From contig NZ_QKZT01000001.1 in the NCBI RefSeq assembly GCF_003254055.1, forward strand, positions 62,001 to 126,000: DNA of 64,000 bases, given 5' to 3'. The notes below the pieces were generated by a model. The model ran no database searches, had not been told where the DNA came from, and worked only from the letters and a program-made list of their open reading frames with translations. The stretch is from Algoriphagus chordae (GTDB lineage: Bacteria; Bacteroidota; Bacteroidia; Cytophagales; Cyclobacteriaceae). The stretch's first letter is position 1, and every line of letters starts with the position of its first letter. Both the position numbers and the translations under genes were made by a program. This document shows positions 1-64,000 of this stretch, in pieces.

Positions 1-1181
1 TTTCTGAAGAAAATTTCTGGAAAAACTCACTTGGTAAAACCTTTGACTTCTTCAAAATCAGAGGTTCTTGGGGTCAGCTAGGTAATGATCAGATTGGTGA
101 ATACCAGTATCTTTCTACTTATGGCTTTAGCTCTTATATCGTTGGTGGAGCAGAAACAAAGACACTTTATGAAACAAGAGTTCCTAATGAAGCAATTACA
201 TGGGAAATTGCCAACAACTCTAACTTAGGTTTTGAAGGACAGTTCCTTGAAGGCAAAATATTCTTCGAGTTTGATTTGTTCTACAACAAGCGTACAAATA
301 TCCTTTGGCAGAGAAACGCTTCAGTGCCACAATCAACAGGTCTAAATCTACCAGCTGAAAATATTGGAGAAGTAGAAAACAAAGGCTTTGACTTGAATCT
401 AGGCATAAGAGGTGGAAAAGGAGAATTCCAGTATTCTGCAAGTGTAAACGGAGGTTATGCCAAGAACAGTATTTTGTTCTGGGATGAAGCTCCAGGAGCT
501 CCTGAGTGGCAGAGATCTACTGGCAGCCCTATGAATACAGGCTTAGTTTACCAGTATGATGGAGTATTCCCAGATCAGCAATCAATCGATGCTGAGACTA
601 TTGACTACTCAGCTATTACCAATAATTTACGTCCTGGTGATATGAAGTATAAGGATTACGATGGTGATGGAAAAATCACTCCTGATGATAGAGTACGTAT
701 GGACAATAACAACATCCCTCTATTCCAAGGTGGAATTAACTTAAACGCCAACTGGAAAGGATTCGACGTTTCTATCTTGTTTCAAGGATCATTGGGAGCA
801 AGACAGTATATCAGTGCAGGTGAGTCAGGAAACATAGGTAATTATCTTTCTGATATCTATGACAACAGGTGGACTATCGATAACCCTAGCAGCACAGATC
901 CAAGACTTGCTAATAGAAACGATCAGTATTATTCTTCAGGAAATACATATTGGTTCAGACCATCTGATTACATGAGATTGAAAAACTTAGAAATTGGATA
1001 CAACATTCCAGCTCATATCACTGAGAAGATTGGAGTCAAAAATGCCCGTTTTTACGTAAACGGATTGAACTTGATCACTTGGAGTAAGACGAAGGTATAT
1101 GATCCAGAGTCTGACGCTTCAACAGGTCAATATTACCCACAAGCAAGGGTAATCAACACTGGTCTTTCTGTTTCATTCTAA
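1..1181 (+). CDS. SusC-like TonB-dependent outer membrane receptor, C-terminal part
   Basis: The reading frame is open from base 3, so the 5' part of the gene lies outside the window. About 392 residues of the C-terminal beta-barrel are present. The text is typical of SusC/RagA receptors: a barrel strand with GSWGQLGND, a DYDGDGKITPDDRV stretch, the FRPSDYMRLKNLEIGYNIP block and a final strand ending in GLSVSF with a terminal aromatic residue. SusC proteins form the outer membrane channel that, with the SusD lid, imports oligosaccharides or peptides using TonB energy. The SusD gene follows after 12 bases, which supports the assignment. The substrate cannot be told from the barrel alone. Confidence 0.95.
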   Translation, partial: SEENFWKNSLGKTFDFFKIRGSWGQLGNDQIGEYQYLSTYGFSSYIVGGAETKTLYETRVPNEAITWEIANNSNLGFEGQFLEGKIFFEFDLFYNKRTNILWQRNASVPQSTGLNLPAENIGEVENKGFDLNLGIRGGKGEFQYSASVNGGYAKNSILFWDEAPGAPEWQRSTGSPMNTGLVYQYDGVFPDQQSIDAETIDYSAITNNLRPGDMKYKDYDGDGKITPDDRVRMDNNNIPLFQGGINLNANWKGFDVSILFQGSLGARQYISAGESGNIGNYLSDIYDNRWTIDNPSSTDPRLANRNDQYYSSGNTYWFRPSDYMRLKNLEIGYNIPAHITEKIGVKNARFYVNGLNLITWSKTKVYDPESDASTGQYYPQARVINTGLSVSF

Positions 1182-1193
1182 AAAACTCAAATA

Positions 1194-3053
1194 ATGAAAA
1201 GAAATATAAAACACATAGTAATAATGCTTACAGCATGCTTTACCATTGCAAGCTGTAACAGTGATTTTCTAAATACAGAACCCCTAGGTGAGATATCGCA
1301 AGCTGCGGTATGGACTGACCCATCTTTAGCAGAAGCTTTCGTAATTGGGATTTATCAAGGATTTGGAAATGGTGGATTTGACGAGCAAATGCTCGCATCT
1401 CTCTCTGATGAGGCAATGTTTACACACCCAGGACGTGGTATTACCACAGTCACTGAGGCGAGAGTAAATGCAGCTGATTTAGGTTGGGTGAATAACACCT
1501 ATAGCTGGGCTAACATGTACAGCTATATCCGTAGAGCTAATATTGCCATAGCAAACCTTTCAGACCCACAGTTTGAAAATGATGGGGGAATAGTAGACAA
1601 ACTACTAGGTGAAGCAAAGTTCATGAGAGCTTACTATTATCATCAATTAGCTAGATACCATGGTGGAATTCCCTTGGTGGATAAGCCTTATGGATTGGGT
1701 GAAGATACTTATGACCTAGCCAGAGCTACATGGGAAGAGACCATCAACTTCATTGTAACAGATCTAAATGACGCAGCAGCTTTATTGGAAGGTAAGTCTA
1801 AGGTAGATGGTAGAGCTACAGATATTGCAGCTTTAGCCTTGAAAGCCAGAGTGCTATTGTATGCAGCAAGTGATTTGCATGATGGCCCTACTGCCAGTTC
1901 TAATTCTACGCTTTTGGCTTCTTATCCTAATCTTGATCTAGTAGCATATCCAAGTGGCAATAGAACTGAAAGATGGCAAAAAGCTCAAGATGCTGCGAGA
2001 GCAGTATTAGAAAAGGCAAGTGGAAATAATTTGGGTTTGTCTGAGCCTGTTTCACACGAGATAGGTATCCAGAATTACATCGACAACTCAATGGCCAGAA
2101 ATGGTGGTGAGCAAGAGATTATTTTGGGTAGATATTTCATCAACATGAAGCAAGAAAATGGTGGTCGTCAAGGTCTTTTCAACGGACCAAATGGCTATAA
2201 CAACTGGGCAGGTAACTCTCCAGTACAATTGCTAGTAGATGATTATGAGATGATGGATGGTACTAGATTCGACTGGTCCAACCCTGATCAAGCTTCTGCA
2301 CCTTTTGAGAATAGAGATGCGCGTTTCTATGCTTCCATTCTGTATGACGGAGCTCAATGGAAACCAAGATCCACGGCCAACCAGCCTAAGGATCCATTGG
2401 GTCAAATTCAAGCTGGTACCTATGAAGTAACAGACGCTTCAGGAGCTAAAGTGACTCACTTTGGTTTGGATACTAGAAATAGTTCTATCGAGGATTGGAA
2501 TGGTAGCTATACTGGATATTATACCAGAAAATTCGTAGACGCAGATCCTACTATTGTTGATCAGAATACTTGGCAAGAAGTGCCATGGCCTATTATTAGA
2601 TTTACTGAAGTGGTTCTAAATTACGTAGAAGCTTCACTGGAATTAGGTCAGGAGGACGAAGCAAGATTCTGGTTGAATAAAATTAGATTCCGTGTTGGAC
2701 AACCTGCTGTTACTGAGACTGGAGATGCTTTGGTAGCTCGATATAGAAATGAAAGACGTATCGAAATGGCCTATGAGGAGCAGAGATACCATGATACGCG
2801 CCGTTGGATGATTGCTGAGGAAACCCTAGGTCGTAAAGCAAACATCATCAACATTACCGGTACACTTAAGCCTGGTAAAACTCTATCTACCTATAGGTAT
2901 GATACCGAGTACTACGACTATGAGTACAAGGTGCTTCCAATTGACCCAGGAAAAGAGAACAGAATTTGGTTAGATAAAATGTTCTTTGTGCCGATAGCTC
3001 GAAGTGAGATGAATCGTAATCCAGCTCTAGTCCAAAATCCTGGAATAGACTAA
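1194..3053 (+). CDS. SusD/RagB family nutrient-binding outer membrane lipoprotein
   Basis: A 619-aa protein with a lipoprotein signal peptide whose lipobox ends IASC near residue 21, followed by the SusD-type N-terminus (SDFLNTEPLGEIS). The RAYYYHQLARYHGGIPLV helix and the C-terminal RNERRIEMAYEEQRYHDTRRW helix are hallmarks of the SusD/RagB fold. It should sit on the cell surface as the lid of the upstream SusC channel and bind the incoming glycan. Length is normal or slightly long for the family. It is co-transcribed with SusC, and a strong terminator follows the stop codon. Confidence 0.96.
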   Translation: MKRNIKHIVIMLTACFTIASCNSDFLNTEPLGEISQAAVWTDPSLAEAFVIGIYQGFGNGGFDEQMLASLSDEAMFTHPGRGITTVTEARVNAADLGWVNNTYSWANMYSYIRRANIAIANLSDPQFENDGGIVDKLLGEAKFMRAYYYHQLARYHGGIPLVDKPYGLGEDTYDLARATWEETINFIVTDLNDAAALLEGKSKVDGRATDIAALALKARVLLYAASDLHDGPTASSNSTLLASYPNLDLVAYPSGNRTERWQKAQDAARAVLEKASGNNLGLSEPVSHEIGIQNYIDNSMARNGGEQEIILGRYFINMKQENGGRQGLFNGPNGYNNWAGNSPVQLLVDDYEMMDGTRFDWSNPDQASAPFENRDARFYASILYDGAQWKPRSTANQPKDPLGQIQAGTYEVTDASGAKVTHFGLDTRNSSIEDWNGSYTGYYTRKFVDADPTIVDQNTWQEVPWPIIRFTEVVLNYVEASLELGQEDEARFWLNKIRFRVGQPAVTETGDALVARYRNERRIEMAYEEQRYHDTRRWMIAEETLGRKANIINITGTLKPGKTLSTYRYDTEYYDYEYKVLPIDPGKENRIWLDKMFFVPIARSEMNRNPALVQNPGID

Positions 3054-3077
3054 AAAATAATTTTCTTTTAATTTTTG

Positions 3078-3109
3078 ATCTAAGCCATCTCATTTGGGAT
3101 GGCTTAGAT
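3078..3109 (+). terminator. Rho-independent terminator after susCD
   Basis: A perfect 12-bp stem (ATCTAAGCCATC / GATGGCTTAGAT) with an 8-base loop, followed by the U-rich TATTTTAA. It lies 25 bases after the SusD stop and 12 bases before the next start, so it separates, or attenuates between, susCD and the following lipoprotein gene. Confidence 0.85.
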
Positions 3110-3120
3110 TATTTTAACAT

Positions 3121-6100
3121 ATGATCAACCGGAATTTCATAGCAGTTTTGGGGCTCAGTTTACTACTGTTCTCTTGTTCTGAACCAGACAACAGCAATCA
3201 GTCTGAAAATCCCTCAATTTCAAATACTCCTCCTCTCTTTCATCTTTTGGCCCCTGAACAAACAGGAATCACTTTTTCCAATAGAATAGAAGAGACTCTC
3301 AACCTCAATGTCCTCATGTACGAGTACCTCTACAATGGAGGTGGCGTGGCTGTGGGAGATCTGAATCAGGATGGACTGGAGGATATCTATTTTTCTGCCA
3401 ATGTAAGTGGCAATATGCTTTACCTCAATCAAGGAGACCTTAAATTCACAGAAACAGCTCAAGCTTCTGGAGCTACCGGAAGATCAGGTCCTTGGAAAAC
3501 TGGAGTTGTATTCGTCGACATCAACGGCGATAACAAACTAGACATTTATCAATGCTACTCAGGAAATTTGCCAACTGAGAAACGTACCAATGAACTTTTT
3601 GTAAATCAGGGAAATGATGAAAATGGAGTTCCTATTTTCAAAGAAATGGCTGAAGAATATGGCATAGCTTCTAATGCACCAAGCACTTCAGCTAGCTTTT
3701 TTGATTTTGATCTAGATGGAGATTTGGATCTTTTTATACTAAATCACAACACCAAATCCATCCAAAATCAGGATGTGAATTTGACTAAGGTACTACTCAA
3801 AGAAAAACACGAAGCTGGTTCTCAGCTATTCGAAAACAGAGATGGGAAGTTTATCGAGATCACTCAGAAAGCTGGTATTTCTAGCTCGAGCCTATCCTAT
3901 GGACTGGGCGTAGCGGTTTCAGATATCAATCAAGATGGCTGGCCAGATATCTACATAGGCAATGATTATTCCATGCCTGATTATCTATATATCAATCAAA
4001 AAAACGGAACATTCAAGGATGAGATCCAAAGCCGTCTAGGACATACCTCTCATTTCTCTATGGGTAATGACATCGCTGATTTCAACAACGACGGCTTGCC
4101 TGATATTTTCACGCTAGACATGCTCCCTGAGGGCAATGAAAGACAAAAGCTTTTGCTCGCCCCAGATAATTTTGAATTATTTGAGCTGAATGTAAATAAA
4201 GGATTTCATCATCAATACATGCGAAATATGCTGCATGTAAATTCTGGCGATGGTACTTATCAGGAGATTGGACAGCTATCAGGAGTATCCAATACCGACT
4301 GGAGTTGGTCCTCACTTTTTGCTGATTTTGATAATGATGGCTGGAAAGACCTCTTCATTACCAATGGTTACTTGAGGGATTACAACAATCAGGACTTTCT
4401 GAAATACATGGACAATTACGTTCGTACTTCAGGTGGTCAGCTCAAGCGGGAGGATTTACTGAACATGGTCAAAAACATGCCTTCTTCGAATCTGACCAAT
4501 TACATTTTCCAGAATACAGGTGAGTTGACCTTTGAAAATAAAACGAATGATTGGGGAATCAATCAAACTGCAAATAGTAGTGGAGCAGCTTACAGTGATC
4601 TTGATAATGACGGTGATCTTGACCTCATTGTCAACAACATCAACTCCCCAGCATTTATCTATGAGAATCAGACCAGCCAACTCAATAGCGGAAATTATCT
4701 GAATGTGAAGCTTATAGGATCTGCTAGCAATTCATCTGCATTTGGAGCCAAAGTTGAAATCTTCGCTGGAAATACTGTACAAGTTTTGGAACAGAATCCG
4801 TATCGTGGCTATCAGTCTTCCGTGTCTACTACATTGCATTTTGGCCTAGGTGAAATAAGCGAAATCGATTCTATCCAAGTCAGCTGGCCAGGTGGAAAAA
4901 CCACCAAGGAATATGCCATAGCTGCCAACCAAAGCCTGGAGTTGAGCGAAGGTACTACTGGCAGTCCTACCAATAAAAAGCTGAGTTCTTCGAAAGTTTT
5001 CTTGACAGAAAAAGCAAAACTAAGTAATGAGAAGGGTAGGGATTTCAATGATTACAAGCGGCAGCCCTTATTGATTAATCCAGTTTCTGGAAACGGAAAG
5101 GCGTTGGTTTACGCTGATTTTACTGGTGATGGACGTGAGGATATATTTGTAGGAGCAGGCTCCAATGCCTCTGGCACACTTTATTCACAGACATCGAGCG
5201 GCTCTTTTGTCAAGATGAATTCTAGCATTTTTGCCGCTAATGCTGCTTCGGAAGATACTGACGCAATTGCGTTTGATGCAAATGGAGATGGTAGTTTGGA
5301 CCTTTATGTAGCAAGTGGTGGAGTATATGATTTCAATGTAGGAGATGAAGTTTTGCGAGATCGACTCTACCTAAATGATGGAAAAGGTAATTTCAGCATA
5401 TCTTCTCAGTCTTTACCTTCTGAAGCATTTCCGACAGGTACAGTGCAGGTGGTTGATTTGAATTTGGATGGTACTCCAGATTTATTTGTAGGAGCCAGAA
5501 TCAATCCAGGTCAATTCCCAACCTCTCTTGGTGCTAGAATTTGGATCAATGATGGCAACGGAAACTTTAGCGACCAAACCAAACAACTTGCCCCTACTTT
5601 TGTCAATTTGGGGATGCTCACGGACGCTGGCATCGCAGATTTAGATCAGAATGGAAAGCCTGAATTGATAGTACTCGGAGAGGCTATGCCAATTCAGATT
5701 TTCTCTTTCCGAGACAATCAATGGATAGAAACTACCCTTGAATTCTTCGAGAAGCATGAATTTGGTTTTTGGAATGACTTGACCTTGGCTGATTGGGATG
5801 GAGATGGCAAGGTGGAGATATTGGCTGGAAACCTAGGGACAAACTCCCAGATCAAGGCAAGCAGCTCGGAGCCAGCGGAGATTTTATATAAGGATTTTGA
5901 TGGAAATGGATCCACTGATGCCTTTTTGGGATATTATATCCAAGGAGAAAGATATCCAGCAGCAAGTCGCGATGAAATACTTGGTCAAGTACTGTTCCTA
6001 AAAAAGAGATACCTTGACTTTAAGTCTTTTTCTAATGTAAAAATGAGTGAGCTTTTCACCCCAGGAGAACGCCAAGGATCAGGTTCCATTTACATCAATC

Positions 6101-6471
6101 GACTAGAGACAAGCTATTTTGTCAGAAATGAAACAGGAAAATTTGAGGTAAAAGAATTACCTATTCAAGCTCAGTACTCACCAGTTTTTGCTTCAGAAGC
6201 TGTGGATGTGAATGGAGATGGAAATCTGGATATAATACTCGGTGGAAATATCGGCTATGGTAAATTGTACTTTGGTAAATATGATGCAAGCCAAGGCACT
6301 GTTTTACTTGGCAATGGAAAAGGTGATTTTACCAATGCTTCCAAATCCAAAAGCGGGCTGAACCTGAGTGGAAACATTCGCAAAATTATAGCGGACAAGA
6401 GCCTGTTGCTGATATATTTGGATGAATCTACGGTGAGCATCTATTCCCTCCATCCATCAAAAACGGACTAA
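3121..6471 (+). CDS. FG-GAP/VCBS repeat lipoprotein with ASPIC/UnbV domain
   Basis: A 1116-aa lipoprotein (lipobox LLFSC at about residue 19). It consists of many FG-GAP/VCBS-type beta-propeller blades carrying calcium-binding DxDxDG loops, such as DLNQDGLEDIYF, DFDLDGDLDLF and DFDNDGWKDLF. Around residues 527-600 there is an ASPIC/UnbV domain (SAFGAKVEIF..., then LHFGLG, then IQVSWPGG), followed by a second propeller half. Members of this CRTAC1-like family are often encoded beside SusC/SusD genes in Cytophagales and are thought to be surface glycan- or protein-binding factors. No enzymatic residue is evident. The gene starts 12 bases after the terminator and probably belongs to the uptake cluster. 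Confidence 0.9.
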   Translation: MINRNFIAVLGLSLLLFSCSEPDNSNQSENPSISNTPPLFHLLAPEQTGITFSNRIEETLNLNVLMYEYLYNGGGVAVGDLNQDGLEDIYFSANVSGNMLYLNQGDLKFTETAQASGATGRSGPWKTGVVFVDINGDNKLDIYQCYSGNLPTEKRTNELFVNQGNDENGVPIFKEMAEEYGIASNAPSTSASFFDFDLDGDLDLFILNHNTKSIQNQDVNLTKVLLKEKHEAGSQLFENRDGKFIEITQKAGISSSSLSYGLGVAVSDINQDGWPDIYIGNDYSMPDYLYINQKNGTFKDEIQSRLGHTSHFSMGNDIADFNNDGLPDIFTLDMLPEGNERQKLLLAPDNFELFELNVNKGFHHQYMRNMLHVNSGDGTYQEIGQLSGVSNTDWSWSSLFADFDNDGWKDLFITNGYLRDYNNQDFLKYMDNYVRTSGGQLKREDLLNMVKNMPSSNLTNYIFQNTGELTFENKTNDWGINQTANSSGAAYSDLDNDGDLDLIVNNINSPAFIYENQTSQLNSGNYLNVKLIGSASNSSAFGAKVEIFAGNTVQVLEQNPYRGYQSSVSTTLHFGLGEISEIDSIQVSWPGGKTTKEYAIAANQSLELSEGTTGSPTNKKLSSSKVFLTEKAKLSNEKGRDFNDYKRQPLLINPVSGNGKALVYADFTGDGREDIFVGAGSNASGTLYSQTSSGSFVKMNSSIFAANAASEDTDAIAFDANGDGSLDLYVASGGVYDFNVGDEVLRDRLYLNDGKGNFSISSQSLPSEAFPTGTVQVVDLNLDGTPDLFVGARINPGQFPTSLGARIWINDGNGNFSDQTKQLAPTFVNLGMLTDAGIADLDQNGKPELIVLGEAMPIQIFSFRDNQWIETTLEFFEKHEFGFWNDLTLADWDGDGKVEILAGNLGTNSQIKASSSEPAEILYKDFDGNGSTDAFLGYYIQGERYPAASRDEILGQVLFLKKRYLDFKSFSNVKMSELFTPGERQGSGSIYINRLETSYFVRNETGKFEVKELPIQAQYSPVFASEAVDVNGDGNLDIILGGNIGYGKLYFGKYDASQGTVLLGNGKGDFTNASKSKSGLNLSGNIRKIIADKSLLLIYLDESTVSIYSLHPSKTD

Positions 6472-6498
6472 ATTGCAAATCCAATACTATTATATTTA

Positions 6499-7482
6499 AT
6501 GCTAAAGATTTTTTCTTTGAACATGTTTAAAACAAACACAAAATACAGCTTAATTGGCGCATTGCTTCTGATGAGCTTTGATGTCAATGATTCCAATTTT
6601 GAATCCTACACGCAGAAAATCCCAGGAACTCAAGTCGCTTTTCAAATGGCGGCTATTCCAGAAGGAAGCTTTATGATGGGATCGGACAATTTCGCCGATG
6701 AAAAACCTGCTCATGAAGTGAAAATTGATGCTTTCTGGATGGGAACTCATGAAGTGACTTGGGATGCTTTTGAGCTTTTCCTAGACAAAAATTATGAGTT
6801 AGCCCTCTCCGAAGGACCAATTGGAGAAATCGTGGATGGACTGACCAGACCAAGTATGCCTTATCTGGATATGACATTTGGAATGGGAAAAGAAGGTAAG
6901 CCTGCCATAGGAATGACACAGTACGGTGCCATCCAGTTTTGCCACTGGCTGTACCTGAAAACAGGTGTTTTCTACCGACTTCCTACAGAAGCAGAATGGG
7001 AATATGCCGCCAAAGCTGGATCAGAAACAAGGTTCTTTTTCGGCGACGATCCATCCCAGCTTGGAGAATATGCCTGGACTAGAGAGAATTCTGAGGATAC
7101 TACCCATCCCATTGGTGAGAAGAAAGCAAACCCTTGGGGACTTTATGATATTTATGGCAATGTGCTAGAATGGACTTCGGATCAATACGATTCAGAATTT
7201 TACGCAGCATCGCCTGCAGCCAATCCTTCCAATCCATCCACTGAGCTATATCCAAGAGTGGTACGTGGTGGAAGCTACGATACAGAAGCTTCAGAATTGA
7301 GTTCTACCAAGCGATTTGAAAGTTCTGCAGATTGGAAGCGAATAGATCCACAGATTCCTAAAAGCCAATGGTGGTTTCCAGAAGCACCATTCTTAGGATT
7401 AAGACTAGTGCGTCCCCTTATGCCACCTAGCGATGAAGAAATTATGGCTTACTATCAAGCCGCTCCTATAACTGATTATTAA
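6499..7482 (+). CDS. SUMF1/FGE-fold protein lacking the catalytic cysteines
   Basis: A 327-aa exported protein with the formylglycine-generating-enzyme (SUMF1) fold: a FMMGSD start, ADEKPAHEVKIDAFWMGTHEVT, RLPTEAEWEYAAKAG, then GLYDIYGNVLEWTSDQYD and VVRGGSYD. The N-terminal hydrophobic stretch looks like a Sec signal. A second ATG at 6523 would shorten it by eight residues and is equally likely. Only one cysteine (in QFCHWLY) is present, and the C-terminal copper-binding cysteine pair of true FGE is absent. It is therefore probably not a sulfatase-activating enzyme but one of the many SUMF1-fold proteins of other or unknown function. Its cluster position suggests a role in glycan handling. 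Confidence 0.88.
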   Translation: MLKIFSLNMFKTNTKYSLIGALLLMSFDVNDSNFESYTQKIPGTQVAFQMAAIPEGSFMMGSDNFADEKPAHEVKIDAFWMGTHEVTWDAFELFLDKNYELALSEGPIGEIVDGLTRPSMPYLDMTFGMGKEGKPAIGMTQYGAIQFCHWLYLKTGVFYRLPTEAEWEYAAKAGSETRFFFGDDPSQLGEYAWTRENSEDTTHPIGEKKANPWGLYDIYGNVLEWTSDQYDSEFYAASPAANPSNPSTELYPRVVRGGSYDTEASELSSTKRFESSADWKRIDPQIPKSQWWFPEAPFLGLRLVRPLMPPSDEEIMAYYQAAPITDY

Positions 7483-7500
7483 CCCTTAAAACCTATACTC

Positions 7501-8811
7501 ATGAAAATCGAAAATTCACGTAGGGACTTCATCAAAACTTCCGCCTTGGTAACAGGTGGTTTGATGACCTCGCCGTTTGTATTGCCTGGGGCATACGCTG
7601 CTCCAGTCAATGAATTAAAACTTGCGCTAATTGGCTGTGGTGGTCGAGGAACTGGTGCTACTTTTCAAGCTTTAGCAACAGGACACAATATCAAGGTAGT
7701 GGCGATGGCAGATGCCTTCAAAGACCGACTAGATAATGCACACAAGGCGCTAAGTGAAAAATATGGAGACAAGCTTGCTGTAACAGAGGAAACGAAATTT
7801 GTCGGTTTTGATGCTTACAAGGAGGCTATTGCATTAGCAGATGTAGTGATTCTGGCTACACCTCCTGGTTTCCGTCCTATGCATTTCGAAGAAGCGGTGA
7901 AGCAGGGGAAACAGGTTTTTATGGAAAAGCCAGTAGCAGTAGATGCTGCAGGTATTAGAAAAGTATTGAAAGCTGCTGAAGAAGCAAAGGCTAAAAAACT
8001 CAACGTTGTGGTAGGTCTTCAGAGACATTACCAAGCAAACTATATAGAAACAATCAAGCGAATTCACAATGGTGATATTGGTGATATTATCAATGGCCAG
8101 GTGTATTGGAATGACGGTGGCGTATGGGTAAGAGAGCGTCAGCCAGGTCAGACTGAGATGGAATATCAAATGAGAAACTGGTACTACTTCAACTGGCTTT
8201 GTGGTGATCATATCAACGAACAGCACGTGCACAACATTGACGTAGCTAACTGGGTGAAGCAGGGTCCGCCGGTAAAAGCTGAAGGAACAGGCGGTCGCCT
8301 TATTCGTACAGGTAAGGATAATGGAGAAATCTTTGATCACCATGTTCTAACTTTTACCTACGCAGATGGATCGGTGATTCACAGTGAGTGTCGTCACTTC
8401 CCTGGCGCGCAGAACCGCGTAGATGAAAGCTTCCAAGGAACCAAAGGAACAGCCTACCTAAGTGCTGGTAATTATGGAACATTGAAAGATTGGAAAGGCA
8501 ATGTCTTGTATGAGCATGATCGTAAGAATCAGCCAAATCCTTATCAGGTAGAGCATGATCAGCTTTGGGCTACCCTATTCAATGGAGAATATAAATTTGC
8601 TGATGCAGAAAATGCCGCCAATAGTACCATGACAGCCATCATGGGTAGATATGCTACCTATTCTGGTAAGCCGTTGACCTTCGATGAGGCTATTAATGGT
8701 ACAGTAGATTTGATGCCCGATACTTTAGCTTGGGATGCTTTGCCTAAGGTATTACCTGGTGCAGATGGCTATTATCCTCATGCTATTCCTGGCAAAACTA
8801 AAGTAGTTTAA
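7501..8811 (+). CDS. Tat-exported Gfo/Idh/MocA family oxidoreductase
   Basis: A 436-aa protein starting with a twin-arginine signal (NSRRDFIKTSALV, then a hydrophobic run and AYA cleavage site). The mature part has the Rossmann fingerprint IGCGGRGTG and the MEKPVAVDAAGIRKVL motif that defines Gfo/Idh/MocA proteins, whose lysine helps catalysis, followed by the beta-sheet substrate domain. Such proteins oxidise or reduce sugars and sugar derivatives with a tightly bound NAD(P). Tat export of a folded, cofactor-loaded protein fits this. The next gene starts 2 bases downstream and is also Tat-exported, so the two probably act on the same periplasmic sugar. Confidence 0.93.
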   Translation: MKIENSRRDFIKTSALVTGGLMTSPFVLPGAYAAPVNELKLALIGCGGRGTGATFQALATGHNIKVVAMADAFKDRLDNAHKALSEKYGDKLAVTEETKFVGFDAYKEAIALADVVILATPPGFRPMHFEEAVKQGKQVFMEKPVAVDAAGIRKVLKAAEEAKAKKLNVVVGLQRHYQANYIETIKRIHNGDIGDIINGQVYWNDGGVWVRERQPGQTEMEYQMRNWYYFNWLCGDHINEQHVHNIDVANWVKQGPPVKAEGTGGRLIRTGKDNGEIFDHHVLTFTYADGSVIHSECRHFPGAQNRVDESFQGTKGTAYLSAGNYGTLKDWKGNVLYEHDRKNQPNPYQVEHDQLWATLFNGEYKFADAENAANSTMTAIMGRYATYSGKPLTFDEAINGTVDLMPDTLAWDALPKVLPGADGYYPHAIPGKTKVV

Positions 8812-8813
8812 TC

Positions 8814-9725
8814 ATGGAAAGAAGAGGATTTATTAAGAAAGTTGGCTTAGGAAGCACCCTAATGGGTGTTTCTGGGGCTATGAGTATGCCTTCTTTTGCA
8901 GCAGGCAAGGCTGAGCCTACCTTCAATATGGATTTTGCTCCACACTTCGGAATGTTCAGAAATTCCGCTCCAGGTGGAATTGTAGATGAATTGAAATTCA
9001 TGGCTGATCAGGGTTTTAGATCACTGGAGGACAATGGCATGCTCAAGCGCTCTGTAGAAGATCAAGCCCTTATTGGCAAAACCCTAGATTCCCTTGGAAT
9101 GAGAATGGGTGTTTTTGTGATCGAAGGCGGGGATAACTGGAAAGTGTCTTTGACTACAGGCAAGCAGGAATTCATAGATACTTTCGTGGATACCTGTAAG
9201 AAATCCGTGGAAGTAGCGAAACGAGTTGGAGCCAAATGGATGACTGTAGTTCCAGGATACTTCGAAAGAAATCTTCCTATGGGCGTGCAGTCAGGCAATG
9301 TCATTGAGGCATTTAAGCGTGGAGCTGAAGTATTAGAGCCACATGGACTCGTGATGGTCATGGAGCCTTTGAGTGATAATCCTGATCTCTTCCTACGTCA
9401 TGCTGACCAATCTTATATGATTTGCAAGGCTGTAGATAGCCCAGCTTGTAAGATTCTGTATGATATTTACCATATGCAAAGGAATGAGGGTAATCTCATT
9501 GCTACGATGCAGAAGACTTGGGATGAAATCGCTTACATTCAAATCGGAGATAATCCAGGTAGAAAGGAACCAGGAACTGGAGAAATCAATTATAGCAATG
9601 TATTCAAATTCATCCATGAACAAGGATTCAAAGGTGTAATGGGTATGGAGCATGGAAATGCCTCTCCAGGAGTAGCTGGGGAAAAAGCATTAATTCAAGC
9701 TTATAGAAAAGTTGATATAGTCTGA
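8814..9725 (+). CDS. Tat-exported sugar isomerase/epimerase-like TIM barrel (hydroxypyruvate isomerase type)
   Basis: A 303-aa protein with a short twin-arginine leader (MERRGFIKKVG). The body is a xylose-isomerase-like TIM barrel with metal-ligand acidic positions visible in VMVMEPLSD (Glu), KILYDIYHMQR (Asp/His), YIQIGDNPGRKEPGTGEINY and GVMGMEHG (Glu). The DNPGR-EPGTGEI segment is characteristic of hydroxypyruvate-isomerase/Hyi-like members. It follows the oxidoreductase gene by 2 bases, implying translational coupling and a shared pathway. The exact sugar is unknown. Confidence 0.9.
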   Translation: MERRGFIKKVGLGSTLMGVSGAMSMPSFAAGKAEPTFNMDFAPHFGMFRNSAPGGIVDELKFMADQGFRSLEDNGMLKRSVEDQALIGKTLDSLGMRMGVFVIEGGDNWKVSLTTGKQEFIDTFVDTCKKSVEVAKRVGAKWMTVVPGYFERNLPMGVQSGNVIEAFKRGAEVLEPHGLVMVMEPLSDNPDLFLRHADQSYMICKAVDSPACKILYDIYHMQRNEGNLIATMQKTWDEIAYIQIGDNPGRKEPGTGEINYSNVFKFIHEQGFKGVMGMEHGNASPGVAGEKALIQAYRKVDIV

Positions 9726-9737
9726 TTTTAGAATAAT

Positions 9738-10772
9738 ATGATCAAAAGAAAATTACTAGCGCTATCATTATTGATAGCGCTTTTTTCCTGCAAAAATTCT
9801 GATGAAGAACTAGCCGATAAACCTAGCGGCTGGGAGATCCTTGAGACGCCAGTAGAGTCATCTCTAAGAGGTCTTTCCCCACTCACAAGTGAGATAGCAT
9901 GGGCAAGTGGTAGTAATGGCGTCTGGCTGAGGACGATAGATGCTGGCAAGACTTGGGATCATGGCGTAATCGCAGGATTAGACTCAGTTGATTTCAGATC
10001 TATACATGCTTTTGATGCGATGACCGCCATCGTGGTCTCAGCAGGTCAGCCTGCAGTGATCTATAAAACACAGGATGGCGGACAAACTTGGGAACTAAAG
10101 CATCAGGAGAATGAATTCGCTTTCTTAGATGGGATAAGTTTTAGCTCAGCAAGTAGGGGATTTGTCGTAGGAGATCCTTTTGAAGGCAAATGGACAATCC
10201 TCCAAACTGCCAATCACGGGAAAAGCTGGTATTTGGTAGATTCCCTTCCTGCAGCTGCAGTGGGTGAAGCGGCCTTTGCTGCTAGTGCTACCTCTTTGCT
10301 AGCGGAAGGAAATGAACTTTGGCTAGGAACTGGTGGATCAGAGTCGAATCTCCATTATTCGAAAGATATGGGAGCAAGCTGGGAGAAATTTACAAGCCCA
10401 TTTATCCAAGGAGAATCCTCTCAGGGCATATTCTCCATCACAAGTATGGGAGGTGGTGATATCGTCGGCGTAGGTGGAGATTATTTGAATGAAGAGATGC
10501 AGGAAAATATAGCTGGCATATATGTATCAAATAAAAAAGAATGGGTGCTCCCACAGAGTGGACCAGGTGGCTATCGCTCAGGGGTAGTATACTTCCACAA
10601 ACAAAAATGGCTAATTGCAGTAGGCCCTTCTGGATCGGATTATTCCCTTGATGCGGGCATTACATGGCAGCCAATTTCTGAAGATGGTTTTCACGCAGTG
10701 AAAATAGGACACGCAGATGGCTCAGTATGGGCATCCGGTGCTAAAGGAAAAATAGCTAAATTAAAGTATTGA
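9738..10772 (+). CDS. BNR/YCF48-like beta-propeller lipoprotein
   Basis: A 344-aa lipoprotein (lipobox LFSC at about residue 18). It contains repeated Asp-box/BNR-type motifs: RTIDAGKTWDHG, KTQDGGQTWELK, TANHGKSWYLV, YSKDMGASWEKF and YSLDAGITWQP. These build a beta-propeller like that of YCF48/HCF136-type proteins or sialidases. No sialidase catalytic arginine triad could be recognised, so it is treated as a binding or scaffold protein. It is encoded 12 bases after the isomerase-like gene and is probably the last gene of the cluster. Confidence 0.82.
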   Translation: MIKRKLLALSLLIALFSCKNSDEELADKPSGWEILETPVESSLRGLSPLTSEIAWASGSNGVWLRTIDAGKTWDHGVIAGLDSVDFRSIHAFDAMTAIVVSAGQPAVIYKTQDGGQTWELKHQENEFAFLDGISFSSASRGFVVGDPFEGKWTILQTANHGKSWYLVDSLPAAAVGEAAFAASATSLLAEGNELWLGTGGSESNLHYSKDMGASWEKFTSPFIQGESSQGIFSITSMGGGDIVGVGGDYLNEEMQENIAGIYVSNKKEWVLPQSGPGGYRSGVVYFHKQKWLIAVGPSGSDYSLDAGITWQPISEDGFHAVKIGHADGSVWASGAKGKIAKLKY

Positions 10773-10925
10773 AATCCTAATCTTCTTGTCAGTCAGAACT
10801 CCTGAAAGCAAATTTCGTGTTTAATACTTACAAAAGATTTGCATATTGGATAAGAATAGAAACAAGATGCCAGTGAATCTTCAATCTGAATCTCATTTCC
10901 CAACATAAACCTGAATAGTATTAAG

Positions 10926-11660
10926 ATGTTTGAAATTGTTCCTTCCATATGGCTAATCAATGGGAAATGTGTCCGACTGAAAAGGGGTGATTTTTCCACT
11001 GAAAAAGTGATATCTGATAACCCACTGGGGATTGCTCAGGATTTTGAATCCATTGGACTCAAGAGAGTTCATCTCGTAGATCTAGATGGAGCACGCAGAG
11101 GTGAACCAAAAAATTATCATATCCTAGAGGCTATTGCAGGATATACTGACTTGAAAGTTGATTTTACAGGTGGTATTTCTACCGATGGCGATGTAATCAA
11201 ATGTTTTGAATTTGGTGCATCTACGATCACCGTGAGTTCCGCAGCGGCAAATCATCCAGAGCGTTTCGCTCAGTTTATACTTTCCTATGGAAGAGAAAAA
11301 ATCAATTTGGCAGCTGACGTCAATCCAGATGATAATAAAATCAAAATCAAAGGTTGGTTAAAGAAAACACAAATTGACCTATTTGATCATATTGAGTTTT
11401 TCTATGAGCGCGGATTGAAGTACTTGAAATGTTCTGACGTCACTGGAGATGGGGTATTGGAAGGCCCGAACTTCTCACTGTTTCAAAGTATCAGAAACAA
11501 ATTCCCAGACATTCATCTTGCAGCAAGTGGTGGTGTAAGAGGAGTTGATGATTTTAGGCAACTTCGAGACATGGGAGTATCAGCTGCAGTGTTTGGAAGA
11601 GCTTATTACGAAGGGATGATTAGTCTTCAAGACTTAGAGAAATTCTTAGCAGAAGGATAG
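10926..11660 (+). CDS. Orphan HisA-like TIM barrel with altered catalytic site
   Basis: A 244-aa HisA/HisF-family (beta/alpha)8 barrel. NGKCVRLKRGDF, HLVDLDGARRG, GDGVLEGPN and AASGGVRGVDDF align with HisA (ProFAR isomerase). In HisA the first strand reads PAIDxIDGK and its Asp is catalytic. Here it reads PSIWLINGK, so Trp9 replaces the Asp and Asn12 the second Asp. The usual GGGIR phosphate motif is TGGIST. The Asp of the ADVN strand (131) is kept. No other his gene lies nearby. It is most likely a paralog with a changed or lost activity rather than the biosynthetic HisA. It follows a 153-base gap with no other gene. Confidence 0.8.
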   Translation: MFEIVPSIWLINGKCVRLKRGDFSTEKVISDNPLGIAQDFESIGLKRVHLVDLDGARRGEPKNYHILEAIAGYTDLKVDFTGGISTDGDVIKCFEFGASTITVSSAAANHPERFAQFILSYGREKINLAADVNPDDNKIKIKGWLKKTQIDLFDHIEFFYERGLKYLKCSDVTGDGVLEGPNFSLFQSIRNKFPDIHLAASGGVRGVDDFRQLRDMGVSAAVFGRAYYEGMISLQDLEKFLAEG

Positions 11661-11661
11661 T

Positions 11662-12012
11662 TTAATCTGCTTTGAATTTATCTACGATGTAGAGAAAAAT
11701 ATTAAAAGACAAGGTAGAAGGTGCTGGTTCAGCTTTTTTCCCTTCACCGCTAAAAGTGCTTTCCTTTTTTGGAGCTGGAGTCTTGACTGGTGCGACGTTG
11801 GTAGTGGAAGGAATATAGCTCTCTCGAACCTGAATATCAGGCTGATCAGACTGATTCTCTACCAAAGGTTTGTCAATAGGTTTCTCTCGTTCCATTTCTG
11901 ACTTTTCCTGCTCATTTTGAGCCATAGAATCCCCTGCCCAAAAGCATATTCCCAATACAGCAATGCTGAAAATGGTTAGTTTTTTGAAGGAAAAGTCAGT
12001 TTTTATTTTCAT
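11662..12012 (-). CDS. Small exported proline/glutamate-rich protein of unknown function
   Basis: A 116-aa protein with one N-terminal hydrophobic segment (KLTIFSIAVLGICFWAG, then DSMAQ), consistent with a signal peptide cleaved after MAQ. The remainder is charged and rich in Pro, Glu and Ser, appears disordered, and ends in a short hydrophobic FNIFLYIVDKF. No family was recognised. It converges on the HisA-like gene, whose stop lies 1 base away. Confidence 0.6.
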   Translation of the reverse strand: MKIKTDFSFKKLTIFSIAVLGICFWAGDSMAQNEQEKSEMEREKPIDKPLVENQSDQPDIQVRESYIPSTTNVAPVKTPAPKKESTFSGEGKKAEPAPSTLSFNIFLYIVDKFKAD

Positions 12013-12086
12013 AGTTGGAAATTGTAACCTTTGTCTTTTACTTAGGGTATTGTAAAAGATTCCTAAAATTAGGAAAAAAATCCACT

Positions 12087-12425
12087 ATGCAAACGATTGA
12101 TAGCAAAGAATTTGACAAAGTAGAATTACGTGTAGGCACTATTTTAAGTGTTGAGCCGTTTGGAAAAGCGCGAAAACCTGCTTATAAAATCTGGGTTGAC
12201 CTCGGAGAGGAGATAGGTGTAAAGAAATCTTCAGCACAAATTACTGTCCATTACCAAGCCGAGGATTTAATAGGCAGACAGGTCATTTGTGTTTGCAATT
12301 TCGCTCCTAGACAGATTGCCGATTTTATGTCTGAAGTTTTGATCACAGGATTCAGTGATGAACAGGGTCATATCGTACTGACCTCTGTAGAGAGAGCTGT
12401 ACCAAATGGCGCTCGCCTACACTAG
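12087..12425 (+). CDS. csaA: CsaA-like tRNA-binding domain protein
   Basis: A 112-aa single-domain OB-fold protein: KVELRVGTILSVEPFGKARKPAYKIWVDLG, then KKSSAQIT, NFAPRQIADFMSEVLITG and a PNGARLH end. This is the CsaA family of EMAP/tRNA-binding-domain proteins, proposed to be secretion-related chaperones or tRNA binders. The start at 12087 is preferred because it gives the usual length and follows AGGAAAAAAA; an upstream TTG would add 24 untypical residues. The 3' end overlaps the convergent epimerase gene by 4 bases. Confidence 0.9.
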   Translation: MQTIDSKEFDKVELRVGTILSVEPFGKARKPAYKIWVDLGEEIGVKKSSAQITVHYQAEDLIGRQVICVCNFAPRQIADFMSEVLITGFSDEQGHIVLTSVERAVPNGARLH

Positions 12426-13258
12426 ACTTCTTTGGAATAGGGAAAGTCCAACGGATCTGGAAATTCAAATTCGAACCCCGAATCCAAAATCTTAGCTCCA
12501 GAAACTAAACGATCAACTCCTTCAGAAGCATTTTCATAGCTTCTGGGAGGCTCAAAACCCAAGTCGAGAGCATTACGCTCATAGACATCTTTGCGAACTG
12601 AGTGGATTGGAGCTACCCCATTATAGACCTCATTCCATAGATTCTGCTCAATGATCCAAGCCAGCATTCTTGCCGCATCATTTCTATAGATGAAGTTTAC
12701 ACGGCTATGCCCTTTTACATTCTCTCGGCCAGCCACATATTTTCCAGGAATCCGCTCATCTCCTAATAAGCCCCCAAATCTCACAATGGTAAGATCAAAA
12801 TTTCTGTCCTTTTCAAACATCAACTCACTCTTGAAAATGGTCTCATTACCAGTAAGACTTTTGTCAAGAAAATCAGTTTCTGTATAAGCCTCTTTTCTAT
12901 TTGCCTCAGGATATACCCCTGTGCTGGAAACGAATAACACTTTCTTGATGGAAGAGTTATCTACCATGCTCCGCAAAAACTTGATTTGCTCCAAGAATAA
13001 TTCTCCGGAAGATGTCCGAGTTCTTGGAGGAATATTAACGACTAATACTTCAGCAGTAAAAAGTTCTTGGAAGCCTTTACCTTGAGGAAAAGGAACTAGT
13101 GCAAATTGAATGGCATTGATCCCCTCTTTTTGCAGGCTCTCTGCTTTCTCGGCTGTAGTGGTAGATCCACATACGGTGTGATTAGCACAGAGGATTTTTG
13201 CCAATGGCAGCCCAATCCAACCCAAACCGATTATTGATATTTTGCTCATAGAGTTCAT
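12422..13258 (-). CDS. NAD(P)-binding epimerase/dehydratase family protein (YeeZ-like atypical SDR)
   Basis: A 278-aa protein with an N-terminal dinucleotide fold (IIGLGWIGLPLA), a NIPPRTR loop, VSSTGVYPE, the catalytic-region ESDFLD-like stretch TETDFLDKS and an IVRFGGLLGDERIPGKY segment. This matches the atypical extended SDRs related to E. coli YeeZ. The substrate is unknown. The ATG at 13258 directly abuts a terminator hairpin whose 3' arm carries GGGAGG, a good ribosome-binding sequence. A second ATG three codons later is an alternative start. Confidence 0.82.
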   Translation of the reverse strand: MNSMSKISIIGLGWIGLPLAKILCANHTVCGSTTTAEKAESLQKEGINAIQFALVPFPQGKGFQELFTAEVLVVNIPPRTRTSSGELFLEQIKFLRSMVDNSSIKKVLFVSSTGVYPEANRKEAYTETDFLDKSLTGNETIFKSELMFEKDRNFDLTIVRFGGLLGDERIPGKYVAGRENVKGHSRVNFIYRNDAARMLAWIIEQNLWNEVYNGVAPIHSVRKDVYERNALDLGFEPPRSYENASEGVDRLVSGAKILDSGFEFEFPDPLDFPYSKEV

Positions 13259-13288
13259 AAAAAAACCTCCCAGAAATTAGGGAGGTTT
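13259..13288 (-). terminator. Terminator hairpin overlapping the next gene's ribosome-binding site
   Basis: Read on the minus strand: a perfect 9-bp stem AAACCTCCC / GGGAGGTTT, an 8-base loop, further T residues, then immediately the ATG of the epimerase gene. It ends the fatty-acid hydroxylase gene (stop 6 bases upstream). The 3' arm also contains GGGAGG at Shine-Dalgarno distance from the ATG, so the same hairpin could sequester that site. Confidence 0.85.
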
Positions 13289-13294
13289 ATGCTG

Positions 13295-13921
13295 TTAGTC
13301 CTTTTTTGGAATAGTACCGAGGATATAATCCCAGAGTGGTGTACTCACACCAAATGCTACATCGGGATCTTTGTAATGGTGAATCGCGTGGTGCACCCAA
13401 AGTACTTTCATGAAATTCTTTGGAGGCTGGATCGCATGAACCAAATAGTGAATTCCAAGGTAAAGTGCATATCCCAACAAGAAACCTGGTAAGAAATAGA
13501 ATGCTAGATCTCCCATGGTTAATTTGAATATTAGATACAAAATGGCAGCATAAGCAGCACTCACAAAAGGAGGCATAGCCAATCTGTCTTTGTCCTTAGG
13601 GTAATCGTGATGAACACCATGTACTGTGTACTGCAATTTATCTTTTATAGGAGTATTCGGTTCCATATGGAAAAAATGCTTGTGCATCATATACTCTACC
13701 AAGGTGAAACCAATATATCCTACCACAAATAATAAGATGGCAGTTCCAATTCCCACGCTAGTGGTTTTGATTCCGAAATATATGGAAACACCACCGAGAA
13801 TGATAAACATTACGATAGGCATCCAAATAGGGGTACGGGTAATTCTCTCTAGAATAGGGTTGGAGAACATCTGGGCTGTGCCAAAATTGTCCGGCTTATC
13901 CAATCTTCCAATCTTTTTCAT
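13295..13921 (-). CDS. Fatty acid hydroxylase superfamily membrane protein (FA2H/sterol desaturase type)
   Basis: A 208-aa integral membrane protein with four to five hydrophobic segments and the histidine clusters of the di-iron fatty acid hydroxylase family: EYMMHKHFFH, GVHHDYPKD, HYLVHA and VHHAIHHYKDPDVAFG, followed by TPLWDYILGT. The pattern resembles fatty acid 2-hydroxylases, which place a hydroxyl on the alpha carbon of acyl chains. In Bacteroidota this could serve hydroxylated sphingolipids or ornithine lipids (inference). It is monocistronic or the first gene before the epimerase, separated by a terminator. Confidence 0.9.
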   Translation of the reverse strand: MKKIGRLDKPDNFGTAQMFSNPILERITRTPIWMPIVMFIILGGVSIYFGIKTTSVGIGTAILLFVVGYIGFTLVEYMMHKHFFHMEPNTPIKDKLQYTVHGVHHDYPKDKDRLAMPPFVSAAYAAILYLIFKLTMGDLAFYFLPGFLLGYALYLGIHYLVHAIQPPKNFMKVLWVHHAIHHYKDPDVAFGVSTPLWDYILGTIPKKD

Positions 13922-14027
13922 ACGCTACTAAATAAAACTATTAATATTTTCTTGATGCTGAATCAGGAATTATCGTACAAAGATAATTCAAAACGAGCTT
14001 TTGTCACTGACAAAAATCATATTTTCA

Positions 14028-15164
14028 TCAAACTTGTGCCATGGTTGATTCTATGGTCTTTTGATAATGAGAAACATACAAAGGTAATATTTTTGAAATA
14101 TCGAACTCTTTAGCCCTTTGCAATGCGTTTCTTTTGAAGGTTAGGAGGTTTGCATCATCTAAGATGAACAGCGCCTTTTCCTTCATGTATTGGATATCTC
14201 CGATTTCTGAAACAAATCCTGTGACTCCATCTACATTCAATTCAGGAATCCCTCCTGCATTGGAAGAAAGAATAGGTACTTCGCAGGCCATTGCTTCTAG
14301 CGCGGCAAGTCCAAAACTTTCCTTTTCGGATGGCATCAAAAATAAATCTGCGACAGAAAGTACCTCTTCTACTGCTTCCAGCTTGCCAAGGAATCGCACA
14401 TCGTCACAGACCCCAAGCTCTCTACACAAGCGTTCCATTTTATCACGCTCTGGGCCATCGCCTACTAGGAGTAGCTTACTTGGAATTTCCTTTCTAACCT
14501 CATAGAAGACTTGAATCACATCCTCCACTCGTTTTACCTTCCGGAAGTTGGATGTATGAACCAAGAGCTTTTCGTCATTTGGACAGATTGCCAATTTGAA
14601 ATGCTCTTTCTTCAGTCTTTTGAATCGATCCAAATCAATAAAATTTGGAATCACTTCGATGTCTCTTTGGATATCAAAAAATGCGTAAGTCTCTTTTTTC
14701 AAATCTTCTGATACCGCAGTTACTCCATCAGATTGGTTAATACTAAAGGTTACTACTGGCTCATAACTGGGGTCTTTTCCTACCAAAGTGATATCTGTAC
14801 CGTGCAGGGTAGTCACTATCGGAATTTGAATTCCTTGTGCTTTTAATATTTGCTTTGCCATATAAGCAGCTGAAGCATGAGGTATGGCATAATGAACATG
14901 CAGTAAATCCAATTTTTCATATTTCACCACACTTACCATCTTACTTGCCAAGGCCAGCTCGTAGGGTGCATGTTCGAAAAGCGGATAACTCTTGATATCT
15001 ACTTCATGGTAAAAAAGATTCTCACTAAAAAAATCCAAGCGAGTAGGTTGCCTGTAGGTAATGAAGTGTACTTCATGCCCAATTTTGGCTAGACCTTTAC
15101 CGAGTTCTGTTGCTACTACTCCGCTGCCTCCAAAGGTAGGATAGCAAACAATGCCGATTTTCAT
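14028..15164 (-). CDS. bshA: N-acetyl-alpha-D-glucosaminyl L-malate synthase (bacillithiol biosynthesis)
   Basis: A 378-aa GT4-family, GT-B fold glycosyltransferase. The N-terminus MKIGIVCYPTFGGSGVVATE and the motifs HVHYAIPHA, TTLHGTDITLVG, VSEDLK, HTSNFRKVKR and PSEKESFGLAALEAMAC are characteristic of BshA, which joins UDP-GlcNAc to L-malate in the first step of bacillithiol synthesis. The start at 15164 (MKIG) is chosen because this is the conserved N-terminus; 14 extra residues from an upstream start are not family-like. The partner genes bshB and bshC are not in the window. Confidence 0.94.
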   Translation of the reverse strand: MKIGIVCYPTFGGSGVVATELGKGLAKIGHEVHFITYRQPTRLDFFSENLFYHEVDIKSYPLFEHAPYELALASKMVSVVKYEKLDLLHVHYAIPHASAAYMAKQILKAQGIQIPIVTTLHGTDITLVGKDPSYEPVVTFSINQSDGVTAVSEDLKKETYAFFDIQRDIEVIPNFIDLDRFKRLKKEHFKLAICPNDEKLLVHTSNFRKVKRVEDVIQVFYEVRKEIPSKLLLVGDGPERDKMERLCRELGVCDDVRFLGKLEAVEEVLSVADLFLMPSEKESFGLAALEAMACEVPILSSNAGGIPELNVDGVTGFVSEIGDIQYMKEKALFILDDANLLTFKRNALQRAKEFDISKILPLYVSHYQKTIESTMAQV

Positions 15165-15320
15165 AATAAAATGTGCTGGTGAATTGACCTGCTTTTTAAC
15201 ACGCATTAACCTCTCTTTTGTTCAATTCCGAAGTTAATTCCCTCAATATTCGGAACTGAAAAGCAAAAGCTATTGAAAATCAATACAGTTACAAACTATT
15301 TTTAATAAAATTTACACACA

Positions 15321-15357
15321 AAAAAACCCTGAGAAGGATCTTTTCTCAAGGTTTTTT
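15321..15357 (-). terminator. Terminator at the end of the GMC oxidoreductase operon, probably bidirectional
   Basis: A long hairpin (plus strand AAAAAACCCTGAGAA ... TTCTCAAGGTTTTTT) with one mismatch and T-runs on both strands. It lies 25 bases past the stop of the GMC gene. The rest of the 217-base gap up to bshA shows no gene. Confidence 0.85.
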
Positions 15358-15381
15358 ATATGTTCAACACAATTTTTAGCG

Positions 15382-17094
15382 CTATTTCTTACTTTCATTT
15401 ACCGCATGATGTGCCGCTCTCGCAGCAAATGCCATATAGGTCAGCGTAGGATTCTGAGTAGAAGTAGAGGTCATACAAGCTCCATCAGTGACGTACACAT
15501 TTGGTACGGCATGCAGCTGATGGTTTCCGTTGAGCATGGAAGTTTTAGGGTCTTTACCCATTCTTACTCCTCCCATCTCGTGAATATCCAAACCAGGCAC
15601 ACGATGATCATCTCGCACAGAAATATCCGTAAAACCTGCCTTGGAAAACATTTCTGAGATTTGCTCCTGATAATCAATGATCATTTTCTCATCGTTATCA
15701 TCGTAATCCACATTGAATTTCAAGGTTGGAAGACCATAAGGATCAAGTTTATCTTTGTCCAAAGCAATGAAATTAGATTCTTTTGGAATCGTCTCCCCCA
15801 TCATGTGAGAGCCTACTCTCCAAGGTCCATCTGGCGGTGTTGGGTTCAGCATACTATTTTTCAGATCCATACCCACTCTTGCATCTGCTACATAGCCTCC
15901 ACCTCGGTAAGCACTGAATCCTCCAGCATATCCTCGAAGAAAATCGGTTTCCTGCTTTTTCACATTTCTGAATCTTGGGATATAACCACTCGTAGGACGT
16001 CCACCAGTAGTCGTATATTCTTTATATCCGTCATAGGAAGCACTTACGCCAGCTCTATAATTATGGAAAGCGAAGTATTTACCTAAAACTCCACTATCAT
16101 TTCCAAGTCCATTAGGGAATCTAGCAGAAGTGGAATTCATCAAAATAGCATTAGAATTGACGGCGGCAGCATTGATGAAGATTACATCTGCATAGAATTC
16201 TTCCACCTCTTTGGTATGTGCATCTATGACTCGTACACCAGTTGCCTTGCCTTTTTCCTCATCATAAATCACGGAATGAACTACCGAATCGGGTCTCAAA
16301 GTCACGTTTCCGCTTTTCAGCGCCCATGGAATAGTCGAGGAATTACTACTGAAATATCCTCCAAAAGGACATCCTCTCTGGCATAGGTTTCTGTTTTGAC
16401 AAGTTGCTCTTCCCTGCTCGGAAAATTCTGGTCTAGTCTCATGAATGTGTGCACATCGAGCAGAAATCATATGTCGATCACCATAGACTTCTTTCATCTT
16501 TTGAGCAAAATGCATCTCGACGATGTTTAAGTCATAGCCTGGCAAAAACTCGCCGTCGGGTAAGGTATCTAATCCATCAAGGTTGCCAGAAACACCAGCA
16601 AATTTCTCTACATGACTGTACCAAGGAGCCAGATCCTTGTAGCGAATTGGCCAATCTACAGCAAATCCATCTCGTGCAGGACCCTCGAAATCATAGTCAG
16701 ACCAGCGCTGTACCTGTCTCGCCCATAAGAGGGATTTTCCTCCTACTTGATAGCCTCTGATCCAGTCAAATGGCTTATCCTGGATATACGGCTGCTCAGA
16801 ATCTTTTGCAAAAAAGTGCTCGGAATCTTCACCATAGGCATAACACTTGGCTACGATGGGATTTTCGTCTAATACTTTCTGCGGAAGCTTCCCTCTATGT
16901 TTGAATTCATAAGGAAGCATATTGGTGGTAGGATAATCCTTGATATGTTTTACGTCTCTTCCTCTATCGAGCAGCAGTGTCTTCACTCCCAAGTCACCAA
17001 ATTCCTTGGCTGCCCATCCACCGCTGGCACCTGAACCTACTATAATGGCTTGATATGTTCTCTCTTGTTTGTTTCTGATATTCAGATTAGCCAT
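15382..17094 (-). CDS. GMC family FAD-dependent oxidoreductase
   Basis: A 570-aa flavoprotein with an N-terminal FAD-binding motif (IVGSGASGGWAAKE, then LLLDRGRDV), a GKSLLWARQVQRW segment, a cysteine-containing CQNRNLCQRGCPFGGYFS block and the GMC C-terminal region (HEMGGVRMG, then VTDGACMTSTSTQNPTLTYMAFAARAA). Its proteins oxidise sugars or alcohols. It overlaps the upstream gene by 8 bases. That gene encodes a gluconate 2-dehydrogenase subunit-3-like protein, the usual partner, so the two likely form a membrane- or periplasm-associated sugar dehydrogenase that passes electrons onward. No signal peptide is visible; Tat export by the partner's signal is plausible. Confidence 0.92.
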   Translation of the reverse strand: MANLNIRNKQERTYQAIIVGSGASGGWAAKEFGDLGVKTLLLDRGRDVKHIKDYPTTNMLPYEFKHRGKLPQKVLDENPIVAKCYAYGEDSEHFFAKDSEQPYIQDKPFDWIRGYQVGGKSLLWARQVQRWSDYDFEGPARDGFAVDWPIRYKDLAPWYSHVEKFAGVSGNLDGLDTLPDGEFLPGYDLNIVEMHFAQKMKEVYGDRHMISARCAHIHETRPEFSEQGRATCQNRNLCQRGCPFGGYFSSNSSTIPWALKSGNVTLRPDSVVHSVIYDEEKGKATGVRVIDAHTKEVEEFYADVIFINAAAVNSNAILMNSTSARFPNGLGNDSGVLGKYFAFHNYRAGVSASYDGYKEYTTTGGRPTSGYIPRFRNVKKQETDFLRGYAGGFSAYRGGGYVADARVGMDLKNSMLNPTPPDGPWRVGSHMMGETIPKESNFIALDKDKLDPYGLPTLKFNVDYDDNDEKMIIDYQEQISEMFSKAGFTDISVRDDHRVPGLDIHEMGGVRMGKDPKTSMLNGNHQLHAVPNVYVTDGACMTSTSTQNPTLTYMAFAARAAHHAVNESKK

Positions 17095-17659
17095 TGATTC
17101 TAGGTTTTTGGTTTTCTGAGATTAAAGCTGCTCCATTGTAGGGACCAGGGATAAGTGAATAAGGAATAATTTCTGTCTGAATGTACTCAGAGGCCATATA
17201 GCCTTGCATGGTAAGCTTCTTGGTAGTATTCAGGAAATACGAGATAGCCCTATCCTTTTCTCCTTCTGGAGTCTCAGCAGGCTGCAAATCTATTCCTCCT
17301 TGAATTAGATCTTCTTTCTCTCTAGAGCTGAGCTGGTCAAACTTTTTCCCCACAGTATTTTTGGCGTAAGCTGGGAAAGCTGCAAGTCCCGTACTGAAAA
17401 GCACTTGGTTTTCAGCCGTCATGCAATCATTTACCATTACCAAAATAAAATCAGGAACTTCTAATTCAAGTGCTCCTTTCAATTCTCCAGCAGGTATGAT
17501 ACTATCTGAGATTGCTCCCAAAAGTTGCTTTTGTGAAGTAGTAACTTTGAGATTCTCGTATGCGGCCAAGATGTCATCTGAACTGAAATCGCAGGAAGGA
17601 ATAAGTGCTAATCCTCCGGAAATCAATGCAAGATGCCTTAGGGCGATTCTTCTATTCAT
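17087..17659 (-). CDS. Gluconate 2-dehydrogenase subunit 3 family protein, Tat-exported
   Basis: A 190-aa protein with an arginine-pair leader (MNRRIALRHLALISGGLALIPSC), followed by LKVTTSQKQLLGAISDSIIPAGE, which is the signature opening of the gluconate 2-dehydrogenase subunit 3 family, and PDFILVMVNDCM. The small subunit is required for export and maturation of the GMC flavoprotein encoded directly downstream with an 8-base overlap. The cysteine at about residue 23 may be a lipidation site. Confidence 0.9.
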   Translation of the reverse strand: MNRRIALRHLALISGGLALIPSCDFSSDDILAAYENLKVTTSQKQLLGAISDSIIPAGELKGALELEVPDFILVMVNDCMTAENQVLFSTGLAAFPAYAKNTVGKKFDQLSSREKEDLIQGGIDLQPAETPEGEKDRAISYFLNTTKKLTMQGYMASEYIQTEIIPYSLIPGPYNGAALISENQKPRING

Positions 17660-17713
17660 GGTTATGTAGATTTTGGGTGATAAATCAGGACATTAATGTA
17701 GCCAAATCAATGA

Positions 17714-19120
17714 TTAATTACCACTTAATTTTGAACGGTTGTCTAGAACTCCCTGTAGCCAATCCTCATGAAGGGTCAATAATTCAGCTGCTACTTCAGG
17801 ATGCTCCAGTTTTAGATTTTTAGACTCGGTGCTGTCCTGAGACAGATTCACCAGGTAAATTTTATCCTCTTCTGTGAAAGTCAATTTCTTTGCAGAATCA
17901 TGAGGATTGCCAAGCAGTTTCCAAGGACCTTTCCGCACTGCCCATGAGTTAGTCTTCACTTCAGGATTTCCAGTAGCCCAGTGCATCACATCATGTCCTG
18001 ATGCTGCATTGTCATAGATCACATCTCGCAAACTGATGCCATCCACCTCAGCAGGATTTGGCACTTCTACCCCAGTTAGGTCGGCAAGTGTAGGATACCA
18101 ATCCACACTTCCAGCCCACTGATTACGAACTTTTCCCTGAGGAAGATCGCCTTCTGGCCAAGAGATAATCGCTGGTACACGAATACCACCTTCAAGCATG
18201 CTAAACTTAGCCCCATTGAATGGTCCTGCATTTCCACCTCCATAATAAGCCCGCTGCTCGGTGCTATGACCATGATCTGATTGGAAAACAATGATCGTAT
18301 TATCTAACTGGCCTGTTTGCTCCAAATGATCTAATACATTTCCTACCAATTCATCCACCGTAGAAATGAATGCCGCATATTCCTTCCTTGGAGATGGTAA
18401 ATCTTTGTAATGCTCCAACCAACTAGGACGTCCTTGATACGGATAGTGAGGCATATTGATCGCCCAATAGACAAAGAATGGATCGGCAGTAGGCGCTGTG
18501 AAATGCTTCACTTCCTCCACCATTAGATCGCCAAAGAATTCGCCAGGTCTATAGATTTCCTTTTCGTTTTGATAGAGATCATGAAGATTAGGTCCAGCCC
18601 AAAAGAAAAAGTGTGAATAGTTATCAATACAGCCTCTTTGGTGACCAAAGAAATAATCGAAGCCTTGACCGTTAGGAAGTTTTTCGGGGCTATGACCTAA
18701 GTGCCATTTGCCGATGGTAGCCGTCCGATATCCACCAGTTTTAAACATCTCCGCCATCGTGATCTGCTCGGTTGGCATTCCATCTTTGTGCTCCGGGTCA
18801 TTGTTAGGAATATCCACATTCCCAAAAAGCCCTGCATTGTAATTATACTTTCCAGTCAAAAGTCCCGCTCGGGAAGGAGAACATACAGGAGCCACGGCAT
18901 AGAATTGGGTAAACCTTACACCCGAAGCTGCCAATCGATCAAGATTGGGTGTGGCCAAATCTGTGGACCCATAACTATTCAAATCCAAGGTGCCCTGATC
19001 ATCAGAAAGGATTACGATGACATTGGGTTTTGAAGGAGTAGCAGTAGTTTTTGCTTGCTCTTGTTCACAGGAACTCAGAAGAATAACTGAGCCTATTAAA
19101 GCTAATAATTTGTTGTTCAT
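17714..19120 (-). CDS. Cys-type sulfatase lipoprotein (arylsulfatase family)
   Basis: A 468-aa alkaline-phosphatase-superfamily sulfatase. The metal-site start NVIVILSDDQG is followed by the activation motif VCSPSRAGLLTGKYN, with Cys80 as the residue converted to formylglycine. KWHLGH and FQSDHGHSTE are further active-site motifs. The start at 19120 gives a clean lipoprotein signal (LLSSC); a longer start at 19150 is possible. It should remove sulfate from a polysaccharide in the periplasm or on the surface. It lies 56 bases after the GH29 fucosidase on the same strand, suggesting sulfated fucose-containing glycans as substrate. Confidence 0.94.
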   Translation of the reverse strand: MNNKLLALIGSVILLSSCEQEQAKTTATPSKPNVIVILSDDQGTLDLNSYGSTDLATPNLDRLAASGVRFTQFYAVAPVCSPSRAGLLTGKYNYNAGLFGNVDIPNNDPEHKDGMPTEQITMAEMFKTGGYRTATIGKWHLGHSPEKLPNGQGFDYFFGHQRGCIDNYSHFFFWAGPNLHDLYQNEKEIYRPGEFFGDLMVEEVKHFTAPTADPFFVYWAINMPHYPYQGRPSWLEHYKDLPSPRKEYAAFISTVDELVGNVLDHLEQTGQLDNTIIVFQSDHGHSTEQRAYYGGGNAGPFNGAKFSMLEGGIRVPAIISWPEGDLPQGKVRNQWAGSVDWYPTLADLTGVEVPNPAEVDGISLRDVIYDNAASGHDVMHWATGNPEVKTNSWAVRKGPWKLLGNPHDSAKKLTFTEEDKIYLVNLSQDSTESKNLKLEHPEVAAELLTLHEDWLQGVLDNRSKLSGN

Positions 19121-19176
19121 ATTGAATTTGAGAAAGAGTACTTTTCTCATTTTGGATAATTTTGGAAAGAGTTAAC

Positions 19177-21228
19177 TTAACGAGTAAGAACGCCTACTTC
19201 AGCAAAGGTAGCCGCATTTCCATCCGCGGTTTTGCTAGCCTTCAATCGAATAAAACGTGCCTCAACTTCGTCAAAACGAATAATTTGCTCAATAGGACTG
19301 TTGACAATATTAGAGAATTCGCCTGCGGCTACTTGCTTCCAAGATTTACCATCAGTACTCACTTCAAATGCATAATTAGTGATAAATCCGCTAGGATATC
19401 TTGCCTGCATTGGCAAATAAGTAAATCCTTTGAGAGATACATTCTCACCTAGATCAAGGGTAAGTTTATTATCCTCAGCCATGAAATAGGAAGTTGGATT
19501 TTCATCTATTGCCTTGATGGATTTCTCAGTAGAGCCAAGCCAATGTGTTTTTGCCAAATCAACATCAGCTCGAAGAGACTCACTTTCCTTTCCAGATACT
19601 GGATCTACAGAAATAGCCTGTAAGGTACTACCTGCATTATCCATTAGGAAAGGCTCAACATATAGCTGACTTTCAGTACTTGGTTCTGATCCGTCCATGG
19701 TATAATAAACTTCCAAACCTTCATCCGGAGCGTTCAAGGCCACTTCACCTGATTTGATTCTAGAGTAAATAGGAGGAAGCAAAAGTTTTGGAGCATTGTA
19801 AATGCCAATTTCGGAGATCACTGGAATATCCTTTCCGTCAGTAAACCTAACGCGAACCTTACTCGCTAACACATCTGGAAATCTCAAAATTCTTTTATGC
19901 CCTACAGTTGTTCCTTCAGCAATTTTCTCCCAGTTTCCATCACTTTCCTTTTCAAGTACAAAAGATTTTACGCGCTGACCAAGAGGCGTATATTCTTGGA
20001 TCAAAAGTCTGTTGAAGGTAGTCTCCGCGCCAAAATCAATTGTGATTTCGCCTGTATTTCCACCATCCGGAGTAGTCCAATAAGTTTCGTAATCCTCATC
20101 CTGTAAGTTTTCGGCTTCATATCCATTTCCACGATCCTTATTAGCACTTACACTTGCTTGCGCCACGAGGTTTACTTCAAAATCAGCTTTGACTTTTTCT
20201 CCAAATTTCAAAATTGCCTCCACGTCATTCTCATGTATTAAGCCGCGAGTATCTACTGGAAAATTGATTAACAATGAGCTATTTCTACCGATACTTTTAT
20301 AGTATATCTCCATCAACTGGGGAAGTGTTCTGACCTTATGATCTTCGTATTTATGGTAGTACCAGCCTGGACGGATGGAAACATCTGCTTCTGCAGGTAC
20401 CCAATGTGTGCCATTCTCTTGGCCAGAAGCATAAAGTTTGGGATAGTCGGGCATTCCAGCATAAACAGAATCGCGCATCAGATTTGACCAAGTGGATTCA
20501 TAAGCAAAGCCATGCTCATTTCCTACCCAACGTACATCAGGGCCTCCATCAGAGAACATCATAGCGCCAGGCTGAAGCTCACGAACCAACTCATACATAG
20601 AAGGCCAGTCGTAATAGCTGAATTTATCCACTTTCCTAGCTTCATTTGCACCGCCGTAATAGCCATCTCCGCCATTTGCTCCATCGAACCAGACTTCGAA
20701 GATGTCTCCGTAATTTGTCAGTAACTCTGTAAGCTGATTTCTCATGTAGGTGATGTATTCTGGCTTGCCATAGTCAGGGTGATTTCTGTCCCAAGGGGAA
20801 TAATAGATTCCGAATTTCAAGCCATATTCCTTACAAGCTTCGGCCAGTTCTTTGATCAAATCACCCTTTCCATCCTTCCAAGGACTATTTTTCACTGAAT
20901 GCTCCGTGTAAGCCGAAGGCCAAAGTACAAAGCCATCATGGTGTTTCGCAGTAATGATCAGCCCTTTCATTCCCGCCTCTGAGGCTACTCTCGCCCACTG
21001 ACGGGCATCCAATTCCGTAGGGTTAAACATTTCAGGTTTTTCATCTCCAAAACCCCACTCTCTATCTGAGAATGTATTCATATTGAAATGCACAAATCCA
21101 TAATATTCCAATTCCTGCCAAGCGATCTGCTTTGCATCGGGAATAGGCAGAACAGGTGCCGGTGGACTTGCTTTTTCAGCGCAAAAAGAGAGGCATAGTA
21201 ACAATGCCAACCAAAGTGTATTTTTCAT
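19177..21228 (-). CDS. GH29 alpha-L-fucosidase with C-terminal F5/8-type (discoidin) domains
   Basis: A 683-aa exported enzyme. The catalytic barrel covers about residues 30-330 with FGFVHF-like YYGFVHFNMNTF, KHHDGFVLWPS and FEVWFDGANG, in which Asp182 is the expected nucleophile. The downstream part holds a discoidin-like domain (about 345-470), a chitobiase-C-like segment (YYTMDGSEPSTESQLY) and a second discoidin-like domain at the C-terminus. The signal peptide ends near LSFC; lipidation is possible but the lipobox is not ideal. It is the first gene of a probable minus-strand operon with the sulfatase and the GMC dehydrogenase pair. Confidence 0.93.
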   Translation of the reverse strand: MKNTLWLALLLCLSFCAEKASPPAPVLPIPDAKQIAWQELEYYGFVHFNMNTFSDREWGFGDEKPEMFNPTELDARQWARVASEAGMKGLIITAKHHDGFVLWPSAYTEHSVKNSPWKDGKGDLIKELAEACKEYGLKFGIYYSPWDRNHPDYGKPEYITYMRNQLTELLTNYGDIFEVWFDGANGGDGYYGGANEARKVDKFSYYDWPSMYELVRELQPGAMMFSDGGPDVRWVGNEHGFAYESTWSNLMRDSVYAGMPDYPKLYASGQENGTHWVPAEADVSIRPGWYYHKYEDHKVRTLPQLMEIYYKSIGRNSSLLINFPVDTRGLIHENDVEAILKFGEKVKADFEVNLVAQASVSANKDRGNGYEAENLQDEDYETYWTTPDGGNTGEITIDFGAETTFNRLLIQEYTPLGQRVKSFVLEKESDGNWEKIAEGTTVGHKRILRFPDVLASKVRVRFTDGKDIPVISEIGIYNAPKLLLPPIYSRIKSGEVALNAPDEGLEVYYTMDGSEPSTESQLYVEPFLMDNAGSTLQAISVDPVSGKESESLRADVDLAKTHWLGSTEKSIKAIDENPTSYFMAEDNKLTLDLGENVSLKGFTYLPMQARYPSGFITNYAFEVSTDGKSWKQVAAGEFSNIVNSPIEQIIRFDEVEARFIRLKASKTADGNAATFAEVGVLTR

Positions 21229-21360
21229 TAGAAAGGGATTAAGCTAGAATATTAGGGCTTTTGGACGAGAAACGAAAGGAGAATGTGATTAGGAGTACCT
21301 TAGAATGACCTTTGGCAACTTTGCCTCACATTCTTCAGGATAAAGCATTTAATTTGTCTC

Positions 21361-23601
21361 ATGAACAAAATTTTTACCTTTTTATTTCTACTCGTATCCA
21401 CCCTGGCTCAAGCTCAGATCCAAATCAAAGTCATTGATACTGAGACACAGATTCCCTTGGAAAATGTAAGAATTCGCCCAGAAACAGGCAAATCCCAACT
21501 CAGCAATACCTCAGGAATTATCGCTTTTCCAGGATCGGAAAAGCAAACTTTTTCTTTCTCAAAAACTGGATATGAATCTTTCTCTGCAATATTAGGCGAG
21601 GGAGAGCACCTCATTCAATTAATTCCAAAATCGCTTAACCTATCCGAAATTACTGTTTCTGCTTTTGAATCGGAGCGGCCTCTTCTGGAGCAGTCCGCAG
21701 CGATCGCAGTAGTCTCAGAGCAGGACTTCAATCGCTTCAATGAAACTTCCCTAGTCAATTCCTTCAATACCAAAGCAGGTATCCGCATCGAAGAGCGAGC
21801 TCCGGCCAGCTATAGAATTTCCATTCGAGGCAGTTCTCTGCGTGCTCCCTTTGGCGTGCGCAATGTAAAAGTGTACTGGAATGAGGTTCCTTTTACTTCA
21901 CCTGATGGGACGACTGCACTGAACTTATTGGATCTCTCCAATATCCGAACGGCTGAAATAATCAAAGGTCCCTCAGGATCTATCTATGGTGCTGGAAATG
22001 GTGGCGTAGTGAACCTATACAGTCCTGCAAGTCCTAATGGCGGAAGGGTCTCCGCTGATTTTATGATTGGGGATTTCGGAATGACTCGCTATAGATTGGG
22101 CGTTTCTCAGCAAGTTGGGAATGGAGGATTTGAGGCTTCTTATGTGAGCCAAAAGTCAGATGGATACAGAGAACAATCTGCCATGGATAGGCAGGTATTC
22201 CAATTAGGAGGTTTTTTCTCTGTCTCAGATAAGCAAGAAATCAGAACGCAGCTGTTGATCTCTGACCTGGATTATCAGATTCCCGGTGGACTTACTGCCG
22301 ATCAGGTCGCTGAAGATCCTACGCAAGCTAGACCTGGATCAGTAAACCAAAACAGTTCTATTTCCCAGCAGTCTGTCTTCGCTTCAATCGGGCATTTGTA
22401 TCGTTTTTCTTCGCAGATCAAGAACTCTACTACGCTTTATCTGAACGCCAATGATTTTGAAAATCCTTTCATTTTGGATTATAAAAAGGAATTGGGTTAT
22501 GGAATAGGCGGAAGGACGAAGTTCACTTTTGATTGGAAATTGGCTGGAAAAGAGCTGAGAATTATTGCTGGTGGAGAGTACCAAATGAGTTTGAACGATG
22601 CGCAGAATTTTGGGAATAAGGCCGGGAAAGCCGATACGGTTAGATTTGCTGATCAACTGTTAGCAACTCAAGGGTTTTTGTTTCAACAAGCCGAATGGGA
22701 GTTAACAGAAGACCTGTTGTTGACAATTGGGCTGAGTGAGAACTTTTCGAAGCTGGAAGTAGATCGCCAAATAGATGCTTCTGGCGGTCCTACAGGTCTT
22801 CAGGTCAAGAAGTTTGACCCCATCCTCGTTCCTCGCTTCGCTTTGAATTACCAGCTCAATGATTATTCGGGAGTTTATGGAAGTATCAGCAGTGGTTTTT
22901 CTCCACCGACCATCGATGAGGTTCGTACCAATGAGGGAAGTCTCAATCTGGATTTAGAGGCTGAAAAGGGACTTAATTATGAGCTTGGCTATAGGCTAGG
23001 CAAGGAAAGGTTGAATTTAGAAGCAACAGTATTTTACTTCAAATTGGATCAAACTATAACTACTTATACCAATCCTCAAGGCGTAGTACTTTTCCGAAAT
23101 GCAGGTTCCACGGATCAAAAGGGAATAGAAACAGCGATTGATTATGCCTTGATTAGAAATGGAGGGGGTTTTATTTCTGATCTGAAAATCGGAACAGCAT
23201 TCACCGGGAATTATTTTACTTTCAACGATTACCAAAAAGGAGATAACGACTATTCAGGAAATGATCTTACAGGAGTACCTCCAAACACGCTTGTATCTCG
23301 ATTGGATCTGCGAACTGCAGCAGGAATTTACTTGAACTTCACTCATCAATACGTAGATGAAATTCCGCTTAATGATGCCAATACAGTCTATCAGGATGCC
23401 TACAATTTAGTAAATATGCGATTTGGCTGGGCGAAAAGCTTTGCTGGAAAATGGGAGTTGGAAGCCTTTGCGGGTGTGGATAATTTGACCGATGAGCTTT
23501 ATTCTTTAGGGAATGATCTCAATCCTTTCGGTGGAAGATATTATCAGCCAGCGCCTGAGAGAAACTGGTATGGTGGAGTGAAAGTGGCGTTTTTGTATTG
23601 A
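21361..23601 (+). CDS. TonB-dependent outer membrane receptor (siderophore/vitamin type)
   Basis: A 746-aa receptor with a signal peptide (ending AQAQ), an N-terminal carboxypeptidase-regulatory-like segment (IDTETQIPLENVRI), the beginning of a plug domain (SEQDFNRFN...LVNSFNTKAGIRIEE), RISIRGSSLRAPFGVRNVKV and IIKGPSGSIYGAGNGGVVNLYSP. The barrel ends with the typical RYYQPAPERNWYGGVKVAFLY. It belongs to the FecA/FhuA/BtuB-like class rather than SusC, so iron-siderophore or cofactor import is more likely than glycan import. It is divergent from the fucosidase operon with a 132-base shared upstream region. Confidence 0.92.
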   Translation: MNKIFTFLFLLVSTLAQAQIQIKVIDTETQIPLENVRIRPETGKSQLSNTSGIIAFPGSEKQTFSFSKTGYESFSAILGEGEHLIQLIPKSLNLSEITVSAFESERPLLEQSAAIAVVSEQDFNRFNETSLVNSFNTKAGIRIEERAPASYRISIRGSSLRAPFGVRNVKVYWNEVPFTSPDGTTALNLLDLSNIRTAEIIKGPSGSIYGAGNGGVVNLYSPASPNGGRVSADFMIGDFGMTRYRLGVSQQVGNGGFEASYVSQKSDGYREQSAMDRQVFQLGGFFSVSDKQEIRTQLLISDLDYQIPGGLTADQVAEDPTQARPGSVNQNSSISQQSVFASIGHLYRFSSQIKNSTTLYLNANDFENPFILDYKKELGYGIGGRTKFTFDWKLAGKELRIIAGGEYQMSLNDAQNFGNKAGKADTVRFADQLLATQGFLFQQAEWELTEDLLLTIGLSENFSKLEVDRQIDASGGPTGLQVKKFDPILVPRFALNYQLNDYSGVYGSISSGFSPPTIDEVRTNEGSLNLDLEAEKGLNYELGYRLGKERLNLEATVFYFKLDQTITTYTNPQGVVLFRNAGSTDQKGIETAIDYALIRNGGGFISDLKIGTAFTGNYFTFNDYQKGDNDYSGNDLTGVPPNTLVSRLDLRTAAGIYLNFTHQYVDEIPLNDANTVYQDAYNLVNMRFGWAKSFAGKWELEAFAGVDNLTDELYSLGNDLNPFGGRYYQPAPERNWYGGVKVAFLY

Positions 23602-23639
23602 GTTTAGACTTTAGTAGCTAGACGTAAGACATTAGATTT

Positions 23640-23830
23640 TACGTCATTGCGAGTAAGAAAAATTACGAATTTACAAAAGAGGGATGACGGTGTCTGCCTG
23701 AGCGAAGTCGAAGGCTCCTTAAAATAAGTAAGTGATGTTATTGTCCTCGACTTCGCTCGGACTGACACGATTTGCGGTGAAAATTATAATCCGTCATTGG
23801 TAGAAGTGAGGTACGAACGACGAAGCATTC
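23640..23830. repeat. Palindromic REP-like intergenic element
   Basis: Inverted arms GTGTCTGCCTGAGCGAAGTC(GAAGG) at 23690-23714 and its near complement at 23742-23768 (GACTTCGCTCGGACTGACAC) enclose a 27-base centre. CGTCATTGCGAG lies at 23642-23653 and CCGTCATTGG at 23790. Such CTGAGCGAAGTCGAAGG palindromes are recurrent intergenic repeats in Bacteroidota. No protein is encoded here. Confidence 0.75.
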
Positions 23831-23933
23831 ACATGAAGAGTAAGTTTTTATACTATATTCAACTTCCCTTGAATTCCTAACTCATTTATAATTGTAAAAC
23901 CCAATCAATTGGACATCTCCTATAAAAAGTAGA

Positions 23934-24107
23934 ATGGATTTATTGTTAATGCTTGCACTAATTGGATTCTCTGTCTTCTTATTTAATAAGGGACTTCAAG
24001 AAAAAGGAAAAGACGTGATTACTAAAAGTATAAAGATTAGATTTTTTGGAGTTGAAATTATGTGTTTAATGGTTGTCATAGGAATGATTATCCATAAGTT
24101 TAGCTAG
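23934..24107 (+). CDS. 57-aa two-helix membrane protein, hypothetical
   Basis: An ATG-to-TAG frame of 58 codons encoding a small protein with two hydrophobic segments (residues about 2-18 and 42-54) separated by a basic loop (KGLQEKGKDVITKSIKIRF). The composition is that of an inner-membrane helical hairpin. No family was recognised. It sits between two repeat elements, which makes it a less certain gene, but the hydrophobic/basic layout is not random-looking. Confidence 0.5.
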   Translation: MDLLLMLALIGFSVFLFNKGLQEKGKDVITKSIKIRFFGVEIMCLMVVIGMIIHKFS

Positions 24108-24140
24108 GAAGTCCTTTGGGAAAATGATTCAAATTTAAGC

Positions 24141-24206
24141 AAATCCCCCTTGGACTTCAATTTAAATTTGGATTCGAAAAGTCAATTAAAGGGGGCAGGG
24201 GGATTT
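24141..24206. repeat. Inverted repeat AAATCCCCC ... GGGGGATTT
   Basis: AAATCCCCC at 24141-24149 is matched by GGGGGATTT at 24198-24206, with a second internal AAAGGGGG that can pair with CCCCCTT. This is another common type of Bacteroidota intergenic element and may act as a terminator for the small ORF before it. Past it, up to the end of the ABC-F gene, only a CAATGACG half-repeat near 24287 is seen. Confidence 0.6.
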
Positions 24207-24307
24207 TAGAAAGTTGTAGTTTTAGAATTTAAAGACTCAACTCTCTTTTCTTTTTTAATAAAGATTGCTTCACTCCTGCGTCGCTACCAATGACGCGAAA
24301 CCTTTAC

Positions 24308-26212
24308 CTACTCTATCCCGTCCAACTCACTCAATTCCAACCAAGTCAATTCCAATTCTTCCAATTCTGAATCGATTTCTCCGATCCGGTTGGATTGCTT
24401 GATTAGTTCTTCGTGATCAGCTATTCCTGCAGCTATTTTATCAGTGATTTCTGCTTTTTCTTTCTCCAATTTGGCCATGGAAGCATTCACTTCCTTGAAC
24501 TCATTCTTCTGCTTAAAGCTGGCTTTTACTTTCGCTGGAGCCGCATTAGAAACCACAGCTTTCTCCGTTTTAGTAGATTCAATGCTTCGGTCTTCCGTCT
24601 TCGGTCTTCTGTCTTTTTGCTCTTTTTCAGTCTCTCTAAACTCAGAATAATTACCAGGGAAATCAGAAATCTCGCCTTCTCCTTCGAATACAAACAAATG
24701 CTCCACCAAGCGATCCATAAAATATCTATCGTGGGATACGATGATCAAACAACCTGGGAAGGTATCCAAAAATTCTTCAAGCGTATTCAGCGTCATCAAA
24801 TCCAGATCATTGGTGGGCTCATCGAGAATCAAAAAATTAGGATTCTTGATCAACACCATCAGCAGCTGCAATCTTCTACGCTCCCCACCGCTGAGTTTGG
24901 CGATTGGCGTATGTTGTTGCTTAGGAGGAAATCCAAACTGCGTCAAAAACTGTGAAACCGTGATCTCAGATCCTCCGGCGATAGTTACCACCTCTGCCAC
25001 TTCCTTTACGATATCTATCAGACGTTTTTCCTCATCAAAACTACTTTCTTCCTGTCTGTAGTAACCAAAAGCTGTAGTCTGTCCGATAGCAACAGAACCA
25101 GAATCAGGAGCTAGTTGCCCTGTGATCATATTTAGGAAAGTAGTCTTTCCAGCACCATTGGGACCAACAATACCGACTCTGTCTTTCTTCTTAAAAGTAT
25201 ATGAGAAGTCGTTGACAAGGTTTTTGTCGCCAAAAGCCTTGTTCATTTTTTCAATCTCGATGATTTTATTCCCCAATCGCTGAGTCGTCACAGTCAACTG
25301 AATATCGCGTTCTTCACGCTTTTGAGAAGCTTTTTCTTTGGTGTCTTCGAAAGCATCCACGCGGTATTTTGCTTTGGTGCTTCTTGCTTTTGGTTGACGA
25401 CGAATCCAATCCAATTCTTTCTTATATAGACTCTTGGCTTTTTCGAGTTCTATGTCCTCGATCTCCATTCGCTCTTCTTTCTTGTCTAGGAAGTAGCCAT
25501 AGTTTCCTTGGTAGCGATGAATTTTGCCCTGATCGAGTTCTAATATCTCATTGGTTACTTTTTCTAAGAAATATCGATCGTGAGTTACCATGAAAAGTGC
25601 AAGGTTGGCTTTTGCCAAATAGTCTTCCAGCCATTCGATAGTTTCTAAGTCGAGGTGATTGGTAGGCTCATCAAGCAACAGCAAATCAGGTTTCTCAAGA
25701 ATAGCTTTCGCCAAAGCAACTCGCTTACGCTGTCCACCGGAGAGTGTTCCTACAGGAAGGTCGGTATCATGAAGACCCAATTTTCCCAATACTTCTTTCA
25801 CCTGATATTCAAAATCCCAGGCTTGGAAAGCATCCATTTTCTCAAAGAGGACAGACATCTTATCCGAGTTATCAATACCACGCTCCGCTTCCAGCATGGC
25901 CTTGTGATAATCCTCAATCACTTTTAGCACTTCAGAATTACTTTGATCAAAGATGGTCTGATAAATACTCATCGTGCCTTCAAAAACAGGGTTTTGATGC
26001 ACGTAAGCCACTTTCACCTGCTGGTTAGTTCCTACTTGTCCTGTGTCAGGAATCTCCAAACCCATGATGATTTTCATCAGCGTGGACTTACCAGCGCCAT
26101 TGATGCCGACGAGGGCGATTTTCTGACCTTGAGAAATGCCAAAAGAGATATTGGAAAAAAGCTTGCGCTCACCGAACGCTTTACTGAGGTTTTCGACCGA
26201 AAGGTAATTCAT
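24308..26212 (-). CDS. uup: ABC-F family ATPase, Uup type
   Basis: A 634-aa soluble protein with two ABC domains. Walker A motifs are GINGAGKST and GPNGAGKTT, signatures LSGGQRKR and LSGGERRR, and Walker B LLLLDEPTNHLD and FLILDEPTNDLD. The linker between domains is basic (RQPKARSTKAKYR), as in ribosome-acting ABC-F proteins, and the C-terminal tail (from about residue 565) is a charged coiled coil as in Uup. ABC-F proteins bind the ribosomal E site and relieve stalling. The connector before the coiled coil includes KDRRPKTEDRS, encoded by a heptamer DNA repeat. Confidence 0.92.
   Translation of the reverse strand: MNYLSVENLSKAFGERKLFSNISFGISQGQKIALVGINGAGKSTLMKIIMGLEIPDTGQVGTNQQVKVAYVHQNPVFEGTMSIYQTIFDQSNSEVLKVIEDYHKAMLEAERGIDNSDKMSVLFEKMDAFQAWDFEYQVKEVLGKLGLHDTDLPVGTLSGGQRKRVALAKAILEKPDLLLLDEPTNHLDLETIEWLEDYLAKANLALFMVTHDRYFLEKVTNEILELDQGKIHRYQGNYGYFLDKKEERMEIEDIELEKAKSLYKKELDWIRRQPKARSTKAKYRVDAFEDTKEKASQKREERDIQLTVTTQRLGNKIIEIEKMNKAFGDKNLVNDFSYTFKKKDRVGIVGPNGAGKTTFLNMITGQLAPDSGSVAIGQTTAFGYYRQEESSFDEEKRLIDIVKEVAEVVTIAGGSEITVSQFLTQFGFPPKQQHTPIAKLSGGERRRLQLLMVLIKNPNFLILDEPTNDLDLMTLNTLEEFLDTFPGCLIIVSHDRYFMDRLVEHLFVFEGEGEISDFPGNYSEFRETEKEQKDRRPKTEDRSIESTKTEKAVVSNAAPAKVKASFKQKNEFKEVNASMAKLEKEKAEITDKIAAGIADHEELIKQSNRIGEIDSELEELELTWLELSELDGIE
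24585..24615. repeat. Heptamer tandem repeat inside uup
   Basis: On the plus strand the sequence runs CTTCGGT CTTCCGT CTTCGGT CTTCTGT CTT, that is 4.4 copies of a seven-base unit. Because three units make seven codons, it stays in frame and encodes KDRRPKTEDRS in the linker between the second ABC domain and the coiled-coil tail. Confidence 0.85.
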
Positions 26213-26436
26213 GCCGCAAAAGTAGGGAAAAGGCGGGCAAGAATTACGTTAATTACAATCATCTTGTTTTCAGCCAACACATTAAATGTCCTTTTGAAAT
26301 TAGATCGGGTCATCATTCAAAGAAATACGGCTTAAAATCTAGAAGAAATAAGCCTAAGTAAAAAGTTACTTGCCTCAGTCAACAAATCGTTGCTTCGAGC
26401 AAAAGTAACTTGACTCTTGGTTCTTTTGTCTCAAAT

Positions 26437-26468
26437 CTTGATACTCCAGTCTAGCTACTTGATACTCC
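26437..26468. repeat. Direct repeat upstream of rlmN
   Basis: CTTGATACTCC occurs at 26437-26447 and again at 26458-26468, a 21-base period or two helical turns. The second copy supplies a TTG at the expected place of a -33 element. The wider 277-base gap (26213-26489) also holds AAAGTTACTTG and AAAGTAACTTG copies but no gene. Confidence 0.6.
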
Positions 26469-26477
26469 GAAAAGTCT

Positions 26478-26485
26478 TACCTTTG
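26478..26485 (+). promoter_or_regulatory. Candidate -7 box of rlmN
   Basis: TACCTTTG fits the Bacteroidota -7 consensus TAnnTTTG exactly. A TTG lies 16 bases upstream, shorter than the usual spacer. Only 4 bases separate the box from the ATG, so the transcript would begin at or next to the start codon. Confidence 0.5.
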
Positions 26486-26489
26486 CATC

Positions 26490-27557
26490 ATGGAAGCAAT
26501 TCAGAAAAAAGACATCCGTAAGCTATCTCTGGCGCAGTTGGAAGAATTCTTTTTGGCACAAGGAGATAAGAAATTCCGTGCAAAGCAGGTATATGAATGG
26601 CTGTGGAATAAGTCTCTGAAGAACTTTGACGAGATGAGCAATATCTCGCTGAGTACCCGAGAAATGCTCAAAACGCATTTTACAATCAACCACATTCAGG
26701 TCGATCTGATGCAGCATTCGAATGATGGGACCATCAAGAATGCCGTAAAACTCTACGATAATATGATTGTGGAGTCAGTTTTGATCCCTACGACTAAGCG
26801 GATTACGGCCTGTGTTTCTTCGCAGGTGGGTTGCAGCTTGGCCTGTAACTTTTGTGCCACAGGAAAACTGAAGCGCATGCGCAATCTAAATCCTGATGAG
26901 ATCTATGATCAGGTGGTGGCAATCAAAGATGAAGGAGAAAAATATTTCCAGCGTCCGCTGACCAACATTGTTTTTATGGGAATGGGCGAGCCACTACTGA
27001 ACTATGCGAATGTGCTAGAAGCGATCGATAAAATCACTTCACCAGAGGGACTTGGTATGGCTCCTAGAAGAATTACTGTTTCTACTGTGGGCGTTACCAA
27101 AATGATTCGTAAGCTCGCTGACGACGAAGTTCGCTTCAATCTGGCTGTTTCGCTTCACTCTGCAATCAATGAAACCAGATCTATGCTGATGCCTATCAAT
27201 GACACCAACCCTGTAGAAGAATTGGGTGAATCTCTGAAGTATTGGTATGAAAAGACCAAGCGCAAAGTCACCTATGAATATGTGATCTGGGAAGGAATCA
27301 ATGATGATGAACGACATGCCCGAGCTTTAGCAAAATTCTGTAAGCTTATTCCCTCCAAAGTCAATCTGATCCAGTACAATCCTATCGATGAAGGAGAATT
27401 CCGTCAGGCTAGCCAGGAATCAGTAGATATGTATGTTCGCGTATTGGAATCACAAGGAATCATTGCCAAAGTAAGAAAATCCCGTGGTCAGGATATCGAT
27501 GCTGCCTGCGGACAATTGGCTAATAAAAACGAGGTTGCAGAGCTGAACGTGAGCTAA
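26490..27557 (+). CDS. rlmN: Dual-specificity RNA (adenine-C2) methyltransferase RlmN
   Basis: A 355-aa radical SAM enzyme that methylates A2503 of 23S rRNA and A37 of some tRNAs. The cluster-binding CxxxCxxC is CSLACNFC (Cys115, 119, 122), followed by ATGKLKRMRNL. Further RlmN motifs are VFMGMGEPLLNY, RRITVSTVGV, NLAVSLHS and the C-terminal RKSRGQDIDAACGQL, whose Cys is the methyl carrier. Length and architecture are normal. It is a stand-alone plus-strand gene. Confidence 0.97.
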   Translation: MEAIQKKDIRKLSLAQLEEFFLAQGDKKFRAKQVYEWLWNKSLKNFDEMSNISLSTREMLKTHFTINHIQVDLMQHSNDGTIKNAVKLYDNMIVESVLIPTTKRITACVSSQVGCSLACNFCATGKLKRMRNLNPDEIYDQVVAIKDEGEKYFQRPLTNIVFMGMGEPLLNYANVLEAIDKITSPEGLGMAPRRITVSTVGVTKMIRKLADDEVRFNLAVSLHSAINETRSMLMPINDTNPVEELGESLKYWYEKTKRKVTYEYVIWEGINDDERHARALAKFCKLIPSKVNLIQYNPIDEGEFRQASQESVDMYVRVLESQGIIAKVRKSRGQDIDAACGQLANKNEVAELNVS

Positions 27558-27616
27558 TATTTGGTTTCTAATTATAGGGCAACTAATTTCTTGCAGAATT
27601 ATAACAACCCCATTTT

Positions 27617-28093
27617 ATGAAAAAGGCTTTACTGATTTTTTGCGCCACATTTATGCTCTCCTTTGTTGCCATGGCCCAATCCCAAGAACAAGGAAATGTG
27701 CGATTTCACGGTTATGGAACATTCGGTCTGCGCTATAATAACTTCGGAGCTGGGGCAGGACTAGAATATTTCTTTGTAGACAAATTTGCCCTGATGCCGA
27801 GTTTTACCTTTGTATTTCCAGATGTTGGGAAAGAGAGCAACTTCAGTGCAGACCTTCGTTATTATGTCTCAGAAGGGTCTTCTCAACTGTATTTCATGGC
27901 GGGCTACAGTCAGACTTGGCAAAACACACAGCCAGATGGAGCTGGTACCAGAAGAAATGAAAAAGGAGCAAATGTGGGCGTGGGTGCTTATATCCGATTG
28001 ACAGATTTTATTGGTTTAAGCACGGAATTCAGATTCCAGAGTCCTTATCCTAGAGAAGTTGGATTTAGAGTTGGTTTAGCGATTCCATTGTAG
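27617..28093 (+). CDS. Small outer-membrane beta-barrel protein
   Basis: A 158-aa protein with a clear signal peptide (MKKALLIFCATFMLSFVAMAQ). The mature part has alternating beta-strand text (GYGTFGLRYNNFGAGAGLEYF, SADLRYYVSE, GANVGVGAYIRL, STEFRFQSP) and ends GFRVGLAIPL, as in eight-stranded OmpA/OmpX-like or porin-family barrels of Bacteroidota. The function is unknown. It follows rlmN by 59 bases. Confidence 0.78.
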   Translation: MKKALLIFCATFMLSFVAMAQSQEQGNVRFHGYGTFGLRYNNFGAGAGLEYFFVDKFALMPSFTFVFPDVGKESNFSADLRYYVSEGSSQLYFMAGYSQTWQNTQPDGAGTRRNEKGANVGVGAYIRLTDFIGLSTEFRFQSPYPREVGFRVGLAIPL

Positions 28094-28121
28094 AAAAAGG
28101 AGCAAGTATGTAGTATCAAGA

Positions 28122-28177
28122 CAATAGCGTTAAAAGCAAGTTGCTAATGTTTTAAGTCTCGCTATTTGATCCTTTTT
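28122..28177 (+). terminator. Possible terminator between convergent genes
   Basis: CAATAGCG (28122) pairs with CGCTATTTG (28160), with nested TTAAAA/TTTTAA and AGCAA/TTGCT stems inside, followed by CCTTTTTTTA. The stem is interrupted, so it is a weaker call than the others in the window. Confidence 0.4.
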
Positions 28178-28792
28178 TTAGTTTTTCTCCATCACAAATA
28201 CTCCCATAGCTCGCTGTCCATGTACCAAGACTGATTTGGGATGCTCCAGGAATATCAAGCCCATTTCCTGCAACTTATCCACATGAGATTTACTCAATAA
28301 AAACCTTTCTGATCCATCAGGAAGCAGGTATTTTCCACCTGCAAGTTCCTGGCTTTTTTCGTGAATACCTCCGAAAGCAGTAGTCATTCGAAACCACAAA
28401 ACCCCTCCAGGCTTCAGAACTCGCAACATTTCACTAATCATCTGCCAGAAATGGGATTCATCCTTTGCAAAATGTAGCACCGCAGAACAAATAACTGCAT
28501 CAAAGGCTGCTTGATGAAAGGGAATTTCTTCAAGGCCAGCTACTTGAAAACGATGAGCATCATAGCTCATGTCTAGGCTTTTTGCCATATAGCGACAATA
28601 TTGGATTGCCGTTTCATTCTGATCGATGCCAAAGACTTGATAGCCTCCATTGATGAAGTAAACAGCATTTCTTCCTTCTCCACAGCCTGCATCAAGGATT
28701 TTCATATCGGTGGAAAACCTCCCTTTCAGAATCTGATCTAGCAGGTAGATGTCGATATTTCCCAGCAATTTATTTAACTCAGCTATTTTCAT
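28178..28792 (-). CDS. Class I SAM-dependent methyltransferase
   Basis: A 204-aa methyltransferase with motif I ILDAGCGEGRNAVYF, the acidic post-I residue in VFGIDQN, DAVICSAVLHFAKDE (motif II region) and LRVLKPGGVLWFRM. This matches methyltransferase_11/25-type small-molecule enzymes. The substrate is unknown. Its start overlaps the patatin-like gene by 14 bases, indicating an operon with translational coupling. Confidence 0.85.
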   Translation of the reverse strand: MKIAELNKLLGNIDIYLLDQILKGRFSTDMKILDAGCGEGRNAVYFINGGYQVFGIDQNETAIQYCRYMAKSLDMSYDAHRFQVAGLEEIPFHQAAFDAVICSAVLHFAKDESHFWQMISEMLRVLKPGGVLWFRMTTAFGGIHEKSQELAGGKYLLPDGSERFLLSKSHVDKLQEMGLIFLEHPKSVLVHGQRAMGVFVMEKN

Positions 28793-29681
28793 TTTCCCAG
28801 TTATCTAAAGCCTGAATAGCTTTTTCCCTACCTATTTCTATCAATTCTTCCGCACGGTGAAACTCCAATGTTCCAGCTTGATTTCTAGCAATTTGGATCG
28901 AAATATCCACCTCATATTTCTCAATCAATAAGGCAGAAAATCTATCCTGAAGCAAATCAAACGAGCGAGTCATCAAACTAATCGAACTGAGAGAAGCGGG
29001 CTTTTCCTCCTTTACCTGCTCAGGAAAATACTGTCGCATCTTAATACGATAGTCAGTCAGCCAGGAAGGAATGGACATAAAGCTTTTTCCCTTTGCACCC
29101 TTTTTTGGCGGAAGCACCAATTCTGTATCACCCGCATTGAGACCTACCACCACGATCATATTTTCATCTGCATGTCTCAAAAGTGAAAGCGGCACTGGAT
29201 TCAATACTCCGCCATCTACCAATTCATAGCGATGATGACGTGCAGGTTGGAATACGGTAGGAATACTCCCAGAAGCGCGGATGGCGGCATACAAACTCCC
29301 TTCATTAAAAATCACCTCTTTCCCACTGATATAATCTACCGCATTGCAATAAAAAGGAATGTCAAAATCCTCTATTTGACAGTCTTTCACTACTTTTTTT
29401 AAGGCATTGTAGACCTTATCGCCCTTGATAAATCCACGCGTAGAAAAAGTAAAATCCATCAGAGAAAAGACATCCAATCTATCTAAGTGGCAAATCCAGT
29501 CCTTGAATTCCTCCATTTTGCCGGCTGCGTACATTCCTCCTACAAGCGCTCCGGCTGAGCAACCTGCGATTTCGGCAATGTGATAACCCCGCTTCACAAG
29601 CTCTTCGATCACTCCCACGTGCGCTAATCCTCGCGCTCCGCCGCTGCTCAAAACCAATGATACCGATTTACTTTTCTCCAT
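28779..29681 (-). CDS. Patatin-like phospholipase (RssA/NTE type)
   Basis: A 300-aa patatin-fold hydrolase. The oxyanion-hole motif is SSGGARGLAHVGV, the nucleophile elbow GCSAG and the catalytic Asp motif VDGGVLNP, so the Ser-Asp dyad is intact. The start at 29681 (MEKSKSVSLVLSSGG) fits the family. A longer frame would run 71 residues upstream into the divergent VOC gene and is rejected. No signal peptide is seen, so a cytoplasmic, RssA-like enzyme is likely. Confidence 0.9.
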   Translation of the reverse strand: MEKSKSVSLVLSSGGARGLAHVGVIEELVKRGYHIAEIAGCSAGALVGGMYAAGKMEEFKDWICHLDRLDVFSLMDFTFSTRGFIKGDKVYNALKKVVKDCQIEDFDIPFYCNAVDYISGKEVIFNEGSLYAAIRASGSIPTVFQPARHHRYELVDGGVLNPVPLSLLRHADENMIVVVGLNAGDTELVLPPKKGAKGKSFMSIPSWLTDYRIKMRQYFPEQVKEEKPASLSSISLMTRSFDLLQDRFSALLIEKYEVDISIQIARNQAGTLEFHRAEELIEIGREKAIQALDNWENENS

Positions 29682-29741
29682 AATAAATAGGGAATAATCC
29701 GCTAAATTGTCACCGAAAAACCCACAACGAAAGTACACATT

Positions 29742-30164
29742 ATGAGCCAATTTAAACCCTTTCACCTGGCTTTCCCGATCAGGGATATTGCAGAAACTCG
29801 CGTATTTTATGGAGATCTCCTTGGTTGCGAGATCGGTAGAAGTACAGACAAATGGATAGATTTCAACTTCTTTGGTCATCAGCTTTCTGCACATATCAAA
29901 CCAGAGGAATTAGCTTTAGCACATACCAATACAGTAGATGGTAAATATGTTCCTGTTCGGCATTTCGGAGCAATCTTGCCTTGGAGCGAATGGCATGAAC
30001 TTGCAGATAAACTGAAAGCTCATGGAATTGAGTTTGTGATTGAGCCTTACATCAGATTCCAAGGTGAGGTAGGGGAGCAGGCCACCATGTTCTTCTTAGA
30101 TCCCTGTGGAAATGCACTAGAGTTCAAATCCTTTCAGGACGAAACTCAGATATTCGCCAAATAA
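29742..30164 (+). CDS. VOC (glyoxalase/bleomycin-resistance fold) protein
   Basis: A 140-aa protein with two beta-alpha-beta-beta-beta units: [27 protein letters not shown], and [21 protein letters not shown] leading to [20 protein letters not shown]. The metal-ligand positions His8 (FHLAF), His (RHFG) and Glu (LEFKS) look intact. It could be a dioxygenase- or lyase-like metal enzyme, but the reaction cannot be told. The next gene starts 9 bases downstream. Confidence 0.87.
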
Positions 30165-30173
30165 ACTATCCCT

Positions 30174-31232
30174 TTGAAAAATCACTATCTAGACACAGGA
30201 ATAGATCGAACGATAACTATAGACGGAAAAGAATGCCTGTATTTCAGTGGCACATCCTATCTAGGCATCGCTCAGGATTTAGATTTCTTAGATATTCTAG
30301 CAGACAACCTTTTTGAATTTGGCGCAAATCACGGGCAGAGTAGAGTCAATAATATTCGCCTCAATGTGTTTGACGATTTTGAGGAGTCATTTGCGTTCAA
30401 AGCTGGGGCTCCTGATGCTGCTGTGCTGAGCTCGGGATATCTGGCTGGAATAGCAGCTTGGAAATCAGTCTATAAAGAAGCTGATGAGATCTGGATAGCT
30501 CCAAATACCCACTCGGCAGTAGTTCCTGATGAGCTTTCCCCTTCTATCCAATTAAATTTTACACAATGGAAAAATCATTGTTTAGAGCAGTCTGATAGCT
30601 TATCTCCTAGAAAAATTCTGCTAATCGCAAATGCAGTTGATCCATTTGCCTGTGAAATTCATGACTACGATTGGGTGAAAACTATAGGAGCAAAGCATGA
30701 GTTAAGTCTTTTGATAGACGATTCTCATGCCTTTGGAGCTTTCGGAAATAGCATTTATGGCACTTACCAAAACTGGGCTGATCCTTCTATCAACTTACTG
30801 GTTTCGGGATCTCTGGGAAAAGGCTTGGGTTTGCCAGCAGGCATAATTTTAGGTGGAAAGGATCAAATCAGCAAAATAAAAGAAACTCCACTTTTTGGTG
30901 GAGCATCACCGGGATCTCCTGCACATCTGAAGACTTTTCTGGAAATGGAAGATTTATATATAACTAAAAAAAGCTGGCTAGAGGATGCTTGTGGGATATT
31001 TGCTCAGGAAACAGCCAACATTTCTCAAATCAAAGGCAGCAGGAATTTTCCAGCTTTTGTCTATAGCGATGTCTCTTGGGTAAAAGAATTTGAAAAGGCT
31101 GGAATTATTACCTCCTCTTTTCCATATCCAACAGCCAATAGCCCTCAAGTGAATAGAATCGTGATTTCAGCTTTTCATGAATTAGAAGATTTAATGTATC
31201 TCAATCAAATCATCCATGGTCTAGTCCAATGA
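30174..31232 (+). CDS. PLP-dependent aminotransferase/acyltransferase (KBL/AONS-like, fold type I)
   Basis: A 352-aa protein of the alpha-oxoamine synthase group: YFSGTSYLGIAQD, FGANHGQSRVNN, ALSSGYLAG-like VLSSGYLAG, LLIDDSHAFGAFG (Asp and His near the PLP ring) and SGSLGKGLGLPAG with the Schiff-base lysine. It is shorter than typical 8-amino-7-oxononanoate synthases (about 390). The start is a TTG because the frame is closed by the TAA of the VOC gene just upstream and no early ATG exists. It overlaps the next gene by 4 bases (ATGA). Confidence 0.85.
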   Translation: MKNHYLDTGIDRTITIDGKECLYFSGTSYLGIAQDLDFLDILADNLFEFGANHGQSRVNNIRLNVFDDFEESFAFKAGAPDAAVLSSGYLAGIAAWKSVYKEADEIWIAPNTHSAVVPDELSPSIQLNFTQWKNHCLEQSDSLSPRKILLIANAVDPFACEIHDYDWVKTIGAKHELSLLIDDSHAFGAFGNSIYGTYQNWADPSINLLVSGSLGKGLGLPAGIILGGKDQISKIKETPLFGGASPGSPAHLKTFLEMEDLYITKKSWLEDACGIFAQETANISQIKGSRNFPAFVYSDVSWVKEFEKAGIITSSFPYPTANSPQVNRIVISAFHELEDLMYLNQIIHGLVQ

Positions 31233-32473
31233 TGAAATATATAGCTCAACTAATCATAATTTCTCTTTTCCTATGCTCGTGTTCCCCCAAAGAGAAAGTA
31301 CCCTTTGAAGATGGATTAGGGGATTATCCTGTCCTCAAGAACGTTCTTGAAAATGTGGATAAGTACCAGGTTCAGATTATCTACAGTCGAATCGAGCGCA
31401 ATGAACATGGCAATGCCTTGATGACAGATTTCACTGTAAATCTTGATGACACTCGTTATTTCTATCCAGCATCAACAGTAAAACTTCCCGTTGCATTGCT
31501 CGCTTTGGAATGGCTGGAAGAGCAAAATATTGAAGGTTTGACAGCGGAAACGACTATGTTGACCGACTCTGTTCGCCCCTCGCAGATACCAGCTTTCGTA
31601 GATTACTCTGCCAAAGATTCCCTTCCAAGTATAGCGCACTACATCAAAAAGATCCTGCTAGTCTCAGATAACGATGCCTATAACCGATTGTACGAATTGC
31701 TGGGACAAGATTATATCAATCAAAAACTCGTGGAAAAAGGGTTGGGACATACGATTATTAATCATCGCTTGAGCTATGTTGCAAGTCCTGAGGAAAATAG
31801 AATTGTGAATCCAATTCGCTTTGTGGATTCCACAGGAAATGTGATTTTGGAACTGCCTGAGCGCAGGACTGAAACTACCTATTCAAATGTGGATAACCCT
31901 ACAATTGGGAATGTATATTACGAAGGAGGTTCTCTTGTAAATCACAGTATGGACTTTACCTTTAAGAACAAACTGGCGCTTTCTGATCTACATGGAATAG
32001 TGAAGAGAACCATTTTTCCTATGTCATTTGTGGAGTTTGATCGCTTTGCTATCAATGAGGCTCACAGGAATTTCGTATTGAAATACATGAGCATGCTTCC
32101 TGCAGAGAGTGATTTTCCAAAGTATCCTAAATCAGAATATTGGGATAGGTATTCAAAATTTTACCTAGATGGAAATGACAAAAGTGATTTCCCAGCAAAC
32201 ATTCGTATTTTCAATAAAACAGGAGAAGCCTACGGGCACTTGATTGATGCGAGTTATTACGTTGATTTCGAAAAGGGAATTGAGTTTTTTGTGTCAGCAG
32301 TGATCTATGCCAATGAAGACGAAAGACTCAATGACAATCTATATGAGTACGATGAAATTGGCTTTCCTTTCTTTGCGGAATTAGGGGACTATCTCTACCA
32401 ATTAGAATCTGAGCGGAAAAAGATGATTCCTAAGGATTTGAAAAAGTTTAAATTTGAGTATCAGGAAAATTAG
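31229..32473 (+). CDS. Class A beta-lactamase-fold serine hydrolase, lipoprotein
   Basis: A 414-aa lipoprotein (LCSC, Cys18) with all three active-site elements of the penicillin-binding fold: SxxK as STVK (Ser82, Lys85), SDN at 146-148, and KTG at about 329-331. Its extra length compared with true class A enzymes (about 290 aa) comes from an insertion before the KTG strand. It is probably a periplasmic peptidase or esterase rather than a resistance enzyme, because the omega-loop glutamate motif was not recognised. It is translationally coupled to the PLP gene and precedes four small membrane protein genes. Confidence 0.85.
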   Translation: MMKYIAQLIIISLFLCSCSPKEKVPFEDGLGDYPVLKNVLENVDKYQVQIIYSRIERNEHGNALMTDFTVNLDDTRYFYPASTVKLPVALLALEWLEEQNIEGLTAETTMLTDSVRPSQIPAFVDYSAKDSLPSIAHYIKKILLVSDNDAYNRLYELLGQDYINQKLVEKGLGHTIINHRLSYVASPEENRIVNPIRFVDSTGNVILELPERRTETTYSNVDNPTIGNVYYEGGSLVNHSMDFTFKNKLALSDLHGIVKRTIFPMSFVEFDRFAINEAHRNFVLKYMSMLPAESDFPKYPKSEYWDRYSKFYLDGNDKSDFPANIRIFNKTGEAYGHLIDASYYVDFEKGIEFFVSAVIYANEDERLNDNLYEYDEIGFPFFAELGDYLYQLESERKKMIPKDLKKFKFEYQEN

Positions 32474-32478
32474 GACTC

Positions 32479-32748
32479 ATGGATCCAGAAAAAGGTAAGG
32501 AACGATTTATTAAAGGCTTCACGTCGTACTGCAAGTATTGGTGGAAGCTTACCCTGCCTGGGACTATTTTCTTTGCTTTTGGCATCCATTTCTTGGGGAA
32601 TAGATCTTTATCTTGGGATTTTCTAGCAAGCGGGGAGTTCTATTTGAAATTTTGCATTTGCCTGATTTTTTACACAATTATGGATTACTATGTGATGTAC
32701 AGACCTAATTTGAGACATCACCTTGGCCGAGATCGTGAACACATTTAA
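32479..32748 (+). CDS. Small membrane protein, array member 1 (divergent)
   Basis: An 89-aa protein with two hydrophobic segments (about residues 22-38 and 53-70). The spacing YCKYWWKLTLPGTIF ... Y..YRPN matches the pattern YRSFFNFWLxxxLPA ... Y..YKPKS of the three genes that follow, so it is a divergent paralog. It begins 5 bases after the serine hydrolase stop. No known family recognised. Confidence 0.72.
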   Translation: MDPEKGKERFIKGFTSYCKYWWKLTLPGTIFFAFGIHFLGNRSLSWDFLASGEFYLKFCICLIFYTIMDYYVMYRPNLRHHLGRDREHI

Positions 32749-32759
32749 CTTATTTGATT

Positions 32760-33005
32760 ATGAACCAGAAGAAAATTCCCTATATCTATCGTTCACTGGC
32801 ACATTTCTATTTAATCTACGTGCTACCTACCTCAGTATTGACAATATTCTTTGTTCAGCTGTTCAATGAAAAAACGTTCTCTCTGGATCAGCTTAAAACT
32901 CCGGGGCCTTGGATCGCTTTTCTCGTGTTTCAGATAATATTTGGGTCTTGTGTTTACTTTTGGGACTATAAGCCTCGATCTAAGAAATTTAGAGAGAACG
33001 CCTGA
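32760..33005 (+). CDS. Small membrane protein, array member 2
   Basis: An 81-aa protein with a basic N-terminus (MNQKKIPYIYRS), a first hydrophobic helix containing YLIYVLPTS, an acidic/polar loop, and a second helix (IAFLVFQIIFGSCVYFW) ending in DYKPRSKKF. The ATG at 32760 is preferred to a TTG two codons earlier. It is clearly homologous to members 3 and 4 by the motifs YRS, LP, FQ.IFG and DYKP.S..F. Confidence 0.75.
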   Translation: MNQKKIPYIYRSLAHFYLIYVLPTSVLTIFFVQLFNEKTFSLDQLKTPGPWIAFLVFQIIFGSCVYFWDYKPRSKKFRENA

Positions 33006-33038
33006 TCAGAATACGGGCATTCAACTTCAAGTGTATCT

Positions 33039-33308
33039 ATGAAAAACCAAGAAGACAACATTCCTTCCTTTAACAAGAAAGCTCCATTCCTATACCGTTC
33101 ATTTTTCAACTTCTGGTTAGTCTATATCCTGCCTGCGAGTATAGTCACCATTATCATCACTGAACTTTTCAAAGGATCGATTAGCGGAGAATTCTTTAAG
33201 CTTCCCTCCACTTATGTCAAAATGTTGATTTTTCAGGTCATTTTTGGGCTTTGGATGTACTTTAGAGACTATAAGCCCAAATCGCAGAAATTCAAAGAAG
33301 GAGTCTGA
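33039..33308 (+). CDS. Small membrane protein, array member 3
   Basis: An 89-aa paralog of member 2. The N-terminal tail KKAPFLYRSFFNFWLVYILPAS enters the first helix; the loop contains LFKGSISGEFFKLPS; the second helix is MLIFQVIFGLWMYF, followed by RDYKPKSQKFKE. The lysine-rich C-terminus after helix 2 and the basic N-terminus predict both ends in the cytoplasm. Function unknown. Confidence 0.75.
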   Translation: MKNQEDNIPSFNKKAPFLYRSFFNFWLVYILPASIVTIIITELFKGSISGEFFKLPSTYVKMLIFQVIFGLWMYFRDYKPKSQKFKEGV

Positions 33309-33340
33309 TCCAAATCGAACAGTCAAATTCCTACCTTATT

Positions 33341-33607
33341 ATGAAAAAACACCAAGCCAAACCAGCCCTTCCCAAAAAGCCAACTCCATTTATTTATCGG
33401 TCATTTTTCAACTTTTGGTTGGCTATAGTGCTCCCTGCTACATTGACGGCATTGGTTGTTTCCAAATTGTATTATAACAATACAATCAATTTCGAACCTT
33501 TGAAACAGCCGAACACTTGGCTATATTTTGCCATTCTGCAAGTTTTTCTGAGCTTTTTCACTTACCTATGGGTTTACCGAATCAAATCGAAGGAGTATAA
33601 AAGTTAA
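33341..33607 (+). CDS. Small membrane protein, array member 4
   Basis: An 88-aa paralog. It shares TPFIYRSFFNFWLAIVLPATL with member 3 at the first helix, has an NNTINFEPLKQPNTW loop and a second helix AILQVFLSFFTYLWVY followed by RIKSKEYKS. The nearly identical IYRSFFNFWL block in members 3 and 4 points to recent tandem duplication. The ChbG-like gene starts 44 bases downstream. Confidence 0.75.
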   Translation: MKKHQAKPALPKKPTPFIYRSFFNFWLAIVLPATLTALVVSKLYYNNTINFEPLKQPNTWLYFAILQVFLSFFTYLWVYRIKSKEYKS

Positions 33608-33650
33608 CAATTGGCTGGAATAATTATCTTAGGCGAAACAATAACCCAAG

Positions 33651-34583
33651 ATGAAAAACCTACGCTATTTCTTATTCCTTTTGGCCTTTTTGCCAAGCCT
33701 TGCTTTTTCTCAAAACCTGGCCGAAAAGCTCGGATATTCCAGCGATACCAAACTTCTAATCATCCATGCCGACGATCTGGGCGTATCACATTCTGAAAAT
33801 TCCGCCACTTTTGAAGCTCTGAAAAATGGACTTGTAAACTCCACCAGCATGATGGTGCCGGTAGCTTGGTCAGCAGAAGCAGCGGCCATGGCCCAGGAAA
33901 TACCAGATTTGGATATTGGAATTCATATTACACTAACCAACGAATGGGAGGATTTCAACTGGGGACCAGAAGCTGGAAGGACAGCAGTTCCGGGCTTGGC
34001 TAATCAAATGGGTCATATGTATGCCGACTGTGGGCCAGTGGCTATAAATGCAAGTCCTGAAGAGGTGGAAATTGAAATCCGCGCGCAGATCAAAGCGGCA
34101 AATCAGATGGGGATAACACCTACTCACCTAGATTCTCATATGGGTTGTATTTTCTACGGCCGTCCAGAGTATTTGGCTTCTTACCTCAAGATCGCGCAGG
34201 AACTGAAAATCCCTGCTATGATCAATCAGCAAATGATAGACAATATCGTAAGCCCTAATAGCCTTTTATTCGCAGGATTAAATGTGGAAAATTTCCCTTT
34301 GGTCGATCAGCTTTTTATGGCAGAACCAAAAGATTACGAGGCAGGAATGGAGGCATACTATACAAATTCCCTCAATAATCTGACTTCAGGCTTGAATGTG
34401 ATCCTGATCCACTTAGCATTCGACGACGAGGAAATGAATGCCGTAACCAAAGGACACGACACATATCATGCACCTTGGAGACAGGCAGACTATGACTTCT
34501 TCACCAGCGAAAAAGCCAGAGAACTATTAAAAAAGAATAAGGTGCAATTGGTGACTTGGCGAGAAGTAGGCAAAACGATGTAG
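33651..34583 (+). CDS. ChbG/HpnK-like (YdjC family) carbohydrate deacetylase, exported
   Basis: A 310-aa protein with a signal peptide (ending LAFSQ). The YdjC-fold metal motif is LLIIHADDLGVSHSEN, followed by LDIGIHITLTNEW and PTHLDSHMGCIFY, which provide the Asp and His ligands, and VILIHLAFDDEEMNA. ChbG/HpnK proteins remove N-acetyl groups from sugars such as chito-oligosaccharides. Export suggests it acts on glycans in the periplasm. The next gene starts 24 bases after the stop. Confidence 0.9.
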   Translation: MKNLRYFLFLLAFLPSLAFSQNLAEKLGYSSDTKLLIIHADDLGVSHSENSATFEALKNGLVNSTSMMVPVAWSAEAAAMAQEIPDLDIGIHITLTNEWEDFNWGPEAGRTAVPGLANQMGHMYADCGPVAINASPEEVEIEIRAQIKAANQMGITPTHLDSHMGCIFYGRPEYLASYLKIAQELKIPAMINQQMIDNIVSPNSLLFAGLNVENFPLVDQLFMAEPKDYEAGMEAYYTNSLNNLTSGLNVILIHLAFDDEEMNAVTKGHDTYHAPWRQADYDFFTSEKARELLKKNKVQLVTWREVGKTM

Positions 34584-34606
34584 TTTTGCAGGCAAAGTCA
34601 GTCACT

Positions 34607-35989
34607 ATGAAGTATTCCTTTCTCACAATTCCAGTAGTTCTTTTTATCACTATTTCCTGCCAAGCTCCTCAATCCGAGGAAGCAATGCTATTTGATAGTT
34701 TGGAGAAATTGCCATCTGTTACAGTTAAGGAAGCTTCAAGCTTTTCTTTGGGAAATAGGAACATTTTAATCAGTGGTAAGGAGCAGGAAATATCCTTGGA
34801 AACTATCCAGTTATTCTCAGGCTTTAGCGCGGCTGTCAAAACTGAAACTGAATTGATCTGTTTAGACAACGCAGACAGCTTTACTAAATACCCTTTCGCA
34901 AGTAAACAGCATTTCCAGCTAGCCGAAGGAGCTTTGGAAGTAAATCAGCTCCAGTTTATCAGCAAGGACAAACTTGGAATCACGCTTCTGTACGCTATCA
35001 AGAATGTGGATAACTCATCTAAAAACATCCAGTTCCAGTTTCAACCAAGCTCAGATCTCAAGCCTAGTGTACTGATGGACAGTACTTTTGGTAGCAATGC
35101 TGTAGATCAGATAATTTTTGATGACCTGACAGGAATCTTCACCGCCAAAGACGAAGGAAATGACTGGTATGCTGTCTGGGGAACCTCCACAGATTTTAGG
35201 ATGAGCCCCAATAATTCAGATTGTACTGCAGAAATATCAGAGCTTGGTGCTAGTGCAGGATTTGAAATCAGCTTGGAACTAGCTGCAAATGAAGAGCGAG
35301 TGATTCCCATTTTTATCGCTGGTTCTGATCAAGGTGAATTCACAGCTATTGAGACTTTCGCTGATCTCCGAGATGGATTATTTTCGGATTGGGATGAGAA
35401 TTTTGCTTTGATAGATTCTCTTCAAAAAACTTCGAAAATCACGATTCCTGAACAAGAAATCCAAGAAGCATATGAATGGAGCAAATACAAATTTGATTTG
35501 TCCGCAGTAGGAAAGGACATAGATTATCGAAAGCAAATTGGAACAGGGTGGGAATATCAAATGCTGGACGATTATAGAATGCACTATATAGAAACGCTGG
35601 ATAAAGATGTTTTCCTCAGTCAAAATGACGAATTAAGAATAGCTTACGAAGGTGTACAATCACTGCTTTTGGATTTGCTAGGGATTCGGGCTGATATTGA
35701 AAGCCGTGTGACCTACATTCGTCCAAACTTACCTAAGGAATGGAAAGAAGCCTCCATAGAAAATCTATGGATAGATGATAATAAAATAAACATTAGCATC
35801 AGCTCGGAAGCAGATCAAATCATCGTAGAAGTCACCCAAACCCAAAAGAAAGCCGGTTTGTCCATTGAGCTTCCAGAAGAATTCTCTTCCGTAAAAGTGC
35901 TAGGAAAGGAAGTTAGCAACGATACTAAAGATGGCTTTCGCAGGATATTGATGACTGGCGATCATGTGAAGATCGAGGCTAAAAAGTAA
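34607..35989 (+). CDS. Lipoprotein of unknown function with carbohydrate-enzyme-like C-terminus
   Basis: A 460-aa lipoprotein (MKYSFLTIPVVLFITISC). The start at 34607 is chosen for the signal peptide; an upstream GTG/ATG-type extension overlaps the deacetylase and is not signal-like. The first 270 residues look beta-rich. The last 90 (GVQSLLLDLLGIRADI, then RPNLPKEWKEASIENLWIDDNKI) recall the C-terminal sandwich that follows helical-barrel glycoside hydrolases, but the helical barrel is missing. No catalytic motif was seen. It may bind glycan or be a remnant of a larger enzyme. Confidence 0.65.
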   Translation: MKYSFLTIPVVLFITISCQAPQSEEAMLFDSLEKLPSVTVKEASSFSLGNRNILISGKEQEISLETIQLFSGFSAAVKTETELICLDNADSFTKYPFASKQHFQLAEGALEVNQLQFISKDKLGITLLYAIKNVDNSSKNIQFQFQPSSDLKPSVLMDSTFGSNAVDQIIFDDLTGIFTAKDEGNDWYAVWGTSTDFRMSPNNSDCTAEISELGASAGFEISLELAANEERVIPIFIAGSDQGEFTAIETFADLRDGLFSDWDENFALIDSLQKTSKITIPEQEIQEAYEWSKYKFDLSAVGKDIDYRKQIGTGWEYQMLDDYRMHYIETLDKDVFLSQNDELRIAYEGVQSLLLDLLGIRADIESRVTYIRPNLPKEWKEASIENLWIDDNKINISISSEADQIIVEVTQTQKKAGLSIELPEEFSSVKVLGKEVSNDTKDGFRRILMTGDHVKIEAKK

Positions 35990-36020
35990 TCGAAGAAATT
36001 TGATTTGGAGGCCAAGTAGC

Positions 36021-36731
36021 TCAATGCATGATTGATGTTCTGTATTCAGCTCGGGGATAATCCGACATTCTACTATTTTCTTTTTGTAATTCAACTAGGG
36101 CATTTTTTGCTATCCATTTTGCTGATTTAAGATCAATTTCTAATATCTGTTTAGCAACCTCAATTGCTTTTCTATTTAGATCGATATTTCTTTTCCCAAT
36201 GTTCCGTAATGCCCAATTAACTGCTTTTTTAACATACAGTCTTTCATCCGTAGCCTCTCGTATTATTATTGGAAAAAATTTCTCAAATAATTCATTTTCT
36301 GAGGTTTTGTCTGCCATGCAAAACGAAGCTAAACAAGCAAAGCCTGCTCGTTTTTCAAATTCAGGTTCTCTACCGGTCCACTCAACTATTTTGGCAAAGG
36401 CAAAGTTGCTTTTAGAAAAAAGACCCATGCTGAAGCTGTCGCAAATTTCCCAATTATCAAAAGTCTTAACCCATTTTTCCATTAGTGCTTCGGTAACATC
36501 TTTGGGTTTGAGCATCATGCTACACAACAATCTACCTTCATAAATTCCACTATCAAAAAGTTGCAAGGCAAGTTCGTTATCATGCCCTAGCTCTGTGGCT
36601 ATCATTTTTAACTCCTTGTGGTATATTCCTAAGGCATTATTTGAAACTATGCCAAACTTCCTCTCTTTGAAAATTACGTTTTCAGCATTTCTCAAATCAT
36701 ATAAACGCGCAATAGTATCGGAATAGGTCAC
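36021..36731 (-). CDS. AlkD-like DNA alkylation repair protein
   Basis: A 236-aa HEAT-like-repeat (ALK) protein. NWEICDSF supplies the W-x3-D pair equivalent to Trp109/Asp113 of Bacillus cereus AlkD, and KKAVNWALRNIGKRN the second tryptophan, so the aromatic cleft for excising positively charged alkylated bases is present. The start is a GTG whose last bases overlap the TGA of the zinc-ribbon gene (GTGA), showing tight coupling. The region is visibly A+T-rich compared with its surroundings. Confidence 0.88.
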   Translation of the reverse strand: MTYSDTIARLYDLRNAENVIFKERKFGIVSNNALGIYHKELKMIATELGHDNELALQLFDSGIYEGRLLCSMMLKPKDVTEALMEKWVKTFDNWEICDSFSMGLFSKSNFAFAKIVEWTGREPEFEKRAGFACLASFCMADKTSENELFEKFFPIIIREATDERLYVKKAVNWALRNIGKRNIDLNRKAIEVAKQILEIDLKSAKWIAKNALVELQKENSRMSDYPRAEYRTSIMH

Positions 36732-36967
36732 TTTTCTAATTTACTCAGGATATCCAGGAGTTTTAATTTTTTCTTGATAAGATCAGTTTCTAAAAACTGC
36801 AATTTGTCTTTAATATCCTTTATATAAGCAGGCTTGGTAAATTTTGCGGCATACTTTTCAACCGTTTCATTGGTAAATAATCGCAATTCTTTTTTACAAG
36901 AATCGCATATAGAATACCCATGAAATTCTTGTCCTTTTCTTCCGCAATTAAAACAGTTCTTACTCAT
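36728..36967 (-). CDS. Small zinc-ribbon protein
   Basis: A 79-aa protein opening with a zinc ribbon, CFNCGRKGQEFHGYSICDSC (two CxxC pairs), followed by a lysine-rich helical tail that ends in KKKLKLLDILSKLEK. The ATG at 36967 (MSKNC) is used; a TTG five codons earlier is possible. No family name could be given. It lies 56 bases after higA and overlaps alkD by 4 bases. Confidence 0.72.
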   Translation of the reverse strand: MSKNCFNCGRKGQEFHGYSICDSCKKELRLFTNETVEKYAAKFTKPAYIKDIKDKLQFLETDLIKKKLKLLDILSKLEK

Positions 36968-37023
36968 AAAATGTAATTTCAAGATAGGAAGACTGATCCC
37001 CTTTTGATGTTTTACATCCCATG

Positions 37024-37326
37024 TTAAACGTCAAGCGAGAATTTCAAACTTCCACCTAAACCTTCTCTTATAATTCTCATTAAAGTTGAAAGTCTAATAT
37101 CACTTGCATTATTTTCGATTCTTGAAATATAATTTTTAGTGGTTCCCACTTTCTCAGCTAGCTGTTCTTGGGTTAGATTCTGTTTTTTTCTAGCCTCCTG
37201 AATAAGAATCCCAATTTTAAATGTTTCAAATTCTTCTTGAAATTTATCACGAGATTCAGTCCCAATTATGCCGTACTGCTCATTCAAATGATCATCAAAT
37301 GATGTAATTCTTTTATCTGCTTTCAT
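37024..37326 (-). CDS. higA: HigA-like XRE-family antitoxin
   Basis: A 100-aa protein with a helix-turn-helix of the Cro/C1 type at about residues 37-90: LIQEARKKQNLTQEQLAEKVGTTKNYISRIENNASDIRLSTL. The N-terminal FDDHLNEQYG stretch is typical of HigA antitoxins from Bacteroidota. It overlaps the toxin gene by 14 bases and should repress the operon by binding the palindrome upstream of the toxin. Confidence 0.88.
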   Translation of the reverse strand: MKADKRITSFDDHLNEQYGIIGTESRDKFQEEFETFKIGILIQEARKKQNLTQEQLAEKVGTTKNYISRIENNASDIRLSTLMRIIREGLGGSLKFSLDV

Positions 37327-37681
37327 AATATTCCTTTTTCAATTTTTCTGCTTTTCTAATTTCATTTTGGGGCGTTTTCTGAGTTTTCTTTTGGAACCCA
37401 CTTAAAAGAATAACTAGATTCGCCTTATCGAAAAAGCAGAAAATCCGGAAAATCCCATTTCCTGCTGATATCCGTACTTCCCAAAGCCCATTTGTATTCG
37501 TAAGATGCTTTAGAAATTTTTCTGGAACTATCCGAGTAGTTTTTATCAATAAAAGAGTCCAATCTATTTTCTTACGAACACTGGATGACTGTTTTAAATA
37601 GAAGTCCTTAAAGTGGCTTTCATAAAAACCTATTTCTCTTTTAAAATCGCTCAATAGTATTTGCTTTTCTAACTTCTTCAA
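37313..37681 (-). CDS. higB: HigB-like (RelE/ParE superfamily, Gp49 type) toxin
   Basis: A 122-aa protein with the HigB core: a helical N-terminus, EKFLKHLTNTNGLWEVRISAGNGIFRIFCFFD and VILLSGFQKKTQKTPQNEIRKAE. The basic residues of GFQKKTQKTP and the KAEKLK helix are the usual ribosome/mRNA-cleavage region. Toxin-first order, as in higBA, differs from most TA pairs. The start is a TTG just 1 base after an 18-bp palindrome, and no ATG lies nearby. Confidence 0.87.
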   Translation of the reverse strand: MKKLEKQILLSDFKREIGFYESHFKDFYLKQSSSVRKKIDWTLLLIKTTRIVPEKFLKHLTNTNGLWEVRISAGNGIFRIFCFFDKANLVILLSGFQKKTQKTPQNEIRKAEKLKKEYYESR

Positions 37682-37682
37682 A

Positions 37683-37700
37683 GTTACCTAAAAAGGTAAC
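37683..37700. promoter_or_regulatory. higBA operator palindrome
   Basis: GTTACCT-AAAA-AGGTAAC is a perfect 7-bp inverted repeat with a 4-base centre. It ends 1 base before the toxin start codon and lies just downstream of a -7-like box, so HigA or HigBA bound here would block initiation. Confidence 0.75.
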
Positions 37701-37704
37701 ATTT

Positions 37705-37712
37705 CAAAATTA
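37705..37712 (-). promoter_or_regulatory. Candidate -7 box for higBA
   Basis: On the minus strand TAATTTTG fits TAnnTTTG. The predicted start site falls inside the operator palindrome. No convincing TTTG -33 element was found at the usual distance. Confidence 0.45.
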
Positions 37713-37766
37713 CCCGCATTACTTCCTTAAGCATCCGAAGGATAGATTCACCCAAACCTTCCTCTT

Positions 37767-39974
37767 CTAAATATTCAGCCAATAATTTAGTTTTATAACC
37801 AATGAGCGCTGCTTGGGCAAAAAGTCACCTGGGAAATAATTATCAGTATAAACAATAAACATATCAGAAACTGGCGCATATCGCCACTGCAGCCGTGTAT
37901 TGATATTTAAATTATCAATTTGACTATTGTACTGAACGAAGGTAGTCCAAAACAATTTCTTGGTAAATGTCAGATCTATTCTAGGGCCAACTAACAACAA
38001 ATTAGCATCTGCTTGAGGCTCTGGTAATCTAATTTGGTTATAGCTGAAATTCATTGAAATGTTAGCCGTGTAACCTAAGCGGAGTGCCATTTCACTTTGA
38101 ATCGATCTAATATTCCCAGTAAAATACTGGCCAAATTCACTTATCAAGGTTAAGTTAAAAGGCTTTCTTGGGTTAGTTTTCAACTCCAAGCCAAATGTAT
38201 TGGTACTGTAATCCGTACCAGCTGACAAAGGCTCTCCACCTGTCCGGGTGGGATCAAATGCGCTAAAAAGATAAATATATCTATTTCGCTGCGTGATCGT
38301 TATTTGAGCTAAATTTTGGAAGTGTACCTCGTAGGTAAACTTCAAATCACGGTCAGTAGTGCCCAGCTTTTCATTGAACAACTGCTCGTAATCGACCTTA
38401 GGACCATGCCGATTGATTATCCGAGACTGTGGGAAAAACATATAGGATAAATCAGGATTGAATCGCTTGAAACCAACCCTCGGAGCATATCCTACTTGAG
38501 GATTGAAGCTCTCACCAATATCTAAATAGCTAACACTCCAACTCCAATGTAATGCATCATAATTGACGTAGGCATTGAAGGTTCCTGGGTTTTCACCCAC
38601 ATCTTTCTCAAAGGTTCTATGATAAAAAGCCTTACCCGTCCACTTATTGTCTGCCGAAGCCAGATTATACTCTAAGCCTACTAATCGATTATAAGCCGAG
38701 GGATCGAAAAGAGATTGGTACTCATCAAGTGCCAGAGATTCTCTATCTACGAAGATGAATCCAATATTTGATCGTGCAAAAATCTTCTTTTGAACCGCCA
38801 AAACAGAAAAATTCTTGCCTGATATACCTGCTTCCTCGTCACTAGCAGTCTGCATATTCATCAAACCCACTCGCCAATCATCAGTCACCTTACCCGATAG
38901 CCGAGCTCCATAGATAATCTTATTTTGAATATTCTGACCCGTGTTCTCATCCCGACCAACACCTATTCTTCTGGAGAAAAATGGTCTTGCCAGCGGATGA
39001 CCAAAATTTGCAAACAGATCCCCATTCTCTAAAAAGAACTGCCTTCGCTCGGGAAAAAATATCTCGAATCGATCCAGATTAGTCACTTGCTCATCTACCT
39101 CCACCTGTGAGAAATCGGGATTAAAAGTCAAATCAAGATTCAATGCCGGACCAATGCCGATTTTGGCATCTCCACCCATAGCTGGAGTAGGTTTTTCTTG
39201 AGTTCCTTCTAAGTAGTTTTTCGAGGTCCGTGCAGCGATATAAGGAATAAGGGAAATGTTGGCTCCAGTCTTCTTAAGTGGTTCTTCAAAAATCAATTTG
39301 CGATTGAAGGCAAGTGAGATGATGGAAAATTGACGTGGAATAGGAGACCAGGTACTTCTTTCACCTTCATGACTATCTATTCTATAGAAATTCACATTCC
39401 AGTTTTGAGCACCATCCTTAAATCGCAAGGTGGAGAGTGGGATAATCGCTTCCACTACCCAGCTATCTTCCAGTATTACAGCTTCTGCAAACCACTTATT
39501 ATCCCAAGCCAAGCTCAAATCCTCTGATTTGGAGCCACCATTTGAAAGCAAACCTTCACGCTGTACACCATAAGGATTTATCCCAAACTGAAAGGCATTG
39601 GTTTTATCGTTAAAAGTGTCAAAGACAAAAGTAATCCCATCATTTGCTTCGCCACGATAGTCCCTTCTGAGCGAGGTAGAAACATATTTCCGAGGCTCTA
39701 GATTTTCCATTACCGCGGCGAGGTAGAGATTATCATCATCAAAAGCGATTTTGGTCCTCGTCCTCACTTTAGCCTGAGAAGTATCAGAAGGAAAATACTG
39801 CGTAAAATTCTCGTTCCATCCCTCCGGCCCCCAAATAGCCTCATCCAGCACCCCGTCCAAGCTAATCGGCTCGCTCAGTCTGGATGCAAAGGCATTGGGC
39901 ATCGATTGAGATTGGGTATAACCCTCATAACAAAGCGACACAAGTAGCCCAAACAGGATAAGATACTTTGACAT
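37767..39974 (-). CDS. DUF5916 family protein with CBM9-like N-terminal domain
   Basis: A 735-aa exported protein. After the signal peptide, residues about 30-230 form a carbohydrate-binding family 9-like domain (SLDGVLDEAIW, then FDDDNLYLAAVMEN and DTFNDKTNAFQFGINPYG). The rest is DUF5916, a predicted outer-membrane barrel (FERRQFFLENGDLF-like FPERRQFFLENGDLFANFG, RRIGVGRDENTGQ). Proteins of this type are abundant in Cytophagales. Their role is not established; transport or peptidase-associated functions have been suggested by context. The last strand ends SLVIKLNYWLNI. Confidence 0.9.
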   Translation of the reverse strand: MSKYLILFGLLVSLCYEGYTQSQSMPNAFASRLSEPISLDGVLDEAIWGPEGWNENFTQYFPSDTSQAKVRTRTKIAFDDDNLYLAAVMENLEPRKYVSTSLRRDYRGEANDGITFVFDTFNDKTNAFQFGINPYGVQREGLLSNGGSKSEDLSLAWDNKWFAEAVILEDSWVVEAIIPLSTLRFKDGAQNWNVNFYRIDSHEGERSTWSPIPRQFSIISLAFNRKLIFEEPLKKTGANISLIPYIAARTSKNYLEGTQEKPTPAMGGDAKIGIGPALNLDLTFNPDFSQVEVDEQVTNLDRFEIFFPERRQFFLENGDLFANFGHPLARPFFSRRIGVGRDENTGQNIQNKIIYGARLSGKVTDDWRVGLMNMQTASDEEAGISGKNFSVLAVQKKIFARSNIGFIFVDRESLALDEYQSLFDPSAYNRLVGLEYNLASADNKWTGKAFYHRTFEKDVGENPGTFNAYVNYDALHWSWSVSYLDIGESFNPQVGYAPRVGFKRFNPDLSYMFFPQSRIINRHGPKVDYEQLFNEKLGTTDRDLKFTYEVHFQNLAQITITQRNRYIYLFSAFDPTRTGGEPLSAGTDYSTNTFGLELKTNPRKPFNLTLISEFGQYFTGNIRSIQSEMALRLGYTANISMNFSYNQIRLPEPQADANLLLVGPRIDLTFTKKLFWTTFVQYNSQIDNLNINTRLQWRYAPVSDMFIVYTDNYFPGDFLPKQRSLVIKLNYWLNI

Positions 39975-40072
39975 AGATAGTTGACTATAAACAAAAATAT
40001 CAGCCTAGCCGTCAATCTCAACTTATATTATATCAATGGTCACAAATTGGAGCAAATTACTTTTCCATAAAC

Positions 40073-40498
40073 TCAATTTCCATAAGCCGTGAGAATCAAG
40101 CTTCTATTCCCTCCATTTCTACGGAATTCGCAAAGATAAATTCCCTGCCAAATTCCCATGTTGAGTTTTCCACCAGAAATGGGGATTTGAAGACTTGTGT
40201 CAAAAAAACTAGCTTTAATGTGCGCCGGCATATCATCTGGGCCTTCGTAAGTGTGGATAAACCGTGGATAAGATTCTGGAATTAACTCATTTACGAAGGT
40301 CTGAAAGTCTTTTCTAACTGTAGGGTCTGCATTTTCATTGATCGTCAAAGCAGCCGAAGTATGCTGGATAAATACCTGCAGAAATCCAGTTTTAATCTGA
40401 GCAATTTCCGGAATCGCATCTTCTATTTCCTCAGTGATCAAATGATATCCTGCCGGAAATGGCCGTAAACGAAGTTTGTGTTGGAAAAACTGAGTCAT
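40073..40498 (-). CDS. YjbQ family protein (secondary thiamine-phosphate synthase enzyme family)
   Basis: A 141-aa protein of the UPF0047/YjbQ family: GYHLITEEIEDAI, GFLQVFIQHTSAALTINENADPTVRKD, THTYEGPDDMPAHIKAS-like IHTYEGPDDMPAHIKASF and LNMGIWQGIYLCEFRRNGG. The conserved His/Asp/Glu positions are all kept. YjbQ members can replace ThiE weakly in vivo, but their true role is unclear. The gene directly abuts the TfoX-like gene. Confidence 0.93.
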   Translation of the reverse strand: MTQFFQHKLRLRPFPAGYHLITEEIEDAIPEIAQIKTGFLQVFIQHTSAALTINENADPTVRKDFQTFVNELIPESYPRFIHTYEGPDDMPAHIKASFFDTSLQIPISGGKLNMGIWQGIYLCEFRRNGGNRSLILTAYGN

Positions 40499-40855
40499 TT
40501 ATTTTTTACTGCTTTTCGCTAGTGGATTATATGCCAATGCTTTTTCTACCCAAAAATCCCAATCCTCATCCAAATCAAAACCCTCAGGATAAACAAAAAC
40601 AAAGCCTTTCATCGGTCTGCCCGTGAATTCCATCGCTCGACAGCCTGTCCGTTTCATACATAATTTTTGAGCAGCTTCCCCCACCCGTGCCATCATGCGA
40701 TCTTCACCTGTTTTCTTATCACGATCTAGACCGATACACATCTTCTCATCTACCATATGTATGAGCCCTCCCATCATTTTCTTGACCGTAAAAGCAATAT
40801 TCTTTTGCTTAAAGGTAGTTGCGAGGCGTTCCGCCAAAAACTCATCGTAGGCCAT
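40499..40855 (-). CDS. TfoX N-terminal domain protein
   Basis: A 118-aa protein with the TfoX/Sxy N-terminal fold: KKMMGGLIHMVDEKMCIGLD, then ARVGEAAQKLC, CRAMEFTGRPMKGFVFVYPEG. The C-terminal TfoX domain of the Haemophilus/E. coli competence regulator is missing, as in most single-domain family members, so a competence role should not be assumed. The stop is adjacent to the yjbQ start. Confidence 0.88.
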   Translation of the reverse strand: MAYDEFLAERLATTFKQKNIAFTVKKMMGGLIHMVDEKMCIGLDRDKKTGEDRMMARVGEAAQKLCMKRTGCRAMEFTGRPMKGFVFVYPEGFDLDEDWDFWVEKALAYNPLAKSSKK

Positions 40856-40888
40856 GGTTGATAAGGATAAATAGGTAATAATAGTTAC

Positions 40889-41734
40889 TCAGATTTTCTC
40901 AATAACATTCTCTAATACTCCAATCTCATCTATTCCAATTCTAACTTTATCTCCAGCTTCCAGTGTAAAATCGTCTGGAACTATACCTGTACCTGTCATC
41001 AGAAAACAACCTATAGGGAAAGTATCTGCTCGGAAAAGCCAAGCAGCCAGTTCCTGTGGTTTACGCTTCAGTTGCGTCAAAGCAGTCTCACCTACAAAAG
41101 CCAAAACATCCCCTCGGAAGATTTCTAACCTGATCGTGGCAGTTTCTTCTATCGCTTTATCCGTAATGAAAAGACAAGGCCCAATCGCCGCACAACCTGC
41201 ATAAACCTTCGCCTGAGGCAAATAGAGTGGATTTTCTCCCTCTATACTCCTGCTACTCATATCATTCCCACAGGTATATCCTTGGATTTTTCCAGCGGGG
41301 GAGATCACCAAGGTCAGCTCTGGTTCTGGCACATCCCAAGTAGAATCCTTACGGATATTCACGGCAGTTCCTGGCCCAGAAACTCTGCTAGCAGTCGCTT
41401 TGAAGAATAACTCAGGTCGATCAGCATTGTACACCTTATCGTAAAAATCTGCTCCACCAGCATCTTGAGATTCTTCCATTCGAGCAGTTCGGCTTCGGTA
41501 GTAGGTCACACCAGCCGCCCAGATTTCCTGATTTCCCATTGGGGCCAAAATGCCCTTTGCAAGGATTGCCTCAGCATCTCCAGATGAAATCAGCTGCCAA
41601 GATTTGGATTCAGCACTGAGGTAATTCTTCAGATTTTCTTTGGCTAGCAAAACGTCCCAATCTAATTCTGGGCCTAAAAATGCCTGATTTTCATTTTGCA
41701 AAAGTGTGCCCGAAGGCAGTTTGTAGATTTTCAT
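40889..41734 (-). CDS. Fumarylacetoacetate hydrolase family protein
   Basis: A 281-aa protein with the FAH C-terminal fold: WAAGVTYYRSRTAR, YDKVYNADRPELFFKA, a DVPEPELTLVI metal motif with two glutamates, and YTCGNDMSSRSIEGENPLYLPQAKVYAGC. Family members hydrolyse or decarboxylate 2-oxo acids using Mg2+ or Mn2+. In sugar contexts they act as 2-keto-3-deoxy-acid dehydratases or hydrolases; the substrate here is unknown. It is divergent from the riboswitch-controlled receptor. Confidence 0.88.
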   Translation of the reverse strand: MKIYKLPSGTLLQNENQAFLGPELDWDVLLAKENLKNYLSAESKSWQLISSGDAEAILAKGILAPMGNQEIWAAGVTYYRSRTARMEESQDAGGADFYDKVYNADRPELFFKATASRVSGPGTAVNIRKDSTWDVPEPELTLVISPAGKIQGYTCGNDMSSRSIEGENPLYLPQAKVYAGCAAIGPCLFITDKAIEETATIRLEIFRGDVLAFVGETALTQLKRKPQELAAWLFRADTFPIGCFLMTGTGIVPDDFTLEAGDKVRIGIDEIGVLENVIEKI

Positions 41735-41860
41735 AGGTTAATAGGGTTTGATTAGAAATTTAGGAAAAAGATTTGAGACATCGGTAATAGAGAAAGCAGG
41801 AATGGCTCCGGATAAACTGAACGAATGAGACTTGAAGAAAATAATTTTCTAATCGACAGA

Positions 41861-41891
41861 TTTGCGAAGCAACTTTTCCCCATTACCTTTA
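41861..41891 (+). promoter_or_regulatory. Promoter of the TPP-riboswitch transcript
   Basis: TTTG (41861-41864), a 19-base spacer and TACCTTTA (41884-41891) match the Bacteroidota -33/-7 pattern apart from the last base. The start site would lie right before the riboswitch aptamer. Confidence 0.6.
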
Positions 41892-41897
41892 CTCAAA

Positions 41898-41981
41898 GAT
41901 CATAGGGGGTGCCTTAACAAAACGGGCTGAGATCATACCCATACGACCTGATCCGGATAATGCCGGCGAAGGGAAATGAAC
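41898..41981 (+). ncRNA. TPP riboswitch (THI element)
   Basis: The aptamer has all conserved blocks: GGGGGTGCC, GCTGAGATCATACCC, ACCTGATCCGGATAATGCC and GCGAAGGGAAATGA. The closing P1 stem is TCAT (41900) with ATGA (41976). It binds thiamine pyrophosphate and usually lowers expression of thiamine genes when TPP is plentiful. About 148 leader bases separate it from the receptor ATG; no clear intrinsic terminator is seen there, so control of translation initiation is the more likely mechanism. Confidence 0.95.
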
Positions 41982-42129
41982 AAGAGTAGTAAGAGACAAG
42001 ATCAACGAACCGAAGTGGTACCCTTCTGGATTTTCGATTTTGCCATTGCTACAGGGTAAACAGATAACGAGGAGCTTCCCTAGAGCTTTCTCATGTTTCA
42101 CTCAATCTCCTGAAAGGGAAAAAAAACAC

Positions 42130-44517
42130 ATGAAAAAAGTATTACTTGGCTTGGCTTTTTGCCTAGCCTCCATTTCAAGCTGGGCGCAGCAAAGCCTCTC
42201 TGGAAAAGTGCTAGACTCCTCAACTGGTGAAGCCTTAATAGGAGCCTCTGTCTGGGCAGAAAATCAAGGAAAAGGTGGTGTCACCGATGAAAAAGGCATT
42301 TTTACCATCAGCAAGTTACAAACCGGAACCTTAGAACTTCGAGTTTCCTACATCGGGTACAGCACGGTCAAACAGACTTTGGAATTACCCCATTCTGGTG
42401 AACTGACGATAAAACTTCATCCAACCGATCTGATGACAGAGGAATTTATCGTATCAGCAACTCGAGCTTCCCAAAGTACACCCACCACTTTTCAAGAGAT
42501 AAGTAAGGAAGAGCTAGGAAAGCGAAACCTAGGTCAAGACATGCCTATTTTATTGAATTTCACCCCATCTGTGGTTACTTTCTCAGATGCTGGAGCCGGA
42601 ATCGGCTATACTGGGATGAGAATCAGAGGATCGGATCAAAGTAGAATCAATGTGACGGTAAATGGTATTCCTATGAATGATTCAGAGTCACATGGTGTAT
42701 TTTGGGTGAATATGCCGGATTTCGCCAGCTCCGTGGACAACCTGCAGATTCAACGTGGAGTTGGAACTTCCACCAATGGCGCAGCGACTTTTGGTGCAAG
42801 TCTAAACTTCCAGACTGATACCAGAAATGATGATGCTTATGCCCAGATTGATAATTCAGCAGGATCATTTAACTCATTCAAACATACTATAAAAGTGGGT
42901 TCTGGCCTGCTAAACAACCGATTTGCTGTAGATGCGAGGCTTTCGAAAATCACCTCGGATGGCTACGTAGATCGAGCTAGCTCAGATCTGAGCTCATACT
43001 TCGTCTCGGCTGGCTATTTTGGCGAAAACCAGGTGTTGAAATTGAATGTTTTTTCCGGAAAGGAAAAAACCTACCAAAGCTGGTATGGCCTTCCAGAATC
43101 AAAGCTTGAGGATGATAGAACTTACAACTATTACACCTATGACAATGAAACTGATAATTACAAGCAGGATCACTATCAGTTGATTTATGCTGGAAAGGTC
43201 GGAACCAATTGGAAAGTAAATGCTGCTCTTCATTACACCTACGGAAGGGGATATTATGAGCAATATAGGGAAGACGATCCTTATTCAGATTACAGATTAC
43301 CAGATGTGACGATTGGAGATTCGATCATCACCAATACTGATATTATCCGAAGACTCTGGCTTGATAATGACTTCTTCGGAGGTGTCGCTTCACTTAATTA
43401 CATTTCCAATAATGGTCGCTGGGATGTGGTTCTAGGTGGAGGAGTCAATCGCTACGATGGAGATCACTTTGGTGAAATTATCTGGGCAAGAATAGCCGGA
43501 GACACAGAAATACGTGATCATTATTATGACAATACCGCGGTAAAAGATGATAGAAACATCTATTTGAAAGCTACTCGTGAAGTCCTGGAGGGACTTAGCC
43601 TGTATGGTGACTTACAGTTACGCTCTATTGATTACACCTTCTCCGGAATTAATGAAGATGGTAGGATATTGGATGATGAGCAGAAATACAACTTCTTTAA
43701 TCCAAAAGTGGGAATCAGTTACGAGAAATCCGGACGCGTTTGGTACGCAAGCTACGCTGTAGCAAATAGAGAACCGAAAAGAGCTGATTTCACAGACAAT
43801 GAAATCACAGAAATACCTAAACCTGAGCGCTTGAACAATATTGAAGCTGGCTTAAGAGCCCAAAGCGGAAGCTTCACGTACAATGCAAACTTCTACCTCA
43901 TGGATTATAAAGATCAACTGATCCCTACTGGGCAAATTAATAATGTGGGGGCTTATATACGTGAAAATGTGGCAGATTCCTACCGGGCAGGTATAGAACT
44001 GGATGCTGCCTATCAGCTTTCAAAAGCTTGGACTTTTGGAGGTAACCTTGCACTAAGTCAAAACAAAATCAAAGAATTCACAGAATACGTAGATGATTAC
44101 AGTACACCTGAATTTACTCAGGATAGTTTTACCTATACTGATACCGATATCGCGCTCTCGCCAAATGTCGTAGCCTCAGCAATGATCGAATTTATGCCGG
44201 TGAAAAACCTATCGATAAACTGGCTGAGCAAATATGTGGGAAAGCAATACCTGGATAATAGCAGTAGTGACTCAAGATCCTTGGATGCTTTCTTCACCAA
44301 TGACATCCGCATCAGCTACTCAGTTCAGCCACGTTTCTTCAAAAGCTTGGAGCTAAATCTATTGGTGAATAACATCTTCAATGAGATGTATGAGCCTAAT
44401 GGCTATACCTTCAGCTACTTCGTGCCGGGAGAAAGCGAAAAGGAATTGGTGACTGAAAACTATTACTATCCCATGGCTGGAACCAACTTTATGCTTGGTT
44501 TGAGCTTGAGATTCTAA
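42130..44517 (+). CDS. TPP-riboswitch-controlled TonB-dependent receptor, probable thiamine (precursor) importer
   Basis: A 795-aa outer membrane receptor: signal peptide ending SSWAQ, a carboxypeptidase-regulatory-like domain (SGKVLDSSTGEALIGASVWAE), a plug (ATRASQSTPTTFQEISKEEL, GMRIRGSDQSRINVTVNGIPMND, QIQRGVGTSTNG) and a barrel ending TNFMLGLSLRF. The start at 42130 is preferred for the signal peptide and the AGGGAAAAA upstream. Control by the THI element marks it as the Bacteroidota thiamine-regulated receptor type (Omr1). No PnuT or thiamine kinase gene follows, as the next gene is on the other strand. Confidence 0.92.
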   Translation: MKKVLLGLAFCLASISSWAQQSLSGKVLDSSTGEALIGASVWAENQGKGGVTDEKGIFTISKLQTGTLELRVSYIGYSTVKQTLELPHSGELTIKLHPTDLMTEEFIVSATRASQSTPTTFQEISKEELGKRNLGQDMPILLNFTPSVVTFSDAGAGIGYTGMRIRGSDQSRINVTVNGIPMNDSESHGVFWVNMPDFASSVDNLQIQRGVGTSTNGAATFGASLNFQTDTRNDDAYAQIDNSAGSFNSFKHTIKVGSGLLNNRFAVDARLSKITSDGYVDRASSDLSSYFVSAGYFGENQVLKLNVFSGKEKTYQSWYGLPESKLEDDRTYNYYTYDNETDNYKQDHYQLIYAGKVGTNWKVNAALHYTYGRGYYEQYREDDPYSDYRLPDVTIGDSIITNTDIIRRLWLDNDFFGGVASLNYISNNGRWDVVLGGGVNRYDGDHFGEIIWARIAGDTEIRDHYYDNTAVKDDRNIYLKATREVLEGLSLYGDLQLRSIDYTFSGINEDGRILDDEQKYNFFNPKVGISYEKSGRVWYASYAVANREPKRADFTDNEITEIPKPERLNNIEAGLRAQSGSFTYNANFYLMDYKDQLIPTGQINNVGAYIRENVADSYRAGIELDAAYQLSKAWTFGGNLALSQNKIKEFTEYVDDYSTPEFTQDSFTYTDTDIALSPNVVASAMIEFMPVKNLSINWLSKYVGKQYLDNSSSDSRSLDAFFTNDIRISYSVQPRFFKSLELNLLVNNIFNEMYEPNGYTFSYFVPGESEKELVTENYYYPMAGTNFMLGLSLRF

Positions 44518-44530
44518 GGATTACAAATAG

Positions 44531-44569
44531 GTAGGGGCGAAAGATTTTTCGCCCCTACTTTTGTTTTTT
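44531..44569 (+). terminator. Terminator after the thiamine-regulated receptor
   Basis: A perfect 12-bp stem GTAGGGGCGAAA / TTTCGCCCCTAC with loop GATT, followed by TTTTGTTTTTT. The left arm, loop and half of the right arm recur at 48467, so this is also a repeated element. Confidence 0.92.
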
Positions 44570-45054
44570 CAAATCCCCAACCTCTCCTTAATTACCTCCA
44601 AGCCCGCAACCGCATCTTTTTCTGTCGCAAAATCAAGCGCTAAAAACTTGGTGCCATCCGCTAACAAGACTACTTTATAAATAGTGATTAGCCCATTGAA
44701 TGTAGGAGTAATCCCATTTGGGATAAAAGAAGTACGATAAGTGTGGTGTATGATTTCTGCATGATTTATTTCTGGGAGCTCTACCCATTCTCCGGATTCA
44801 AACCAGAGAATCTTTTGATACTCTTTGAATTTTTTGTTTCGAAAGTCAAACAGAATTCCTGAGTTGATAGAGCTTAAGAATATTCCTAACACTAATGCCC
44901 CTCCGCCTACTAGCGCTATTTTGACAGGAGCTGTATCTAACTCCACAAAAAATGCGGTTAGAATCACCACTATCCCAGATGCCAGAAATATCTGTCCAAG
45001 TAGTCTAGGACCCTTGGTCCCATCATTTTGACTTTTGTATTTAAAATATTGCAA
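44569..45054 (-). CDS. Two-helix membrane protein, hypothetical
   Basis: A 161-aa protein with two transmembrane helices (about residues 19-36 and 45-62: GQIFLASGIVVILTAFF and ALVGGGALVLGIFLSS) and a cytosolic-type C-terminal half (FRNKKFKEYQKILWFESGEWVELP) that resembles a PH-like beta domain. No firm family was recognised. It converges on the receptor gene at the shared terminator. Confidence 0.65.
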   Translation of the reverse strand: MQYFKYKSQNDGTKGPRLLGQIFLASGIVVILTAFFVELDTAPVKIALVGGGALVLGIFLSSINSGILFDFRNKKFKEYQKILWFESGEWVELPEINHAEIIHHTYRTSFIPNGITPTFNGLITIYKVVLLADGTKFLALDFATEKDAVAGLEVIKERLGI

Positions 45055-45095
45055 GCGAAGGAAATTTTATCTAGCTCAATAAAATAAACAATCTG

Positions 45096-45713
45096 TCAAT
45101 TACATAGTATTTCAACCCTTAGTTGTATTTCTCTATCCACGAGCGTTCGATCCACCCAGCTCCCGCTATAGGCAATATCCCAATCAAAGCGATCTATTTC
45201 GATAATAGCAGTGAATCGATTTTTATGAGCTGTAGCTCTAAATGAAATTGTATTGGAAATTCCTTTTATCTCTAATTCACCCACTATATCCAATTCCCCG
45301 CTCTCATCTTTCATGACTTGAACAATCGTAAATCTTGAAAATGGAAACTTATCCACATCGAAAAAATCAGCACTTTTAAGGTGATTTGTGAGGTTTCGAA
45401 TAGGAATTGGATCTGTAGCAGGAATATCTGTCACGCTGATGCTATTCATATCTATGATAATTTCTCCCCCAGTTAATTGCCCATTGGATTGCAATAGATA
45501 TCCATTACGAATCGCTATTTCGCCTTCATGCTTTCCCAATCCCATCATTTTGGTGCCCTTCCAAAATATTTTGGATTCAACTATGTCAATTGCAAGAGTA
45601 TCTGCCTCCACTGTAGAAATTGGCTCTAGGATATACTCGGAAGATTTAGAGTCTGAACCTACTACGCAACTAACCATTAACAGTCCAAAAATGAAGCTTT
45701 GGAACTCATTCAT
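45096..45713 (-). CDS. YceI-like domain lipoprotein
   Basis: A 205-aa protein with a short signal and a possible lipobox (LMVSC near residue 16). The lipocalin-like YceI fold is visible: IVESKIFWKGTKMMGLGKHEGEI, GGEIIIDMNSISVTD, HLKSADFFDVDKFPFSRFTI and GELEIKGISNTISF. YceI proteins bind isoprenoid or amphiphilic ligands in the periplasm. It overlaps the dioxygenase-like gene by 8 bases. Confidence 0.87.
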   Translation of the reverse strand: MNEFQSFIFGLLMVSCVVGSDSKSSEYILEPISTVEADTLAIDIVESKIFWKGTKMMGLGKHEGEIAIRNGYLLQSNGQLTGGEIIIDMNSISVTDIPATDPIPIRNLTNHLKSADFFDVDKFPFSRFTIVQVMKDESGELDIVGELEIKGISNTISFRATAHKNRFTAIIEIDRFDWDIAYSGSWVDRTLVDREIQLRVEILCN

Positions 45714-46341
45714 AATCTGGAATATTCAAGCCAAGAATAAGATCTCTGTGCACAGTCAACAATCCATGCGCTTTCACAGGTGTCACTATCCCAGAGCCTC
45801 CTCGGTTTGGTAAATTCTTTCGCTTTTCATCTGAAAGAAGTAGATCATCTTCAAACACAAATTCATCCAGATAGTAAGCAGATTTTCCTGGCTCTTTTAC
45901 AGTGAGATGAATATGTTCTGGTTCATTACTACTAGGATAAGCTCCTGGCCGAAATGTGTAGAAAGTATAATTTCCCTCACTGTCAGTCCTTAACCATCCA
46001 CGAATAAAGCCGTGCCGTTTAGCCCAAGCGACTTCATCTCCTTTGGTCTCGTAGATTCCTTCTCGATTGGTATGGTAGATATAAAGGACAACATCTGCAG
46101 CGGGTGTTTTACCATCCTTTTGAAGAACCTTTCCTGTGACTTTCAACTTAGGTTCGTTTTCCAAAAAGAGCGGAAGCGTATCTATGGCATTTAGCTTCTC
46201 GTCTCCAAATTCAAAAATTGCCTCACAGCCCTCGCAAGGGCCACCGACAATTTTGTCATTATTGGACCTTAATGATTGCCCTGTGCAGGAGCTGAAAATA
46301 AAAATCATCAGCCAGCCCATAATTAACTTATAGTTTTTCAT
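45706..46341 (-). CDS. Intradiol ring-cleavage dioxygenase-like lipoprotein
   Basis: A 211-aa protein with a lipoprotein signal (IFSSC). The beta-sandwich of intradiol dioxygenases is shown by KVTGKVLQKDGKTPAADVVLYIYHTN, GIYETKG (first Tyr ligand), RTDSEGNYTFYTFRPGAYPSS (second Tyr) and EPEHIHLTV (two His ligands). The four Fe(III) ligands therefore appear intact. Such exported enzymes cleave catechols. The start at 46341 is preferred; a longer frame overlaps the LytTR gene without a signal. Confidence 0.87.
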   Translation of the reverse strand: MKNYKLIMGWLMIFIFSSCTGQSLRSNNDKIVGGPCEGCEAIFEFGDEKLNAIDTLPLFLENEPKLKVTGKVLQKDGKTPAADVVLYIYHTNREGIYETKGDEVAWAKRHGFIRGWLRTDSEGNYTFYTFRPGAYPSSNEPEHIHLTVKEPGKSAYYLDEFVFEDDLLLSDEKRKNLPNRGGSGIVTPVKAHGLLTVHRDLILGLNIPDYE

Positions 46342-46417
46342 TTCGCAGTTTTTCCAAAAGCTGCAAAGAAGTCTGCTGATCCAAAAATAAAATAGGCTAT
46401 GCTGTGGAAAATCTAAC

Positions 46418-47233
46418 TCAAGACGATGGGTACTTCGAAAGCTTCTGCTTGAAGTTATCCACATAATTTCGACTCAATCGGATTTCCTTCTGATTAGAAA
46501 GTTGCACATCGTAGTCTCCATTGAGACGGGATTTGTAGGAAATAACTTTAGTCAGATTAACAATAGTAGATTTATGGATCTGCACAAACTTCGCTGGATT
46601 CAGCTGCTCCAAAACAGATTTAAGTGTAGAAGTATGAAGGTGTTTTTTCGCATCTACATGAATTTCTATATAGGGTGAAGCAGCTCTGATGTACAAAATA
46701 TCCTTGCAATGGATCGCAGTCTTTGTTCTTCCCGAACCCACAATCAGCTGCTCCAAAAATCTAGCTTTTTCAATTTTAGCAGGCTTCTTTTTCTTAATCA
46801 GCAACAAGGCTATTACCGAATAAATTAGCAAATACTTATATAAATCCTCAGATATGGTGTATCGAAGGTTTCGAATAAATCCAAAGGTATGCTCATAGAA
46901 ACTCGCGGATATCAAATGCACCAAGCCAGCAAAAAGTAGCATGTGAGCTACAGTCGCTACAAGGACAAAAACGAAGCGTTGGACAAATAAATTTGGAAGC
47001 TTTTCACTGATAGAAACCTTCTGAAATAACCAATTCAATAGAAAAGCTACTGGCAGAATCAGTATCCAAAAGGTATTGAAAAGGAAAGATTCGGAAGCGT
47101 AGAATGGATACTCGTTAGTTCTGGAATGCAGGTAATCCTGCAAAATCGTCACCAACAATACCAGAATCAAGACAACGAGATACTTAAGCGTTGCTTTGAT
47201 TCTGGGTTTCTTTTGTTGGTGCTTTGCATTCAT
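46418..47233 (-). CDS. Membrane-bound LytTR-family transcription regulator
   Basis: A 271-aa protein with four transmembrane helices in the first 165 residues and a C-terminal LytTR DNA-binding domain: IHCKDILYIRAASPYIEIHV, HTSTLKSVLEQLNPAKFVQIHKSTIVNL and RLNGDYDVQLSNQKEIRLSRNYVDNFKQKL. Such proteins sense a membrane signal and bind DNA directly, without a phosphoacceptor domain. It starts 5 bases after the fic gene, so both share the operator-rich promoter. Confidence 0.92.
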   Translation of the reverse strand: MNAKHQQKKPRIKATLKYLVVLILVLLVTILQDYLHSRTNEYPFYASESFLFNTFWILILPVAFLLNWLFQKVSISEKLPNLFVQRFVFVLVATVAHMLLFAGLVHLISASFYEHTFGFIRNLRYTISEDLYKYLLIYSVIALLLIKKKKPAKIEKARFLEQLIVGSGRTKTAIHCKDILYIRAASPYIEIHVDAKKHLHTSTLKSVLEQLNPAKFVQIHKSTIVNLTKVISYKSRLNGDYDVQLSNQKEIRLSRNYVDNFKQKLSKYPSS

Positions 47234-47238
47234 TTTCC

Positions 47239-48306
47239 TTAAGATTTTGAAGTGAGCAGCGCATATAGCTTTTCGTTCACATAGTAATTTCCTGTGCCTA
47301 GTTTCTCTTTTCTCAGCACACCATCTTCTGCCAGCTTGTTGAGATAGTTAGCAGCAGTGATACGAGATACACCCAAGTCACGCACGATAAACTCAATCTT
47401 CGTGTATGGATGTTTGAACAGATTATTGAGTAATTCCTGAGAATAAAACTTATAATTATCTCGAAGCCGAATTTTCATTTCAGCCATCAAAACCTTCAAC
47501 TTTTCGATCAGATCTATCGTCTCCCGGGCAGTATTTTCAACTCCTCTAATCATATAAGATAACCAACTTTCCCAATCTCTATTTTCACGCACTCCCTGAA
47601 GCAAGCGGTAATAGTCAGCTTTGTTGCGAATAATATGGCTACTCAGGTAAAGGATCGGAAGCTTTTGCAAGCCTGCCAAAATCAAGTATAAAATATTCAA
47701 AATCCTTCCTGTACGACCATTTCCATCATAGAATGGGTGAATGCTCTCAAACTGAAAATGAATAATAGCCATCTTCACCAGGGGATCTAGATCACTCAGT
47801 TCGGGACGATTGATAAACTGCTCCAGATTGGATATCAGTCTAAGTATCTCATCGGCATCTTGCGGTGGAAGATAAACAGTTTCACCAGTCTGTGTATTTT
47901 TAAGTGCGGTGCCTGGCAGTTTGCGAAAACCTGCATTATTCCCCTCCAAGATCTCCTGGATCTGAAGAATTATCTGATTGGTCAATACCCCTTGTGTCTC
48001 TACCAAATCAAATCCACTTTTCATCGCCGCCACGTAATTTTTCACTTCTTTGACCGCTGGAGACATAGACTCAAACTCCAAATCTGACTTGAAAAGCTCA
48101 TCGTGGGTAGTGATTATATTCTCCACGGCTGAGCTATCCTTGGCTTCTTGAATCGCCAGCGTATTCAGCAAAATCTCATGATTGGGGATAGAATATACCA
48201 ATCCTTTCAACTCTGCCAATGCCGCATGCGCAGTAGGAAGTTGCTTGAGAATTGTTCTTGTTTCCAATTCTAGGTCATAAGGCAAAGGAGTTAGATTCCA
48301 AGTCAT
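47239..48306 (-). CDS. Fic family protein with inhibitory helix and C-terminal winged helix
   Basis: A 355-aa Fic enzyme. The active loop is HPFYDGNGRTGR (His190 catalytic), which transfers AMP or another nucleotide to target proteins. An intramolecular inhibitory motif S-x3-E-N is present at residues 58-63 (SSAVEN), making it a class II, self-inhibited Fic. The last 65 residues are a winged helix (IVRDLGVSRITAANYLNKLAEDGVLRKE), so it may bind its own promoter, which carries several copies of an inverted motif. Confidence 0.93.
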   Translation of the reverse strand: MTWNLTPLPYDLELETRTILKQLPTAHAALAELKGLVYSIPNHEILLNTLAIQEAKDSSAVENIITTHDELFKSDLEFESMSPAVKEVKNYVAAMKSGFDLVETQGVLTNQIILQIQEILEGNNAGFRKLPGTALKNTQTGETVYLPPQDADEILRLISNLEQFINRPELSDLDPLVKMAIIHFQFESIHPFYDGNGRTGRILNILYLILAGLQKLPILYLSSHIIRNKADYYRLLQGVRENRDWESWLSYMIRGVENTARETIDLIEKLKVLMAEMKIRLRDNYKFYSQELLNNLFKHPYTKIEFIVRDLGVSRITAANYLNKLAEDGVLRKEKLGTGNYYVNEKLYALLTSKS

Positions 48307-48449
48307 ATGTAAAGATTTTCCAATTTTCTTTACAAAGATAAAGCTATGTGCAAAGAAAAGCTATAGTTTCTTTACATACCAAAGGGTTTATGTAAAGGTT
48401 TTTCGATTTTCTTTACATATTAATAATGATATGTAACGCGGCTTTACAT
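48307..48449. promoter_or_regulatory. Operator array upstream of fic-lytTR
   Basis: Four inverted repeats built from half-site ATGTAAAG and its complement CTTTACAT: 48307-48334 (N13 spacer, last base mismatched), 48348-48377 (imperfect left half, N14), 48390-48418 (perfect, N13) and 48431-48449 (left half ATGTAACG, N3 spacer). The first begins right at the start codon. Confidence 0.85.
48333..48340 (-). promoter_or_regulatory. Candidate -7 box of fic
   Basis: On the minus strand TATCTTTG fits TAnnTTTG. It lies between the first and second operator repeats, and the start site would fall inside the first, as expected for repression. Confidence 0.5.
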
Positions 48450-48466
48450 TAGGTGTTTAAAAAAAT

Positions 48467-48532
48467 GTAGGGGCGAAAGATTTTTCGCACTGTTAGTATT
48501 GGAATTTTTGGACAAAAATTATTAGTCCCTAC
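48467..48532. repeat. Second copy of the GTAGGGGCGAAA hairpin element, split by a 38-base insertion
   Basis: The left arm and loop match the element at 44531 exactly. The right arm is interrupted: TTTCGC (48483-48488), then 38 bases, then CCCTAC (48527-48532). The inserted segment contains its own inverted repeat AATTTTTG-GA-CAAAAATT. It lies downstream of the amidohydrolase gene, where it may have served as terminator. Confidence 0.75.
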
Positions 48533-48586
48533 CATTCTGCGAAAATCTGCTTCAGTAATCAGCGTTCAACTACGGGGAAATCTAAA

Positions 48587-49705
48587 TCAATCCGGAAAAA
48601 CACTCTTATCCATCCCCGGTACAATTCGCAAGGCATTTTTGTAATACAATTTTTTCAGGACCTCATCAGATAGGCCCAAGCCATACATTGCCCAGAAAGC
48701 ATGGTATTTTTTGTAGTAAGGGAAATACTCATCTTCTGTTTCCAGTACGCGGAAATAGGTATAATACTCTTCCTTATTGTAAGCATCTTTTCCAAACAGG
48801 ACACGATCCTGATACTTCTCAAAAAACTCCTTTGCACGTCTCGGTTGACGACCAAACTCAGCGATCACAGCACCGATTCCAAAGTTCACGTTTGGATATT
48901 TCTCTAAGTGCGCACTTGCCTCATCTAGGTCATTGGCCATCCAACCCATATGCGCATTGATAAAAGTCGTTTCTGGGTGCTTGGCAAAGACATCGTGCTG
49001 CTCAGCCATAATCTGTTCAAATGGAGCTGGATCATCAGCACCACGCTTACGACGAGGGTGGGTTTTTAATTCTAGCCAGCGTTCGTTATTAGCATCCATA
49101 GGCTGCCAAAACTGCGCAGGATCTGCTGAGTGGATTATCACCGGAATACCCAATTCACCGGCTTTCGCCCAGACAGCGTCCAAATCTGGATGATTGACAG
49201 GGACTCGATTGCCAGCTACATCATTCACATTCAGTCCTAGACTTTTATAGATTTTCAATCCACTGGCTCCTGCAGCTACATCTTCTACCAATTCCTTTAC
49301 CGCAAGCCTAGTCCAATCTTTATCCCCAAAACCTGCAAAATTCAGATTGGTAAACACCATAAATCTTCCTGGAGCGTGTGTATTGAACTCCTGGATCATA
49401 TCCTTGATATAATCTTGCTGGGAATTGCTATTGCCACGCCCAAAACCTCTACCGCTAAGATTAACCAGCACTCCCATGTTAATCTCGTCCATTTCAGAAA
49501 TCAGTTGATCTATTTTCTCTTCATTCACCCCACCCTGATGGCTGTGAATATCCACAAAAGGAAACTTTGCTCGCTTCACTGGATGCTCAGGGACTTTCAG
49601 GGTTGAGGGAGGATTGTACTCTTCGAAACTCATCTCTTGAGCAAAAGCGAAGTTTCCAACTATGAAAAATATAAACGCAATAAATAATTTGGTAGCCTGA
49701 TTCAT
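48587..49705 (-). CDS. Exported amidohydrolase-2 family metal-dependent hydrolase
   Basis: A 372-aa protein with a signal peptide (GNFAFAQ). The TIM-barrel metal motifs are FVDIHSHQGG (HxH), a VIIHSADPAQFW strand, TFINAHMGWMAND and VLFGKDAY (final Asp). This is the amidohydrolase_2 (ACMSD-like) group. Substrate unknown. The gene is followed by the split hairpin element and precedes fic on the same strand by 280 bases. Confidence 0.88.
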   Translation of the reverse strand: MNQATKLFIAFIFFIVGNFAFAQEMSFEEYNPPSTLKVPEHPVKRAKFPFVDIHSHQGGVNEEKIDQLISEMDEINMGVLVNLSGRGFGRGNSNSQQDYIKDMIQEFNTHAPGRFMVFTNLNFAGFGDKDWTRLAVKELVEDVAAGASGLKIYKSLGLNVNDVAGNRVPVNHPDLDAVWAKAGELGIPVIIHSADPAQFWQPMDANNERWLELKTHPRRKRGADDPAPFEQIMAEQHDVFAKHPETTFINAHMGWMANDLDEASAHLEKYPNVNFGIGAVIAEFGRQPRRAKEFFEKYQDRVLFGKDAYNKEEYYTYFRVLETEDEYFPYYKKYHAFWAMYGLGLSDEVLKKLYYKNALRIVPGMDKSVFPD

Positions 49706-49766
49706 ATACTAATTAGTAGAAAAGGTTTGGCTTGCTTACGCAAAATTTTGAGTAAATGTTAAGTCA

Positions 49767-49795
49767 CAAAAAAATCCCGAGCCAAAACCCGGGAT
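49767..49795 (-). terminator. Terminator after the M14 peptidase gene
   Basis: On the minus strand, ATCCCG ... CGGGAT stem with an A/C mismatch at its base and GGTTTTGG loop, followed by TTTTTTTGTG. It lies 16 bases past the stop of the peptidase gene. Confidence 0.8.
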
Positions 49796-49810
49796 ATAAA
49801 ATTACTGGCC

Positions 49811-52366
49811 TTATCTCGCTGTTCCTCCATTGATCACCTGACCAAAGAAGATCGCATTCATATAGAGTTTGTTTGTGCCGAACCAAAATGCCCGGAAATT
49901 CATATTATCTGCAAAGGCAACGATTCGTCCTCTACCTACTCCAGAAACCTGAATCACCGATCCATTCTGAATACCTGGTAAGTTCACCGGATGAAGATAC
50001 CCGGAAGCCAAAGGCTTATCTGTATAAACCAGAGGATTTGCATAGGGATTTTCCGAAGGCTCCATAAACAAATTATCATTTCTAAAGGTGTGAATAGCTG
50101 AATTGAGGTAACCATAGCCGATTGGATGAGTCAGATCGAGAGTAGCATTGAAAATGGCTCCACCCGTCACTCTAGCTCCTCTTTCGTTATTATAATCTGC
50201 ATAAGATCTTTGAAGACCCTTGATAGGTTCAGCTCCATCACGAAACTTGAAATCCCCTATTTCATTTTGAGCGAGGAATTGAATTGCTCCTCCTTTTGCC
50301 AGTAGTGTTCCTCCACCTGAAATCCAAGATTTCAGCGCAGCAGCACCGGATTTCCCAAGACCATTATATCTACCATCAGGCATCAATAGCACATTATATC
50401 TATCCAGGGTACTACCACCGATCCTATCCATAGGCAGTAGGGTTATAGCCATTTCATAACGCTGATCTAGCAAATGCCAGATTTCGCCAGCTTCATAACT
50501 ATCCACTCCGCCTTCCACAAGTAAGGCGATTTCCGGCTTTTCTAGTACTTGCATAGTAGGAGAACCGAGATTTAAGCCACCAGTATATCCAGTAGTCAAT
50601 GCGTAGATATCTACCGTAGACTCCTTCGCTATTTCAGAAAGTTTATTGAAAAACGCCTGATCATCCAATCCACTTTGACCCTTATCTATCAGCAGTGTTC
50701 CTCTACCATATTCCTTTCCATCTGCAGTGGTGAATTCGCCAGTAGCTACTCGCACCAGAAAATCTGCCTCCATCAACATATTAGCGGCTTTTGGAGCATA
50801 ATAATCTGTCCATTCCATCGCATATTGATAAGCTCCAGCTTCCCCAACCACTTTTCCAGCTGCTAATTCGATCGTGCTTTTTGTGACCTCATTTACACTT
50901 GCTAAATTCAATATCTGACTGTTCAGCGCCATGTAGTCCAAGTTGAAAGCCATAGGATAGGTCCATGCAGAAACATCATAAAACAAGCTATCCTTAAAAG
51001 TATTTCTTGTCTCAAACATTGCCTTAATTAACCTGTACTGAGGTTGATCAGCAGGAACGATGTATGAAGTCTCAGATTTGAACTCTGTTCCATTCACAGA
51101 GATATCATCATTCAGACTAAAGACTTTGATGTCGTGCTGCAAAATCAAATCCGCCAGATGGTAACTTCTCGCATCATCTTCTTGGCTACCAAAAATGTAA
51201 GCCTTGTTCACATCTGCATCCACTTCCTTTTTGATATCCTTATAAAAACCATTCATGAATTGGTTCAGCTCTTGACGCATTTCCTTAGCTGCCTCAAAAG
51301 AAGAAAGATTAGCAGTGAATTGGTTTCTGATCGTAAAAGGAAAGCTGAGCATTCCATTTACACTTTCTTGCAAGTGGCCCCTGGAGCTAGCCTGCTCAAA
51401 CAAAATTCCGATTGAACCCTGAACATCTGGATAAGTAGAGCCTTTTCCATAGTAATAATCATCGTAACTCTCCTCACTGTAATACATTGAGCCAATCGCA
51501 TCCAATGCCTTCGCATGATACGTCCCTATTTTTTTCGTCAGCTCAAAGTTCTTCTCTGGTGTAAGCGGGTGCATTCTCGCTGGAACTCCCGGCTGAAAAA
51601 AGAAGGTGCTGTTGGTGCCCATCTCGTGGAAATCCAAGTGAATATTTGGAAGCCATTCTTGAAACACGCGCACTCTATTTCTAGATTCAGGATGCTGTAC
51701 AGGAAGCCAATCTCTATTTAGGTCAAACCAATAATGATTCGTTCTACCACGCGGCCAAGCCTCAGTGAATTCAATATTATTCGGATCACCGTTCATATTG
51801 TAGGACTTGTGCGTATTCACCCAAGAAGCGAAGCGATTTAATCCATCAGGATTGATAGCCGGGTCGAGAAGCAAAACCATATTATCTAGATCTGCTTCGA
51901 TTTCATTGGCTGCCGCAAATTGGTAAGCAGCTAGAAGTGAAGCATTGGCGCCAGATGGCTCATTTCCATGAACCGAATAGCCCATATACATCACAACAGG
52001 CATATTCTCAATATCCGCGGAGGATCCTGCATCGCGAAGTTTTTTTCGATCGGCTTTGATCTGATCAATCTTGCTAAGATTCGCAGGAGAACTGATCGTC
52101 AGAAGAACCTGAGGTCTTTTTTCGTAAGTGCGGCCTGTTTCTTCGAAAGTCACACGGTCTGAGGCTTCAGCCACAGCTTTCATGTACATCACTAATTGGT
52201 CATGGCTCACATGCCATTCTCCCACTTCATATCCCAATACTTCCTTTGGTGTAGGAATGGATTGGTCATAGGTATATCCCGTTGGTAAATAATAGCTTAG
52301 GTCGACCTGAGCGTAGGTACACAGCGCAAAAAAGGACAAAAGCAGCGATAGCAGACTTTTTTTCAT
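49811..52366 (-). CDS. M14 family zinc carboxypeptidase, exported
   Basis: An 851-aa protein with a signal peptide (LCTYAQ). The zinc site of M14 peptidases is MYMGYSVHGNEPSGANAS (His and Glu ligands) and the third ligand lies in NIHLDFHEMGTN; NPDGLNRF is also conserved. The catalytic domain covers about residues 40-370. The C-terminal half (about 600-830) looks like a glutamine-amidotransferase-like domain (LLVEGGVDSYEAGEIWHLLD, LLMPDGRYNGLG). This two-domain form is common in Bacteroidota and probably degrades peptides outside the cytoplasm. Confidence 0.92.
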   Translation of the reverse strand: MKKSLLSLLLSFFALCTYAQVDLSYYLPTGYTYDQSIPTPKEVLGYEVGEWHVSHDQLVMYMKAVAEASDRVTFEETGRTYEKRPQVLLTISSPANLSKIDQIKADRKKLRDAGSSADIENMPVVMYMGYSVHGNEPSGANASLLAAYQFAAANEIEADLDNMVLLLDPAINPDGLNRFASWVNTHKSYNMNGDPNNIEFTEAWPRGRTNHYWFDLNRDWLPVQHPESRNRVRVFQEWLPNIHLDFHEMGTNSTFFFQPGVPARMHPLTPEKNFELTKKIGTYHAKALDAIGSMYYSEESYDDYYYGKGSTYPDVQGSIGILFEQASSRGHLQESVNGMLSFPFTIRNQFTANLSSFEAAKEMRQELNQFMNGFYKDIKKEVDADVNKAYIFGSQEDDARSYHLADLILQHDIKVFSLNDDISVNGTEFKSETSYIVPADQPQYRLIKAMFETRNTFKDSLFYDVSAWTYPMAFNLDYMALNSQILNLASVNEVTKSTIELAAGKVVGEAGAYQYAMEWTDYYAPKAANMLMEADFLVRVATGEFTTADGKEYGRGTLLIDKGQSGLDDQAFFNKLSEIAKESTVDIYALTTGYTGGLNLGSPTMQVLEKPEIALLVEGGVDSYEAGEIWHLLDQRYEMAITLLPMDRIGGSTLDRYNVLLMPDGRYNGLGKSGAAALKSWISGGGTLLAKGGAIQFLAQNEIGDFKFRDGAEPIKGLQRSYADYNNERGARVTGGAIFNATLDLTHPIGYGYLNSAIHTFRNDNLFMEPSENPYANPLVYTDKPLASGYLHPVNLPGIQNGSVIQVSGVGRGRIVAFADNMNFRAFWFGTNKLYMNAIFFGQVINGGTAR

Positions 52367-52460
52367 AGAGATTGGAGGTTTAACTTTTAGCTAAATTCAT
52401 ACTTTGATTCTTTAAAAAAAGCTAATTTGGTTCAATGGTTAAAATAATTGAAGAAAAGAC

Positions 52461-52727
52461 ATGGATTTAATAGCTCCCGGAGACGGGCAAACCTTTTGGC
52501 AAATTTCATTCCTTTTATCCCTAATCTATCTAGGTTTCTGGGCTTATGCCCTTTTTGACGCCTTGCGCTCTGAATTTAGAGCGGCACACAGCAAGTTTTT
52601 ATGGGTGCTGGTTATTCTCTTTGCCCCATTTGTAGGAACCTTTCTTTACCTAGCTATGAATAGAACTGTCAGAAAAGACCGACGAAGTTTTAACCCTCAT
52701 TTTCCAAAAAACACAACAGCTAACTAA
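52461..52727 (+). CDS. PLDc_N-like small membrane protein 1
   Basis: An 88-aa protein with two transmembrane helices and the phospholipase D N-terminal domain pattern: IYLGFWAYALFDALRSEF, then KFLWVLVILFAPFVGTFLYLAM and a basic tail. This domain occurs at the N-terminus of cardiolipin synthases, but here it stands alone with no phosphodiesterase domain. The next paralog starts on the very next base after the stop. Confidence 0.8.
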   Translation: MDLIAPGDGQTFWQISFLLSLIYLGFWAYALFDALRSEFRAAHSKFLWVLVILFAPFVGTFLYLAMNRTVRKDRRSFNPHFPKNTTAN

Positions 52728-52961
52728 ATGACTCTATCTTTTATTCAAAACATGGGCGGTGGCTCCATTATTATCTTTCTTCTGTTTGGCCTGGTCTATG
52801 GCATCTTATGGATTTACTGTTTAGTCGATATCCTACGATCAGATTTTAAAGATTCAAATATGAAAATCATCTGGATCGTAGTTATTTTATTTGCTCAGCT
52901 TATCGGTCCCCTTGTTTACTTGGCGATGGGGAAAAGCACGAAAATCACAACTTACTCTTGA
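52728..52961 (+). CDS. PLDc_N-like small membrane protein 2
   Basis: A 77-aa paralog: GLVYGILWIYCLVDILRSDFKDSN, then KIIWIVVILFAQLIGPLVYLAMGKS. The D.LRS.F and VILFA..(I/V)G..(V/L)YLAM blocks match member 1. The stop is 1 base before the next ATG. Confidence 0.78.
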   Translation: MTLSFIQNMGGGSIIIFLLFGLVYGILWIYCLVDILRSDFKDSNMKIIWIVVILFAQLIGPLVYLAMGKSTKITTYS

Positions 52962-52962
52962 T

Positions 52963-53136
52963 ATGTTTGGACTTGGAATAATTGGCTTAGCTATTTATGC
53001 TTTTACGATTTACGACGTAGTCATCAGTGACTTCGCCAACCAAAACGATAAACTCATCTGGGTAATCATCGTGGTGTTAGTTCCACTGGTAGGTGCTGTA
53101 CTTTGGTTTTTGGTCGGTAGAGGAAAGCGGATTTAA
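52963..53136 (+). CDS. PLDc_N-like small membrane protein 3
   Basis: A 57-aa paralog: LAIYAFTIYDVVISDFANQNDKLIWVIIVVLVPLVGAVLWFLVGRGKRI. The start at 52963 is chosen because it follows the previous stop directly and begins at the membrane helix; an upstream start overlaps member 2 by 70 bases. It keeps the D...S.F and P.VG pattern of the family. Confidence 0.72.
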   Translation: MFGLGIIGLAIYAFTIYDVVISDFANQNDKLIWVIIVVLVPLVGAVLWFLVGRGKRI

Positions 53137-53192
53137 ATTAGCTACTTTGCCTCATGGAACTTATAGGATTATATAAATGAGGCTACTTGCTT

Positions 53193-53477
53193 ATGAGAGG
53201 CCTACTTCTTTATTATAAACAGATTCACAGTTTCAATATCCCATTTTCACTTGCTGTTGCCTTATTAGCTTATTCACAAGGCGGTAGTTTTGGCATGTAT
53301 TTTTTCCTTACTCAATTAACCTTCGGCTATCTACTCGCTCTGTACTTGTTTGAAGTAAGGTATGCGAATTAATACTTTTTCTATTACAATTTAGGCCTCA
53401 GAAAAGTTAAGTTATTTGGTTTTTGCTTTGCTATAAATGCCGCCATAGCTTTGCTCTATTATCTTATTTTTCGCTAG
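53193..53477 (+). pseudogene. Membrane partner of the ABC ATPase, interrupted by an in-frame stop
   Basis: A 95-codon frame with a TAA as codon 60 (53370-53372). The first part encodes two hydrophobic segments (IPFSLAVALLAYSQ, FFLTQLTFGYLLALYLF). After the stop the same frame continues without shift as YFFYYNLGLRKVKLFGFCFAINAAIALLYYLIF and ends TAG, 3 bases before the ABC ATPase start. The continuation is clearly protein-like, with a third hydrophobic helix. The simplest reading is a single nonsense change (for example GAA or CAA to TAA). Readthrough or a sequence error cannot be excluded. Confidence 0.75.
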
Positions 53478-53480
53478 ATT

Positions 53481-54155
53481 ATGGCAGAGCATATTTTAGA
53501 AGCTGACAGTATAATCAAAGGTTTTGGTTACAAAAATTTACTTACAGATATCTATCTGAAATGCACTACGGGAGAGGTTTTAGGTATTTTGGGGAGAAAC
53601 GGAACAGGCAAATCCACACTACTACAAATTATATTTGGTTCACAAGAAGCGGAGAATAAAAGCATCAGGATAGATGGCCAATTCTATGAAAAACCTTTTA
53701 CTTCTCGTGATAAAATTGCCTATCTACCTCAAGGTAGTTTTCTACCTAGTAACCTTACCGTTGCTTCAGTCATTCGGACATTTCTAATTTCAGAAATCAG
53801 CAGAAAAACAGTTGCTGAAAACGCACGAATTCAAGCTCTTCTCCTAAAAAAAGTCAATGCTTTATCAGGAGGTGAAAAGCGATACTTTGAAGTGCTTTTG
53901 ATACTTAATCTCCCGACTTTATTTGCGCTGCTTGATGAACCTTTTGCACAGATAGAACCGCTCTATAGAACTGATATTGCAGAGCTGATCACTTCATATA
54001 AGAAAGAAAAAGGCATAATCATTTCTGATCACGACTATATAAATCTGATGGAAGTCAGTGACAAAACTTTTCTTCTCAAAGGTGGAACACTTAAACCAAT
54101 ACAGGATAGAAAACAGCTAATCGAATACAATTACTTGCCTCCTGAACTATCGTAA
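53481..54155 (+). CDS. ABC transporter ATP-binding protein, short
   Basis: A 224-aa ATPase. Walker A is GILGRNGTGKST, the signature LSGGEKRY, Walker B FALLDEPFAQ and the switch His in ISDHDY. The catalytic Glu in DEP is present, so it looks active. It is slightly short and differs from the standard exporter ATPases in having FAQIEPLYR after Walker B. It is coupled to the interrupted membrane gene, which may have served as its permease or anchor. Confidence 0.88.
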   Translation: MAEHILEADSIIKGFGYKNLLTDIYLKCTTGEVLGILGRNGTGKSTLLQIIFGSQEAENKSIRIDGQFYEKPFTSRDKIAYLPQGSFLPSNLTVASVIRTFLISEISRKTVAENARIQALLLKKVNALSGGEKRYFEVLLILNLPTLFALLDEPFAQIEPLYRTDIAELITSYKKEKGIIISDHDYINLMEVSDKTFLLKGGTLKPIQDRKQLIEYNYLPPELS

Positions 54156-54170
54156 TTTATTAGGAAAAAA

Positions 54171-55061
54171 TCACTTGTGATAAATCTCCTTCAAAGCCCC
54201 ATTGAGCTCAGGACATTCAAAGTCAAAGCCTGCTTTCTGAATTTTTTGCGAGGAAACTCGATTGCCCCCCAGCACCATCGCAGCCATTTCTCCTAAGATT
54301 ATCCTTAGTACAAAGCCTGGCACTCCTATACCCACATAAGATTTTCCCTTGGCTTTTGCTGCTGCTTGAGTCAACTGCTGATTGGTGGCTGGATTTGGCC
54401 CCACAGCATTAAATACACCCTGAAGTGTGGTTTTTTCCAAGGCAAAGACGAACATTCTCGCCAAATCCTCAATTGATATCCAGCTCATCCACTGATCACC
54501 AGTTCCCAGAGGTGCAGCAATGGGTGGTTTCATCATTTCGCCAAGTGCTCCTCCATTTGCATCCAGCACTATACCTATTCTGAGCATCACTGTGCGTAGG
54601 TGAAGCTCCTCCATTTTCTTTACTTCACTTTCCCAGGCTAGCACCACCTCGGCTAGAAAATCCGAACCAGCCTTATTTGATTCGTCCATAAGTGCAGTCC
54701 CAGTATTGAAACCATAGTAGCCAACTGCGGAAGCAGCGATAAAAGCATTGGGTTTTTCGGTAGCTTTTTCCACAGCATCATAAAGCAAGCGTGTACTCTG
54801 AATCCTAGAATCCAAAATAAGTTTCTTGCGTTCTTCGGTCCAGCGCTTCTCCGCAACTCCAGCTCCGGCTAGGTGGATAATTGCATCTGCCCAGTCCATC
54901 GCCTCTGAGTCAATAGATTGCTTTTTCACATCCCAGAGAAAAGACTTTTGCTTTTGCTGAGATCTGCTGAGCCAAGCCACAGAATATCCTTTCAGTTCTA
55001 GCAGCTGAGTGATTTTTTGGCCAATAAGACCAGAACCTCCAGAAATAAGAATATTTTTCAT
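54171..55061 (-). CDS. TIGR01777-type epimerase (YfcH-like)
   Basis: A 296-aa SDR with the dinucleotide motif ISGGSGLIGQKITQLL, HLAGAGVAEKRWTEERKK, FIAASAVGYYGFNTG (YxxxK region altered), VMLRIGIVLDANGGAL and a C-terminal DUF1731-like end (IILGEMAAMVLGGNRVSSQKIQKAGFDF). The role of YfcH-like proteins is unknown. Its stop lies 15 bases from the convergent ATPase gene. Confidence 0.9.
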   Translation of the reverse strand: MKNILISGGSGLIGQKITQLLELKGYSVAWLSRSQQKQKSFLWDVKKQSIDSEAMDWADAIIHLAGAGVAEKRWTEERKKLILDSRIQSTRLLYDAVEKATEKPNAFIAASAVGYYGFNTGTALMDESNKAGSDFLAEVVLAWESEVKKMEELHLRTVMLRIGIVLDANGGALGEMMKPPIAAPLGTGDQWMSWISIEDLARMFVFALEKTTLQGVFNAVGPNPATNQQLTQAAAKAKGKSYVGIGVPGFVLRIILGEMAAMVLGGNRVSSQKIQKAGFDFECPELNGALKEIYHK

Positions 55062-55194
55062 AATTGGGTGATTTACAAAAAGAACCTTAAAATCTACATT
55101 TTAGTTGATCTTCTCACTAACTTTTAGCAAACGTTCTAATTCTTAAAATCCAATTTCTATTCCTAATTTGGGTCAATATTTATAAAAAGCTGAT

Positions 55195-56460
55195 TTGAAC
55201 ACCCAAAAAATTTTAAAATATACTGGGCTCTGGATCGTTTTAGGTCTTTTGGTTGGCATACTTTCTGGCGCGGCATCAGCCATTTTCCTGATCACTTTGG
55301 ATTGGGCAACAGCTTACCGTGAATCGCATTTTTGGATCATTGCATTATTGCCGATTGGCGGCTTCGTCATTGGCTGGACATATTATCGCTATGGAGAAAA
55401 TTCGGTAAAAGGAAACAATCTTTTACTCGATGAGCTCTATAAAACTGAAAAGCCAATCCCGCTCAGAATGACACCTCTGGTGTTTATTGGGACGGTATTG
55501 ACACATTTATTTGGTGGATCAGCTGGCCGTGAAGGTACTGCAGTACAGATGGGTGGATCACTGGCAGATCAGCTGACCAAGTATTTTCATCTCAATCCAG
55601 AGGATCGCAGGATCATCTTAATCGCTGGTGTTGCTGGTGGATTTGCTTCTGTTTTCGGAACTCCACTTGCGGGAGCCCTTTTTGCCTTAGAATGGATGCT
55701 TCACCGAGAAATTCGCTGGAAATCGCTGTTTCCAGCCTTGTGGACAGCATTCGTAGCCAACTGGGTATGTGCATCACTTTTTGGAGTGAGTCATACACAT
55801 TATCTTATAGATCTCGTTCCTCAGCATACCTTGATTAATTTACTTTGGGTCATTCCGGCCGGAATAGCCTTTGGATTTTCCGGGAGATTATTTGCCCAAA
55901 GCACTCACTTTTTTTCTCATCAATTTTCCAAGTACATCGCATACCCGCCTCTTCGCCCGGTCATAGGCGGACTCCTGATCGCTGCATTTGTATATATTTC
56001 GGACAGTACCACCTATATTGGATTAGGCGTTCCGAGAATCGTCGAAGCATTTGAGACGCCGCTTCCTTGGTATGATTGGCTGGCAAAAACTGGCCTGACT
56101 AGCTTTACATTAGGTGCTGGGTTCAAAGGCGGGGAAGTGACTCCCTTATTCTTCATAGGAGCTACCTTAGGCAATGCACTTGCTACGTGGATTCCGCTAC
56201 CACTAGCCTTGATGGCTGGGATAGGTTTCGTCGGTGTATTCTCTGGTGCTACTAATACTCCTCTGGCATGTACAGTAATGGGAATGGAACTGTTTGGATA
56301 TGAGTCTGGAATATTTTTGGGTATTTCTTGCTTGATCGCGTACCTTTTCAGTGGAAGGTCAAGTATCTATTCCTCCCAAAATCTGAATAATAAATTTCAT
56401 TTGTATCCTGCTGAAGGGCTTTTCACCCTTTCAAGGAATAAGTCCCAAAAGAATGATTGA
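55195..56460 (+). CDS. ClC-family chloride channel/antiporter
   Basis: A 421-aa membrane protein with about ten helices. The ClC selectivity-filter motif is GGSAGREGTAVQMGGSLAD with the gating glutamate in GREG, and the second filter region is GAGFKGGEVTPLFFIGATLGN. It lacks the cytosolic CBS pair. The start is a TTG: an in-frame TAA lies 9 bases upstream and no ATG occurs before the first helix. It leads a plus-strand ion-transport group. Confidence 0.9.
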   Translation: MNTQKILKYTGLWIVLGLLVGILSGAASAIFLITLDWATAYRESHFWIIALLPIGGFVIGWTYYRYGENSVKGNNLLLDELYKTEKPIPLRMTPLVFIGTVLTHLFGGSAGREGTAVQMGGSLADQLTKYFHLNPEDRRIILIAGVAGGFASVFGTPLAGALFALEWMLHREIRWKSLFPALWTAFVANWVCASLFGVSHTHYLIDLVPQHTLINLLWVIPAGIAFGFSGRLFAQSTHFFSHQFSKYIAYPPLRPVIGGLLIAAFVYISDSTTYIGLGVPRIVEAFETPLPWYDWLAKTGLTSFTLGAGFKGGEVTPLFFIGATLGNALATWIPLPLALMAGIGFVGVFSGATNTPLACTVMGMELFGYESGIFLGISCLIAYLFSGRSSIYSSQNLNNKFHLYPAEGLFTLSRNKSQKND

Positions 56461-56487
56461 TATTGCTTCAAAGTCTATTTCTACCCT

Positions 56488-58302
56488 ATGAGACTAAAGT
56501 TGAAATTTTTTGCTAACCCTGATCGAAACATCCTTTTCTTGAAAAAGGTGATCAAGGTGCAGGAGAAAGTGGTTCAGTTCAGCAGTATTTTCGCATTTGC
56601 AGTTTTGCTTTTCCACTTGGGCTATTCTATAAATCCCCAAGACCAAGTCACTACCTCATCGCTCTTCAACATCTCACTTATCCTTATCGGATTAGGCTAC
56701 TTTGTCAGAGTTTTATTAGTAGAAAAATCTATTTTTCCAGCCCGAGTAATCCTCGAATTACTTCTTTCACTCACCCTCACCCTCACGGCGCTTATTCGCT
56801 GGAATGTGCTGGGGGATGAAATGACGAAACTTATTCTAGAATTCACTGCGCATTACCACCTGATCAATGCCCTGGTAATCATCCTCTTTTTCATAGAGCT
56901 TAGCAAGTTTAGCCTTACTGTAAATGAGCTCAAACTCAGTCCATCGCTGGTATTTATTCTTTCCTTTATCCTCCTGATCTTCGTAGGAACTGGACTTCTG
57001 AGCCTACCTGAGGCGACTACTAGAGATATAAGTTTCATTGATGCGTTGTTCACCGCCACTTCAGCAGTCTGCGTAACTGGTCTGATCGTGCTTGATACAG
57101 CAAAAGACTTCACCTTTTTTGGTCAGGTAGTGATCATGATTTTGTTCCAAATTGGCGGACTTGGAATCATGGTGTTCACCAGTTTCTTCGGCTTCTTCTT
57201 TAAGGGTAGTTATTCCATTCAAAACAGGCTCTTCATACGAGATTACATCAACGAAAACAATGTAAATGAGATTTACACCACCTTATTCAAGATCATCCTA
57301 TTTACCGTTTTAGTAGAAGGTTTTTGTGCTTTTATGATTTATCATTTCACGGATGCAGCACAGTTTTCCGGTCGTGGAGATCAGTTGTTCTTTTCTCTTT
57401 TCCATGCTATTTCAGCCTTTTGTAATGCGGGATTTTCAACGCTGAGCAATGGCTTGTATCAAGAAGGATTCCGAGAAGCTTATAATATGCACTTAGCTAT
57501 TGCCTTGGCAATTGTGCTGGGAGGAATCGGATTTCCAGTGGTTTTGAATTATTATTCTTACCTAAAGCATGTGATCGTAGGTAAGGTTAAGAGCATATTA
57601 GGTATTGAAAAATACCGACATACTCCTCGCGTGTCCAGTGTAAATACCAGATTAGTGATCTATACTACCGGCATTCTCCTGCTAGTAGGCATGATTGTAT
57701 ATGCGATCTCGGAGCAAGATGCTACGCTAAAAGGCCTTAGTCCCTATGGTAAATTTGTCACCACAGTTTTTGGGGCAGTGACACCCAGAACAGCAGGGTT
57801 CAACACCGTAGATATGCGGGAATTGGCAGTTCCAACCGTATTAATTTACCTCTTTCTGATGTGGATAGGAGCATCACCTGGATCCACAGGAGGTGGCTTG
57901 AAAACCAGTACTTTCGCCGTTGCGATGCTGAATACATTTAGTATTGCTTCAGGTAAGTCTAGAGTGGAAGTTTTCAGAAGACAGATCAGCAATGAAACAC
58001 TGAAGAAAGCATTTGCGGTAATTTCCCTCTCAGTATTAGTCATTGGGCTCGGTGTATTACTTCTGATGATTTTTGATCCTGAACTCCCCATGATAGATGT
58101 CTCATTTGAAGTGTTCAGCGCATTCTCCACGGTGGGACTCACACTAGGAATCACCCCTCAATTGAGCACAGGTAGTAAAATAGTTTTAATGGCAATTATG
58201 CTCATAGGTAGAGTAGGTACACTCACTATCCTTATTGCAATCGTCCGCAAAATCGGTGAACAGCGATACAAATATCCTGAAGAAACCGTCTATATCACTT
58301 AA
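56488..58302 (+). CDS. TrkH/KtrB-type potassium transporter subunit
   Basis: A 604-aa membrane protein with the four P-loop repeats of the Trk/Ktr/HKT superfamily, each with its filter glycine: TSAVCVTGLIV, ISAFCNAGFSTL, AVTPRTAGFNTV and FSAFSTVGLTLG. About 130 additional N-terminal residues contain three to four more helices not found in short KtrB proteins. It imports K+ in a complex with the RCK protein encoded 10 bases downstream. Confidence 0.93.
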   Translation: MRLKLKFFANPDRNILFLKKVIKVQEKVVQFSSIFAFAVLLFHLGYSINPQDQVTTSSLFNISLILIGLGYFVRVLLVEKSIFPARVILELLLSLTLTLTALIRWNVLGDEMTKLILEFTAHYHLINALVIILFFIELSKFSLTVNELKLSPSLVFILSFILLIFVGTGLLSLPEATTRDISFIDALFTATSAVCVTGLIVLDTAKDFTFFGQVVIMILFQIGGLGIMVFTSFFGFFFKGSYSIQNRLFIRDYINENNVNEIYTTLFKIILFTVLVEGFCAFMIYHFTDAAQFSGRGDQLFFSLFHAISAFCNAGFSTLSNGLYQEGFREAYNMHLAIALAIVLGGIGFPVVLNYYSYLKHVIVGKVKSILGIEKYRHTPRVSSVNTRLVIYTTGILLLVGMIVYAISEQDATLKGLSPYGKFVTTVFGAVTPRTAGFNTVDMRELAVPTVLIYLFLMWIGASPGSTGGGLKTSTFAVAMLNTFSIASGKSRVEVFRRQISNETLKKAFAVISLSVLVIGLGVLLLMIFDPELPMIDVSFEVFSAFSTVGLTLGITPQLSTGSKIVLMAIMLIGRVGTLTILIAIVRKIGEQRYKYPEETVYIT

Positions 58303-58312
58303 TCAAACAAGC

Positions 58313-59002
58313 ATGAAATACATAATCGTAGGCATAGGAAACTTTGGAGGCTATCTGGCCAAGCGTCTTACTAATCTAGGTCATGAGGTAATAGGCGTGG
58401 ATTCTAGCGAAAGTAGAATTGAAATGATCAAGGATAGCATCACGCATTCGATTGTAATGGATGCTACAGATCAGGCTGCAGTCAAGAATCTTCCATTGAA
58501 GGAAACTGACGTCGTCATTATCGCCATAGGTGAAGATATCGGCGCATCGATCATGAGCACGGCTATTTTCAAACAACTCAAATCCAAGCGCATAATCGCC
58601 CGAGCTATTAATGATCTTCATGAGACGGTCATTCAAGCTATTGGAGTGGACGAAATCATCCATCCCGAAGAAGAAACAGCAGATCGCCTTTCCAAACGCC
58701 TGGAGATGAAAGGTGTGCTAGACTCTTTAGAAATCTCCGACGAGTATAATATAGTGGAAGTGAAGGTGCCAAAACGCTACCTAGACATGACGGTAGCTGA
58801 TGCTGATATTCGAAAGGAATATTATCTCAATATTCTAACTATAATCAAAATTGAGCAAAAGAAGAATCTGCTAGGTATCAATACCCCACACAAAAACGTG
58901 ATCGGAGTAGTGACACCTGATTATACCTTCGCAAATGAAGATATATTGCTACTTTTTGGAAAAATCAATAATATCCATGACTTCTTGAAACTCGGGGATT
59001 AA
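58313..59002 (+). CDS. TrkA/KtrA RCK-domain regulator of potassium uptake
   Basis: A 229-aa cytosolic protein. The RCK_N Rossmann domain has IVGIGNFGGYLAKRL with the nucleotide-binding acidic end VIGVDSSESRIE, and ATDQAAVKNL. The RCK_C domain follows after VDEIIHPEEETADRLSKRL. It is a single-RCK KtrA-like protein, not the double TrkA. The start at 58313 gives the conserved MKYIIVGIG N-terminus; the longer frame overlaps the transporter gene. Its end overlaps the convergent channel gene by 4 bases. Confidence 0.94.
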   Translation: MKYIIVGIGNFGGYLAKRLTNLGHEVIGVDSSESRIEMIKDSITHSIVMDATDQAAVKNLPLKETDVVIIAIGEDIGASIMSTAIFKQLKSKRIIARAINDLHETVIQAIGVDEIIHPEEETADRLSKRLEMKGVLDSLEISDEYNIVEVKVPKRYLDMTVADADIRKEYYLNILTIIKIEQKKNLLGINTPHKNVIGVVTPDYTFANEDILLLFGKINNIHDFLKLGD

Positions 59003-59811
59003 AACAGTTTTTCTCCACAGTTTTTGCAGTAATTATCTGTCAAATTAATCGGACTAAATCTGCATTTTGGACAACTGTTGTTAGCTTGTGCCTTTTCATC
59101 TTTTCTCTTTTGCGCAGCCATCTCCGAAGATACAATCCCCGTAGGAACGGCAATAATAGCATAGCCCAGCAACATGATCAATGAAGAAACCAACTGCCCG
59201 AGTGGAGTGACGGGGTAGATATCACCAAAACCCACCGTAGTCAAGGTCACAATGGCCCAATACATCCCGATAGGAATGCTCGTAAAGCCATGCTGTGGGC
59301 CTTCTATGATAAACATAAAAGTGCCCATAATAAGAACTACCGTCACCACAAATCCGATGAATAACAGAATTTTGTGAGAACTAGATCGAAGTGATTTAGT
59401 CAAATATTCTGCCTCCGCTACATAGCGTCCAAGTTTCAAAATTCGGATTACACGGAGCAATCGAAGAGCTCTCACTACAGTAAATAACTGCGAATTGAGA
59501 ACAAAGAAACTCAGGTAGGAAGGTAAAATTGCCAGCAAATCTACCATACCAAAAAAACTGAAAATATAGCCCTTCGGCTCTCTGGACAGCCATACTCTCA
59601 AAAAATATTCGATCGTGAATAAGATGGTAAAGACCCATTCTAGAACGAAAAATATCTCTCCATACTTCGCTCTAAGGCTAGCAACGGAATCTAAAATTGC
59701 TATAAAAATACTTCCAAAAATCATACCCAAGAGCACGATATCGAAGGTCTTCGAAGCCCAGTCATCAGACTCAAATACAATATGAGCTAACCGCTTTTTT
59801 GTGATTATCAT
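58999..59811 (-). CDS. Kv-type voltage-gated potassium channel with C-terminal zinc ribbon
   Basis: A 270-aa six-helix channel. S4 carries a regular voltage-sensor ladder of basic residues every third position (Arg114, 117, 120, 123, Lys126, Arg129). The pore has the selectivity filter TVGFGD (192-197). S6 ends IIAVPTGIVSSE. After a charged linker the C-terminus is a zinc ribbon, CPKCRFSP...NYCKNCGEKLF. Together with KtrAB and ClC it forms an ion-homeostasis neighbourhood. Confidence 0.93.
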   Translation of the reverse strand: MIITKKRLAHIVFESDDWASKTFDIVLLGMIFGSIFIAILDSVASLRAKYGEIFFVLEWVFTILFTIEYFLRVWLSREPKGYIFSFFGMVDLLAILPSYLSFFVLNSQLFTVVRALRLLRVIRILKLGRYVAEAEYLTKSLRSSSHKILLFIGFVVTVVLIMGTFMFIIEGPQHGFTSIPIGMYWAIVTLTTVGFGDIYPVTPLGQLVSSLIMLLGYAIIAVPTGIVSSEMAAQKRKDEKAQANNSCPKCRFSPINLTDNYCKNCGEKLF

Positions 59812-59848
59812 GATGGAATTTAGAAAAATTTAAAAGCCAAAACCAACC

Positions 59849-62311
59849 CTAGTCAAGGTAATATACACGCTTCACCCGAGTACTGATATTAGTCAGTAGC
59901 TCATAAGGGATAGTTCCTATCTGATCAGCAAGTTCTTTCAGCGAGATATTTTCCCCATAAATAATGGCTTCATCACCCTCCTTCACATCTATTCCACTCA
60001 CATCCACCATACACATATCCATACAGACATTCCCGATGATGAATGCCTTCTGCCCATTGATCAGCACATAGCCTTTGCCATTGCTAAATCTACGGTCATA
60101 GCCATCTGCATATCCGATGGCAAGCGTGGCAATTTTGCCGCCTGAGGGCATAACTCCTCTTCGAGAATAGCCTATCGTCTCTCCCGATTCAAGCTCCTTG
60201 ATCTGAGAAATAGTTGTTTTCAACGTACTAATCGCTCTCAATGCCAATTCATGCTTGCCCGTCACTTCCACCCCATATAGCCCAATTCCCAATCTCACCA
60301 TGTCAAATTGAAATTCTGGAAAAGCTGCTATTCCAGCAGAATTGAGTACATGAATCAAAGGATTGTAGCGTAATACAGTCAGTACTTCGTTTTTCATTTC
60401 TTCGAAAGACTTCAATTGACTCAAAGAGAATTCACGGTGAATTTCTTCATCTGCCCCAACTAAGTGCGTATAAATCGAAGCAATTTCTACCTGAGGGTTT
60501 GATTGAATCAAGATTTTTAACTTGTCTAAATGCTTTCTCTCAAAACCCAATCGATGCATACCTGTATCTATGTCAAGATGGATTCTCATGCTTGTATGAT
60601 GAACTGTACACCAGGAGGCAAGGCTTTCGAAAAACTCTGGACTGAAAACTACTGGCTCCAAATCAAACTCACTACAAAGTCCAAAGGACTCTTGCATAGC
60701 ATTTAGAACCATAATTGGCAGCTTGATGCCCTGCTTTCGCAAAGCAACACCTTCATCCGAAAAAGCAACACCCAAGTAATCTGCACCCATGGTCTGGATC
60801 TGGTTGGCAATCTCCAGAGCGCCTCCACCGTAGGCAAAGGCCTTCACCATGACCATTACCTTGGTTTTAGGTGAAATGAGTGTTTTATAGAAATTATAAT
60901 TGTGTGTAAGCGCATTGAGATTGATTTCCAGTGTAGTGCCATGAATTCGCTGTTGCAGTCGATTGACCACCTCCTCAAATCCAAAAACCCGTGCACCAGT
61001 TATCAAAATCATATCATTGGCAAAACTCTCCGGGTCTATGCTTTTCAACAGCTCTTCGGTAGAACCAAAGCCTTTGAATGATTCAGGGAATTCTTTTTCG
61101 AGACAGAAAATTTCTTTGCCTACGCCGTACAACTGATCAAACTGATATTTCTTGATGAGCTCGGCAACTTCCTCATAGATTTTCTCTGGCGATCCTTGCT
61201 GCAGCAAATCTGAAAGAATCAGGATTTTATGTCGCTTAGGTCTTTGCTGTCCCATAAAATCCAGCGCTACTTTCAAGCCGGCTAAATCATTATTATAGGT
61301 ATCATCGATCAACAAGGAGTCATTAATTCCAGGTTTCAGCGTGAGTCGCATATCTACCGACTTGAGATGAGCAATTCCCTCTTGAATCGACTCTGCACTT
61401 TGCCCCAAAGTCATAGCTGCTACGATCACATGCGTAATATTTTCTAAGGAGGCCACATCCGTAAAAGGAACCTGAAAAGTATGGGTGCTAAGATCCGATT
61501 TCATCAAAATCAGGCGAGCTCCTTTTGGGTTGACCTTCACAGATCTAGTGAATTCATCTCCAGCTCGGTCCGACCATCCTATTAGTTTCTCAACAGGAAA
61601 AAGACTTGATATTTGCTCAGAAACTTCCTTTTGGTCGGCGCAGTATATCAAAAAATTAGAATCTGAAAAAAGCGATAACTTCTCTTTTAACTTTGATTCC
61701 AAACTTTCAAAACCCTCTTGATGAGCTGTTCCAAGGTTGGTGAATATTCCGAGATTCGGCTTGAGTATTTCTTCCAAAGCGGACATTTCACCTGCCTTAG
61801 ATATTCCTGCTTCCAAAATCGCTACTTGATGGTAGGACTCGATTCCGAAGATGGAGAGAGGGACACCAACCTGAGAATTATAACTTTTTGGGCTTTTGGC
61901 CACAGCATATTTCTGCCCCAAAATCTGCCCTAACCATTCTTTTACAATTGTTTTACCATTACTTCCCGCTATGCTAACAAGAGGATTTTTGAAAAGAGAT
62001 CGTTGAAATTTAGCTAACAATTGCAAAGCTCTCCGAGTATCTGAAACCTTTATTAAACAAAGATCTGGCAAAGCTAGCTCATCAAAATCATGATGAACCA
62101 GGAAGGACTTTACTCCTAGGTCAGCTAGTTGTGTGATAAAATCGGCCCCATCTGCCTTGGCTCCTCTGAGTGCTACAAAAAGGGTTTTTTCAGGATGAAG
62201 AATTTGTCTGGAGTCAATGGCAATTTGTGAAACCAGCAAGTCATCCTTTTCATTCAGAATGCTTCCATCAGTAATTTCCGCGATTTGTCCTTGACTAATT
62301 TCCTGAAACAT
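59849..62311 (-). CDS. Bifunctional UDP-MurNAc-tripeptide:D-Ala-D-Ala ligase / alanine racemase
   Basis: An 820-aa fusion. Residues 1-450 are MurF: ATP-binding SIAGSNGKTIVKEW (116-121), LEAGISKAGEM, TNLGTAHQEGF and LIDDTYNND. Residues about 455-820 are alanine racemase: VKAFAYGGGALE with the PLP lysine 490, then HLDIDTGMHRLGFE, YTHL, VRLGIGLYG, GETIGYSRRG with the catalytic Tyr, and IGNVCMDMCMVDV. The fusion supplies D-alanine and the ligase that adds D-Ala-D-Ala to the peptidoglycan precursor. It is the normal arrangement in many Bacteroidota. Its start overlaps the upstream gene by 17 bases. Confidence 0.95.
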   Translation of the reverse strand: MFQEISQGQIAEITDGSILNEKDDLLVSQIAIDSRQILHPEKTLFVALRGAKADGADFITQLADLGVKSFLVHHDFDELALPDLCLIKVSDTRRALQLLAKFQRSLFKNPLVSIAGSNGKTIVKEWLGQILGQKYAVAKSPKSYNSQVGVPLSIFGIESYHQVAILEAGISKAGEMSALEEILKPNLGIFTNLGTAHQEGFESLESKLKEKLSLFSDSNFLIYCADQKEVSEQISSLFPVEKLIGWSDRAGDEFTRSVKVNPKGARLILMKSDLSTHTFQVPFTDVASLENITHVIVAAMTLGQSAESIQEGIAHLKSVDMRLTLKPGINDSLLIDDTYNNDLAGLKVALDFMGQQRPKRHKILILSDLLQQGSPEKIYEEVAELIKKYQFDQLYGVGKEIFCLEKEFPESFKGFGSTEELLKSIDPESFANDMILITGARVFGFEEVVNRLQQRIHGTTLEINLNALTHNYNFYKTLISPKTKVMVMVKAFAYGGGALEIANQIQTMGADYLGVAFSDEGVALRKQGIKLPIMVLNAMQESFGLCSEFDLEPVVFSPEFFESLASWCTVHHTSMRIHLDIDTGMHRLGFERKHLDKLKILIQSNPQVEIASIYTHLVGADEEIHREFSLSQLKSFEEMKNEVLTVLRYNPLIHVLNSAGIAAFPEFQFDMVRLGIGLYGVEVTGKHELALRAISTLKTTISQIKELESGETIGYSRRGVMPSGGKIATLAIGYADGYDRRFSNGKGYVLINGQKAFIIGNVCMDMCMVDVSGIDVKEGDEAIIYGENISLKELADQIGTIPYELLTNISTRVKRVYYLD

Positions 62312-63377
62312 CTTTCTCAGGATTTGTGGTCTTTTTCTTGAAAAACACTTGTTTGACCCATCTAGGAAGGAAAATCGCCCCTAATATCAAATATGGATAG
62401 TAGGATAGAAGTCTCCACAAAATACTTGTGATGAAGGTATAGCTTGTCAAGAATTCAGTAAAGAATTGGCCAAAGAAGAACTCCGCAGTTCCACTACTTC
62501 CTGGAGTAGGTGAGATCATCATCACAATCCACATAATCACTTGTCGCGCAAAAACGATTACATGCTCATGGGCTGCCAAAGGCACAAATGCAGAAATAAG
62601 TGCATTGAGCATCAAATACCTTGAGCTCCATATAAAAATCGTCGCTACAATAATAGGTAGCCAATAATTCCACTTTTTCCCAGAAAGCTCCTTGGAGGCT
62701 TCTATAATCTGGTTACCATATTCCTGCGCATCATGCTTCCATTTACGAAGCCATTTGATTGAAAATATTTTAATCAGCACCCACTTGAATACCCTTGGTC
62801 TGAAAAATAACGCTGCCGCCATGACCAAACTATAAGCTGCATATAAGGTATAACTGATCCAGAAGATAGCTTCCATGCTATTTTGCATCTGAGACTCCAG
62901 TACTTTGCTTTCAGGGAAAATATTGCCCTTGGCAAAGAAGAGTATTATAGGTGCGCCTATGACAAAGAAGAGATTGTCCAGAATAGCCGTCACCATCACA
63001 TAAGCGATGGCTCTGCCCAGTTTAATTCCTTCTTTATTCAAAATAAAAATTGCCACAGCTGTACCACCCACTACGGAAGGGGTGACCGCCGAGGCAAATT
63101 CCCAAAGGATAATTACATATAATGATCGCTGCCAGGTAAGGCTTCGATCTGTGATCTCTCGAATTCGATAAACGTATCCTAAATCTCGAAACAAAATCAC
63201 CACAATCGCCAAAATAATCCAAGGGACAGATGCATCAAAAATGCCACTTAACGAGTCCTTATTTACCGAAGGATCAAAGTAAAACATGCCAAAAACAATG
63301 GCCAAACCAATGATCACTGGCACCCAAATCTTATTCGGATTGAGAGTTTGAAAAATCTTTTTGTTATCCAATTTCAT
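62295..63377 (-). CDS. Lysylphosphatidylglycerol synthase TM-region (UPF0104/AglD) family membrane protein
   Basis: A 360-aa protein with about eight transmembrane helices. The family motifs are LGYVYRIREITDRSLTWQRSLYVIILWEFASAVTPSVVGGTA and the conserved MMISPTPGSSGTAEFFFG near the C-terminus. There is no C-terminal aminoacyl-transferase domain, so it is a stand-alone member of the flippase-like UPF0104 family. It overlaps murF-alr and follows scpA by 3 bases, suggesting an operon. Confidence 0.9.
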   Translation of the reverse strand: MKLDNKKIFQTLNPNKIWVPVIIGLAIVFGMFYFDPSVNKDSLSGIFDASVPWIILAIVVILFRDLGYVYRIREITDRSLTWQRSLYVIILWEFASAVTPSVVGGTAVAIFILNKEGIKLGRAIAYVMVTAILDNLFFVIGAPIILFFAKGNIFPESKVLESQMQNSMEAIFWISYTLYAAYSLVMAAALFFRPRVFKWVLIKIFSIKWLRKWKHDAQEYGNQIIEASKELSGKKWNYWLPIIVATIFIWSSRYLMLNALISAFVPLAAHEHVIVFARQVIMWIVMMISPTPGSSGTAEFFFGQFFTEFLTSYTFITSILWRLLSYYPYLILGAIFLPRWVKQVFFKKKTTNPEKDVSGN

Positions 63378-63380
63378 ACG

Positions 63381-64000
63381 CTAGGCTGCAGCTATTGGCT
63401 CAGTCTTTTCCACCCAAAAGTTGTTAAAACCATCTCCTATAATTATGGTAACCATTGAGAGCTGAAGTAATTCTAAGATTGCAAGAAAGGTATAAATCAC
63501 AAAAATTTTATCTGGTTTGTAGCTGATAAATTCAGCGAATGGCACTTTTTTCTTAAAACTTATTTTCTCCAAGACGAATTCCTTTTGCTGAGAAATAGTA
63601 TAAGGGTATTGAATTACGGTGTGCTTTGTTTCATCTACTCGAGCGGCCATTTTGGCCATGCTACGTTGGAACACCTTTAATAATTTGTACAAATCCATAT
63701 CCTGCATTTCTGCATCCACGTCATCCACCTTACTCAAAGCTTGCAATTCAGCTGCGATATTTCCTCGCTTTTGCTTAGTCATTTCTTCCCCTTCCATAGC
63801 GGAAAGCTCTTCAATAACTGATTTGTACTTCTTATATTCCAGTAGATTCCGGATCAATTCCTCCCTTGGATCTATTTCTTCTCCCTCATCATTTAGCTCT
63901 GGCCTAGGCAAAAGCATTCGTGATTTGATTTTCATCAAAGTTGCCGCAAAAAGGATAAAATCACTTGCTACCTCCATTTCCATCTGCTCCATCTGATGTA
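63381..64000 (-). CDS. scpA: Segregation and condensation protein A (ScpA), C-terminal part
   Basis: The gene runs off the window end; the frame is open to base 64000. About 205 residues are visible: VASDFILFAATLMKIKSRMLLPRPE is the conserved ScpA kleisin helix region, followed by DPREELIRNLLEYKKYKS, a middle segment, and a C-terminal winged-helix that normally binds the SMC head (VIYTFLAILELLQLSMVTI). ScpA links the two SMC heads and ScpB in chromosome condensation. Confidence 0.95.
   Translation of the reverse strand, partial: HQMEQMEMEVASDFILFAATLMKIKSRMLLPRPELNDEGEEIDPREELIRNLLEYKKYKSVIEELSAMEGEEMTKQKRGNIAAELQALSKVDDVDAEMQDMDLYKLLKVFQRSMAKMAARVDETKHTVIQYPYTISQQKEFVLEKISFKKKVPFAEFISYKPDKIFVIYTFLAILELLQLSMVTIIIGDGFNNFWVEKTEPIAAA

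Follow-up and report, generated by a model that had tools for sequence, protein, structure and literature searches.

What reads the row of inverted repeats in front of a fic gene of Algoriphagus chordae, and is it the Fic protein itself? The array bears on what the winged helix of SoFic-type enzymes does. According to the available part of a 2023 paper, DNA binding by SoFic had not been demonstrated experimentally at that date, and a specific DNA site was called for in the case of CbFic2 (PMC10628234). We analyzed 64,000 nt of A. chordae (GCF_003254055.1, contig NZ_QKZT01000001.1, positions 62,001-126,000), hereafter the window, together with fic loci from other genomes.

Eight Alternating Half-Sites Abut the fic Start Codon

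Reading of the window confirmed that the array is real and that, as an earlier note on this DNA had claimed, four inverted repeats with spacers of 13, 14, 13, and 3 bp lie directly 5′ of fic:

48307-48335: IR1, the start-proximal repeat; arms ATGTAAAG (48307-48314) and CTTTACAA (48328-48335), spacer 13; directly adjoins the fic start codon, shares bases with the -7 box, and is conserved in orthologues
48348-48377: IR2; arms GTGCAAAG (48348-48355) and CTTTACAT (48370-48377), spacer 14, two mismatches in the left arm; lies over the -33 region
48390-48418: IR3; arms ATGTAAAG (48390-48397) and CTTTACAT (48411-48418), spacer 13
48431-48449: IR4, compressed and promoter-distal; arms ATGTAACG (48431-48438) and CTTTACAT (48442-48449), spacer 3

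The centers of successive repeats are 41.5, 41.5, and 36 bp apart, in agreement with the spacing of about 41.5 bp that the note gave for the first three. Measured from start to start of the 8-mers, the half-sites follow one another at 21, 20, 22, 20, 21, 20, and then 11 bp, so the array is better described as eight TGTAAAG-type half-sites of alternating orientation than as four separate palindromes. The note's view of an operator-like array on one face of the DNA is supported. Exact ATGTAAAG occurs six times in the 64 kb (2.64 expected), and five of these copies fall within the 143 bp of the array. No exact match to either ATGTAAAG-N13-CTTTACA or TGTAWAG-N13/14-CTWTACA was found elsewhere in the 5.2-Mb genome.

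The Downstream Gene Encodes a SoFic-Type Fic Protein

Two genes of the operon matter for the question posed here:

47239-48306, minus strand: fic, a 355-aa class II Fic protein with Fic_N, Fic, and a SoFic-like_C winged helix, our proposed self-repressor (Pfam, PADLOC, PDB relatives, structural model)
46418-47233, minus strand: the next gene in the operon, for a membrane LytTR protein that is not the partner of the array (LytTR from Pfam; the membrane part is our reading of the sequence)

Pfam identifies Fic_N, Fic, and SoFic-like_C in the Fic protein (1e-26, 1.8e-17, and 9.6e-21, all above cut-off), and the PADLOC SoFic profile PDLC03963 matches it over its full length (E 4.6e-118, residues 5-352). 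The SoFic equivalog model NF046030 of NCBIfam reaches 362.7 bits (E 1.9e-108), below its curated cut-off of 550 bits, and the protein is not filed as a strict SoFic equivalog. PDB entry 3eqx, the SoFic of Shewanella, aligns with residues 1-355 at Z 41.5 (rmsd 2.1 over 350 residues, 41% identity). The AlphaFold2 model (pLDDT 85) ends in a winged helix made of helices 290-298, 304-311, and 315-327, the last being the recognition helix, and strands 332-336 and 339-343.

The class II inhibitory motif is defined as (S/T)xxxE(G/N). The translation carries SSAVEN at this motif and HPFYDGNGRTGR at HPFxDGNGRxxR; S58, S59, E62, and N63 are invariant in group A1. The domains, the SoFic fold, and SSAVEN together support the note's assignment of a class II Fic with a winged helix, and from its sequence the protein appears to be a SoFic-type, anti-phage-type protein-modifying enzyme with putative AMP-transferase activity.

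The LytTR gene starts 5 nt past fic. Genes for LytTR, intradiol-dioxygenase-like, and YceI-like proteins and a small ORF come after fic at 44569-47233. In some relatives (L008, L011, L013) the LytTR gene instead lies upstream of fic.

The Array Is Conserved with fic Across Bacteroidota

The note suggested looking for the half-site upstream of fic genes in other genomes, and it does recur there. Our orthologue set comprised the best 80 of 145 fic loci (61-95% identity), 79 of which have at least 200 bp upstream. In the 19,731 bp upstream of these 79 genes, TGTAAAG/CTTTACA occurs 186 times, compared with 94 times in the remaining 395,837 bp of the same loci, which corresponds to 9.4 versus 0.24 copies per kb and a 40-fold enrichment. 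At least one exact half-site precedes 66 of the 79 genes and at least three precede 30. The array is kept upstream of fic in records from Bacteroidales, Flavobacteriaceae, and Saprospiraceae that have no LytTR gene; the half-site itself has shifted, in that many Bacteroidales have TGTATAG and some Flavobacteriaceae have TGATAAG.

The geometry recurs as well. Among 99 nonidentical orthologues, successive 7-mer half-sites stand most often in plus/minus order at 20 bp (131 times) and in minus/plus order at 21 bp (102 times), then 41. Exact half-sites number 0-9 per locus, and the compressed pair (plus/minus at 10 bp) appears seven times. Of six compressed palindromes, five could be indexed; all five lie at the promoter-distal end, and the L056 example comes from Saprospiraceae. 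This 17-bp palindrome, TGTAAAG-N3-CTTTACA, is one helical turn tighter than its neighbors and stands at the distal end both in the window (48431-48449) and at L004, L056, L090, L091, and L092; it may be a cap or reflect a different binding mode.

The genome of the window is close to that of Algoriphagus aquimarinus, whose Fic protein is 95% identical. In six same-genus loci picked for equal spacing, column identity is 0.93 in the half-sites, 0.68 in the inner spacers, and 0.58 in the linkers. Linkers thus drift and half-sites do not, a pattern that indicates selection on the half-sites. The array is very likely functional.

The Array Lies over the fic Promoter

TAnnTTTG is the consensus of the Bacteroidota-type -7 box, and the window has one copy in front of fic:

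48333-48340, minus strand: -7 box TATCTTTG (TAnnTTTG); runs into the TGTAAAG half-site of IR1 and ends 26 nt before the fic ATG

The earlier note had reported such a box between the first two repeats; the box is present, although it does not stand free between them but overlaps IR1 at its promoter-side arm. By eye, the window itself shows no TTG where the -33 element would be expected. Across the 99 orthologues, TAnnTTTG occurs within 120 bp in 74, compared with 7.2 in random sequence of like dinucleotide composition, and it overlaps a half-site in 66. The distance from box to ATG is 25-32 nt in 62 of these 66 loci, and a TTG precedes the box by 19 nt in 20 cases and by 21-22 nt in 12. TAnnTT precedes the start-proximal plus-strand half-site in 63 of 72 cases and other half-sites in only 1 of 112, which places the array on the promoter. 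Given the position of the box and this overlap, IR1 extends across the -7 box and the place where transcription would be expected to start. The window fic therefore has inverted repeats over its own promoter, a trait that recalls CccR.

These observations lead us to propose that the array is the operator of fic for its own product, and we consider it probable that the SoFic-type Fic attaches to the array as a dimer, with the winged helix making the contact, and that it represses the promoter of its own gene. In this proposal, the dimer would set its two C-terminal winged helices on opposed TGTAAAG half-sites about 20.5 bp apart, a step of two helical turns that we infer to span about 70 Å of B-DNA. 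Several dimers would sit side by side along one face of the DNA. Those at IR1 and IR2 would mask the promoter from the -33 region through the -7 box to the expected start point and would thereby repress transcription of fic, with the further half-site copies making repression cooperative. The loop would keep a potentially toxic defense enzyme low until it is needed.

An alternative that is partly compatible with self-repression is that Fic binds the array as an activator, or mainly to switch its own enzymatic activity. IR3 and IR4 lie upstream of the promoter in an activator-like place, and the available text of PMC10628234 reports that the activity of CbFic2 is altered by DNA binding. IR1, however, extends over the -7 box up to the start codon, which is the position of a repressor, and CccR is described as a repressor in the part of PMC9755527 available to us. 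We regard this alternative as unlikely.

The Half-Site Varies with the Predicted DNA-Reading Helix of the Fic Subfamily

Beyond the orthologues, we compared 216 fic loci, which reduce to 200 that are nonidentical and have at least 150 bp upstream. A palindrome with a 13-14 bp spacer precedes 141 of these 200 fic genes as against 44 of 209 other genes, and two or more precede 88 of 200 as against 8 of 209; by the 13-14 bp criterion, the other 59 fic loci have none. Taken group by group, the counts (random expectation in parentheses) are 18/18 (2.6) for the group with at least 75% identity and 60/81 (14.7), 9/18 (2.9), 15/27 (4.1), and 39/56 (8.3) for the others. Under the same criterion, a control spacer of 25-26 bp gives 2/18, 19/81, 5/18, 3/27, and 11/56.

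We sorted the loci by the sequence of the recognition helix and matched operators with up to 2 mismatches in 14. The own-class counts below are partly circular because the class words were picked after the loci had been viewed and because class A additionally required 60% identity:

Class A, helix SR.TAANYL: TGTA[AT]AG or TGATAAG in 93 of 96 loci
Class B, helix PKTVGNYL: AGGGTAA in 25 of 27
Class C, helix SRTTLTKYF: TGTCCAT/TGTTCAT in 11 of 11
Class D, helix AENTARKYL: ACATTAA in 6 of 15
Helix SRITASKYLK: TGTATAA/TGTAAAA in 7 of 8, four of which also match the class A operator
Class G, helix RQTASEYL: TGTCGAA in 3 of 8
Class F, helix ERKAASRYL: its own operator in 0 of 7

Classes D, G, and F fit poorly (6/15, 3/8, and 0/7), and 28 loci fit no helix class, 12 of which have the class A operator. 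The informative part of the comparison is the scarcity of cross-hits. TGTATAA/TGTAAAA resembles the class A site and also matches 81 of the 96 class A loci; the remaining cross-matches between named classes are single loci. On these counts, the half-site appears to change with the class of the subfamily's DNA-reading helix.

Paralogues within single genomes behave similarly. Ten genomes were picked because at least two paralogues had been fetched from each; in six of them (G065, G017, G067, G072, G019, and G080) an operator of its own precedes each of two paralogues, and in the other four (G062, G023, G129, and G131) a class word was matched by just one of the pair.

Covariation lends only modest support to a link with the recognition helix, and we do not use it as proof. 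In a sliding window over 56 representatives, the top partial correlation (0.25) falls at residues 307-318, residues 199-210 of the catalytic domain are nearly as high (0.24), and residues 314-327 reach 0.13, a value also attained in 51 of 2000 permutations. A single phylogeny underlies both subfamily and operator, which counts against the link.

A second operator type, with TGAGCCGA-type palindromes at about -71 and/or -49, precedes nine further fic genes (L331, L333, L335, L338, L340, L343, L344, L346, and L347) in same-genus genomes and in the genome of the window itself (L346, whose protein carries DUF4172 in Pfam).

Palindromes also accompany fic on plasmids. Our sample of 12 chosen loci (ten from Pseudomonadota, one from Fusobacteriota, and one from Hymenobacter, so that eleven lie outside Bacteroidota) has, within 150 bp, a palindrome matching at 6/7 positions or better with a 13-14 bp spacer in 12/12 cases (4.4 expected), and a perfect palindrome in 7/12 (0.3 expected). 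On the Azotobacter (L297) and Croceicoccus (L300) plasmids, fic lies between an annotated DNA methyltransferase gene and one for a restriction endonuclease subunit S; an IS5 transposase intervenes among these neighbors in L300 only.

Fic proteins apparently lacking a winged helix, a label that rests on length and sequence (Pfam shows a Fic domain alone in all seven scanned of the 12), have a palindrome in 1 of 12 cases. A 320-aa Fic group with what seems to be a winged-helix end has one in four of eight, none with two copies; in this group L354 has no in-frame ATG, so its upstream stretch is unreliable. Two further Fic groups meant as a negative control turned out positive, with palindromes in 18/20 and 15/20, and by our reading of their sequences these groups, too, appear to have a winged helix at their C-terminal end. 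Pfam scans of two of their members (L308 and L346), and of L349 from the 320-aa group, gave no HTH domain.

The wider survey weakened the idea of a 13-bp spacer fixed for all subfamilies. Palindromes of about 25-30 bp match over a range of spacers, and in other subfamilies such long palindromes smear the spacing, so that 13 bp is not sharply fixed. A palindrome of that length is what these additional groups and the wider SoFic-like set have in common, and a sharp 20/21-bp alternation was demonstrated solely for the window's own Fic family.

A separate repressor or activator encoded elsewhere in the host could also read the palindromes and control the fic genes, and the array could in principle serve a stress regulator. 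Because paralogous fic genes with different operators share single genomes, this reading would need a number of dedicated regulators, each tied to a single Fic subfamily and passed on together with it across great distances and even to plasmids. The pattern is, moreover, rare for Fic proteins with no apparent winged helix, and in the genome of the window the exact pair motif occurs at this one fic locus only. We judge such a regulator improbable.

The Array Does Not Follow the LytTR Gene

The earlier note had pointed out that both operon products carry DNA-binding domains, in agreement with Pfam (SoFic-like_C, a winged helix, in Fic; LytTR in its neighbor), and had left open which of the two genes the motif follows. 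LytTR relatives occur in the flanks (up to 3 kb) of 8 of the best 80 of 145 fic loci, all eight among the 12 Algoriphagus loci and none among the 68 others. We also inspected 19 LytTR loci. Eight of these (L168-L172 and L174-L176), none of which is directly preceded by fic or a fic relic, lack an exact half-site in the 450 bp before the gene, and the same holds for two distant LytTR relatives (L177 and L181). At L167 and L173, fic is upstream of LytTR and the array lies farther out. One locus (L163, in G044, a genome with no fic match) has a single exact CTTTACA about 70 bp upstream of LytTR, which may be a relic or chance. The rest of the 19 carry relic arrays; at L176, the LytTR, dioxygenase, and YceI genes stand before such an array.

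That the neighboring membrane LytTR protein binds the array and controls the operon thus seems very improbable, even though its gene begins 5 nt after fic, it has a DNA-binding domain, and the half-site at L163 lies in front of a LytTR gene. The array persists in records from other groups that have no LytTR gene, the eight LytTR loci above have no half-site, and half-sites differ by Fic subfamily within a single genome. We likewise set aside a LytTR-controlled operon, as the motif does not co-occur with the LytTR gene. The coupled Fic/LytTR-sensor switch envisaged in the note finds no support because LytTR adjoins fic only in some Algoriphagus. Its broader suggestion of autoregulation by an operon product fares better, with Fic as that product: the motif is conserved with fic and follows the Fic winged helix.

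Arrays at loci with no intact fic occur in 11 same-genus genomes (G001, G019, G021, G037, G038, G041, G043, G052, G053, G063, and G066); relic arrays were noted at L144-L149, L152, L162, L164, L176, and L179. At the five joints examined (G019, G021, G037, G043, and G066), the promoter-proximal repeat and the 5′ part of fic are gone and a 3′ fragment of fic is left, with at least three different deletion joints and with LytTR kept in several; G001 has a fic-like remnant by eye. These remnants suggest that the fic-less arrays are relics of repeated fic loss, and we therefore do not read them as a regulon of trans targets. Such loss fits a gene that is dispensable or costly.

Two occurrences away from fic are of another kind. 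In G119 (L150, 3955-4064), three repeats of the same type have no fic nearby, and the next ORFs, by our reading, encode a 164-aa protein and an IS30-like transposase. In G072 (L151, 3866-3894), a single TGTAAAA...CTTTACA palindrome lies, again by our reading, between a HigA-like gene and a HigB-HigA-like pair.

That the repeats, being palindromic and repeated, are merely RNA hairpins, a repeat element, or chance is scarcely credible: in 62/66 loci the promoter box stops 25-32 nt short of the ATG, which would leave IR2-IR4 outside that transcript; within the genome of the window, exact copies occur at the fic promoter alone; and the half-sites hold constant while linkers drift.

Relation to Known Fic Proteins and Implications

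Self-repression by a Fic-HTH protein is already known once. CccR of Yersinia pseudotuberculosis, like the window protein, joins a Fic domain to a C-terminal HTH; it represses its own promoter through palindromes, for which dimerization is needed, and has inverted repeats near its -35 and -10 boxes (PMC9755527, available part). Its HTH helices are 70.2 Å apart, close to the approximately 70 Å of the 20.5-bp half-site step in the window. Its operator differs in being one inverted repeat with 10-bp arms and a 26-bp spacer (AGATAATCAT), as against 13 bp in the window. CccR is a secreted effector, and, unlike the present analysis, the available text of that paper includes neither a tandem array nor a family-wide operator survey.

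SoFic of Shewanella oneidensis and EcSofic (PDB 3eqx, 3zcn, and 3zec) have the same domain order as the window Fic. In the portion of PMC12249575 available, Sofic is described as a protein that defends by abortive infection, EcSofic as dimeric in solution through helix 1, and the C-terminal domain as placed differently in apo EcSofic and in ATP-bound SoFic. A gene for a 47-residue antitoxin lies downstream of EcSofic, whereas the LytTR gene follows the window fic after 5 nt, and that text describes no operator for SoFic or EcSofic, in contrast to the array seen here. CbFic2 of Coxiella burnetii is also a class II Fic with a C-terminal winged helix, which binds DNA and thereby switches the enzyme between AMPylation and deAMPylation; it differs in belonging to a family with an N-terminal DUF4172, and in the available part of PMC10628234 random DNA was used, the specific site being unknown. 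A search of titles and abstracts found no literature on operator arrays of SoFic-type genes, with subscription journals and preprints mostly outside its coverage. The new elements are the operator array, how widely it is conserved, and the variation of its half-sites from one Fic protein to another.

More tentatively, and with less confidence than we place in self-repression by the window Fic, all Fic proteins with a C-terminal winged helix might be their own transcription factors. The dimer would set the spacing of about two turns, the winged helix would set the half-site, and rows of sites would form a cooperative self-repressing switch that does without an antitoxin gene. While bound to its operator, the enzyme may also be kept inactive. 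If so, release from the array would raise Fic expression and activity together. Self-repression would explain how a defense enzyme is kept low with no antitoxin gene. The loci yield predicted binding sites for several Fic subfamilies, each with a specificity control in its own and its paralogue's half-site, and would amount to a naturally occurring collection of repressor-operator pairs that are similar in geometry and differ in specificity.
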